In this document: in pieces, positions 1 to 35,638 of the stretch | Position numbering within the stretch: position 1 is the stretch's first letter | How the letters are laid out: each line of letters opens with the position of its first letter | IMG/VR virus record: IMGVR_UViG_3300048029_000435 | Span: 1 to 35,638 of that record | DNA: 35,638 bases | From: a virus | Direction: 5' to 3' (one strand) | Made by a program: the position numbers and the translations under genes | Notes under the pieces: generated by a model | What the model saw: the letters and a program-made list of their open reading frames with translations, nothing else | The model's database searches: none | Told to the model about the DNA's origin: nothing

Positions 1-89
1 CGTGACTCAGCGTACATTTCAACGTCTTCCACGCCCCACATCATAGAGGGACCGATGTAGAAGCCTTCTTTGCTAATTACTGTGTTCAT
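1..89 (-). CDS. N-terminal part of the 78-aa early protein, cut by the contig end
   Basis: Duplicate of the first 29 codons of the gene that is complete at 35345-35581. The start ATG is at 89-87 and overlaps the stop of the upstream 37-aa gene as ATGA. The leader reads CCCAAGAACAATG, with the CAAGAA element common to early genes of this phage. Function unknown; see the complete copy. Confidence 0.85.
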   Translation of the reverse strand, partial: MNTVISKEGFYIGPSMMWGVEDVEMYAES

Positions 90-146
90 TGTTCTTGGGT
101 ATTAATTTCTACTTCTTGGATTGGGATTACAGGCAGGTTGAGTACC
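1..146. repeat. Terminal overlap of a circular contig, left copy
   Basis: This segment is the same as 35493-35638 except at one base: T at 127 against G at 35619. The genes read across the joint in frame, so the window is a circular or circularly permuted genome of about 35,492 bp shown with an assembly overlap. The mismatch fits strain variation or a sequencing error better than a physical terminal repeat, whose copies should be identical. Confidence 0.93.
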
Positions 147-199
147 GCTGAGAGCGCGTACACGTGCCGGATTACTGTTTCGTGCATTGGGTTGTTCAT
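86..199 (-). CDS. Small early protein, 37 aa
   Basis: A 37-codon frame begins MNNPMHETVI and ends EINTQEQ. Its ATG (199-197) overlaps the stop of the upstream 57-aa gene as ATGA, and its own stop (88-86) overlaps the next ATG in the same way. Exact coupling on both sides argues for a real gene. The central part (about residues 10-27) is hydrophobic with a few polar residues, but no clear membrane helix is visible. The single base that differs between the two terminal copies changes a codon here from ATC (Ile) to CTC (Leu). I do not recognise a family. Confidence 0.65.
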   Translation of the reverse strand: MNNPMHETVIRHVYALSAVLNLPVIPIQEVEINTQEQ

Positions 200-369
200 T
201 GTTGATAGTTTTCGATTTCTTCTACTCTAAAATAAACCTCAGCGGTTGAGATTTGAACGAACACATCGACCTCTGATGTTTCCACGTAAACGCTACCGTC
301 ATCCTCATATGCTCTCACATCGATTGAGGCGAAATGTTCAAGGCATTTTTGTACTTTTAGATTGTTCAT
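196..369 (-). CDS. Small acidic early protein, 57 aa
   Basis: A 57-codon frame begins MNNLKVQKCL and ends EIENYQQ. The start (369-367) lies in ATGA with the stop of the 125-aa gene upstream, and the stop (198-196) lies in ATGA with the next start. The alternating pattern from about residue 18 (VRAYEDDGSVYVETSEVDVF) suggests a beta-rich fold. No known domain is recognised. Context is the left early gene cluster. Confidence 0.75.
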   Translation of the reverse strand: MNNLKVQKCLEHFASIDVRAYEDDGSVYVETSEVDVFVQISTAEVYFRVEEIENYQQ

Positions 370-743
370 TGTGCTACTGTGTTTCGTCGGGTTCTCTTGT
401 TAATTTCTTCTTGTCGTTGTTCCTTGACTGCGAGCTGATCGCCTTCGCTGAGATCGTAGTGAATCGTGAACTCTACGCGTGCGCCTCGGATGTCTTCTGG
501 TGTGTATTCATCCGTCCACACGTTCTCTTGACCGTAGGTGTCAACGAGCTTGACAAGGAACCAAGCAATTGTTTCCGTGCTTTCTTGGAAGGTGTCAATC
601 GTCATCTCAACAGCCTTGAATTCGTTAACGTAGCGCGTGCTTGTAATCAGCGCGTCGTTCATCAGTATCTCGTCAGAGATTTCTCGTAGGTCTGCTTGCT
701 TCTTGGCAAACAGTCGCTTGTGCAGTACGTCCATATATTTCAT
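366..743 (-). CDS. Hypothetical early protein, 125 aa
   Basis: It begins MKYMDVLHKRLFAKKQADL and ends in a basic stretch (EINKRTRRNTVAQ). The middle contains alternating hydrophobic and charged residues (TIDTFQESTETIAWFLVKLVD) typical of helices. The start is chosen by the leader CCCAAGAGAATG, which has the CAAGAA-type element of this region; a 248-bp gene-free gap precedes it, so it may head a subtranscript. The stop overlaps the next start as ATGA. No family recognised. Confidence 0.8.
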   Translation of the reverse strand: MKYMDVLHKRLFAKKQADLREISDEILMNDALITSTRYVNEFKAVEMTIDTFQESTETIAWFLVKLVDTYGQENVWTDEYTPEDIRGARVEFTIHYDLSEGDQLAVKEQRQEEINKRTRRNTVAQ

Positions 744-839
744 TCTCTTGGGTTTTGTTCTTGAGTTTTTTTAAAAACGGAGGAGGCTCGGTACAGGGCT
801 TGAAAGCTTCTGTGTAAGTTTGACCGTTACCTCTCTCCT

Positions 840-866
840 ACCCTGATGTTAATCTACCCACAGGGT
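840..866. repeat. Inverted repeat, 6-bp stem
   Basis: ACCCTG (840-845) pairs with CAGGGT (861-866) around a 15-base loop. It lies 28 bases from the stronger hairpin at 894-923. Alone it is weak evidence for a structure. Confidence 0.4.
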
Positions 867-893
867 GTCGGGCGGACTGTTTCTTAGTTACAT

Positions 894-923
894 CTGAGAG
901 CCGAATCAGCCAACTGCTCTCAG
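894..923. repeat. Perfect 8-bp inverted repeat (hairpin)
   Basis: CTGAGAGC (894-901) and GCTCTCAG (916-923) are perfect complements separated by 14 bases. No T-run follows on either strand, so it is not a typical intrinsic terminator. It could be an operator, an mRNA-stabilising hairpin for the downstream early genes, or a processing site. Confidence 0.6.
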
Positions 924-970
924 GCTTTGTTGTAATTCTTGTCAATATTACGATTGATTCTTGTTGTGTG

Positions 971-978
971 CAAATTTG
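971..978 (-). promoter_or_regulatory. Possible -7 box CAAATTTG (weak)
   Basis: Read on the minus strand, CAAATTTG followed by CAC matches TAnnTTTG in 7 of 8 positions and shares the sequence ATTTGCAC with the main early promoter. No TTG is seen at the right distance upstream. It would serve the cluster that begins with the 125-aa gene at 743. Confidence 0.25.
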
Positions 979-991
979 AAATGTTAAAATA

Positions 992-1234
992 TTAGAAGCC
1001 TTCGTCGCGCTTGCGTTCGTAGGCATCGTCCGCTTCGTCGAGGAAGTCGCGCTCTTGTTCTTCTTCTTCGGGTTCTTGCAGTTCGTAGATATCTTCTTCG
1101 ATAAACTCCGCGATGTTATTCCCGTGTTGCAAAAGATCCTTGACCCCGTTCTTGTGAGCGAGTTCGAACAGCTTTTCGAGTGCGCCCGTTTCTACGAGGA
1201 TATCTCTGATTTGTTGTGTGATTGATTGTGCCAT
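992..1234 (-). CDS. Hypothetical acidic early protein, 80 aa
   Basis: Starts MAQSITQQIRDILVETGALEK. The N-terminal 45 residues look helical; the C-terminal half is very acidic (residues about 44-75, with EPEEEEQERDF) and ends DEGF. The ATG shares its A with the TAA of the upstream 51-aa gene (TAATG). The leader is ATCAAGAAATAATG. Acidic tails of this kind occur in DNA mimics and in nucleic-acid-binding partners, but nothing here proves such a role. Confidence 0.8.
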   Translation of the reverse strand: MAQSITQQIRDILVETGALEKLFELAHKNGVKDLLQHGNNIAEFIEEDIYELQEPEEEEQERDFLDEADDAYERKRDEGF

Positions 1235-1389
1235 TATTTCTTGATAATTTTAAATTCGTCCGAGGTCTTGCAGAACATACTTTCCATTCTTGGAAGTACG
1301 TTCTTGCATTCTTGCTCCGTACCCGTGTACCAGATCAGAGGCTCACGGCTCAGGCTGAAGGGGCTTGTGCTGATTATTTGATGTGTCAT
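1234..1389 (-). CDS. Small early protein, 51 aa
   Basis: A 51-codon frame begins MTHQIISTSP and ends SDEFKIIKK. Its TAA overlaps the next ATG as TAATG. The start is preceded by ATCAAGAAGAAGAATG. Between residues 16 and 33 it reads EPLIWYTGTEQECKNV; the two cysteines (28 and 40) are not in a clear metal-binding pattern. Unknown function; supported by the overlap, the leader and the absence of any other gene in the interval. Confidence 0.7.
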   Translation of the reverse strand: MTHQIISTSPFSLSREPLIWYTGTEQECKNVLPRMESMFCKTSDEFKIIKK

Positions 1390-1401
1390 TCTTCTTCTTG
1401 A

Positions 1402-1773
1402 TTAGCAGAGAAAGCAGTTCTCCATAATTAGATATTCGGCGGGTGAACACGCGCCTTCGTTCAAGTGTTTTTGTAGGATTAGAACCAACGCCCCAAACAG
1501 CTTCACCTCTCGATAGTCAGCGATGTACTGTTGGTTGCCGTAGCAGACGTGGAAGTACGACCACAGCTCTTCTTCTTGGCTTGTTCTTGTACTGTTGGGC
1601 AAGCTGACTTCCCATCCGAGAAATTCGACCGTCTTACACCCGCCCGGTTCGTTGCCGCTTGTGATGCATTTGGCGTCCGGGTCTATAGCCTTGAGGCGGT
1701 TGAACAGGTGCGCTTCGAGCTGATTGTATTTGTAGTTGCCGTTCATTTCTTCTTGTATTTTATAGGGTTTCAT
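1402..1773 (-). CDS. Hypothetical early protein, 123 aa
   Basis: I place the start at 1773 (MKPYKIQEEMNGNY), not at an upstream ATG at 1848, because this ATG overlaps the stop of the 76-aa gene upstream as ATGA and follows AACCAAGAAATG. A second possible start at 1746 (MNGNYKYNQL) also follows a CAAGAAGAAATG leader. The protein has a conserved-looking core, HLFNRLKAIDPDAKCITSG, and a cysteine-rich C terminus (GACSPAEYLIMENCFLC). Twelve bases separate its stop from the next start. No family recognised. Confidence 0.75.
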   Translation of the reverse strand: MKPYKIQEEMNGNYKYNQLEAHLFNRLKAIDPDAKCITSGNEPGGCKTVEFLGWEVSLPNSTRTSQEEELWSYFHVCYGNQQYIADYREVKLFGALVLILQKHLNEGACSPAEYLIMENCFLC

Positions 1774-2000
1774 TTCTTGGTTCTGATTTCTTCGATACAT
1801 ATTTTTTGCACGCATCGGCCATCCCAATAGGATGCTTCGAACGGGCATTCGTGGAACACTTCTTTGATTTCTTGGGCGTATTCGCGATGCTCCGACAAAA
1901 GGTCGGTGAATCGTTGGAAAGCCTTGCCTCCGCTTGTGAATATTTCGTTGCTTGTCATTTCAAGCAAGCTGTCTTGGACTTGTACGAGGTAAACAGTCAT
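1770..2000 (-). CDS. Hypothetical early protein, 76 aa
   Basis: Starts MTVYLVQVQDSLLEMTSNEI and ends CIEEIRTKK. It is mixed in charge, with a helical centre (GGKAFQRFTDLLSEHREYAQ). The start follows TAA, a run of about ten A and GAAGCT, one of three poly-A leaders in successive genes. The stop overlaps the next ATG as ATGA. No recognised domain. Confidence 0.75.
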   Translation of the reverse strand: MTVYLVQVQDSLLEMTSNEIFTSGGKAFQRFTDLLSEHREYAQEIKEVFHECPFEASYWDGRCVQKICIEEIRTKK

Positions 2001-2005
2001 AGCTT

Positions 2006-2019
2006 CTTTTTTTTTTTTA
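2006..2019 (-). promoter_or_regulatory. Stop-linked poly-A leader
   Basis: The TAA stop of the 66-aa gene runs into a tract of 12 A (complement of T 2007-2018), then GAAGCT and the ATG at 2000. A-rich leaders promote initiation in Bacteroidota, where Shine-Dalgarno pairing is rarely used. This tract could also permit terminating ribosomes to restart. Confidence 0.5.
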
Positions 2020-2217
2020 GGCTTCGTATTTTTCGGCTAAGAATTCAACGTGCATTCTTCCGAGTTCAAATTGGTAGGCTTCGCTCTTGTCTTTGTTCCA
2101 AGCTCGCATCCGAACGCTCTTGTAAATCTCGAACGCATCGTAACCTTCCTTTCTTAGTTGCAGTACCGCACGCTTGCGAATCTCTTTGTCTATTTGTAGA
2201 TTTTTCATTTTTCCCAT
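2017..2217 (-). CDS. Small basic early protein, 66 aa
   Basis: Starts MGKMKNLQIDKEIRKRAVLQ. Two starts are possible, 2217 and 2208 (the second Met); the first sits directly on a run of A shared with the upstream stop. The protein is charged and mostly helical, with KRAVLQLRKEGYDAFEIYKS resembling an HTH-like segment (residues about 15-34), followed by VRMRAWNKDKSEAYQFELGR. A small DNA- or RNA-binding protein is possible but not shown. Confidence 0.7.
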   Translation of the reverse strand: MGKMKNLQIDKEIRKRAVLQLRKEGYDAFEIYKSVRMRAWNKDKSEAYQFELGRMHVEFLAEKYEA

Positions 2218-2233
2218 TTTTTTTTTTTTTTTA
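2217..2233 (-). promoter_or_regulatory. Stop-linked poly-A leader, longest copy
   Basis: T 2217-2232 makes 16 consecutive A in the message. The first two belong to the TAA of the 202-aa gene and the last is the A of the next ATG. Homopolymers this long are prone to polymerase slippage, but length changes here would alter only the leader, not a reading frame. Confidence 0.5.
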
Positions 2234-2839
2234 GGTAGTCCAACGGTTGCGGATAGTCACCCAAACGATTGCCTGGAATTCGTAGCCTTTGAGTCCGAAC
2301 TCTTTGGCGACTTTCTTCGTTTCTTCAGCGATAATCTTGTACTGAAGCGGCGTGACGGATTCGGCTACTTTCTTTCTTGAAAGGCTACGCGTCTGGCACG
2401 CCCGCAGATGCCACACGTCCACCGTGACAAATTCCGGGTCGAGTTCTCCGACGTTCTTCGCGAAGGCGTAGGTCTTGGGCGACTGCTTCAAGATCTGTTG
2501 GTTGCCCCTTGCAATTTCGAAGGCTTTCAGCTTGTTGGCGTTGTAAGTGCAGACCTTTACCGAATCGGCCGGACGGTCTTCGACGACTGCGGCCAAAACG
2601 TTCGCCGTATCTTGTAAATTTCGCGGCCACTTATTATTGGGGCTTAAGGCACTAATAGTTCCCGCCACTTGTAACATCGGCGCCATATGGCTCATCGCTT
2701 TGCACGCATCGTTGGCACGCTTGTACCATTGCAGGCCGTCGTTGAATTCTTCAACGGTTGCTTGCTTGAACCAATAGCGTTGATTAGCACGGATTGCCGC
2801 TCTCGCTTTGGATTCTTTGGATAGATTTTTTAGGCTCAT
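2231..2839 (-). CDS. Putative HhH-GPD-like (DNA glycosylase fold) phage protein, 202 aa
   Basis: Starts MSLKNLSKESKARAAIRANQ. Two stretches stand out: ISALSPNNKWPRNLQDT (residues about 62-78) and VTVDVWHLRACQTR (about 138-151). The second resembles the catalytic Asp segment of HhH-GPD DNA glycosylases such as endonuclease III (VDTHIFRVCNR type), and the text before it (KTYAFAKNVGEL) could be the last part of the hairpin. No iron-sulfur cysteine loop is present. The family is known to me only as an uncharacterised phage group, so base excision or protection of modified DNA is inference. It lies among early genes between two poly-A leaders. Confidence 0.6.
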   Translation of the reverse strand: MSLKNLSKESKARAAIRANQRYWFKQATVEEFNDGLQWYKRANDACKAMSHMAPMLQVAGTISALSPNNKWPRNLQDTANVLAAVVEDRPADSVKVCTYNANKLKAFEIARGNQQILKQSPKTYAFAKNVGELDPEFVTVDVWHLRACQTRSLSRKKVAESVTPLQYKIIAEETKKVAKEFGLKGYEFQAIVWVTIRNRWTT

Positions 2840-2841
2840 AA

Positions 2842-2855
2842 TTTTTTTTTTTTTA
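2842..2855 (-). promoter_or_regulatory. Stop-linked poly-A leader
   Basis: The TAA of the 77-aa gene continues into a run of 13 A (T 2842-2854), followed by TT and the ATG at 2839. It is the third stop-poly-A-start linker in the same cluster. Confidence 0.5.
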
Positions 2856-3086
2856 GTCGTACATAAAGCTGACTAGTTCTTCGTGCTGTTCTTCGTTGGT
2901 TCTTCGGTCGAAGCTTCGTGAACCCGTTTCGTCGGTTATTACAATTGTCCACGAATTCACCGGATTCATTTCGCCTTGCGCGTACATCCGCGCGGCCACA
3001 TAAGACCTTCGGGGGTTCTTGTTGTCCTTTGCCGTTACGAATGTTTCTTCGATGTTTAGCGTGTAGAGGGGTTTCTTATTTTCCAT
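2853..3086 (-). CDS. Hypothetical early protein, 77 aa
   Basis: Starts MENKKPLYTLNIEETFVTAK and ends EQHEELVSFMYD. The pattern of alternating hydrophobic residues (YVAARMYAQGE, SWTIVITDETG) suggests a small beta-sheet protein. The start is preceded by AATCCAAGAAACAAAGAACAAAAATG. It overlaps the 42-aa gene upstream by 11 bases. No family recognised. Confidence 0.75.
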   Translation of the reverse strand: MENKKPLYTLNIEETFVTAKDNKNPRRSYVAARMYAQGEMNPVNSWTIVITDETGSRSFDRRTNEEQHEELVSFMYD

Positions 3087-3204
3087 TTTTGTTCTTTGTT
3101 TCTTGGATTAATAGGGGTAATTGTGTTTCGGCTTCGTGCCAGAGTTTTTCGTCGTTCGTTCCGTCTTTCAGAATTCGAAGGTAGTAATTTATTTTTTCTT
3201 GCAT
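3076..3204 (-). CDS. Small early protein, 42 aa
   Basis: A 42-codon frame begins MQEKINYYLRILKDGTNDEK and ends ETKNKNGK. It is helical and polar, with KLWHEAETQLPLLIQET in the second half. It overlaps the next gene by 11 bases and the previous one by 16, a normal spacing here. Its beginning resembles that of the following small membrane protein only in the MQE start, which itself contains the CAAGAA element. Confidence 0.6.
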   Translation of the reverse strand: MQEKINYYLRILKDGTNDEKLWHEAETQLPLLIQETKNKNGK

Positions 3205-3293
3205 TGATTGAAAGCGTAGATTAACATTTCTTGGATTAGGTAGGCGGCAACGCCTACGCCGTAGATTATTAGCGTTGTAGTTATTTCTTGCAT
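3189..3293 (-). CDS. Small membrane protein, 34 aa
   Basis: A 34-codon frame, MQEITTTLII then YGVGVAAYLIQEMLIYAFNQ and CKKK. One hydrophobic helix (residues about 7-29) ends in a lysine cap, so it is probably a single-pass protein with an inside positive C terminus. Its start lies inside the end of the 88-aa gene (13-base overlap). Early phage membrane peptides often alter host envelope processes or block superinfection; here that is only a guess. Confidence 0.6.
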   Translation of the reverse strand: MQEITTTLIIYGVGVAAYLIQEMLIYAFNQCKKK

Positions 3294-3547
3294 TCCGTTG
3301 TTATTTGAACTCGAACTTGTACCAGGTATTCAGCGGCCACCCGTTCCATTTCGTCGATTCGTTGCATTTCGGCAAAGTGTTCGGTCTTATCAATGTAGGC
3401 GTGTTGGTATTCAGCCGTTCCGAATTCGTGCTTTTGCATCTCAATTTTCGCAGCTTTCCAGGCCTTTTTGGCTTTGTAATAATCCCGCCCGAATTTGATA
3501 ACGTCAGCGTGGAATTTAGATTCAAGGTGTTGTAAGTATTTGTTCAT
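3281..3547 (-). CDS. Hypothetical coiled-coil early protein, 88 aa
   Basis: Starts MNKYLQHLESKFHADVIKFG and ends VQVRVQITTECKK. It is strongly helical (KAKKAWKAAKIEMQKHE, EHFAEMQRIDEMERVAAEY), probably a short coiled coil, and rich in Lys, His and Glu. The leader reads AAAAATTAGGACTATG, without the CAAGAA element. No domain recognised. Confidence 0.75.
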   Translation of the reverse strand: MNKYLQHLESKFHADVIKFGRDYYKAKKAWKAAKIEMQKHEFGTAEYQHAYIDKTEHFAEMQRIDEMERVAAEYLVQVRVQITTECKK

Positions 3548-3631
3548 AGTCCTAATTTTTAGGGGTTAAATTCATTCCGTTTTTATCCCGGTGGCACCCC
3601 GGTTGTACGTTGTTAGTGTTGGGTTAACAGA

Positions 3632-3808
3632 TCAGTGGTTGACTTTATTTCGTTTTGCTTTCCGTGCGGCGCGTTGGGCTTCGCGTTGTGCTTCGCGTTC
3701 GGCGCGGAATCCCGCCCGGCTCAAGTGGTCATTGTTCAAATTGCACTCGCGATAGTCGGTGATGCGACGGTACTTTGAATTTCGGGATTTGCTATTTGAC
3801 AGTTTCAT
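3632..3808 (-). CDS. Small, very basic early protein, 58 aa
   Basis: I start it at 3808 (MKLSNSKSRNSKYRR), where the ATG overlaps the stop of the 30-aa gene upstream as ATGA; a longer frame from 3976 would run through the early promoter. The C terminus carries an Arg/Ala-rich repeat (RAEREAQREAQRAARKAKR), which predicts a single basic helix. Nucleic-acid or RNA-polymerase contact is plausible for so early and so basic a protein, but no family is recognised. Confidence 0.7.
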   Translation of the reverse strand: MKLSNSKSRNSKYRRITDYRECNLNNDHLSRAGFRAEREAQREAQRAARKAKRNKVNH

Positions 3809-3897
3809 TTTGCCTTGGTTTGGATTCGTGCTGCTACGTATGCGAGGGCTAATAAGACCGGGCCGGCAAGCATCAAAATTTCGTGTGTGTGTGTCAT
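3805..3897 (-). CDS. First gene of the early unit: 30-aa membrane peptide
   Basis: A 30-codon frame: MTHTHEILML, AGPVLLALAY, VAARIQTKAK. One hydrophobic helix (residues 7-22) is followed by a basic tail, giving a single-pass topology with the C terminus inside. The stop overlaps the next ATG as ATGA. It is the gene nearest the strong early promoter, about 30 bases from the predicted transcript start, so it should be among the first phage proteins made. The leader is an unusual CA-repeat (CACAAACACACACACAAACACAATG). Confidence 0.65.
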   Translation of the reverse strand: MTHTHEILMLAGPVLLALAYVAARIQTKAK

Positions 3898-3932
3898 TGT
3901 GTTTGTGTGTGTGTTTGTGATTGATAACGGTG

Positions 3933-3963
3933 CAAATATGGGGGCATCGCATCGAATTGCAAC
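3933..3963 (-). promoter_or_regulatory. Early promoter, Bacteroidota type
   Basis: On the minus strand GTTG (3963-3960) is followed after 19 bases by CATATTTG (3940-3933), then CAC. The known Bacteroidota pattern is TTTG or TTG near -33 and TAnnTTTG near -7; here the match is TTG plus 7 of 8. A transcript would begin near 3926 and reach the first early ATG after about 30 bases of CA-rich leader. Confidence 0.6.
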
Positions 3964-3986
3964 GAATCGTGTACAAATTGCATATA

Positions 3987-4026
3987 ATTTTCCAAAACCC
4001 CAGTAAACACTGGCCTTTCCGGCTGA
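3987..4026. repeat. 40-bp direct repeat, copy 1, with central hairpin
   Basis: The left flank ATTTTCCAAAACCC (3987-4000) and right flank TTTCCGGCTGA (4016-4026) recur in copy 2. The centre CCAGT-AAAC-ACTGG forms a 5-bp stem. It lies upstream of the early promoter. Confidence 0.6.
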
Positions 4027-4052
4027 TCAGAGGGGTACCAAATTAACACGAT

Positions 4053-4091
4053 ATTTTCCAAAACCCGCGCCAACCGGGCGTTTCAGGCTGA
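4053..4091. repeat. 40-bp direct repeat, copy 2, with a different central hairpin
   Basis: The flanks ATTTTCCAAAACCC (4053-4066) and TTTCAGGCTGA (4081-4091) match copy 1 with one change. The centre differs in sequence yet is again self-complementary (CGCC-AACCG-GGCG). The two copies are 65-66 bases apart. Confidence 0.6.
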
Positions 4092-4113
4092 AATGTTAAA
4101 ATTTTCACCTTTT

Positions 4114-4162
4114 CGACGAATAGCCGAAAAACATCGACGGATCCCGTAAAAACATCGACGAA
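4114..4162 (+). repeat. Iterons, block 1: three CGACGRA units at 21-bp spacing
   Basis: CGACGAA (4114), CGACGGA (4135) and CGACGAA (4156) start exactly 21 bases apart, two helical turns. The spacers share an A-rich end (AAAAACAT precedes the second and third). Such phased repeats are typical binding sites for replication initiators. Confidence 0.6.
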
Positions 4163-4180
4163 TTCGAGCAAAAATTAAGG

Positions 4181-4197
4181 TGTGTCAAATGGACACA
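4181..4197. repeat. Palindrome 1, operator-like
   Basis: TGTGTC (4181-4186) and GACACA (4192-4197) are perfect complements around AAATG. The GTGTC/GTGTA core recurs in the palindromes at 4225-4245 and 4661-4681. Confidence 0.45.
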
Positions 4198-4224
4198 ATT
4201 TATAGCCCAATTTACCCGGTGGGG

Positions 4225-4245
4225 TTAGTGTCAAGTACACACTAA
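4225..4245. repeat. Palindrome 2, operator-like
   Basis: TTAGTGT (4225-4231) and ACACTAA (4239-4245) are perfect 7-bp complements around a 7-base spacer. The right side continues as GGGGG, as it nearly does in palindrome 3. Confidence 0.5.
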
Positions 4246-4300
4246 GGGGGTTCGCGTCTAATGCACGCGCAGCACAAAACCAAATTATTATACAAATATT

Positions 4301-4328
4301 CGACGAATAGTAAAAAATCGTCGACGAA
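4301..4328 (+). repeat. Iterons, block 2: two CGACGAA units at 21-bp spacing
   Basis: CGACGAA at 4301 and 4322 are again 21 bases apart, with an A-rich spacer (TAGTAAAAAATCGT). CGACGAATAG at 4301 repeats the first unit of block 1. An inverted copy, TTCGTCG, lies at 4398-4404. Confidence 0.55.
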
Positions 4329-4340
4329 CGTGCGATATTA

Positions 4341-4427
4341 ACCCATGAATACGAGTCAAGTATTTTAACAAATATTTTTATCGAAGATTATGCGCCATTC
4401 GTCGGGAAAAAACGGCTATTCATGGGT
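4341..4427. repeat. 11-bp inverted repeat flanking an AT-rich segment
   Basis: ACCCATGAATA (4341-4351) and TATTCATGGGT (4417-4427) are perfect complements 65 bases apart. The interval holds an AT-rich stretch (about 4358-4382) and the inverted iteron. It may mark a duplex-unwinding element or a pair of binding sites for one protein. Confidence 0.5.
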
Positions 4428-4527
4428 CGAATTGCGATAGAGCGTATAACGGATCCTTTCCTATAGTACGGTACCAAAAAAGGGGTAAAGTGCCTTAAAA
4501 CGGCTAAAAATGCGTCATGGCACGCCG

Positions 4528-4658
4528 ATCAAAAAAGCAAGAAAAAAAGCAAAAAGTTTTTAACACGTTATCAACGATCCGTGCCCGTGTCCGCGTCTAC
4601 GATATTAGAAGCACAATTCCAAATATTTCGAACGAAAGTTATCAACACGTTATCAACA
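4528..4658. other. DnaA-box-like cluster beside an A-rich block (candidate replication origin)
   Basis: TTATCAACG (4568-4576), TTATCAACA (4639-4647) and TTATCAACA (4650-4658) lie in one orientation; the last two are 11 bases apart, one helical turn. Each TTATCAACA differs from the classical TTATCCACA box at one position. An A-rich block with three runs of five to seven A (4528-4560) adjoins them and could be the unwinding site. The phage lacks a polymerase, so host DnaA-based loading is a reasonable inference. Confidence 0.5.
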
Positions 4659-4660
4659 GC

Positions 4661-4681
4661 TAAGTGTATAACGTACACTAA
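4661..4681. repeat. Palindrome 3, operator-like
   Basis: TAAGTGTA (4661-4668) and TACACTAA (4674-4681) are complementary in 7 of 8 positions around TAACG. It abuts the last DnaA-like box, so occupancy could affect origin use as well as transcription. Confidence 0.45.
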
Positions 4682-4688
4682 GGGTAGG

Positions 4689-5024
4689 GGGTGACCACCC
4701 ACCCACCCCGTGTTCGTGGGACCGTCGGCGGGCGGGTCTTTTCTTTGTGCGCCTGACAACGGGGCAGGGGGAGTCAAAACTCACCCTAATGTCACCTTCG
4801 GGGGTTTTTTCGTCACCCAGATCAAGGGGGAGGGGGGTGACATAGCGTCAAATGGGTGACATACAAGAGGCTACATCACCCAAATACTCACCCAGGAGGA
4901 ATCCAACAGGGCCAAGGGATGTAGGGCGTTTGGGTGAGAAGGTGAGATAATTTTATTAAAAAGATATCTGAGTGCTTTTTGCACTTAGGAAAAACTTTCG
5001 AAAAAAAAGTCACCCTCGTCACCC
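4689..5024. repeat. Array of about twelve TCACCC / GGGTGA motifs
   Basis: GTCACCC or close variants occur at 4780, 4791 (GTCACCT), 4812, 4875, 4887, 5009 and 5018, and the reverse complement at 4689, 4835, 4854, 4932 and 4941 (GGTGAGA). The last two copies are 9 bases apart and end next to the late -7 box. Spacing and orientation vary, unlike the iterons. Possible roles are operator sites for late control or a terminase recognition (cos or pac) region, since packaging genes follow immediately. Confidence 0.6.
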
Positions 5025-5032
5025 TACATTTG
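5025..5032 (+). promoter_or_regulatory. Late promoter -7 box, TACATTTG
   Basis: TACATTTG fits TAnnTTTG at every fixed position. A good -33 TTTG is not visible; TTTCG at 4996-5000 is 24 bases away. The first late ATG is at 5037, so a start about 6 bases after the box would give a leaderless or nearly leaderless message. Two TCACCC motifs directly abut the box, which suggests that a bound protein controls it. Confidence 0.5.
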
Positions 5033-5036
5033 TTTT

Positions 5037-5471
5037 ATGAACTTAAGACGCACATCCAGGAAGAAACCTTGGATAGCAAAAAAGCAAGGGAGGAACCGTA
5101 GGGACCTGGACTCTGGCAGGCTGGTGAGGCCGTTCGAGGGGGTAGCCAGCAACGGTTTCTACAAAACGCCGCAGTGGAGAGCCACCAGGGAGGCCGTGCT
5201 GCACCGTGATGCCATTTGCCAATGGTGCCTGCACTTGGGGCACGTCACTCCAGCCACGGAAGCGGACCACGTAATCCCACTCAACAGGTGCGACAACGGG
5301 TACGATCAGACCAACATAGTGGGCAGCTGTAGAAGTTGTAACGCGAGAAGGGCCTCATATGAGGCCAACGGTGTTAGGTTTGAGTCGTTCGAACATTGTG
5401 TCAAGTACATGCGAAAGAAACTTTACGGAAATGAGGATTCAGGTAAACAGTCTGGGTTGGACCAGGTCTGA
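5037..5471 (+). CDS. HNH endonuclease, 144 aa
   Basis: A small HNH nuclease. Two zinc-knuckle pairs, C61-x2-C64 and C98-x2-C101, frame the catalytic ADHVIPL (D77-H78) and Asn93 (QTNIV). The N terminus is very basic (RRTSRKKPW, KKQGRNRR). HNH proteins beside terminase genes assist cos cleavage in HK97-like phages, which fits its place at the head of the packaging module and next to the TCACCC array. It could instead be a free-standing homing nuclease, but the conserved position makes that less likely. The start is the only ATG near the late promoter. Confidence 0.85.
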   Translation: MNLRRTSRKKPWIAKKQGRNRRDLDSGRLVRPFEGVASNGFYKTPQWRATREAVLHRDAICQWCLHLGHVTPATEADHVIPLNRCDNGYDQTNIVGSCRSCNARRASYEANGVRFESFEHCVKYMRKKLYGNEDSGKQSGLDQV

Positions 5472-5625
5472 GAGGGAAAGCTTTAAGAGTTCACTCTCTG
5501 ATATGGCTCGCGAGTTCAAGTGCAACATTCGTGTTCTAGATGGCGTAGACAATAGCGACAAGATGGTTGTGGAGACGGATGACGAGAGCGTTGTCTTTAT
5601 GCTAACGGACCAGGGGCTTGTATGA
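5431..5625 (+). CDS. Hypothetical late protein, 64 aa
   Basis: I start it at 5431 (MRIQVNSLGWTRSERESFKS), 41 bases inside the end of the HNH gene, because codons further upstream read only as a shadow of that gene. The sequence has an alternating C-terminal half (NIRVLDGVD, KMVVETDDESVVFMLTD), probably a small alpha/beta protein. Its stop overlaps the NinG-like start as ATGA. No family recognised. Confidence 0.65.
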   Translation: MRIQVNSLGWTRSERESFKSSLSDMAREFKCNIRVLDGVDNSDKMVVETDDESVVFMLTDQGLV

Positions 5626-6128
5626 GAAAAAAGAAGGTGAGTAACAGGGCGGATTCTAAATCAAGTAAGCAATTGAATAAAAAGTCAAAAGCGAAGCCAC
5701 GAGCAGAGAAAAAGTACACTCATGCTCAAATGAAGAAGAAAGTGGACGAGTGGTGTAGTAAATTTGTTCGCTGGAGCGCTGCTGACGAAGATGGTTTCGC
5801 CAAGTGTTACACCTGCTGCAAGGAGGATCACGTCTCCAAGTTGCAGGCCGGGCACTTCGCCAGTCGTCGGCACTTGAATACCCGATGGGACCACGAGTGG
5901 AACATAAGGTGTCAGTGTATAAGCTGCAACCTTTACTCCCAGGGCGAACAGTGGGTGTTCGGTCAGGCCCTGGATAAGGAGCGCCCAGGTGTATCTGCCG
6001 AGGTAATGCGACGCTCCAAACAACTAAAAAAGTTCAGCATGCCTGAGCTTCGAAAGATGTATGAGTGGTACAAACAGAAGTGTGAAGAGATAGCGAAAGT
6101 TAAAAAGGTCAGAATAAAAAAAAATTAA
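5622..6128 (+). CDS. ninG: NinG/Rap-like Holliday junction nuclease, 168 aa
   Basis: Resembles lambda NinG (Rap), a structure-specific nuclease that cuts branched recombination intermediates. The N-terminal 35 residues are Lys/Arg-rich. The metal-binding core follows: CYTC (62-65), LQAGHF (74-79) with His78, then RWDHEWNIRCQCISCN (88-103) with three cysteines. The tail is helical and basic. In this phage it sits in the late unit just before terminase, not with replication genes, which suggests a role in resolving branched DNA ahead of packaging. The start overlaps the previous stop as ATGA. Confidence 0.8.
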   Translation: MRKKKVSNRADSKSSKQLNKKSKAKPRAEKKYTHAQMKKKVDEWCSKFVRWSAADEDGFAKCYTCCKEDHVSKLQAGHFASRRHLNTRWDHEWNIRCQCISCNLYSQGEQWVFGQALDKERPGVSAEVMRRSKQLKKFSMPELRKMYEWYKQKCEEIAKVKKVRIKKN

Positions 6129-6131
6129 ATT

Positions 6132-6533
6132 ATGAGTTTACGTAAGGCTCACAAGTCGGTGTACGAGGTGGTTCGTGCCGCTCTCGATAGCGACAGCACG
6201 TTGTCACATATTAAGGCGTCAGTAGGTGTTCGGTTTCAGGGCGAGCAAAACCCGGAAGTTATTATTCAGCAGTCAAGCTTTGACATCAACGATTTGAACA
6301 CGGCTGACTATGGTGCGTTTGAAATCTCTGTATTCTGCTACTCGAACACATACACCGAGGCTTCAAAAATAGCTGATACTGTTTTTGCATACGTCAATCA
6401 AAATCAACTTTACAGTCTGGTAGAGGGCGAGGAAACCACCTTGTATCACCTCAAGAATCTGGACCTTTTTCTCGAATTTTACGATGAAGATGGGTATGAG
6501 GCGAACGTGCTAATCCGTGCAATTGAAGCGTAA
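6132..6533 (+). CDS. Putative tail terminator/completion protein, 133 aa
   Basis: The order of elements (an N-terminal helix KSVYEVVRAAL, a beta pattern with IIQQSSFDIND, EISVFCYSNTYTEASKIADTVFAYVN, then LFLEFYDEDGYEANVLIRAIEA) resembles the small tail-terminator proteins that cap the tail tube in siphoviruses (DUF3168/gpU-like). Length fits. If correct, the gene lies upstream of terminase and not between neck and major tail protein, where the function is expected and where no other candidate was found. Assignment is by pattern only. Confidence 0.45.
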   Translation: MSLRKAHKSVYEVVRAALDSDSTLSHIKASVGVRFQGEQNPEVIIQQSSFDINDLNTADYGAFEISVFCYSNTYTEASKIADTVFAYVNQNQLYSLVEGEETTLYHLKNLDLFLEFYDEDGYEANVLIRAIEA

Positions 6534-6667
6534 TGGCAAAAAAAATATTGTCTCAAGTAAAGGAGGAGCGATTTGTTTCGCGCCCAGGCATCCACGCCAA
6601 AACCAAAACATCCAACCACAAGCGTTCTAAAAAGTACAAGAAGAAGTACCGAGGCCAAGGACGCTAA
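6533..6667 (+). CDS. Small basic late protein, 44 aa
   Basis: A 44-codon frame begins MAKKILSQVKEERFVSRPGI and ends KYKKKYRGQGR. Its ATG overlaps the previous stop as TAATG. From memory, short proteins with the pattern SRPGIHAKTKTS...YRGQGR are widespread in Bacteroidota phages beside packaging genes; their function is unknown. More than a third of residues are Lys or Arg, so nucleic-acid binding is likely. Confidence 0.75.
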   Translation: MAKKILSQVKEERFVSRPGIHAKTKTSNHKRSKKYKKKYRGQGR

Positions 6668-6676
6668 CCCCAAGCT

Positions 6677-7159
6677 ATGGCAAATAAAAATACGTTACTA
6701 CAAAAAATGAGAGAGGCAACCTCGCCTGCGAAGGATGAGGTGGCTAAGGTTTTGCGATCTGACGCTAAAAAAACGTCAGAACTCAAGCCAATCGTTAGTT
6801 TGGACCACGAGGGTGAGCGAATGTTCACCATGGTGTTAGACTACCTTGACGAGACCGGGCTGCTCGAAAGTGTGGACGTGGTGACGATTACGATGCTCGC
6901 TAAGAACCTGTCTATGTTCGTTATGCTGTCACGGGAAATCCAGACGATTGACGACATAGTGCAGGTATATGAGAACGGATCGTCCAATGTTAGTGGTAAA
7001 ATGACCGCATTATCAAAGGTTCAGGGCGAAGTGAGCAAACTTTCTGCCAAGCTAGGTCTTTCGCCTATGGACCGCGCCCGCATGATGGGCGCCGCAGTAA
7101 ACGCCGCCGCTGCCAACAGCAAGCGTGCTGAGGGGGACGAAATCGACGACCTTGTCTAA
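6677..7159 (+). CDS. terS: Terminase small subunit, P27 family-like, 160 aa
   Basis: DNA-recognition subunit of the packaging motor. The middle is helical (ERMFTMVLDYLDETGLLESV, TITMLAKNLSMFVMLSREIQ), and the C-terminal part has the family's LGLSPMDRARMMG signature (residues about 131-143). The C terminus is acidic (EGDEIDDLV). It lies directly before the large subunit and overlaps it. P27-type small subunits accompany HNH nucleases and HK97-type large subunits, as here. It is the first candidate for binding the motif array at 4689-5024. Confidence 0.8.
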   Translation: MANKNTLLQKMREATSPAKDEVAKVLRSDAKKTSELKPIVSLDHEGERMFTMVLDYLDETGLLESVDVVTITMLAKNLSMFVMLSREIQTIDDIVQVYENGSSNVSGKMTALSKVQGEVSKLSAKLGLSPMDRARMMGAAVNAAAANSKRAEGDEIDDLV

Positions 7160-8906
7160 AAACACAAAACGACTCAACAGGATGTGGGACTACGTCGAGG
7201 GAGTGCTCGATGGGTCTGTTGTGGCCGGAAAGTACGTAATTAAAGCGTATGAGCGGTTCACCCGTGACCTGGAGCGCCAAGGCGACGAGGATTTCCCTTG
7301 GGTGTTCGACTTGGAGGTTGCGGCCAAGTATGTGGCGTTCATAGAGACGGTTTGCGTCCACACGCGTGGCGAATGGGCAGGTAAGCCGTTAATCCTTTCC
7401 CCGTGGCAGGTCGCGTTCATAGGGCAGATTTTCGGCTGGGTACACAAGGATGACGTGAAAAAGCGTCGTTTTACCACCGCACACTTCTTTGTTGCGCGTA
7501 AATCTGGTAAATCTCAACTCGCGGCGGCCATCATACTTGCGATGGCTGTCCTGGACGATGACGGTGCCGGTCAGTTTGTTACTGCGGCCACGAAGCGCGA
7601 TCAGGCGAAGGAAGTGTTCGATGAGATACGCCGATGCGTCAAGCGCTCGCCTCCCCTCACGAAGCGGTTCACAGCCAACAGACAGGAGATTCACGGTCCA
7701 AAAGACTGTATAATTAAGCCATTGTCGTCCGATGCCAACACTTTGGACGGTCTGAGTTTGAACATAGGCTGTGTCGATGAGATGCACGCGATGAAGGACG
7801 GTGAGCTGTACAGGGTACTCGCGTCATCGATGGGTTCGCGTAAGTCACCGCTCATGCTCGCCATTTCCACCGCTGGCTTCGTGCTGGACGGCGTGGCTAC
7901 CGAGTTTGTAAACGGTGGTAAAAAGGTGCTGGACGGTACCGTGAGCAACGAAAACCTGCTGTTTCTGTGCTACGAGATAGACAAAGAGGAGGGTGACGAG
8001 TGGGATGACCCCGAAGCTTGGAAGAAAGCAAACCCTGGATTGGACGCTTCCATTTCTATGGAGTACCTGCACAAGCAGTGCAACAACGCCAAACTGTACG
8101 GCGGTCGCACGATCACAGAATTTATGGTCAAGCACTGCAACCTTTTCGTCGGAGCGCAAGATATATGGATAGAGGACGACTTGTGGATGGCTGAGGAGAA
8201 CATCAAGCAGCCGTTTAACGCGGACGAGGAAAAACTGGATGCGTATATCGGGCTGGACCTCGCGGCCACGGATGACATGACTGCGTTTAGCGTGGCTGTT
8301 GGCGACCCCGACCAGGGAGTCCAGATATCCAACTACTACTTCCTTCCAGAACGAGCTGTGCAGCGCCGATTGGAGAAAGACGAGACGCATATCTACGCCC
8401 ACATAGAGGAATATGACAACGTGATTGTGACTCCGGGTAACGTCACTGACTATAACGTGATTAGAAGGATGCTCAGTGGGCACTACGTGATGGACGGCAA
8501 GGTTCAGTACGACCCAGACAACCTTTCGGAGAAGTACAACATCAAGGGCGTGGCGTATGACCGTTGGAACTCGTTAAGTCTAATCCGCGACCTGGACGGT
8601 GACGGCGTCCCGTGCGACCCGTTCGGTCAGGGTTACGCTTCTATGTCGTTCCCATCTAAGTTTTACGAGAAGCTGGCGCTAGAGGGCAAGCTGCACCACG
8701 GCGGCGACGAAGTTCTGCGCTGGATGATGAGCAATGTCCATCTAAAGCTCGACCCCAGCGGCAATATCAAGGTTGATAAATCTAAGTCTGGAGATAAGAT
8801 TGACGGGGTGGTTGCGGCGATCATGGCGATAGGCGAAATGCTCACTTTTGAAGAGGACGAGACGCCACCAGATTTCGAGTTCTTTATGTCTGTCGTAGGA
8901 ACGTAG
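7125..8906 (+). CDS. terL: Terminase large subunit, HK97/Terminase_1 type, 593 aa
   Basis: ATP-driven DNA translocase and nuclease that fills proheads. The ATPase half shows Walker A ARKSGKSQ (residues 124-131) and Walker B NIGCVDEM (213-220). The nuclease half shows an RNase H-like set: GLDLAATDD (376-384), GVAYDRWN and, near the C terminus, KIDGVVAAIMA. The frame opens at a GTG (7125) within the end of terS; an ATG at 7182 (MWDYVEGVLDGS) would give 574 residues and still keep the whole family domain, so the true start is uncertain. HK97-type enzymes usually make cos ends. Confidence 0.93.
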   Translation: MLRGTKSTTLSKNTKRLNRMWDYVEGVLDGSVVAGKYVIKAYERFTRDLERQGDEDFPWVFDLEVAAKYVAFIETVCVHTRGEWAGKPLILSPWQVAFIGQIFGWVHKDDVKKRRFTTAHFFVARKSGKSQLAAAIILAMAVLDDDGAGQFVTAATKRDQAKEVFDEIRRCVKRSPPLTKRFTANRQEIHGPKDCIIKPLSSDANTLDGLSLNIGCVDEMHAMKDGELYRVLASSMGSRKSPLMLAISTAGFVLDGVATEFVNGGKKVLDGTVSNENLLFLCYEIDKEEGDEWDDPEAWKKANPGLDASISMEYLHKQCNNAKLYGGRTITEFMVKHCNLFVGAQDIWIEDDLWMAEENIKQPFNADEEKLDAYIGLDLAATDDMTAFSVAVGDPDQGVQISNYYFLPERAVQRRLEKDETHIYAHIEEYDNVIVTPGNVTDYNVIRRMLSGHYVMDGKVQYDPDNLSEKYNIKGVAYDRWNSLSLIRDLDGDGVPCDPFGQGYASMSFPSKFYEKLALEGKLHHGGDEVLRWMMSNVHLKLDPSGNIKVDKSKSGDKIDGVVAAIMAIGEMLTFEEDETPPDFEFFMSVVGT

Positions 8907-8952
8907 CAAAAAATTCGTTCAGTAGCGCATCGGCTGTATTACTTTCGCGCTG
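8907..8952 (+). promoter_or_regulatory. Short gap with a weak internal promoter candidate
   Basis: One of few gaps in the late unit. TACTTTCG (8940-8947) resembles TAnnTTTG with one mismatch and lies 6 bases before the portal ATG; TTCG at 8914-8917 is 22 bases upstream of it. This could be an internal promoter for structural genes but the match is poor. Confidence 0.2.
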
Positions 8953-10215
8953 ATGCCCAAAGAACGCAATCTATTTCAACGTATTTTCGGCCTGAACAAG
9001 GAAGAGCGATACCAAGCGCCAATCTTCCCGACCCAAGCCCACACAGGCTGGTTGAGCACCATTGTGAGCGACACGAGTCTGGCCTCTGGTCAAGACACGC
9101 TGACCCTTTCTGCTGTATACGCATGTGTAAGTAAAATTGCTGACACCATCGCCTCTATGGGATTGACTGTTGAGCAGGTGGACGCCGATGGCATTCGTCG
9201 CCCTATGCCTGACCATCCGGTCACTCGGCTTCTGGCTGTCGAGCCGAACCCTATGATGGGCGCGTATGAGTTCTGGCAGATGATCGTGAGCGATGCGTTG
9301 TTGTACGGCATCGGCACTGCGCTTATCCTCGACGATGAAATTTACTGGTTGCCTGCCACAGAAGTTCACTCTATGGTAGAACCTGACGGTTCGCGATGGT
9401 ATACCTACACGGGTTCACCAACGAAGATTCCTCAAGACCAGATTCTCGAAATTAAGGCGTTCCGTGGGAAGAACCCAACCAATATCCAAATCCAAAACCT
9501 CAACACCGCCAAGTCGATTCAGAATTTCGGCAGTACGTTCTTTGAAAACGGCGGGATGCTCGGCGGCATATTGACTACTAAAGAGCCGCTAACAATCGAG
9601 CAGATGAGGGAGGCCAGTGAGCGCTGGAAGCAAGAGTTTATGGGCAAGAAAAACGCTCATAAGGTCGCTATCTTGGGGGGTGGCTTTGCTTACCAGCCGC
9701 TCTCTGTGCCTTTGGAGCAACTTCAGTTCCTAGAAGTTAAGAAGTACACGGCTGAAGAAATCGCACGATTCTTCTCTGTGCCGCCTGCCATCATCGGAAT
9801 GGAGGGCAACTCATCTTATGACAACTATGAGCAACAAACACTGCAATTTTCGCAAGGGACAATTCTGCCCTGGGTGCGCCGAATCGAGCTTGAAGTCGAG
9901 CGCAAAGTCCTACGAAACAACGACGAGCTTTCATGCAGGTTCGACGTCGACTCACTACTACGTGCCGACTCCGCCTCGCGTGCCAGCTACTATCATTCCC
10001 TCCTCTCTGATGGAGTTTTATCGATCAATGAGGTGCGAAGTAAAGAGGGGTTGGCGCCTGTTCAAGGAGGTGACAATCACCACATTCAACTTAATCAAAT
10101 ACCGCTTTCTTCTATGGCTGACTACGCCGCTACTGTGGCTTCTCAAGGCAGTCAACAAAGCTCTGACGGAGTGGACAACCAAGCGATGATGAACTTAGAA
10201 CAGGAAGATGAATAA
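8953..10215 (+). CDS. Portal protein, HK97 family, 420 aa
   Basis: Forms the dodecameric ring at one capsid vertex through which DNA enters and leaves. Typical HK97-portal text includes LTLSAVYACVSKIADTIASM (residues about 50-70), HPVTRLLAVEPNPMMGAYEF (about 90-110), EILEIKAFRG, and KYTAEEIARFFSVPPAIIGM (about 263-282). The length is usual for the family. It follows terminase after 46 bases and overlaps the next gene by 8. The C-terminal 30 residues are polar and probably flexible. Confidence 0.92.
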   Translation: MPKERNLFQRIFGLNKEERYQAPIFPTQAHTGWLSTIVSDTSLASGQDTLTLSAVYACVSKIADTIASMGLTVEQVDADGIRRPMPDHPVTRLLAVEPNPMMGAYEFWQMIVSDALLYGIGTALILDDEIYWLPATEVHSMVEPDGSRWYTYTGSPTKIPQDQILEIKAFRGKNPTNIQIQNLNTAKSIQNFGSTFFENGGMLGGILTTKEPLTIEQMREASERWKQEFMGKKNAHKVAILGGGFAYQPLSVPLEQLQFLEVKKYTAEEIARFFSVPPAIIGMEGNSSYDNYEQQTLQFSQGTILPWVRRIELEVERKVLRNNDELSCRFDVDSLLRADSASRASYYHSLLSDGVLSINEVRSKEGLAPVQGGDNHHIQLNQIPLSSMADYAATVASQGSQQSSDGVDNQAMMNLEQEDE

Positions 10216-10417
10216 ACTAGTAATCAAAAAATGCAAGAGCGCGGAGGAGTTTGCAAAGGAATTTGACAACATGACTCCTGGCTCCCAGCGCATTCCGTCT
10301 GGCACATTTGCTGACGTATGGGAAAACGGGGGCGTTGTCCGAGTAGGAAAAGCTTTCTACGAAATTGAAATTAAGGCTCCAAAGGCCAAGAAAGCTACGC
10401 CAAAGAAAAATGGCTAA
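10208..10417 (+). CDS. Hypothetical late protein, 69 aa
   Basis: Starts MNKLVIKKCKSAEEFAKEFD. It has a glycine-rich centre (PSGTFADVWENGGVVRVGKA) that looks like a small beta barrel or hairpin, and a Lys/Ala-rich tail (KAPKAKKATPKKNG). It sits between portal and the capsid-associated genes and overlaps both neighbours by 8 bases. No family recognised; a head-associated role is suggested by position only. Confidence 0.7.
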   Translation: MNKLVIKKCKSAEEFAKEFDNMTPGSQRIPSGTFADVWENGGVVRVGKAFYEIEIKAPKAKKATPKKNG

Positions 10418-11030
10418 GACTTACGGCGGATATCCACAAGCGGCCAAGAACCGCGCCAAAGCTGCCTTGAAGCACAAGGAAGAGAAAGGAACGAGCTGTG
10501 GGACCAGCGTGGGCTGGACTCGTGCTCGGCAGTTGTCTACAGGTCAAAGTTTGACCCTGTCTACAATTAAGCGTACCTTCTCGTTTCTGTCTCGTGCCAA
10601 GACTTACGATCAGGGAAAGTTCACTGACGACAAGGGCAAAGATATCTGCGGGTCCATTATGTACGCTGCCTGGGGTGGCGACAGCATGAAGGGCTGGTGT
10701 GAGCGCACTATAAATAAAGCTGAAAAAGAAAGCAGAGCTGAGGACAAGGGTGTCGGGCCTACGCTTAAGAACAAAGCTGAAGAGCACAATAAGTCCGTGA
10801 GTGATTCTAAAAAGAAAACTACTCAGGCAACTTTGCAGAAGGTGTACAACCGTGGAATTGGTGCATACAAAACCAACCCTGGGTCTGTTCGCCCCAACGT
10901 AAAGTCTCCACAGCAATGGGCATTTGCTCGTGTAAACAGCTATCTTTACGCGCTGAAGAATGAAAAGTTTCGCAGCGGTAAGCACGACACTGACTTGTTC
11001 CCGAAGGGTCATAAATTATCATCAAAATAA
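10410..11030 (+). CDS. Two-domain capsid-module protein (DUF5824-like C terminus), 206 aa
   Basis: I start it at 10410 (MAKTYGGYPQAAKNRAKAAL), overlapping the previous stop by 8 bases. The first domain (about 30-105) carries GTSVGWTRARQL and DICGSIMYAAWGGDSMKGW. The second (about 140-206) carries VYNRGIGAYKTNPGSVRPNV and QQWAFARVNSYLYAL, which resembles DUF5824. Both patterns recur in phage proteins next to prohead protease, in which they are sometimes fused to it. Function unknown; involvement in head assembly is inferred from context. Confidence 0.7.
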   Translation: MAKTYGGYPQAAKNRAKAALKHKEEKGTSCGTSVGWTRARQLSTGQSLTLSTIKRTFSFLSRAKTYDQGKFTDDKGKDICGSIMYAAWGGDSMKGWCERTINKAEKESRAEDKGVGPTLKNKAEEHNKSVSDSKKKTTQATLQKVYNRGIGAYKTNPGSVRPNVKSPQQWAFARVNSYLYALKNEKFRSGKHDTDLFPKGHKLSSK

Positions 11031-11038
11031 AACCAATA

Positions 11039-12997
11039 ATGGAAAATCTAGAAAAGCGGTCACTTAGCGCCGACTTCGAGGTACGTTCTGAGAAGGACGG
11101 CAACATCGTGGTCGAGGGTTACGCGGCACGTTTCGAGGACGAGACCGTTATTGGCGGAAGGTTTGCCGAGCGTATTGCTCGTGGTGCGTTTGACAAAGCC
11201 GACATGTCTAATACTGTCGCCTTGTTCAACCACGACTGGAATATGCCATTGGCCCGTGTTGGTCGCGGCTTGGAACTGGACGTCGATGACAAAGGTCTCA
11301 AGTACCGATTCGAGCTGGGTAACCAATCCTACGCTAAGGATTTGGCCGAAAACATTCGCATGGGCAATGTGTCCACCTCCAGCTTCGGTTTCACAATCTC
11401 CGACGACTCGTGGGAGCGTCGGGAGGACGGTGTGAACTTGAGAGTTATCAACGAGGTGGAAACCCTGTTCGATGTTTCTCCAACAACGCAGGGCGCTTAC
11501 CCAACAACAGAAGTAGGGCTTCGCTCTATGGAAGCGTTCCTCGATCAGGAGGTAGAAGAAGAGTTGCGTAAGCTCGAAGAAGAGGAGGAAGAGAAGGGCT
11601 ACATGGACGAGGAGGACGAGGAGAAGCCTGAAGAACGACCCGGTCATTACGAAGAAGAGGAGGAAGAGGAAGAGAAAAAGGAGGAAGAGGAAGAGAAGCC
11701 TGAAGAGCGTCCCGGCCACTACGAGGAGGAAGAGGAAGAAGAGGACGAAGATCGTATGGAAGAGGACGAGGACGAAGAAGAAAAAGAAGAAGAGGAGGAA
11801 GAGGAACAAGAAGAGCGGGTAGATCAACTAATTGACCCAGCTATTTTGCCTCACCCTTACTCACAATCATACAATACTGAGCCAACCGAGGCTCGACATA
11901 ATAAATCACAAAACAAAAATTCCACTATGGAAAAGCAAAACAAGAATAGTGCTCCGGCACTCGTTCAGGGCCTCGGCGACACAGAGGCTCGCGCTAGTCA
12001 AAAGTTCAGCTTTGGCAAGCTGGTAAAGGAAGCTGCTCAGGGTCGTTTGACTGGCCTCGAAGCAGAAATGAATCAGGAGGCTCGCAACGAGTTCCAGGAC
12101 GCGAAAGTAAACGTGGCCGGAGGCGTGTGTGTTCCTTCTTTCATCACGTCTCGTGCTGCGTTGGCAGTTGACGGAACTAACGCTAACGCTGCGGCGTTCG
12201 GTGGTTCTATCGGAGAGGTGGACAACGGTGTCGTTGAGGCGTTCAAGCCTACGGACATTGCCGCTCGAATGGGCGTCCGCAACTTGGGCAACTTGACTGG
12301 TGACGTTGTGTTCCAGGTACAGGGCACTCCTGCCGCTGCTGGTAAGCCTCAAGAAGGCGCTGCTCAAGCTGTCAACAACACAGGGTTCACTTCTGTGACT
12401 TTGTCTCCAACTCGTTACGCTGCTCACACGCAGGTGACTGACCAGATGTTGGCACAGTCTGCTGATGACATGGGCGCTTTCCTCGCGAAGGACATCCGTG
12501 ACGCAGTTGCTAAGAAGTTCAACGCTGATATCATCGCTGAGATTTTGGGTGATACTACTAACGGCGTTTTGTTGAACCAGACTTCTGCTGGTACTTTGGA
12601 TGGTTACGACGCTACCACGATGAACCCTCTCGATTTGGAAGCTGCATTGATGGGCCGCGACGTTCCATTGGAGAACGTGGTTGCTTTGTCAGGTGTTAAC
12701 GCTTACCGCATTTTGCGAGCGTTGAGCCAAGACGCTGGTTCTGGTATGTTGTTCGCTGGCCCAGCTCGCGAGCGTCAGAACGTATTGGGATACGAAACAT
12801 ACGTTTCATCTCAGATGGCTGGTGACGATTTCTTCATGTTCGACAAGGAGCAAGTCGTGACTGGAACGTGGGGCGGACTAAACCTCATCGTTGACCCATA
12901 CAGTGATGCGGACCACGGTGTTACGCGAATCATCGCTAACATTTACCGTTCTGTTCAAATCCTGAACAACGGAGGATTCGACGGATTTACTGTATAA
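11039..12997 (+). CDS. Prohead protease fused to major capsid protein, 652 aa
   Basis: One frame encodes three parts. Residues 1-165 are an HK97-type (S78/U35) prohead protease with LFNHDW (His65) and STSSFGF (Ser114/115). Residues 169-260 form an extremely acidic Glu-rich linker containing two copies of EEKPEERPGHY. Residues about 297-652 are an HK97-fold major capsid protein (GGVCVPSFITS, TQVTDQMLAQSADDMGAFLA, YRSVQILNNGGFDGFTV). An in-frame ATG at 11927 (residue 297, MEKQNKNS) follows an A-rich leader and could make capsid protein alone. The linker probably acts as delta/scaffold region and is cut away by the protease. A terminator follows. Confidence 0.9.
   Translation: MENLEKRSLSADFEVRSEKDGNIVVEGYAARFEDETVIGGRFAERIARGAFDKADMSNTVALFNHDWNMPLARVGRGLELDVDDKGLKYRFELGNQSYAKDLAENIRMGNVSTSSFGFTISDDSWERREDGVNLRVINEVETLFDVSPTTQGAYPTTEVGLRSMEAFLDQEVEEELRKLEEEEEEKGYMDEEDEEKPEERPGHYEEEEEEEEKKEEEEEKPEERPGHYEEEEEEEDEDRMEEDEDEEEKEEEEEEEQEERVDQLIDPAILPHPYSQSYNTEPTEARHNKSQNKNSTMEKQNKNSAPALVQGLGDTEARASQKFSFGKLVKEAAQGRLTGLEAEMNQEARNEFQDAKVNVAGGVCVPSFITSRAALAVDGTNANAAAFGGSIGEVDNGVVEAFKPTDIAARMGVRNLGNLTGDVVFQVQGTPAAAGKPQEGAAQAVNNTGFTSVTLSPTRYAAHTQVTDQMLAQSADDMGAFLAKDIRDAVAKKFNADIIAEILGDTTNGVLLNQTSAGTLDGYDATTMNPLDLEAALMGRDVPLENVVALSGVNAYRILRALSQDAGSGMLFAGPARERQNVLGYETYVSSQMAGDDFFMFDKEQVVTGTWGGLNLIVDPYSDADHGVTRIIANIYRSVQILNNGGFDGFTV
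11618..11743 (+). repeat. Coding repeat in the acidic linker, two copies
   Basis: The peptide EEKPEERPGHYEEEEEEE is encoded twice (from 11618 and from 11690), in a tract of almost pure GAA/GAG codons (about 11543-11818). Codon choices differ between copies, so the duplication is not very recent or has been kept at protein level. Confidence 0.75.
11927..11929 (+). promoter_or_regulatory. Candidate internal start of the free major capsid protein
   Basis: The in-frame ATG at codon 297 is preceded by AAATCACAAAACAAAAATTC, as A-rich as other leaders in this genome, and is followed by GAAAAG as in the first start of the same gene (ATGGAAAAT). Initiation here would yield a 356-aa capsid protein in excess over the fusion. 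Confidence 0.5.
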
Positions 12998-13019
12998 GGA
13001 ATCTTAAACTGAAATGGAA

Positions 13020-13050
13020 GGGGGCGGCTATTGCGGTCGCCCCCTTTTTT
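13020..13050 (+). terminator. Intrinsic terminator after the capsid gene
   Basis: GGGGGCGGC (13020-13028) pairs with GTCGCCCCC (13036-13044) in a 9-bp stem with one G-T pair and a 7-base loop, followed by six T. Only 11 bases separate it from the next ATG, so it must be partly read through, or it processes and stabilises the capsid message. Confidence 0.85.
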
Positions 13051-13061
13051 AAATCTAGGAA

Positions 13062-13700
13062 ATGAAAACGATCGTCACACAGAATTACTACGCAGAAGAC
13101 TTAGTGCCTTTGTCTATTATTCGCGGCCACTTGCGCTATGAGCAGGGGGAAGCTGACGGTCTTATCAACTCCTACCTGGAGGCGGCTATGGACTACATGC
13201 TCACGGTGACGAACCGTGTGTTCTGCTCTAGCGCTCCAGCGTCACACGAGGACTCAAACTACAACTTGGCATCTGTTTCTGCCAAGAACTCAACTGTAGT
13301 GGTTTATCTAGACCGTTTGGAGGTTAAGGAAATCCAGACCCTACGTAACATTACAGGCACATACACCGTAGAAGCCATCGACTACCTTGACACTAGCGGA
13401 GACTATGTCGCTTACGTGGACGATAAGGCACGAGTTAGAAATACAGGCTACCCGATTCAGGTTGACTTCACAGGAACAGAGCCTCCTGTCGACCTTAATG
13501 AAGATCAGGACTACGACCTGTATAAGATTACCCTCTCTGGAGGGGAAAATGTCAAGGACTTGCCTAAGCAATTTACTCAGGCAGCACTTATGTTGATAGG
13601 CCACTACGATTCACACCGTGAGGCAGAATTTTTCGGAGGTATCACCACAGAAGTCAAGGAGGGTGTTCAGCGCTTGCTTGGCTCAGTAAAGCGCTACTAA
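13062..13700 (+). CDS. Head-tail connector (gp6-like adaptor), 212 aa
   Basis: The adaptor ring below the portal. The N terminus (VPLSIIRGHLRYEQGEADGLINSYLEAAMDYM) has the helical pattern of gp6/gp15-type connectors (Phage_connect/gp6-like), and the C terminus has LPKQFTQAALMLIGHYDSHREAEF, also typical. At 212 residues it is about twice the length of the simple family, the excess being a beta-rich insert (about 75-165). Position right after the capsid and before head closure supports the assignment. The stop overlaps the next start as TAATG. Confidence 0.75.
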   Translation: MKTIVTQNYYAEDLVPLSIIRGHLRYEQGEADGLINSYLEAAMDYMLTVTNRVFCSSAPASHEDSNYNLASVSAKNSTVVVYLDRLEVKEIQTLRNITGTYTVEAIDYLDTSGDYVAYVDDKARVRNTGYPIQVDFTGTEPPVDLNEDQDYDLYKITLSGGENVKDLPKQFTQAALMLIGHYDSHREAEFFGGITTEVKEGVQRLLGSVKRY

Positions 13701-15265
13701 TGGCAGTATTGACTCCGGGAGCCATGAAGAACAAGATTTCCTTCTACAGGGAATCTTTGGTCGTAAATGACGCGGGAGAAAAGGTGAAGACCGTCTCCTT
13801 GCTCAAGCGAGATGTTGGTGCCGAGTTTAAGTACATCGGCACTCCGTCTGCTGGTGCCTCGGAGGAACGCATTCAAGAACAGCGAACAGGTAAAATTAAA
13901 GCCGAGATTCGCTGCCGCTATTTTAAGGGCGTCAAGTTCGAGGATGTAATCTTTTTTGAGGGCGGCAAGTTTCGCATCTACTCTATCCAGTACGAGGGTC
14001 GCCACGAGGTGCTAAAGATTCGTGCCGAGCTGCGTGACGACGACACTTTTTTGGGTTTGCCTGATCAGGAATATCCCTTCATCACACACGCAGGCTCTCA
14101 CGTCAGGAACTCGTCGGTTGACTACGTAGTAATTTCTAACAGCCCGTTTCCAGAGCGCGGAGACCTTTTACTCAACACGGGGGACGGTGAAAATAGTATC
14201 ATTTCGTCAAACGAAAGCAGCTTTAGCTTTCCTATTGGCAAAAAAAGAATTTACAACGCAGTAGAGCAACAGGTTGAAATTGTAGACGCAACTGCTGTAT
14301 CAGACGTCTTAATTATGAACGAAGACAAGTTCATTTACAGGACAGCCTTAGGTCCTGCGGCGGGTGTTCCGCCAGATGGGTACATCCGAAGCTACACCTC
14401 TCGATGGTACGACCTTGTTCCAAACAATACAACACCTGAAGCTAAAATTGTTTTGGACTCTGGAGAGCTAGTTGTGGAAAGTTCGCCCAACACCTTTGTG
14501 TTGATTCCAGCAGACGAAACAGAGCCGACCCACCTCAACTCTGACGGATTCAAGACATACAAACTGGACACGACGAGCTGGCCTAATAACGAGTCGGGGT
14601 ACTGGCACCTTCCTTACGGAATCAGCATGGGTAGGCTTTATTACAAGCTTACTCCAATCACTGCCGTTGACGAATACATAGACGGACTTAACCCTCGCGA
14701 TGCGGAAAACTCTGTAACCAAGACAGATGGTGGGCAAGTTTCGTATGAATACTCTGCCAGGATTAGAATTAAAAATCACAGCATAAGCTTTCCTTCCGAT
14801 GTGACCAGTCATTGCTTCAGGCAGCAGGGAGAAAGGTTGGGCGTTTACAGAATGTCAAACCTTAACGATCTTCTGGGCGCAGGAGACGCAGTTCAACCAA
14901 GCACTGGTAATGCTAAATTCGAAAGCACAGGTGGAAACAGTTTTGGAAGCGCTGGCTTGTTTGTGCTTACTGTAGAAAGTGCTGTTGTAATACTACCCAG
15001 CGGAGAGGAGGTGACTGATGCTTCTGACGGAAATACTATTCTCTCCAAGTTCACGGACAGTGTTCCAACTGATGGCCCCCCTGGGCTTAAGACACCTAAA
15101 ATTTTTGAAACAGAATCGCTTAGTTACATTCAAGACTTAGACGAGCCTGCTTGGGTTGGAGCTACGCTAAAGATAGTAATCGACCTAGGTCCATCGGATG
15201 TTCATAACCCTAACGGATTGGGTAGTAGGCTCAATAAGGAATTGTACTACAAAATAGCGAAGTGA
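13700..15265 (+). CDS. Head closure protein with a 400-residue C-terminal extension, 521 aa
   Basis: The first 115 residues match the head-tail joining (gp16/HK97 gp9-like) family: MKNKISFYRESLVVNDAGEK, then VGAEFKYIG, ERIQEQRTGKIKAEIRCRYF, FRIYSIQYEGRHEVLKIRAE. Such proteins normally end here. This one continues with about 400 residues of beta-rich, Ser/Asp/Gly-rich sequence with no recognised domain (SSVDYVVISNSPFPERGDLL; SYEYSARIRIKNHSISFP; ETESLSYIQDLDEPAWVGAT). A neck-mounted fibre, collar or decoration is a reasonable inference. The stop and next start overlap as TGATG. Confidence 0.75.
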   Translation: MAVLTPGAMKNKISFYRESLVVNDAGEKVKTVSLLKRDVGAEFKYIGTPSAGASEERIQEQRTGKIKAEIRCRYFKGVKFEDVIFFEGGKFRIYSIQYEGRHEVLKIRAELRDDDTFLGLPDQEYPFITHAGSHVRNSSVDYVVISNSPFPERGDLLLNTGDGENSIISSNESSFSFPIGKKRIYNAVEQQVEIVDATAVSDVLIMNEDKFIYRTALGPAAGVPPDGYIRSYTSRWYDLVPNNTTPEAKIVLDSGELVVESSPNTFVLIPADETEPTHLNSDGFKTYKLDTTSWPNNESGYWHLPYGISMGRLYYKLTPITAVDEYIDGLNPRDAENSVTKTDGGQVSYEYSARIRIKNHSISFPSDVTSHCFRQQGERLGVYRMSNLNDLLGAGDAVQPSTGNAKFESTGGNSFGSAGLFVLTVESAVVILPSGEEVTDASDGNTILSKFTDSVPTDGPPGLKTPKIFETESLSYIQDLDEPAWVGATLKIVIDLGPSDVHNPNGLGSRLNKELYYKIAK

Positions 15266-15729
15266 TGGCAATACCGAGGAGTCAAGTAAGGTTAGTCGTT
15301 GACCAGAGCGACGTTAAGGAGTTGGAGAAGAAGCTTCGCAATATGGCCCGCAAAATGGGCACGAAGGAAGCGGAACGTCTGATTGATGGCGCCCTGACCA
15401 AGTCGGTCAAGCCTTGGCAGCAAGCGTTCAACAACGGTCAGATGTATAGGTTTGTCAATCGTCGAACAGGCGGATTCGACAAGCCGATGGGTAACCGTAA
15501 AATCAAGGGGCTTCGTAAGAAGGTCTATGGCAGAAAGGTTTTGCCCAAAACAAAAGGAAAAACTGGTGGCTGGCGTGCGCACTTCTTTGCTCGCCCAGCT
15601 CGTCAAATAAGCAAAAAGAAAAGAGTTCCGTTCTACAGGCTGTTCGCCCAAAAAACACCAAGGGTGATTAAGGTGGCGAGTGACGAGTTGGCGGAAGTAA
15701 TGAATTTTTTAATACGAAAAGGTTTCTAA
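15265..15729 (+). CDS. Neck/tail completion protein, HK97 gp10-like, 154 aa
   Basis: The pattern QVRLVVDQSDVKELEKKLRNMARKMGTKEAERLIDGAL at the N terminus followed by a basic centre (RKIKGLRKKVYGRKVLPKTKGK) and a C-terminal helix (SDELAEVMNFLIRKGF) fits the gp10-like tail-completion family. The start is the ATG at 15265 in TGATG; a GTG three bases earlier is less likely. It follows head closure and precedes the major tail protein, the usual place for this function. Confidence 0.7.
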   Translation: MAIPRSQVRLVVDQSDVKELEKKLRNMARKMGTKEAERLIDGALTKSVKPWQQAFNNGQMYRFVNRRTGGFDKPMGNRKIKGLRKKVYGRKVLPKTKGKTGGWRAHFFARPARQISKKKRVPFYRLFAQKTPRVIKVASDELAEVMNFLIRKGF

Positions 15730-15742
15730 ACAATAATCAATC

Positions 15743-16366
15743 ATGGCTACATTAGCATCAAATCAATTAGGCATCTATGCCATTGACGGAGGCTCCACGT
15801 CTCCGTTGACAGTTCACACGGGCGGCGTCACCGACGCAAACCCTTCAGGGGTATCTAACGGGGACAAGGTTCTCGTAATCGACTCAAACGGCGACTTTGT
15901 CGGGTTCGCTACAGCGGGCAGTTCTAACCTCGCGGCTTTGGACGTAGCAGCAGGAGACCTGTTGGCTGCTGCAACCACGACTACGCTCGACGCTTCGAAC
16001 ACAATCAACGAGGTAGCAGCTCGTGACGGAGTGGGTTCTTCTACAAACTTCATCGCTTCTGGCGCATTCGCTTTCACGTTCTCTATCGACGGTCTTATCG
16101 ACCTCACTGCAAATACTGGCGGCGACACAGGAAGTCCTATCACTTTGTTGGACTTGGCGAAGGACTCAATGTACGTGTTGGTACGATTCACAACCAAAAT
16201 CGGAAGCGACTCGGGCGGAGGTCTCGGAGATGACGCGGGCGTCGTTTCATACGTAGGTCAGGCTTTGATCGAGTCGTGCTCACTCACTGGTGGTGTAGAC
16301 GACATCGCGACATACAGCGCAACCTTCCGAGGATACGGAAAATTGCACAAGGAAATTGCTTCCTAA
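15743..16366 (+). CDS. Major tail (tube) protein, 207 aa
   Basis: Tube-forming protein of a long non-contractile tail. The sequence is rich in Gly, Ala, Ser, Thr and Asp, with the beta pattern expected (MATLASNQLGIYAIDGGSTS; INEVAARDGVGSSTNFIASG; then EIAS at the end). VVSYVGQALIESCSLTGGVDDIATYSATF near the C terminus is typical of the family. The gene stands between neck genes and chaperone genes and is followed by a strong terminator, consistent with high expression. Confidence 0.85.
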   Translation: MATLASNQLGIYAIDGGSTSPLTVHTGGVTDANPSGVSNGDKVLVIDSNGDFVGFATAGSSNLAALDVAAGDLLAAATTTTLDASNTINEVAARDGVGSSTNFIASGAFAFTFSIDGLIDLTANTGGDTGSPITLLDLAKDSMYVLVRFTTKIGSDSGGGLGDDAGVVSYVGQALIESCSLTGGVDDIATYSATFRGYGKLHKEIAS

Positions 16367-16382
16367 TAGCTAACTTTGTCAC

Positions 16383-16414
16383 GGGGCGGCGCGAAGGTCG
16401 TGTCGCCCTTTTTT
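16383..16414 (+). terminator. Intrinsic terminator after the major tail gene
   Basis: GGGCGGCGCGA (16384-16394) pairs with TCGTGTCGCCC (16398-16408) in an 11-bp stem with two G-T pairs (innermost A-T perhaps open), followed by six T (16409-16414). Only 16 bases precede the next ATG. It parallels the terminator after the capsid gene. Confidence 0.85.
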
Positions 16415-16430
16415 ACCCTTAATCAACCAC

Positions 16431-16769
16431 ATGGATTTATCCAACAACTTTCGAGGGGAGTTCAAGGTCAAGTTCAAGAAGAAAGACCAGAACGCCCTTT
16501 TTACAATGAATGCCTTACGCTTGCTCCTGAAGAACGAGGGGCTGGAGCTTAAGGACTTCGACAAGTGGGTCAATAAAGACCCGCTCACAGCGGTTCCCTT
16601 AATCGCTTACTACAGCGTAGTCAACTCATGTGTATACTCTGGCAAGAGTTTCACGTCTGATAAGGAATTCTTCATCGCCGAGATTCTGGACTCCGGGCAA
16701 CTGGAGTTGATTTCAGAGGCCGTTAGTGACGCAATGAATGCTGACACTGACGAGGCGGGAAAGAAGTAA
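16431..16769 (+). CDS. Tail assembly chaperone, short form (gpG-like), 112 aa
   Basis: It lies between the major tail and tape measure genes, where lambda-type phages encode the chaperone pair G and GT. The product starts MDLSNNFRGEFKVKFKKKDQ and is helical after residue 20 (NALRLLLKNEGLELKDFDKW). Near its end is GGGAAAG (16757-16763) in the frame G GGA AAG, the slippery heptamer used by lambda, two codons before the stop. A -1 shift gives the long form. It would coat the tape measure before tube assembly. Confidence 0.8.
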   Translation: MDLSNNFRGEFKVKFKKKDQNALFTMNALRLLLKNEGLELKDFDKWVNKDPLTAVPLIAYYSVVNSCVYSGKSFTSDKEFFIAEILDSGQLELISEAVSDAMNADTDEAGKK

Positions 16770-17083
16770 CGGACGAGGATAGGGAGAGCCTTCCTTCGAT
16801 ACGAGAATTCTATCACGAGTGTATCCGAAGGGGGGTTCCTCCCGAATCCTTCTGGACCATGACCTTGGCCGAGGTCTCGTCCGTATGTGGGGGCCTTTTA
16901 GTTTCTGACGAGCTGTCGTGGAATCACACCTCGGCGTCTATGTCGCTGCTGGCTAACATCAATGCTTCGAAGGGGAAGAAATTCACGCCAGAAGACTTTC
17001 ACCCTTACATGCAGGCTAATAAGCCTAAACCGAGCAAAGAACTGGCAAACGAATTGTACGAAAACTTTAGCAGAAAATTCTAA
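16431..17083 (+). CDS. Tail assembly chaperone, frameshifted long form (gpGT-like), 217 aa
   Basis: After 111 residues in the first frame, a -1 slip at 16757-16763 continues from 16763 as EVTDEDRESLPSIREFYHEC and then ESFWTMTLAEVSSVCGGLLV. The second part stays open to the stop at 17081-17083 and contains FWTMTLAEV, typical of the T-like half. An ATG at 16859 within it would start in the middle of this motif, so separate initiation is unlikely. The stop overlaps the tape measure start as TAATG. The shift itself is inferred from the heptamer and frame continuity. Confidence 0.75.
16757..16763 (+). promoter_or_regulatory. Programmed -1 frameshift site GGGAAAG
   Basis: The heptamer is placed as G GGA AAG relative to the upstream frame (codons GCG GGA AAG AAG TAA), identical to the lambda G/GT site. 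No strong stimulatory hairpin is evident downstream, as in lambda. Confidence 0.75.
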
Positions 17084-19683
17084 TGGCTACAGATCAGTTT
17101 ACGGTAAAGGGTTCAATAATAATGAACACGGAGGGCTTCGAGCGCGGGATGAACCGTGCCTCAAGAAAGCTCAAGTCATTTGGTAACGCGGCTTCTAGGT
17201 CAGGTAGAGAGATAAGCGCTACGCTGTCAATACCAATGGCAATCCTCGCCGGGGCAGCCGTAAAAGTAGCTACGGAATTCGACTTAGCGCAAAGAAAAAT
17301 TCAAGCCCTGAACCCCAGGGACAACATTGACAAACTCACGAAGTCTGCTCGTCAGCTTGGTGCCTCTACAATCTTTACAGCGGCTGAGGTTAGCGGATTG
17401 CAACTCTCTCTCGCAAAACTGGGAAAGAGCGAGTCTGAGATACAGAATCTTCAGGGAACAATTCTGAAGTTTGCTCAAGCCATGGACCAAGACATCGCCA
17501 CATCTGGTGAGTTTTTGGTGAAAACCATGAACAGGTACGCAGAAAGCTTAGAGCTTGTTGGCAGTCAACAAGAGCAGGCTGCGTTTGTTGGAAACCTTTT
17601 TGCTTCCGTAGCTGCTAACACCGCTTTGAATGCTGAAAACCTGGCTGCATCATTAAATTACGTAGGTTCGGAGGCTGCTGTTTATGGGATAACACTTGAG
17701 GAAACAGCTGCGATTCTCGGTCTTTTGGCTGATCGTGGCTTTGATGCAAGTCGTGGTGGTACCGCGCTTCGTCGTATTTTGGCGCAGCTTGGAAAGGATG
17801 GATACAGTGCTTCTGAAGCAATTGAAGCCCTGCTTGAGCCAAGCCGAGGTTTCTCAGCAGAGCTGGAGCAGTTTGGTCTCAGGGGTGCTGGTCCCGCAGC
17901 GGCTTTGGGCGGCCTTAGAGAAGAGTTTGAAGAGCTAAAGAACACAATTGTTAATTCCAATGGCTTTCTAAATGAGTTTGCTCTCATATTAGACAATTCT
18001 CTTTCTGCTTCCTTTAAACGTGTAAAGTCGGCAGCTCAAGAGGTCAGTATCTCATTTACAGAAGAGTTTCAAGGAGCGATAAAGACCATAACGTCCAATA
18101 TTACAAGGTTATTAAGAAGGTTTGCGGCACTACCAAAGCCAATAAAATCTATAATAGTTGGCGTTACGGCTTTTGTTGCGATTTCAGGGCCGCTTCTGGC
18201 TGCAATAGGCGCTCTTTCCTTGGCCTTGGGAAGTTTATTCCTTGCCTTTGGTCCGGTAGGCGTAGCGGCAATGGCAGTTTCTGCAATCCTCGGAACAGCA
18301 GTTCTGGGAATAGCGACGTTGACAGAGAATACCGACACCGCCACAATGAGCATGGACGACTTGCGCCGAAAGGTGTACGAGTCAAATGACGCTTTTAAGG
18401 ACATAGCCCGGTCGGAACTTGTCTCAAGGGAACGCCTTGAAGATATTGCGCGATTGCAGTTTGAAATAGAGTCTTTAAACAGGGAGCTTGAAAACCTTCG
18501 TAACGCAAATGTTGGGTCAAGTTATGATCGACAAATCGAGAGGGTAACGGAAAACCTGAAAAAACTCAAGGACGAGCAAAAGCAGCTAAATGACGAGTTT
18601 AAAAACTACCTGGACTTACAGGACGACATAAAGAAGGCTCAGGATGAGGCTATCGCAAGTGGCACCTTTGTCGGACCTGTGGTTCCAGATTTTGCCAATG
18701 ACGGAAAGGGTGGTGTAAAAGAAAGCTTGGGAGTTCTGCTGAAAAACCTTGAACAGCAGAGAGAGGAGATACTTAACAGAAAAAATGAGATAATTGCAGG
18801 CGCAAAGGGCGGTCTGCTGTTTGACCCTGAGCAACTAAGGAAAGAGGAGGCTGCCCTCAAGGAAGTGGAAGGCATACTGAAGCTTTTAGGAATTACCTTT
18901 GATAAAGTAGGGCAAAAGAAAGAGCTTCCTTTTACCGAGAACCTGGTCGAAGAATTTGCTCGTTTAAACCCTGAGATTTCAGGGGTGAAAGACGAACAAG
19001 AAAGGCTCAATCAGTCGGTAGCAAAGCTCGAAAGGGTAAAGAAGTTTTTAAACATAGAGGCCGCAGAAGAGTTTGCTACTCAGGGCAAGATAAATGCCGA
19101 GACTGAAAAGGCGTTGGTTATGAACGGCGCTCTGTTAAAACTTTTCCAACAGCAACTTGAAGCCGTTGGAGGAGTTTTTGACAAGACCGAGACGCTAGGC
19201 TTTCTCTTCAATAAACTGGAAGAAACTCCGCCTTTAATCACGGAGGAACAGAGGAAGGCTGCCGAACTATTTGCTCTACAAATACAGCAGATAAGCGATT
19301 TGGCTCTCTCCATTGGCGATGCTTTTTCAGGCGCTCTTGTTAGCGCGTTTGTGTCAGCAGCTGAGGGAGCTAAGAGTTTTGGAGATGCGTTAAAGGAGAA
19401 TCTGTTAAAATCTTTGGAAAGAGTTATGCAAAGAGTTATAGCGCTCATTGCTGCATTTGTCATATTAAACGCCCTTACTCTAGGGAGCGGCAGCGTGGCT
19501 GTTGCGGCAGGAAAAGCTTTAGGAGGTCAAGGAATGGGTCAGTTTGTTATGAGCGGTATGAACTTGGGAAGCTTCAACCGAAGTGCAGGGCCAAACATGC
19601 GCACCGAAGGATACATAAGCGGATCAGACCTGGTGTTTGGAACACGACGTGGAGCAACAGCATTAGACCGAATCTATGGCTAG
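17083..19683 (+). CDS. Tape measure protein, 866 aa
   Basis: Sets tail length and leads DNA ejection. The N-terminal 330 residues match the phage tail tape measure core (RKLKSFGNAASRSGREISAT; ALNPRDNIDKLTKSARQLGA; NYVGSEAAVYGITLEETAAI). Several hydrophobic segments follow (about 355-415, with PIKSIIVGVTAFVAISGPLL), then a long coiled coil (about 445-590) and a last hydrophobic part (about 785-805). At roughly 1.5 angstrom per residue, 866 residues predict a tail of about 130 nm. The start and the previous stop overlap as TAATG. Confidence 0.92.
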   Translation: MATDQFTVKGSIIMNTEGFERGMNRASRKLKSFGNAASRSGREISATLSIPMAILAGAAVKVATEFDLAQRKIQALNPRDNIDKLTKSARQLGASTIFTAAEVSGLQLSLAKLGKSESEIQNLQGTILKFAQAMDQDIATSGEFLVKTMNRYAESLELVGSQQEQAAFVGNLFASVAANTALNAENLAASLNYVGSEAAVYGITLEETAAILGLLADRGFDASRGGTALRRILAQLGKDGYSASEAIEALLEPSRGFSAELEQFGLRGAGPAAALGGLREEFEELKNTIVNSNGFLNEFALILDNSLSASFKRVKSAAQEVSISFTEEFQGAIKTITSNITRLLRRFAALPKPIKSIIVGVTAFVAISGPLLAAIGALSLALGSLFLAFGPVGVAAMAVSAILGTAVLGIATLTENTDTATMSMDDLRRKVYESNDAFKDIARSELVSRERLEDIARLQFEIESLNRELENLRNANVGSSYDRQIERVTENLKKLKDEQKQLNDEFKNYLDLQDDIKKAQDEAIASGTFVGPVVPDFANDGKGGVKESLGVLLKNLEQQREEILNRKNEIIAGAKGGLLFDPEQLRKEEAALKEVEGILKLLGITFDKVGQKKELPFTENLVEEFARLNPEISGVKDEQERLNQSVAKLERVKKFLNIEAAEEFATQGKINAETEKALVMNGALLKLFQQQLEAVGGVFDKTETLGFLFNKLEETPPLITEEQRKAAELFALQIQQISDLALSIGDAFSGALVSAFVSAAEGAKSFGDALKENLLKSLERVMQRVIALIAAFVILNALTLGSGSVAVAAGKALGGQGMGQFVMSGMNLGSFNRSAGPNMRTEGYISGSDLVFGTRRGATALDRIYG

Positions 19684-22453
19684 ACGAATAGTAAATACCA
19701 CATACGACGTCATTGACGGATTCTCATACCGATTGGAGGTGTGGGACGTAAACATCGTATCTCAAGGAGGCTTCTCTCCCTTTACGGAGGTAGAAATCTC
19801 TGACCCAGGCTTTGTACTGGACTGGAAAGGGTCTGTTGACGACGTGTTGCAGCCGATTATGAGTTCGTCAATGAAGTTCTCGGCATACCTTACAGAGGCC
19901 GAACGCACGCACATCACTGTGCCTTGTTTTGCTGGTGACGAGTTCAGGATGTTTGTTCGCCTGTATCGACAGACCTCTGTTCAGGAGGATTTCGAATGGG
20001 CAGGCATTATCCATCCCGAAGAAGTCACCGAACAGATTGACGACGGTAGAATCCTGACCACGTTCGTGGCTAGTGACGGCATTGCTTCGTTGAAGAACGT
20101 GGACTACAAAGATACCAACGGCGACTTGTTTACGGGTGAAACAAGCCTGGTGTACTGGCTCAAGGAGGTTGTTCAAAAACTGCCTCATTGGTCAATAATT
20201 AACGCTGAATTACAGGGTACAGCTACAGACGGAAGCCATCAGTACCCACTTTTTACGGAGCATCGCCTGGTTCGACCAGGAAACACCACACACAACCACT
20301 TCCCCTCGAATGACGCTGTGCTGGACCACTTCTTTTTGAAGGCAGACTCCTTTTACACGCGTCCCGCTCCAAGGGAGAAGCGAGACATTGCTTTTGAGCG
20401 CAAGCGCACAGAGCGCCGTAGCGGATTCGTGTCTACATACGAGATTTTGCACGACATTTGCGCCTCTTTAGGCGCTACTTTCTGCTTTTCAGAGGGTAAA
20501 TTCCACCTGTTTGATCGTGAGCGCATCATAAACGGTGACGATGACCAGATAGGCTACTTTGAATGGACAAAGGACGAGAACGGAGTTTTTAGTCACTCAT
20601 CTGTTTACACCTCCAGCGGAACCGACAACGATACAGACCCGCAGGTCGTTTATTTAGACCATATTGGTGCTCAATTCCTGAAAGGAGCAGCAAGAAGGGG
20701 TGTATATCCGGTGGGTTCTATCGCTCAAGTTCACGAAGGGGCGGGTAGCGACCTGATTTTTAGGTCGGGAATGGGCTACGATGGTCCAAACCTAGAGACG
20801 TTCCTGTACCGCCTTGATTCAATCTCAAGCGGTGACTTCGGTGTGGTCACAACACAAAACGTGTACTCAAATGTGCCCACTCAAGGCATCATAACCGACA
20901 TCAACATACCGAAGGGTGACGATGGGGGGTCATTTAGGCTGCATTTCTCTGGTAGCGCTCAATACTGGACGTCAGGAAGCAATTTTGAGAACCAAAACAG
21001 GGGAAATCTGGCGGTTTTGCGCATGACGGTTCGAGTCAATGATGGAACTAATTGGTATGCTTTGCGCCGTCGGGTTAGGTCGCTCGGTTTCTACAGCTCA
21101 GGAGAGTCTTATGGTGTAGATGTTCCAAACACAAGCGCTGACTACACTCCAAAGACCTATGAACAGTATACGTGGGTAGATGATGCCGATGCGATGTATG
21201 ACGAGGCTTTTTTGGAGATTATGATTGGAGCAGATCCAAGCATTCTGACCGATGAGGGTGCAGGAACTACTGATGAGTTTCTTCAATCAGAAGATTTTAC
21301 CTTCAGCTTTTACACTCCTCCGTTACTCAAGCAAGACGCAGACGCTGACAACGTACTGAAAAAAGATCACTCAAGAAATCACTTTATCTATCGATTCGAC
21401 GAGCAGATAGAAGCGCCATACACTGCTGACGGAGCTTCCTCATCTTTCACTAAGATTCAAATAGGCACCGCACTTAGGTTGTATGAGATTCCTCACAACA
21501 ACGACTGGAACAACTTGTTTGACTCATCAGGCAACGCTATTGACGTAGTTTCGGAGGCTACAGAGAATCAAAACTTTGCAGCATCAGACTGGCCGTTAGT
21601 TACGGGTGTGTCTGCGGCAAATACAACTAGTCAATACAGCGAAAACCACTCGATATTAAAGCACTTTCAGCTGTCAGGTATTGAGGTATACCTTGGTGAC
21701 GGCACAGAGAACTATGACGCCAGATACGTCACTTTTGACGATAGCGGCAACGGATCGGAGCAGATTTCCTTAAAGAGCACCGCTTTTGGGGCTACCTTTG
21801 AGAACTCAGGAAATAGGGCGTTCGGACGTTATCGCGCCACACACCCCAGCGACACCTCCAGCCCTCTAAGCAGGGAGGACAACATAAAGATGCACCCTGA
21901 TGGGTTCACCTCGTCGGATATGCCGTTTTCAAGCATGTATACATCGATGGGGTTTTACACTACGGCCAGGGCCATAAATGTTCGTGGTCACGCTCGTCAA
22001 ATGGTGACGGGCACAATCATACGCCCTCGTTTAGACGCAAGCGTGCAGTTTTTGGACGTATGCCGCCCATACAAAAAGTTTAACACCTCCAAACTGAGCG
22101 CGGGAAATGAAGAGTTTTTACCTCACTCAATAACAATACAGCTGAAGGACCACGCGCAAAGGGTAGAAGCCTTGTTGTGCGGGTATACGTCTGAGGCCAC
22201 TATTACTGAGGAACAGGACGATACTGGTCGAGACCCAAACAACCCTCCAGGCGCAGGCGATGGAGATTTTGTACCTGGGGGTGGGGTCAATCACATCTTT
22301 CAAAAGCACGAGGCTTTGAATACAACTGTGTCAGGAATCTCCTCAAAAACAGACCTAATTACCGTCACAAATAGCGTAGATTTGGACAATATTTCCACAG
22401 GAGGAAGCTCCCTGTTTGGCGACCTGTTCCCAATCTTTATTAGCAAGAAATAA
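19676..22453 (+). CDS. Tail tip/baseplate hub-like protein, 925 aa
   Basis: Follows the tape measure with an 8-base overlap, the position of distal tail and tail-associated proteins. The N terminus (YRLEVWDVNI, VEISDPGFVLDWKGSVDDVL, SSSMKFSAYLTEAE, FEWAGIIHPEEV) looks like the beta-barrel start of hub proteins, with GFVSTYEILHDICASLGATF further on (about 246-265) as in family members of Bacteroidota phages. The rest is beta-rich with aromatic residues, possibly sugar-binding. The last 50 residues (EALNTTVSGISSKTDLITVT) may contact the fibre. Family by position and style. Confidence 0.7.
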   Translation: MARRIVNTTYDVIDGFSYRLEVWDVNIVSQGGFSPFTEVEISDPGFVLDWKGSVDDVLQPIMSSSMKFSAYLTEAERTHITVPCFAGDEFRMFVRLYRQTSVQEDFEWAGIIHPEEVTEQIDDGRILTTFVASDGIASLKNVDYKDTNGDLFTGETSLVYWLKEVVQKLPHWSIINAELQGTATDGSHQYPLFTEHRLVRPGNTTHNHFPSNDAVLDHFFLKADSFYTRPAPREKRDIAFERKRTERRSGFVSTYEILHDICASLGATFCFSEGKFHLFDRERIINGDDDQIGYFEWTKDENGVFSHSSVYTSSGTDNDTDPQVVYLDHIGAQFLKGAARRGVYPVGSIAQVHEGAGSDLIFRSGMGYDGPNLETFLYRLDSISSGDFGVVTTQNVYSNVPTQGIITDINIPKGDDGGSFRLHFSGSAQYWTSGSNFENQNRGNLAVLRMTVRVNDGTNWYALRRRVRSLGFYSSGESYGVDVPNTSADYTPKTYEQYTWVDDADAMYDEAFLEIMIGADPSILTDEGAGTTDEFLQSEDFTFSFYTPPLLKQDADADNVLKKDHSRNHFIYRFDEQIEAPYTADGASSSFTKIQIGTALRLYEIPHNNDWNNLFDSSGNAIDVVSEATENQNFAASDWPLVTGVSAANTTSQYSENHSILKHFQLSGIEVYLGDGTENYDARYVTFDDSGNGSEQISLKSTAFGATFENSGNRAFGRYRATHPSDTSSPLSREDNIKMHPDGFTSSDMPFSSMYTSMGFYTTARAINVRGHARQMVTGTIIRPRLDASVQFLDVCRPYKKFNTSKLSAGNEEFLPHSITIQLKDHAQRVEALLCGYTSEATITEEQDDTGRDPNNPPGAGDGDFVPGGGVNHIFQKHEALNTTVSGISSKTDLITVTNSVDLDNISTGGSSLFGDLFPIFISKK

Positions 22454-24558
22454 TGGCTACAGCATACAAAATAGCGCAGTTTACGGTTACGCAAGCTAAC
22501 ACGAGTCAACAAGCTTTTGCCGCGAGCGCAAGCAACACGGTTATATCAAGCATTATATGCAGCGACTCACTTGGCGCAACCGTAACGCTGAGTGTCAAAA
22601 AGGGCACAACGACAATGCAGATTGTGAACCAGTCATTGTCATCTAATGCAAGTGTTGATTTGTTGGCTTCGCCTATCGCCTTGGAATCAACAGACAAAAT
22701 AATGGTCACATCAACCCGTCCAAGCGGGTCAAACTTTGTCATTAGCTACGTAGAAGATACTAACTCGGTTTCGGGACAGGCAATAGGCATTCTCTCCGAT
22801 GTGCCTAATTCTATTGGCACATCTGGTCAGGTTTTAGCTGTTAATTCAGGTGCCACATCTTTGGAGTACGTAGACCCCTCTGGAGGAGCCAGCGAGCTAA
22901 ATGATCTTGATGACGCCACGACTACAAGTGGGTCTACCGGGGACGTACTTGTCCGTAATTCATCAGGTGTTTACACTACCAGTGCGAATTTGCAGGAGTT
23001 GCGCACTTTGCTCAAAACTAATACAGGCTCAACGATCTTGACTGGTGATGGATCAGGCACTAGTACGGATGACGGTCGCTTGGAGCTAACAGCTACAGAC
23101 AGTAAAGTAAAGTTTGCAACGAACTCTGAAATGGAGTTGACCTCAACTACTGCTCGATTGAAGACGGGGGTGACGGAGGTGAAGATGACTGAGACCTCGC
23201 CAGGCGAAATTGATTTTATCGTAGCAGCAGGTGGTGCGGGTTCGGAGACAGCATTTACGGCGGTAGAACTTAATGGTCAAGCCGTAGCAAGCACTGCCTT
23301 ATTCGATGTTAAAACAGGCACACGTTTGCGCATCGAGAGCAGCACTAATGACTTTGCAACTGTTCGTAACCAAGCAAGCGCAGATACTGTTATTGACTTG
23401 CCTACAACTTCAGGCACACTAGCGCGTACTGCTGACGTGCCATCAGACGTGATAGACCTGTCTGACGTGACAGATGCAGGGTCGGGTGCAATCATAACTT
23501 CCGCAGAGCGCACTAAACTCACTAACATAGAAACCGCTGCCGATGTAACCGACGCGACGAACGTGGCTGCTGCAGGCGCGTTGATGGCGTCGAGTGCTCA
23601 GTTGGCTGGCAATCTTGACGTGCAGGCTAACGAGGTCAACACCACGACAAGCAATGGCAATGTAAAGGTCGCGGCGAATGGCACCGGGCTGTTGGAGATA
23701 CGGGGCAATGTGGGTGGTGGTTCAGACGACAACCCCGGCGCTATCAAGCTAAACTGTTCTTCCAACACTCACGGCATCACTATTAAAAGTCCACCGCACG
23801 CCAACGGCGCCACATACACTTTGGTGCTGCCAGACGACGACGGCAGCGCAAACCAGCTACTGAAGACAGACGGCAGCGGAAATTTATCATGGGTCGATGA
23901 TGCGCAAGGCGTAACTAGCGTGGCGACAGGCACAGGTCTAACCGGTGGAACGATTACGGCAACTGGTACCATCTCTCTAACTGATACAGCAGTCACTGCG
24001 GCCAGTTACACCAATGCAGACATAACTGTCGATGCGCAAGGTAGAATTACCGCTGCATCAAATGGGTCGCCGGGCGGCAGTGGAATCGCTAGTGTTTTGG
24101 CCGACACCTCTCCACAGCTTGGTGGCGACCTTGACACGAACAACAAGAATGTCGTATTTGCAAAGACCGGCAATACAGCCAACAGCAGCAACGGTGATAT
24201 AGTCAAGTTTGGTTCAGGCTCAACCACAGAGGGCAAGTTGCATTACTTGAACAGCGCCTTTGGCGGATGGACGCTTGCTGATGCAGACGCAACAGGCACG
24301 GCAGGTGGTGTCTTATTAGCAATTGCTTTAGGCACTGACCCAGATGTGGACGGTATGTTGCTGCGTGGTATGTACACGTTAGACTACGACGCCGGCACGA
24401 TTGGGGACGAACTTTATGTATCTACTCAAGGTGGCGACATAACAGCCACAGCTCCATCGGGAACTGGCGATATTGTACGCGTCGTTGGATACTGCCTTGA
24501 TAGCAGCAACGGACAAATTTGGTTTAATCCTTCGAATGACTTCATTGAACTTGCGTAA
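22453..24558 (+). CDS. Tail fibre protein, 701 aa
   Basis: Low-complexity Ser/Thr/Gly/Ala/Asp-rich fibre of a type common in aquatic phages. The N terminus (about 1-100) may bind the baseplate. The middle contains DVTDAGSGAIITSAERTKL and a text recurring in many phage fibres, VATGTGLTGGTITATGTISL followed by TNADITVDAQGRITAASNG (about 497-540), then LADTSPQLGGDLDTNNKN. The C-terminal 130 residues (EGKLHYLNSAFGGWTLADAD ... VVGYCLDSSNGQIWFNPSND) form a distinct domain, probably trimerising. Start and previous stop overlap as TAATG. Confidence 0.85.
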   Translation: MATAYKIAQFTVTQANTSQQAFAASASNTVISSIICSDSLGATVTLSVKKGTTTMQIVNQSLSSNASVDLLASPIALESTDKIMVTSTRPSGSNFVISYVEDTNSVSGQAIGILSDVPNSIGTSGQVLAVNSGATSLEYVDPSGGASELNDLDDATTTSGSTGDVLVRNSSGVYTTSANLQELRTLLKTNTGSTILTGDGSGTSTDDGRLELTATDSKVKFATNSEMELTSTTARLKTGVTEVKMTETSPGEIDFIVAAGGAGSETAFTAVELNGQAVASTALFDVKTGTRLRIESSTNDFATVRNQASADTVIDLPTTSGTLARTADVPSDVIDLSDVTDAGSGAIITSAERTKLTNIETAADVTDATNVAAAGALMASSAQLAGNLDVQANEVNTTTSNGNVKVAANGTGLLEIRGNVGGGSDDNPGAIKLNCSSNTHGITIKSPPHANGATYTLVLPDDDGSANQLLKTDGSGNLSWVDDAQGVTSVATGTGLTGGTITATGTISLTDTAVTAASYTNADITVDAQGRITAASNGSPGGSGIASVLADTSPQLGGDLDTNNKNVVFAKTGNTANSSNGDIVKFGSGSTTEGKLHYLNSAFGGWTLADADATGTAGGVLLAIALGTDPDVDGMLLRGMYTLDYDAGTIGDELYVSTQGGDITATAPSGTGDIVRVVGYCLDSSNGQIWFNPSNDFIELA

Positions 24559-25430
24559 TGCCCGACATCAGCAAACAAAACGGTATTGAAATGGCAGACA
24601 TTGCTAAAATCAACGAACAAGATGTTCCATCTGGGAGCGGTGGTACAGCTACTACTACACCTACAATCTCGTTAAATGTGGGACTGTTTGGAGCCGTGAC
24701 AATTACCGTCACAAATCACAGCAGTTATACGAACCCAAACTATCACGTCATTTCTAAGGTGGGAAGCACTGTCACGGTGCAGGATGCTGATGTAGACCAC
24801 ACGCTCGACACGGGCAACGATTCCGTGTCAGCTACTTTGTCTTTCAACGACACCAACTCCACTACAGGGACAAGGACTGTTGAAGTGCGGGCGCAAGAAT
24901 TTGGAGACAACGTGCAGAGCGCAGCCGCAACAGCGACCTATGACATATCAGGGCCGCCCGCATCTCGATACATCAGGATTAGAGGCGTTAACTCAGCAGG
25001 AACATACAATAACTCCCGATTAGGAATATGGAACTTGAGGTTTTACGAGAGTGCAGGTCAAAGCGGAAATAGCCACCCTACGAACATGACCAACAGCACA
25101 ACTGACACTGATGGGAACAACTACTACACCATTACAGCAGGCCATTACTACGCGCAATACTACCCGTATAAGGCTTTCAATAGCAGCACCTCGATTTACG
25201 ATTTGTGGTGGCCTTTGAGTACGTCAACCGCAAATAACTGGATACAGGTAAAATTTGACAGCACCCAATTCCCAACGCCGCCCACCATAAAGAGCATTGA
25301 GTACGGTAATTACGGTTCTGGTAGTGACGCTACACACTTTGCAGTAGAAACGAGCGACGATGGAACAACCTTCACGCAGCGTGGTGTTTTTGCTTTGATT
25401 GATAACAACACGACACAAAACTTTGGATAA
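24558..25430 (+). CDS. Adhesin with discoidin-like C-terminal domain, 290 aa
   Basis: Residues about 30-130 form an Ig-like or fibronectin-like module (TPTISLNVGLFGAVTITVTN ... TRTVEVRAQEFGDNVQSAAA). Residues about 135-290 resemble F5/8-type (discoidin) carbohydrate-binding domains: RYIRIRGVNSAG, NSRLGIWNLRFYESAG, YPYKAFNSSTSIYDLWWPLS, NNWIQVKFDS, IKSIEYGNYGSGSDATHFAV, ETSDDGTTFTQRGVF. It follows the fibre gene and probably binds surface glycans of the host. A second possible start lies 11 codons in (MADIAKINEQ). No signal peptide, as expected for a virion protein. Confidence 0.75.
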   Translation: MPDISKQNGIEMADIAKINEQDVPSGSGGTATTTPTISLNVGLFGAVTITVTNHSSYTNPNYHVISKVGSTVTVQDADVDHTLDTGNDSVSATLSFNDTNSTTGTRTVEVRAQEFGDNVQSAAATATYDISGPPASRYIRIRGVNSAGTYNNSRLGIWNLRFYESAGQSGNSHPTNMTNSTTDTDGNNYYTITAGHYYAQYYPYKAFNSSTSIYDLWWPLSTSTANNWIQVKFDSTQFPTPPTIKSIEYGNYGSGSDATHFAVETSDDGTTFTQRGVFALIDNNTTQNFG

Positions 25431-25627
25431 TGCACTACACAAAAGAGCAAATAGTAGCCGCCATTGATGCCACCAGCCCGATGTGTTTTGTGCAGCATAT
25501 TCTCAACGAGGAATATTGCGAAGCCGTGTTTGTTGCTATGAAGTTATCACAAGACCAAAACGGAGTTTTAACAGATGAGGATAAGAGGTTGATTCGTGAC
25601 CTTATGCCAACAGAGAGCCATGATTGA
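25430..25627 (+). CDS. Hypothetical late protein, 65 aa
   Basis: Starts MHYTKEQIVAAIDATSPMCF and ends RDLMPTESHD. The composition is helical, with three cysteines or methionine-rich turns (SPMCFVQHILNEEYCEAVFV). Its ATG overlaps the previous stop as TAATG, and its own end overlaps the amidase start by 8 bases. It lies between adhesin and lysis genes; no family recognised. A small fibre chaperone or lysis regulator is possible. Confidence 0.7.
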   Translation: MHYTKEQIVAAIDATSPMCFVQHILNEEYCEAVFVAMKLSQDQNGVLTDEDKRLIRDLMPTESHD

Positions 25628-26042
25628 ACGACACATTGACCTCATCGTAGTACACGCCACAGCCACATACGCCACTATGGACGTAGGGGTGGGCTGGATA
25701 GATCGGCTTCACAAGAAGTTCGGGTGGAAGGGCTGCGGATACCATTTCGTTATTCGTCGTGACGGCGCCCTGGAAGCAGGGCGCGACGTGTCCATTCCTG
25801 GCGCTCACGCAAAAGGATTTAACGCCAACAGCATCGGTGTATGCTGGGCAGGCGGACTCGACCCAAAGGGAGACCCAGAAGACAATCGCACGCCTGAGCA
25901 AAAAGAGACCATGCAGAGCCTTTTAGACACCCTTACACACGTTTTTCCAGAGGCAAAGGTAGTTGGGCATCGTGACCTGCCAGAAGTGCGAAAGGCATGC
26001 CCTTGTTTCGACGTAAAAGAATGGTACTATGGAGAAGATTAA
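25620..26042 (+). CDS. N-acetylmuramoyl-L-alanine amidase (endolysin), 140 aa
   Basis: Zinc amidase of the T7 lysozyme type that cuts the bond between muramic acid and the stem peptide at lysis. The zinc set is visible: IVVHATAT (His12), VGHRDLPE (His117) and KACPCFD (Cys127 or Cys129); Tyr41 in CGYHF and a lysine before the cysteines match the catalytic pair of T7 lysozyme. The start at 25620 (MIERHIDLIV) keeps the domain complete; a longer frame from 25596 reads through the previous gene's end. No signal peptide, so export needs the holin. Confidence 0.9.
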   Translation: MIERHIDLIVVHATATYATMDVGVGWIDRLHKKFGWKGCGYHFVIRRDGALEAGRDVSIPGAHAKGFNANSIGVCWAGGLDPKGDPEDNRTPEQKETMQSLLDTLTHVFPEAKVVGHRDLPEVRKACPCFDVKEWYYGED

Positions 26043-26454
26043 GAACACCAAACTGGGCGCCTGGATAAGACAGAAGGCTCCTCACCTTATGGAGACCGTT
26101 GGCGACCTGCTGCCAGACAGCGGTGGACTCGGCGTAGTAAAGAATCTGCTGCGCCTGGAGGATGTAGACCCTGTAGAGGTACAAGCACGCATTGACGCCG
26201 AAGTAGAGTTTCAGAAAACGGTCACGGAGCGATGGAAAGCAGATATGGCGAGCGACGTAAAGCTGGCAAAGCTGATCCGACCGATGACCCTTATTTCTCT
26301 GATGGTACTGTTCTGCCTTACGATGGTGTTCGACAGCGTAGGCAAGTTCAACTTTGACGTAAAAGATTCGTATGTAGACCTGTTGCAGGTCTTAATGTTA
26401 ACAGCGTTCGGTGCGTACTTCGCGGGACGAACAATAGAAAAAACTAAAAACTGA
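26029..26454 (+). CDS. Holin, 3TM (GTA holin)-like, 141 aa
   Basis: The first 80 residues are soluble and helical (LGAWIRQKAPHLMETVGDLL, DPVEVQARIDAEVEFQKTVT). Two clear membrane segments follow: LISLMVLFCLTMVFDSV (about 88-104) and LLQVLMLTAFGAYFAG (about 118-133), the latter followed by RTIEKTKN. The text DVKLAKLIRPMTL before the first segment and YFAGRTIEK at the end are typical of the holin family often called GTA_holin_3TM. It overlaps the amidase by 14 bases and presumably releases it by making membrane holes. Confidence 0.75.
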   Translation: MEKIKNTKLGAWIRQKAPHLMETVGDLLPDSGGLGVVKNLLRLEDVDPVEVQARIDAEVEFQKTVTERWKADMASDVKLAKLIRPMTLISLMVLFCLTMVFDSVGKFNFDVKDSYVDLLQVLMLTAFGAYFAGRTIEKTKN

Positions 26455-26660
26455 TGGAACACCTGAGTCATTTTGAATTTTTAGCTGTGGCGGGAGCGCT
26501 GATAAGTGGTTGGCTAAAATTCCAGTCTGACTACAACAAGCTGTCCGCTCGTGTAAAGGCTTTGGAAATGGACAACACCGAATTTAAAGACGACGTAAAA
26601 CAACTCCTAAAAGACATTCAGGAGATCAAGCTTTTACTTGCAAAGAATCAAGTAAGCTGA
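26454..26660 (+). CDS. Coiled-coil membrane protein of the lysis cassette, 68 aa
   Basis: Starts MEHLSHFEFLAVAGALISGW with one membrane segment (about 8-20) and continues as a regular coiled coil (YNKLSARVKALEMDNTEFKD ... LLKDIQEIKLLLAKNQ). This arrangement resembles inner-membrane spanin subunits or XhlA-like lysis accessory proteins; no partner lipoprotein was found. The ATG overlaps the holin stop as TGATG. It is the last gene before the convergent terminator. Confidence 0.65.
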   Translation: MEHLSHFEFLAVAGALISGWLKFQSDYNKLSARVKALEMDNTEFKDDVKQLLKDIQEIKLLLAKNQVS

Positions 26661-26680
26661 ACCGTGGTTGGTTGAAAAAG

Positions 26681-26716
26681 AAAGGGGGAGGTAACACACA
26701 AGAACCCTCCCCCTTT
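26681..26716. terminator. Bidirectional terminator between converging units
   Basis: AAAGGGGGAGG (26681-26691) and CCTCCCCCTTT (26706-26716) form a perfect 11-bp stem around 14 bases. For the minus-strand unit the stem is followed by a T-rich run (TTTCTTTTT); for the plus strand only three T follow. It lies between the last late gene and the last early gene and should stop both. Confidence 0.85.
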
Positions 26717-26765
26717 CGCTATCCGAAATAATACAGCTGGGATATCCAGCATTCACTCACACGCT

Positions 26766-28655
26766 TCATCGAACTGGGCACGCACCCGTGTCACAGTCCA
26801 TAATCTCAACCTCATCCATTTCGAGATGATGCAGGCTTTGAATCGGATTTACCCGACTCGACATCTCGATGTAGGTTGCCTCGTCAATCTCTTCCATTGG
26901 AGCCTGCTTAAAACCGTGGTCGCTGTGCAGGAGGAAGGAGACCGATTTGACGTTTTTGTAGTTGAGACGAAGCCACTCCTTTATTTCGTCTAGCTCCTCT
27001 AACCTATAGTAAATAGTGACAGAAACCGCATTGTCAGACCATTCTGCCTGAAGGCGCTTAATCACCTCAAGCTGGTCAATAGCAGTCATGTCACCTGCAA
27101 ATGTAGTGTTCGACGGGAACTTGCAAGGGAAGCTAACCACGACAGTTGACTTGTCCTCGCTGCCATCGAAGTTCAGCACGTACTCCACAGGGTACCCGTG
27201 CTTCCTGGCGGTAGATGCCAGATCGCTATCAGCTGCCATTCGGATACGTCGGATGTAGAACTCGCTGTATCCTGGGTGCGCCCCTGGTGTAACGCCAGCA
27301 AGTAGACTAAGCGTTCCAGATGGCTTGACTGTTGTAAGTTTAACGGATGTTGGGTATCCCGCCAATTGAGAGTATTCTTTGTCATAGTTGCGTAGGTATT
27401 CGTAACAACCGTCCAACCAACTGCGCTGCTCGTCGGTGGCCTGCAAGTAGCCAGTCACCCCGATACCCATACGCATGTTTTTGTGAACGATATCTTCTGT
27501 TTCTTTGATGGCGCACTTGATTGCAAGGCTGTGCTTGTTGATTCGGTACAAGAACCGGGCAACCTTCAGCAGCTCGTGGTAGTCCTGAATGTTCGGCAAG
27601 TAGATTTCTGCCAAACAACAGGTTTCAAAGTTGGCAAGCGACTGCTCGGCACAAGGGTTGAATCCCTGCACGTCAGGGTCAGGGTACTCCGTCTCAAACG
27701 TGCGACCCATCTTCCGTGACGCGTCAAGGTTGATGAGACCATACGGTTCGCCATTGCCACGGTAGCCTTCCCAGAATTCGTCAGGCAGCTGCGAGATGTC
27801 TGAGCAGATGACCGAATTGTTCGACATGGCACGCCAGTTTGGTACGCCACCAAGATCCCAACGCTTCGCACGCAGGTACTCGATATCGTCACAATCGCCT
27901 AAGGCAATCTGAGCGCTTCTACGGACGTTTCCTGCCACTACAATCTTCCCGATGATATTCATGATATCGAGGCAGTCTACAGGGCGTAGACGCTTCCCTG
28001 AGCGACTATTGAGGAGGGTGTTAATCTCGCCCATACCCCACACCAGGTCGTCAGGCCCAGAAGCGGTGCCTCCGAAGCCTTTTATTGGAGAGCCTTTGGA
28101 CCGGATGAGGTGAGCAGCATACGTGAAGTCATCTCCGGTCACGAACGAGGCCTCCAACACGCGGCGCAACAATTCTACCCATCCCTCGCGGCTGTCAGGC
28201 ACGATAAAGTCGGCGTCATTGGCGTCGGTACGCTCTACCTTGACACGAGCCTTGACCTTCGGCAGCTGATAGACATTCTCTCGTTGAATGTTGAACCCGA
28301 CTCCAGAGCCGAGCATAAGCATCTCGAATGCCCAAGTGAACGGGCGAATGGGGTCATCGACTACTACGAAGGCGCAGTTCTGAAGTGACGGCAGACCCAA
28401 GCGGTCCACCGTTTCTGTACCGAGCTGCCACAGGAAGCGGCCCGCCACCGTGCCCTTCAGCTCCATCATAATCCGCTTCAGGTCGGCCTCCTCAAACTGA
28501 GTGAAGCCAACGTCAAGCTGATCACGACAAGCGTCAATCACACGATCAACGGTCTGTTCCCACTCCTCTGTCTGGCCTCCTTCTACTGGCCTGGCATAGG
28601 TTCGTTTAAATACGGGGTATCCAACCTCTCCCCAGGGTGTTTCATTTGTTTGCAT
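26766..28655 (-). CDS. nrdJ: Adenosylcobalamin-dependent (class II) ribonucleotide reductase, 629 aa
   Basis: Reduces ribonucleotides to deoxyribonucleotides with a B12-generated radical, independent of oxygen. Residues of the monomeric RTPR type are present: LQNCAF (Cys94), NPCAEQ (Asn333, Cys335, Glu337) and Cys346; the 11-residue step from 335 to 346 equals that in the Lactobacillus enzyme. The C-terminal pair CDTGAC (Cys621, Cys626) can accept electrons. It is shorter than the 739-residue bacterial enzyme. As last gene of the early unit it supplies dNTPs for replication, given cobalamin from the host. It overlaps the preceding gene by 14 bases. Confidence 0.93.
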   Translation of the reverse strand: MQTNETPWGEVGYPVFKRTYARPVEGGQTEEWEQTVDRVIDACRDQLDVGFTQFEEADLKRIMMELKGTVAGRFLWQLGTETVDRLGLPSLQNCAFVVVDDPIRPFTWAFEMLMLGSGVGFNIQRENVYQLPKVKARVKVERTDANDADFIVPDSREGWVELLRRVLEASFVTGDDFTYAAHLIRSKGSPIKGFGGTASGPDDLVWGMGEINTLLNSRSGKRLRPVDCLDIMNIIGKIVVAGNVRRSAQIALGDCDDIEYLRAKRWDLGGVPNWRAMSNNSVICSDISQLPDEFWEGYRGNGEPYGLINLDASRKMGRTFETEYPDPDVQGFNPCAEQSLANFETCCLAEIYLPNIQDYHELLKVARFLYRINKHSLAIKCAIKETEDIVHKNMRMGIGVTGYLQATDEQRSWLDGCYEYLRNYDKEYSQLAGYPTSVKLTTVKPSGTLSLLAGVTPGAHPGYSEFYIRRIRMAADSDLASTARKHGYPVEYVLNFDGSEDKSTVVVSFPCKFPSNTTFAGDMTAIDQLEVIKRLQAEWSDNAVSVTIYYRLEELDEIKEWLRLNYKNVKSVSFLLHSDHGFKQAPMEEIDEATYIEMSSRVNPIQSLHHLEMDEVEIMDCDTGACPVR

Positions 28656-28899
28656 ACTGTTCTGCTACTCTTTTATATTGTTGTTGCATGTATTCGGTAG
28701 ACGTCGGTATGACCCGAACAATCTCCCGTTCGTGAGTTTTTTTGACGATCACGTGTCGCCGAGGGCGCTTACGCCTCCCCTGTCGTCTGTTCCTTTTTCG
28801 CTGGTCATTGAGTTGACTGATAATCTGCTTTTGGTTTTGCAGGTTCCGATAGTTCATCGTCAGCAAGAGGACTTGAACGAGAAGTATTAGTATCTGCAT
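28642..28899 (-). CDS. Small basic membrane-anchored protein, 85 aa
   Basis: An N-terminal hydrophobic helix (MQILILLVQVLLLTMNYRN) is followed by a strongly basic stretch (QRKRNRRQGRRKRPRRHVIV, residues about 33-52) and a polar C terminus. The hydrophobic part could be a membrane anchor or an uncleaved signal sequence; the basic part could bind nucleic acid, which might tether replication to the membrane. The ATG overlaps the upstream stop as TGATG, and its end overlaps nrdJ by 14 bases. No family recognised. Confidence 0.7.
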   Translation of the reverse strand: MQILILLVQVLLLTMNYRNLQNQKQIISQLNDQRKRNRRQGRRKRPRRHVIVKKTHEREIVRVIPTSTEYMQQQYKRVAEQYANK

Positions 28900-30026
28900 C
28901 AGAAAAGATGTGTTATCCTAGCCACTTGACCGTGCTTAGGGTGATGAACGAATCCCTCTACTGCCTTCGGTGCGTGCTGATACCCGTTTCGGTGGTGCCA
29001 GCTGTCCGCTCCCGAAGGAGACCGTAGAGATTCTACTGTAACGCCAGGGAAGTCCTTACTAGTTTTGTGATGTACGTGATGTGTGTATACGTACCTGTGT
29101 TCTGTTTGCGACCAGTATAAGGGTGCCTCTGTAGCCATCAGTATTGGCAAGTCGGCAGTTTTCGCACCGTCACCGTGAGTGGTGCCGATGAGATTGTTGC
29201 CATATTTGTAGTATTTCCTGTGGTGTAGGTTGCTGTCGAACGACATGTTCGGCTCCTCCGAGAACCACGTAGCGATGATATCGCACAGGAAGAACCCGTT
29301 GGTGTAGTCGTGATTCGAAGGGTTGAACATGAAGTGTACAGGCGCCACGCCAAGGAGCGTTTCGATGAGGTCTATATACAACTGCTTTGCGAGCAAAAAG
29401 TTGCTAAACCACATACCATCTGTGTCCTGCGGGGTGCCCGAAGTTGTAGTGCGTCGAGGAGAGTCGATGTGCAGGACGTCGTTGCCAGCCACAAAGACAA
29501 TCTGGTCTATGCCAAACGCCTTGCACTTGCTGAGGATGCCATGCACGCCCTCCTTCACGCGGGCCACCGCCATATTGCTGTCGTAAGACTCCCCCGTTTC
29601 GAATGCCATAGACAGCTTGCCGATGTGAATATCGGCAGGGTCGATGACAAGACAATGGGGATTGCTTATGGACTCGTACTCAACTCCGGGGTACTTTGGA
29701 ACATACTCCTTCATAGAGCCAAGGATGCTCTCTTTGATGTCGCTCCAATCTACCTCGTTCTCGTTCTTTACGTGTAGCGAGAAGTGGTCGCCTTTATACC
29801 AGTACGAACTCACACGATCAGCAGGCACGCCGCTCGCCGAAGCGAAGTCGTACATGCTGCTGTGTGAATCGCGGCTCCTCACCAGGTTCGAGATTGACCG
29901 ACGGACGCTATCCTCGGACACACCGAAGTCGTGGTCCTTCATTAGCTCCCTCGCCACCTCCGCGTTCGTAAGACCCTTGCTTCGCAGCTCCAGAATTTTG
30001 TTTAGATGTTCGGAGTATTTACTCAT
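28899..30026 (-). CDS. HTH-metallophosphoesterase, 375 aa
   Basis: Residues about 1-50 form a helix-turn-helix (LELRSKGLTNAEVARELMKD ... EDSVRRSISNLV). The rest is a calcineurin-type metallophosphoesterase with all main metal motifs: DPADIHIGK (Asp132, His134), AGNDVLHID (Asn182, Asp183), NPSNHD (Asn238, His239), THGDG (His284) and HHVHH (His317, His319). DNA-directed nuclease or repair activity is likely because of the HTH, in the manner of SbcD/Mre11-like enzymes, but the substrate is unknown. It is flanked by replication genes and overlaps the next start as TGATG. Confidence 0.85.
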   Translation of the reverse strand: MSKYSEHLNKILELRSKGLTNAEVARELMKDHDFGVSEDSVRRSISNLVRSRDSHSSMYDFASASGVPADRVSSYWYKGDHFSLHVKNENEVDWSDIKESILGSMKEYVPKYPGVEYESISNPHCLVIDPADIHIGKLSMAFETGESYDSNMAVARVKEGVHGILSKCKAFGIDQIVFVAGNDVLHIDSPRRTTTSGTPQDTDGMWFSNFLLAKQLYIDLIETLLGVAPVHFMFNPSNHDYTNGFFLCDIIATWFSEEPNMSFDSNLHHRKYYKYGNNLIGTTHGDGAKTADLPILMATEAPLYWSQTEHRYVYTHHVHHKTSKDFPGVTVESLRSPSGADSWHHRNGYQHAPKAVEGFVHHPKHGQVARITHLF

Positions 30027-30588
30027 TTTTAATTATTTCATAGTTGTCAAGTATCTCCTCCGGACTGTAGCCCATATCTTTCAACCGCAGCATCTTCGAA
30101 AGGTTGACCAGTTGAGACTCCGAGGGGGTCTTTTCCAGCTTAAAATCTATGTCCGAGTTGTAGTTGGATTGCTTGTCCCGCATCCCGCAGATGTCTGCTG
30201 CGGTCATTAGTAAAGCCTCCTCCAAGTACGTATCGTAAACCCTGTCCAAATACACGTTGTGTTCGCATTCGTAGTGTTCGTCTGCGACAGCACTCATGAT
30301 GTCGAGTTTGTCCTTCTCGTAACCGGACATAGAAAAAATCATGTCCGTAGAGGTGGCGTAACTCATGTCCGCGTGATAGGAAACGGGAGCGCGATAATAG
30401 TTCAGAGCATGCGATATCTTCTTATATGGAAGATACAGTTTGTTGCGTAAGAACCACGCTATCAATCGTCGATCAGGACACTTTTTTGGGTCGTCGAATC
30501 CGAACTCACCGAGGATGTCGTTGGTGAGCCAATTTATCTCTTTACTTGTGAGGAACTTGGTTTTATTGAATCGTTCTAAGATGTTCAT
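30019..30588 (-). CDS. Putative DnaA domain IV-like DNA-binding protein, 189 aa
   Basis: Residues about 40-76 (DRRLIAWFLRNKLYLPYKKI then SHALNYYRAPVSYHADM) follow the spacing of the DnaA C-terminal DNA-binding domain, where R...A..L.R.......I...F..RDHTTV.HA is expected; the acidic DHT part is replaced. A C-terminal segment (VNLSKMLRLKDMGYSPEEIL) looks like a second small helical motif. No ATPase domain is present. It directly follows the helicase gene (ATGA overlap), so origin recognition or helicase loading is an attractive but unproven role, supported by DnaA-box-like sites near 4.6 kb. Confidence 0.55.
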   Translation of the reverse strand: MNILERFNKTKFLTSKEINWLTNDILGEFGFDDPKKCPDRRLIAWFLRNKLYLPYKKISHALNYYRAPVSYHADMSYATSTDMIFSMSGYEKDKLDIMSAVADEHYECEHNVYLDRVYDTYLEEALLMTAADICGMRDKQSNYNSDIDFKLEKTPSESQLVNLSKMLRLKDMGYSPEEILDNYEIIKNE

Positions 30589-32006
30589 ATTACATTCACA
30601 AAGGTTGATTTGTAATACTTCTCGTTGACAAGTTTGAACAGGAACTTGTGCTGCCGCTTCCCTGCTGACTCCTGAACGACGCCGTGCGATTTACACTTGC
30701 CTTTCAGGGTACGCATGGTGCCCAGCTTATTCCCGTTCATGCCACAGAAGTAGTTAAACGCTGAAAACAAATCCGATTGATGAATCCACAGGGAGTCCGG
30801 GCCTTCTTCCTTCGCCTTGATAATCTCCAAGCCGCTCGCACCCAGGAACGACAGGAACGTGTCACCGTCATACCGAAGGTCGTCGAGCGCCTGAGCCAAG
30901 GAGTCGGGACGCACCATCCGTCCGAAGTTGTTCTGCATCTCAAGCAAGCAGTCAATCATGTCCATGACCATCTCGCGTTGCTCTTTGGGGGCAGCTAGCT
31001 TCTTTCCGATGAAGGGGTCTCTGTTCTTCTCATCAACAGGATTATTGAATTGGACAATGTCGATACGTCGACTTATCCCGGAGTCACCCAAGGCGTGTGT
31101 AAAGCCAATCTCGTTGGAGGCCACTATGAGCGAGGCACGAGGGACGAAATACTCGACCTCTCGATAGAGTCTACGCCCACTAATCTCTTCCTTCGAAACT
31201 ATTTGCTTTAGTACGTCCTTGTTGCCTAGGTTGCCTGATGCGTCACCGCAGATGCAGAGTATGTGATTGGCTAAGTCGATCCTGTAACGACTCTCGTCTT
31301 TGGTTAGATTCCTCAAATCATCTACTCGGCACGCATTCTGCTTACCTATGGTCGCTACTACTGCGTCAATTAATGTGGACTTTCCGCTCGCACCTACGCC
31401 CATCAGCAACAGCATTCGTTGCGCGTGCATAGGGTCGCCCGCAATCGCATTGATGAACGAAGCCAATACATATCGCCTCATCTCTTCATTAGGGATGATT
31501 TGATTGATGAACTTCGCCCAAATAGCCGATTGCTCTCGGTCGCCACAGTAATTAAACGGTAAGCAGTAGGTAAATACACATCGGTGGTCGTGGCCCTCTA
31601 TGAACTCCAGTTGTGACTGCGATATCATTAATCGCCCGTCCATAAAGTTCAAACCCTTCGGGTTCATGTCGAGGTCGGACCCATACCTGTCCAGGCAGAC
31701 GCCGAGAGACTTCTCGGTTGCCCGCAGGACGTCAGGGTCGTTCGCAAAGGAGATAGGCAGCGAGAGGCGCCGTAAAGCGGCCTCCATTATCTCATACATC
31801 TTTCCTGCCTCGTAATATCTCCCATTGAACAAATGGACCACCTGTCCAAGCATCAAAACAGGGGTGCTCGCCTCGTTCGCCGCCCAATTAATAACGGCGG
31901 CCAACGAAGAAGGCATCGCCTTCTGGGGAATCTTCTTATCCTCCCCAACGAGATCTACCCTTGCTTTGTCTGACATGGATGTAATTTTCTCAATTACCTT
32001 CTCCAT
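30585..32006 (-). CDS. SF3 (D5-like) replicative helicase, 473 aa
   Basis: Superfamily 3 helicase of the D5/phage-plasmid primase type, central to replication in phages lacking DnaB homologues. An N-terminal D5_N-like region (about 60-190) leads to Walker A GVGASGKST (203-211), Walker B LCICGDAS (250-257), sensor Asn298 in VASNEI and arginine fingers in SRRIDI (312-317). The C-terminal 100 residues form a winged-helix-like end (SDLFSAFNYFCGMNGNKLGT). No primase motifs are visible, so priming must come from elsewhere. It overlaps both neighbours (17 bases upstream, ATGA downstream). Confidence 0.88.
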   Translation of the reverse strand: MEKVIEKITSMSDKARVDLVGEDKKIPQKAMPSSLAAVINWAANEASTPVLMLGQVVHLFNGRYYEAGKMYEIMEAALRRLSLPISFANDPDVLRATEKSLGVCLDRYGSDLDMNPKGLNFMDGRLMISQSQLEFIEGHDHRCVFTYCLPFNYCGDREQSAIWAKFINQIIPNEEMRRYVLASFINAIAGDPMHAQRMLLLMGVGASGKSTLIDAVVATIGKQNACRVDDLRNLTKDESRYRIDLANHILCICGDASGNLGNKDVLKQIVSKEEISGRRLYREVEYFVPRASLIVASNEIGFTHALGDSGISRRIDIVQFNNPVDEKNRDPFIGKKLAAPKEQREMVMDMIDCLLEMQNNFGRMVRPDSLAQALDDLRYDGDTFLSFLGASGLEIIKAKEEGPDSLWIHQSDLFSAFNYFCGMNGNKLGTMRTLKGKCKSHGVVQESAGKRQHKFLFKLVNEKYYKSTFVNVI

Positions 32007-32346
32007 CCATTTTGTTGAGCTTACTCTCTAGCCCGTCAAGACGCTCTAATATCATTGACAGCGTCAGGGCTAAAGTGTCCTCGTCTACCGTCTCCTTGTC
32101 GCCCAAGAAGGACAACACGTCTGATTGCAGCTTGAACGAGCCGTCCTCTTTGAATTGGATTTCGGTGCCTGAGATGTCCGTGCGAAAGTCACTGAACGTG
32201 TCCTCCACAATCGTCATCAAGGTCTCCGCGTTATCGTTCTTCATGTCAAGACAGCCCTCTGCTCGCTTAGTGATGATTTCCAACACCTCGCCGAGCAGGA
32301 GGTAACCGTATGCTCGTGTATTTAAGTTAATCTCCGGTCGCGGCAT
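31990..32346 (-). CDS. Hypothetical early protein, 118 aa
   Basis: Starts MPRPEINLNTRAYGYLLLGE. It is mostly helical with an acidic centre (DNAETLMTIVEDTFSDFRTD) and a C-terminal coiled coil (TLSMILERLDGLESKLNKMD). The ATG overlaps the stop of the SSB-like gene as TGATG, and its end overlaps the helicase start by 17 bases. Encoded between SSB-like protein and helicase, it may be a helicase partner; no family recognised. Confidence 0.75.
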   Translation of the reverse strand: MPRPEINLNTRAYGYLLLGEVLEIITKRAEGCLDMKNDNAETLMTIVEDTFSDFRTDISGTEIQFKEDGSFKLQSDVLSFLGDKETVDEDTLALTLSMILERLDGLESKLNKMDGEGN

Positions 32347-32675
32347 CAGAACGGCAGGTCAGGAGTTTGTGTAGACTTTGGTTCTTCGGTCGATGCACCC
32401 TGCTTCGTGGTGTTGGCCTTTCCGCCCATCACCTCCCAGGCTTTGGCATTACCGAGTATTGGAGTTCTTGGGTACTCTCCGCCTGAAGCCTTGACCTGGT
32501 CCCGCACATTCTTGGGCAGGCTTTGGCTTACAAAATAGTCGTTGCCGTACTCGTTGTCCGGCGTGTTCACAAGCTTGACGTCGAGGTAGCGAGCGCCGTT
32601 CTTGCCTTCTACAATATACTGTTGGTCGATCTTGTTCAGGTCGATGGAGATTGAAATACTCTTAGGGATTGTCAT
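32346..32675 (-). CDS. Putative single-stranded DNA-binding protein, 109 aa
   Basis: The body (ISISIDLNKIDQQYIVEGKN, ARYLDVKLVNTPDNEYGNDY, FVSQSLPKNVRDQV, ILGNAKAWEV) has a short beta pattern compatible with an OB fold. It is followed by a disordered polar linker (KANTTKQGASTEEPKSTQTP) and the end DLPF. SSB proteins end in a conserved acidic tip (DDDIPF in E. coli) that recruits partners, and DLPF fits this. I recall the body as a family of unnamed Bacteroidota phage proteins. Location between annealing-like protein and helicase supports the role. Confidence 0.6.
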   Translation of the reverse strand: MTIPKSISISIDLNKIDQQYIVEGKNGARYLDVKLVNTPDNEYGNDYFVSQSLPKNVRDQVKASGGEYPRTPILGNAKAWEVMGGKANTTKQGASTEEPKSTQTPDLPF

Positions 32676-32991
32676 TTTTCGATAGGTTTTTGATGAATTT
32701 ACTAATCTGTTTTTGGGAGGGGTTGGGGATATTCGTGAAGTGCTGCTGATTCATTCTTAGTTTGGTAATCAGCTCCTCCAGCTCTTCTTCAGTGAACTTG
32801 CCTTCCACGATTTGGTTTTCGATTGCTAACTCTTCATTGTCGTCAATTGTTGATGTTCTTAAAAGGTGAAGCAGCCAGGTCTGCGTACTCCATTTTATGT
32901 TTGGGATTCCTGGAAGCTGTGTGTCGAACAGCTCGTCTACCCAATCTCTTTCGTCACTCATTGATTTCGTCTTCGCCGTAAACTCCTTCAA
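32662..32991 (-). CDS. Hypothetical early protein, 109 aa
   Basis: Starts MKEFTAKTKSMSDERDWVDE; the second Met group (MSDERDW, residue 11) is an alternative start. The centre has WSTQTWLLHLLRTSTIDDNE, and the second half is a helical, acidic part (VEGKFTEEELEELITKLRMN) then SQKQISKFIKNLS. It overlaps the upstream gene by 38 bases and the SSB-like gene by 14. Unknown function. Confidence 0.7.
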   Translation of the reverse strand: MKEFTAKTKSMSDERDWVDELFDTQLPGIPNIKWSTQTWLLHLLRTSTIDDNEELAIENQIVEGKFTEEELEELITKLRMNQQHFTNIPNPSQKQISKFIKNLSKNDNP

Positions 32992-33358
32992 GGCTGTAGA
33001 AATCAGACAGTTTGAGGATACAGCGTGACAAGGCGCGTTTCTCCGCCATAGCTACGGGGTAAGCTTGCGCCCCACCTCTTGTATTCTTGGGTGAGGACTC
33101 GCCGTAGGTTTCGATGCGGCGATAGTCCTTGCCGCTTCTTGCCTTACCTATGGCCTTGATTACATACTTAGCATCTTGAGGCGAGCTGAACTCCGAGACC
33201 ACCTCATACGTAATCTCTGCGTTCATGCCTGATTGAATCTTCTCGATGCCTCGGCGCGAGATAATTACGAAGCCCTGTGGGGACTTCCAAAAGTCTGAGG
33301 CTTGCAGCCCGTACTTGTCGGTCAGCGACCTGAATCGTTTCTTTTCGTCGTCTGTCAT
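32954..33358 (-). CDS. Possible single-strand annealing (ERF/Rad52-like) protein, 134 aa
   Basis: The N terminus (DEKKRFRSLTDKYGLQASDF) is followed by a beta part (QGFVIISRRGIEKIQSGMNA, YEVVSEF, DAKYVIKAIGKA) and a conserved-looking helix, AQAYPVAMAEKRALSRCILK, then FYSLEGVYGEDE. The combination of a beta sheet and an AMAEKRALSR-type helix before an acidic end recalls small annealing proteins (Erf, DUF1071), and I know similar unnamed proteins in Bacteroidota elements. The position beside an SSB-like gene suits recombination. Homology is not demonstrated. Confidence 0.5.
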   Translation of the reverse strand: MTDDEKKRFRSLTDKYGLQASDFWKSPQGFVIISRRGIEKIQSGMNAEITYEVVSEFSSPQDAKYVIKAIGKARSGKDYRRIETYGESSPKNTRGGAQAYPVAMAEKRALSRCILKLSDFYSLEGVYGEDEINE

Positions 33359-33382
33359 GATTTTGGGTTTGTAAAGATAGTT

Positions 33383-33562
33383 CTATTTTTTTAAATTCCT
33401 ATAGTCTTCCCATATTTTTTTCCAGTCGGGTTCTGGAGGCATCTTAACGTCCTTCTTGAACGCCTTAAGCGCAAGAGCAGAACGGTACAATGTCACCGAC
33501 CGTGGACAGGGGAAGTCTTCTGTCCACTTAGGGGGGTTCGGCCAGTCTTTAGGTCTCGCCAT
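33383..33562 (-). CDS. Small early protein, 59 aa, Pro/Trp-rich
   Basis: A 59-codon frame begins MARPKDWPNPPKWTEDFPCP and ends IWEDYRNLKK. It carries four tryptophans and many prolines (WPNPPKW; MPPEPDWKKIW), an unusual composition for a chance frame. Its start overlaps the end of the 93-aa gene by 14 bases, as elsewhere in this cluster, and it fills the only space between that gene and the next. No family recognised. Confidence 0.75.
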   Translation of the reverse strand: MARPKDWPNPPKWTEDFPCPRSVTLYRSALALKAFKKDVKMPPEPDWKKIWEDYRNLKK

Positions 33563-33830
33563 CGAGGTGCTTTCTAATCAGTTCCGTGTTCATGCGCATC
33601 TCTCTGTTGAGGTCTTTTCTTAAGTGCTCTATCTGTGAGTACTGCCATTCATTCTCCATGATCAACATCAAACCAAGGGCAGCCACCTCTCTGAGGTTTT
33701 CGTACCTGGCCTTGCCAATCTTCTCAGGAGTACTGGCGCGAATAAAGTCCGCCATATTCAGAAGGTGCGCCTTGAGCTTGTTCCTAGACGCTAAAAACTT
33801 TAATTCGTTCTTATCGTCGTCGGTGATCAT
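33549..33830 (-). CDS. Hypothetical early protein, 93 aa
   Basis: Starts MITDDDKNELKFLASRNKLK. It is helical throughout (AHLLNMADFIRASTPEKIGK, NLREVAALGLMLIMENEWQY, SQIEHLRKDLNREMRMNTEL), suggesting a helical bundle or coiled coil. It overlaps the 40-aa gene upstream by 20 bases and the 59-aa gene downstream by 14. No family recognised. Confidence 0.75.
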   Translation of the reverse strand: MITDDDKNELKFLASRNKLKAHLLNMADFIRASTPEKIGKARYENLREVAALGLMLIMENEWQYSQIEHLRKDLNREMRMNTELIRKHLDGET

Positions 33831-33933
33831 CGCTTGGGGTTATGTTGTGGATTCTCATACGTTCTCGGTACACGCTCTCTGCCCAGTCATTAAAGTCCTT
33901 CGCCGGGTTCACATGAACAGTCGACATAATCAT
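33811..33933 (-). CDS. Small early protein, about 40 aa
   Basis: Begins MIMSTVHVNPAKDFNDWAES (start 33933, or 33927 at the second Met) and ends ITPSDDHRRR. The frame is open further upstream to 34023, but that part shadows the DUF3310 gene, so a start near the latter's end is more likely (44-base overlap). The end overlaps the next ATG by 20 bases. Supported by position between overlapping genes only. Confidence 0.5.
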   Translation of the reverse strand: MIMSTVHVNPAKDFNDWAESVYRERMRIHNITPSDDHRRR

Positions 33934-34237
33934 TGGGGCAGTCGGTGCAATTAGAGTAGAGCCAGTTTGCGACTCGCTCTGCTTCTTCGTCTTCAGAAAG
34001 CGTTTCAAGGTTTTCAATAGCATGGGCTGTAAGTTTTTCTACTTCTTGATTGATTAACAGGTTGAGATAGTGCTTGGCCTTCTTGAGATCGTCAAGACCA
34101 CCCTTGGCTTGCCATCGGCTCACGTACTTTATTACGTTGCCTTCGAGGAAGCCAATGTTGTTCTTCACAATGTACTCCAGAGGCTGCACCTCCATCTTCT
34201 TGTAGTGGTCGCCACCGACCTGGTTCTTGTCTGTCAT
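33890..34237 (-). CDS. DUF3310 (SaV-like) protein, 115 aa
   Basis: The family signature is clear: VGGDHYKKMEVQPLEYIVKN (residues about 7-26), then FLEGNVIKYVSRWQAKGGLD and DLKKAKHYLNLLI. Members are common in phages, sometimes called nucleotide kinases, but without a kinase motif here; the biochemical role is unsettled. The C-terminal 45 residues are acidic and end in a cysteine cluster (YSNCTDCPNDYVDCSCEPGE) with four or five cysteines that could bind a metal ion. The ATG overlaps the previous stop as ATGA. Confidence 0.85.
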   Translation of the reverse strand: MTDKNQVGGDHYKKMEVQPLEYIVKNNIGFLEGNVIKYVSRWQAKGGLDDLKKAKHYLNLLINQEVEKLTAHAIENLETLSEDEEAERVANWLYSNCTDCPNDYVDCSCEPGEGL

Positions 34238-34533
34238 AGTTCTTCTATTTCTCCGTCAGTGTAAATTAAGTAAAGGGGGTGATAGGAAGTCCATCCCTTG
34301 TCGAACACGTCCTCCACGATAAAGAGGATGCTGTTGTCTTCTTGGAACTCAAAGATGAAGTTGTAGTCGATTACGGCGGCCTCTAATTCGTTGTCCTCGT
34401 TGATTCGGCACTTCATGCCGTTGTCCACGATGATTTCTCCAAAGTTGATAGGTCGTTCGAGCCAAGTTTCATTCCTGAGTATCTCAATTGATTCAGCCTG
34501 TGCTTGAGTCGGTTCTGGGGTTTTCCTCCACAT
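34234..34533 (-). CDS. Hypothetical acidic early protein, 99 aa
   Basis: Starts MWRKTPEPTQAQAESIEILR. A beta pattern dominates (GEIIVDNGMKCRINEDNELE, AAVIDYNFIFEFQEDNSILF, IVEDVFDKGW), with many Asp and Glu. The leader ACAAGAGCAATG has the CAAGAA-like element. It overlaps the upstream 57-aa gene by 41 bases and couples to the DUF3310 gene by ATGA. No family recognised. Confidence 0.75.
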   Translation of the reverse strand: MWRKTPEPTQAQAESIEILRNETWLERPINFGEIIVDNGMKCRINEDNELEAAVIDYNFIFEFQEDNSILFIVEDVFDKGWTSYHPLYLIYTDGEIEEL

Positions 34534-34666
34534 TGCTCTTGTTTTTCTGTAAATCTACGGAAATTGTGTCAATCCACAAATCTCCTTGGGTAATTTGAAT
34601 TGTTAAAATTTGTTGTTCGGCATCGTGATGCGTTGTGATCGTGACGCCTTCGTATTCGAGTTTCAT
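34493..34666 (-). CDS. Small early protein, 57 aa
   Basis: A 57-codon frame begins MKLEYEGVTITTHHDAEQQI and ends NPRTDSSTG. The first 40 residues have a regular beta alternation (ILTIQITQGDLWIDTISVDL). Its ATG overlaps the methyltransferase stop as ATGA. No other gene occupies this interval. The long overlap with the following gene makes the exact end functionally uncertain, though the stop is clear. Confidence 0.75.
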   Translation of the reverse strand: MKLEYEGVTITTHHDAEQQILTIQITQGDLWIDTISVDLQKNKSNVEENPRTDSSTG

Positions 34667-35280
34667 TGTTCACAGGATTTTAGAATCTCAAGGCACAGCT
34701 CATGCGGAACCTTGCTACGTTCGTAATTGTTCTTGAGTCCCTGTGTCCCGGTGCTTGACCCACGCGGGGCGGCCTCGTGACACGGAGAACCGTTCTTGCA
34801 CATCTTTCGCGGTATCCAATTGGCTGAGTTCGTCCAAATATCTGTGGGCTTCATTCTTGTATCTCCATACTGGCAGTACGTTACTGTATTGCGGTTTAAG
34901 GATTCCACCTGTGGCATCTTGCGCATCAACCCTCGCGGGTTCTCGATGAACCAATACTTTGGCTGAAGTTCGTTGATAATCTTCAAGGTGTGATCCAGGA
35001 GCTTGATACCGTTCTTCGCGGTGTCGGTTCTTGGAATGTATGCGCCCACTCCACCCGTCCAATGGTGACCAATGGCGGCAACGCTAAACCCCGTGCAGGG
35101 AGGCGATGCCCAGATGATGTCGGGCTTGAACGGGATGTCCCTTGCCTTAACGTCGAGGAAATCTGCGACAAGGTCGATTCCCTCAAAGGCATTGTAGTCG
35201 GTCGTAAAGACCTCGTGACCTCTTGCCTCAGCAATCTTGCTGAACGATCGGCTTCCTGCGAATAACTCAAGTATTTTCAT
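34663..35280 (-). CDS. DNA (cytosine-5) methyltransferase, 205 aa
   Basis: Transfers a methyl group from S-adenosylmethionine to C5 of cytosine in DNA. Motif I LELFAGSRS (4-12), the catalytic motif IV SPPCTGFS (59-66, Cys62) and motif VI FIENPRG (111-117) are clear. At 205 residues it is much shorter than typical Dcm enzymes and has little room for a target recognition domain, as in other small phage methyltransferases. No restriction gene is near, so protection from host restriction or an effect on phage transcription is likelier. It couples by ATGA to both neighbours. Confidence 0.88.
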   Translation of the reverse strand: MKILELFAGSRSFSKIAEARGHEVFTTDYNAFEGIDLVADFLDVKARDIPFKPDIIWASPPCTGFSVAAIGHHWTGGVGAYIPRTDTAKNGIKLLDHTLKIINELQPKYWFIENPRGLMRKMPQVESLNRNTVTYCQYGDTRMKPTDIWTNSANWIPRKMCKNGSPCHEAAPRGSSTGTQGLKNNYERSKVPHELCLEILKSCEQ

Positions 35281-35348
35281 TGCTGTAGGTATTCGATGTA
35301 GTCAACGTATTCGAGGCCGTAAAGGTCTTGCAATTCTTCTATTGTCAT
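35277..35348 (-). CDS. Micro-gene, 23 aa
   Basis: A 23-codon frame, MTIEELQDLYGLEYVDYIEY then LQQ. Its ATG (35348-35346) overlaps the stop of the 78-aa gene as ATGA, and its TGA (35279-35277) overlaps the methyltransferase ATG as ATGA. Such exact linkage on both sides in a space of only 64 bases is hard to obtain by chance. The product would be an acidic amphipathic helix with four tyrosines. It could act as a peptide or simply keep ribosomes coupled to the methyltransferase. Confidence 0.65.
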   Translation of the reverse strand: MTIEELQDLYGLEYVDYIEYLQQ

Positions 35349-35581
35349 TTTACTGGTTCTATGATTTTTTCTTCTAATAAGTAGTCGAGGCTGTCGCAAA
35401 TAACCTCTGCGATATACGTCATCAATAGATCGTTGTCACAAAGAGCGTTTGTCAGCACCTTCTTAAGGTCTTGCTCGCTCAGGGTTACGCCTCGTGACTC
35501 AGCGTACATTTCAACGTCTTCCACGCCCCACATCATAGAGGGACCGATGTAGAAGCCTTCTTTGCTAATTACTGTGTTCAT
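35345..35581 (-). CDS. Hypothetical acidic early protein, 78 aa
   Basis: Starts MNTVISKEGFYIGPSMMWGV. The rest is helical and acidic (EDVEMYAESRGVTLSEQDLK, NALCDNDLLMTYIAEVICDS, LDYLLEEKIIEPVK). The start follows CCCAAGAACAATG and overlaps the upstream 37-aa gene as ATGA; the end couples to the 23-aa gene. The first 29 codons recur at 1-89 because of the contig overlap. No family recognised. Confidence 0.8.
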   Translation of the reverse strand: MNTVISKEGFYIGPSMMWGVEDVEMYAESRGVTLSEQDLKKVLTNALCDNDLLMTYIAEVICDSLDYLLEEKIIEPVK

Positions 35582-35638
35582 TGTTCTTGGGTATTAATTT
35601 CTACTTCTTGGATTGGGAGTACAGGCAGGTTGAGTACC
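35493..35638. repeat. Terminal overlap of a circular contig, right copy
   Basis: Repeats 1-146 with G at 35619 in place of T at 127. Genes cross the joint in frame, which supports circularity. Confidence 0.93.
35578..35638 (-). CDS. C-terminal part of the 37-aa early protein, cut by the contig end
   Basis: Duplicate of 86-146, the last part of the 37-codon gene that is complete at 86-199. This copy encodes Leu (CTC) where the left copy has Ile (ATC). Confidence 0.6.
   Translation of the reverse strand, partial: VLNLPVLPIQEVEINTQEQ

Follow-up and report, generated by a model that had tools for sequence, protein, structure and literature searches.

The array of TCACCC motifs that precedes the packaging genes of an uncultured, bacteria-infecting virus is probably an iteron-type replication origin (positions 4781-5024), located beside the cos site, with the winged helix at the C-terminus of a D5/SF3-type helicase as its likely reader. 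The window analysed here is the full 35,638-nt stretch of IMG/VR record IMGVR_UViG_3300048029_000435, to which all coordinates refer. The virus belongs to an IMG/VR family with no close cultured member: no cultured phage was nearer than ~34% identity in TerL, and the bacterial genomes searched for a host yielded a sole match, a distant TerL (29%) in Pseudoalteromonas. Relatives in IMG/VR were gathered by TerL search (73) and by alignment of TerLs (466). Positions 1-146 of the window recur at 35493-35638, the ends overlapping imperfectly by up to ~146 b, and the record is a circular-type assembly of ~35.5 kb rather than a linear virion map. Genes diverge from the intergenic region of the array and converge near 26.7 kb, an arrangement that agrees with a replication start in this region; GC skew was discarded as origin evidence because it is confounded by this gene orientation.

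Organization and conservation of the motif array

Exact TCACCC/GGGTGA hexamers number 28 in the whole window, against 14.8 expected from shuffles, and 10 of them lie within 4689-5024 together with two one-mismatch copies (TCACCT at 4792-4797 and AGGTGA at 4940-4945). This is the densest 336-b stretch; among 200 dinucleotide-shuffled versions of the window none exceeded 3 copies in 336 b, and even when any hexamer was allowed, the densest 336 b reached 6 (40 shuffles). An earlier reading made from the letters alone (the sequence-only reading) had counted about twelve copies on both strands and proposed weighing them against expectation and against their frequency elsewhere. The copy map and the counts bear it out, with no 336-b stretch of the window outside the array holding more than one copy. 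One copy, at 4689, shares sequence with the conserved element AAGGGTAGGG and is probably not a member of the array.

The same reading saw no fixed spacing, which does not hold for the copies near the HNH gene. Here the copies come as tandem pairs with a step of 8-9 b: 4932/4940 points leftward and 5010/5019 rightward, and the two pairs face each other in inverted orientation across the 63-b AT-rich spacer (Table 1). This tandem-plus-inverted pentamer layout is found nowhere else in the window. Tandem pair, spacer and inverted tandem pair were recovered as an exact pattern in 46 of 50 leaders and in none of 5000 shuffled leaders; the remaining four escape the exact pattern, at least some of them because one pair is degenerate or more widely spaced. 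The motif letters vary by lineage (GGTGA in the window, RATGA, AGTGA, TGTGA, GGAGA and GGAAA) while the layout is constant, with several to 14 copies per leader by pentamer counts in 51 relatives. Relatives that share a motif class also share the number of distal iterons, a GAAASTTT-type element precedes the right pair in many leaders, and the GGAGA clade has a longer spacer, often of just 50-60% A+T.

Table 1 Coordinates of the array, the cos site and the genes discussed in the text.
Feature	Positions	Strand	Remarks
Constant element AAGGGTAGGG	4680..4689	+	~33-42 b left of cosN; putatively cosQ-like
cosN: GGGAC, core CGTCGGCGGGCGG, GTC	4718..4738	+	Putative ends 4722 and 4736, 13-b core between
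Constant G-run element AGGGGGAGTCAAAA	4766..4779	+	~30 b right of cut; in leaders of all motif classes
Distal iterons	4781..4893		TCACCC 4781, 4813, 4876, 4888 (+); TCACCT 4792 (+); GGGTGA 4835, 4854 (-)
Left iteron pair, GGGTGAGA then AGGTGA	4932..4945	-	8-b period
AT-rich spacer	4946..5008		63 b, 76% A+T; candidate unwinding element
GGAAAAACTTTCG	4988-5000		Within AT-rich spacer; GAAASTTT-type element, found in many leaders
Right iteron pair, TCACCCTCG then TCACCC	5010..5024	+	9-b period; inverted relative to left pair
TACATTTG	5025..5032	+	TAnnTTTG-type -7 box of putative late promoter; directly after last iteron copy
HNH endonuclease gene	5037..5471	+	First of packaging operon; PF01844 E 4e-7; phrog_144
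Small terminase gene	6677..7159	+	PF05119 E 3e-9
Large terminase gene	7125..8906	+	TerL_ATPase and TerL_nuclease; phrog_9
D5/SF3-type helicase gene	30585..32006	-	Proposed iteron reader; DUF5906 E 2e-11; phrog_1156
Helicase C-terminal winged-helix domain	30588..30875	-	AlphaFold2 pLDDT 90.6
Recognition helix MRTLKGKCKSHG	~30681-30716	-	In helicase winged-helix domain

The final pair does touch the -7 box, as had been remarked: the last copy ends at 5024 and TACATTTG begins at 5025. The array could accordingly be an operator region, where a phage regulator that activates or represses late genes binds cooperatively, with the -7 box as its target, and controls the HNH-terminase operon. Its last pair abuts the box, which is separated from the HNH ATG by 4 b, the array stands where the late operon begins, and our comparison could have missed a regulator whose gene lies in the left arm, where conservation is poor. 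However, the TAnnTTTG box is confined to the window's own clade, most relatives having the array but no such box, and in L013, L020 and L034 the box follows the pair only after tens of bases, so that array and box are not tied to each other. The paired-inverted layout with its AT-rich spacer moreover matches regions beside homologous helicases, one of them annotated as an origin (see below), and we consider control of the late operon an unlikely role for the array.

A cos site bordering the array on its left

The array adjoins a cos site at its left edge, with cosN placed at about 4723-4735 because the contigs of many independent relatives stop at the same point, left of the array. Seven contigs (L013, L020, L028, L033, L035, L053 and L275) begin exactly at GTCTTTC, equivalent to window position 4736, two (L156 and L158) end exactly at GGGAC, equivalent to 4722, and about 19 of the contigs of 46 relatives start 29-32 b before the constant G-run element. 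Neither kind of contig end includes the 13-b core CGTCGGCGGGCGG, which fits 3' overhangs trimmed during library making; a 3' overhang at cos is thus suggested by contig edges rather than by raw reads. The full-length genome G001 (contig L145) has GTCTTTC as its first bases and closes with the complete core plus a short repeat; this chimeric repeat of its own cos region, at the right end of the contig, is an assembly artefact at the cos junction. The HNH, TerS and TerL genes to the right, named by the sequence-only reading and confirmed by profile matches, fit the assignment of a cos site.

Two constant elements flank the cut. AAGGGTAGGG is conserved in place across motif classes (G018, G028, G008, G001 and L032), and the G-run element is a candidate TerS site by analogy with HK97, whose TerS binds at +15 to +29 from the cut (PMC11331095). 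As in HK97-type cos sites, genome ends fall at one fixed position beside HNH and terminase genes, with a constant element near the cut; the window has a putative 13-b core and an appended origin, whereas HK97 has a 10-nt 3' overhang (PMC11331095). Exact searches of IMG/VR with the cos core also returned matches beyond the window's relatives, and these were without an array. The earlier proposal of a terminase-binding (cos/pac) region therefore stands in part: contig edges place the packaging ends here, at 4722/4736, near the array and not far away, but the array itself is not the terminase-binding element.

Several observations were made in the surroundings of the cos site and the packaging genes. 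The ~1.2 kb to the left of cos contains clustered copies of another repeat, TCGACGAA, both in the window (4112-4326) and in G008, G009, G020, G024, G026 and G028; G008, for example, has 8 copies there and a single one in 25 kb of remaining sequence. This repeat perhaps serves early-promoter control or partition. Eight relatives (L005, L013, L020, L034, L042, L055, L056 and L066) carry an insertion of ~3-4 kb, absent from the window, between the HNH-side genes and TerS. Farther to the right, a 652-aa ORF (11039-12997, +) combines, by reading, a protease-like N-terminus and a major-capsid-like C-terminus through a long acidic low-complexity linker.

Replacement of the array between near-identical genomes

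When motif class was mapped on the TerL tree of 50 phages, at least eight changes of class were required, and one clade of 11 phages holds five classes. The sharpest swaps are seen in contigs L031 (GGAAA), L032 (GGTGA) and L025 (RATGA), all too short to reach the helicase gene. L031 and L032 encode identical HNH proteins (100%) and 98% identical TerS, and differ in motif. Identity is 96% in their cos parts and 92% over the 4.3 kb that start just before HNH, whereas the ~300-b array between cos and HNH cannot be aligned. For L025 the values are 94% in HNH and 98-99% in TerS. Since cos and flank are conserved and only the ~300-b array is replaced, the array moves as a separate cassette.

These contigs also bear on which protein reads the motifs. 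As cosN borders the array on its left and the HNH, TerS and TerL genes follow, an arrangement like that of HK97 and lambda, the array might be cosB-like, bound by TerS or HNH to start packaging. However, phages that share HNH and TerS and differ in motif cannot use these proteins to read the array, and L031, L032 and L025 rule out terminase and HNH as motif readers. The repeats thus differ from a lambda-type cosB, which is read by the small terminase, and considering also that the array is swapped independently of cos and that class changes so often on the TerL tree, a cosB-like function is extremely improbable. Near-identical phages with different motifs would also be expected if a host protein were the reader and motif class followed the host rather than a phage protein. 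DnaA-box-like TTATCAACA or TTATCCACA left of cos in some relatives would suit a host reader; such boxes occur in the window at 4639-4658 (two copies 11 b apart), at the left end of L158 and in L032. These boxes are, however, not universal and lie outside the array, and each motif class goes with its own form of the helicase recognition helix, so we regard a host reader as very unlikely. As they are present in some relatives only, the boxes were likewise rejected as a general origin mark.

The D5/SF3-type helicase as candidate reader of the iterons

A replication origin read by the phage's own helicase is the interpretation we favor. The window's helicase (473 aa) matches the ASFV C962R primase-helicase by profile (E 1e-7), and its last 96 residues are predicted by AlphaFold2 to form a winged helix; the C-terminal domain was used alone because the model of the whole helicase was poor (pLDDT 58.6). 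The best structural matches of this domain, with middling Z values, were the C962R tail domain (Z 7.0) and the RFX1 DBD (Z 6.8), followed by Orc1/Cdc6-type initiator domains; the P4 origin-binding domain was absent from the match list. The C962R tail has itself been found to resemble the origin-binding domain of P4 gp-alpha and RFX1 (PMC10516667).

The putative recognition helix covaries with motif class, reading MRT[LF]KGKC where the motif is GGTGA (6 genomes), MKGLKGKC where it is RATGA (2 genomes) and [MI]R[RK][LF]K where it is GGAGA (8 genomes). G024 (GGTGA) and G001 (RATGA) are almost equally distant from the window's helicase (62 and 63% identity, respectively), yet their recognition helices differ as their motifs do. 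The covariation is suggestive of the helicase as reader, although partly confounded by ancestry, since the helicase and TerL trees of these 16 genomes each need just 2 class changes. The helicase gene overlaps its downstream gene, which leaves no room for the usual 3' origin; the array is ~8.5 kb from it on the circle, on its other side.

Other proteins were considered as readers and rejected. ORF88, NinG and a 133-aa ORF beside HNH have no match in L042, which carries the window's motif. The 189-aa protein encoded beside the helicase (30019-30588, -) does not track motif class, being only 27-39% identical in G022 and G024, which share the window's motif. This protein had no Pfam match; it resembles by eye DnaA domain IV (RRLIAWFLRNKLYLPYKKISHAL) and is conserved in place and fast-evolving. 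A 629-aa protein (26766-28655, -) resembles, by reading, a vitamin-B12-dependent ribonucleotide reductase.

Comparison with known origins

Cultured phages phiadh, phi105, PSA, JNU_P5, SpsX-DS11, Sc-Yong805-1 and Nsp-JY21 carry the layout directly 3' of a homologous helicase gene (helicase identity ~22-27%), each with its own iteron letters, as in Sc-Yong805-1, where GGGAGGATAGGGAGGATA faces TATCCTCCCTATCCTCCC. The phiadh region is marked rep_origin (13084-13469) in the GenBank annotation of NC_000896.1. Since the same layout stands beside homologous helicases and one instance is annotated as an origin, it points to replication initiation. Like the window, the phiadh origin and the regions of phi105 and Listeria PSA combine tandem iterons, an AT-rich stretch, inverted tandem iterons and a homologous D5-type primase/helicase. 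They differ in lying directly 3' of the primase-helicase gene, whereas the array of the window occupies the cos/late-operon leader, and in helicase length (771 aa in the phiadh-type system, 473 in the window). In phiC31, TG1 and phiSASD1, which have a homologous helicase, no clear array was found 3' of the helicase gene, and the gene neighbouring the helicase encodes a DNA polymerase. P4 also pairs a helicase bearing a C-terminal winged helix with repeated sites on both strands, the P4 iteron being GGTGAACAG; P4 alpha, unlike the window's helicase, has a primase domain in addition.

The same layout has been described for PICI origins (PMC6092414). PICI/SaPI origins share with the one proposed for the window a Rep/primase-helicase initiator and iteron letters that vary between elements (PMC6092414). 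Two features of origins with the phiadh/PICI layout are found here, namely opposed tandem iteron sets around an AT-rich stretch (4932-5024, and 46/50 relatives) and an SF3/D5 helicase with a DNA-binding-type C-terminus (DUF5906, predicted winged helix). The window differs in that it is not a satellite island and in that its proposed origin does not lie immediately 3' of, or adjacent to, rep. The features that set the window and its relatives apart are the place of the proposed origin, the exchange of the cassette and the spread of iteron spellings.

Proposed mechanism and implications

We propose that copies of the helicase would bind the GGGTGA-type iterons via their C-terminal winged helix, and that the two facing tandem pairs would seat helicase on both sides of the AT-rich spacer, which would then melt and allow replication to start. 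Rather than following the helicase gene on its 3' side, this origin would occupy the leader shared by cos and the late operon. The HNH, TerS and TerL proteins would cut concatemers at ~4722/4736, around the core, possibly by way of the constant elements AAGGGTAGGG and AGGGGGAGTCAAA rather than the iterons.

Origins of uncultured phages are seldom located from sequence, and here origin and cos would stand side by side across a large family, which numbers 466 relatives by TerL and uses at least six iteron spellings in a single layout. Paired iterons in this layout, a feature described as exclusive to PICIs, are found more widely among phages with D5-type helicases. With a candidate reader that carries a class-specific helix, helicase-origin specificity and its turnover are open to direct testing with small domains and short DNAs. 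We further suggest, tentatively, that the origin in the packaging leader is swapped between near-identical genomes as a ~300-b cassette, so that replication specificity changes quickly, while packaging specificity need not change with it. If so, the turnover of which helicase fires which origin may be an escape from competing phages or satellites, and an origin beside cos may couple origin firing to packaging or to late transcription.
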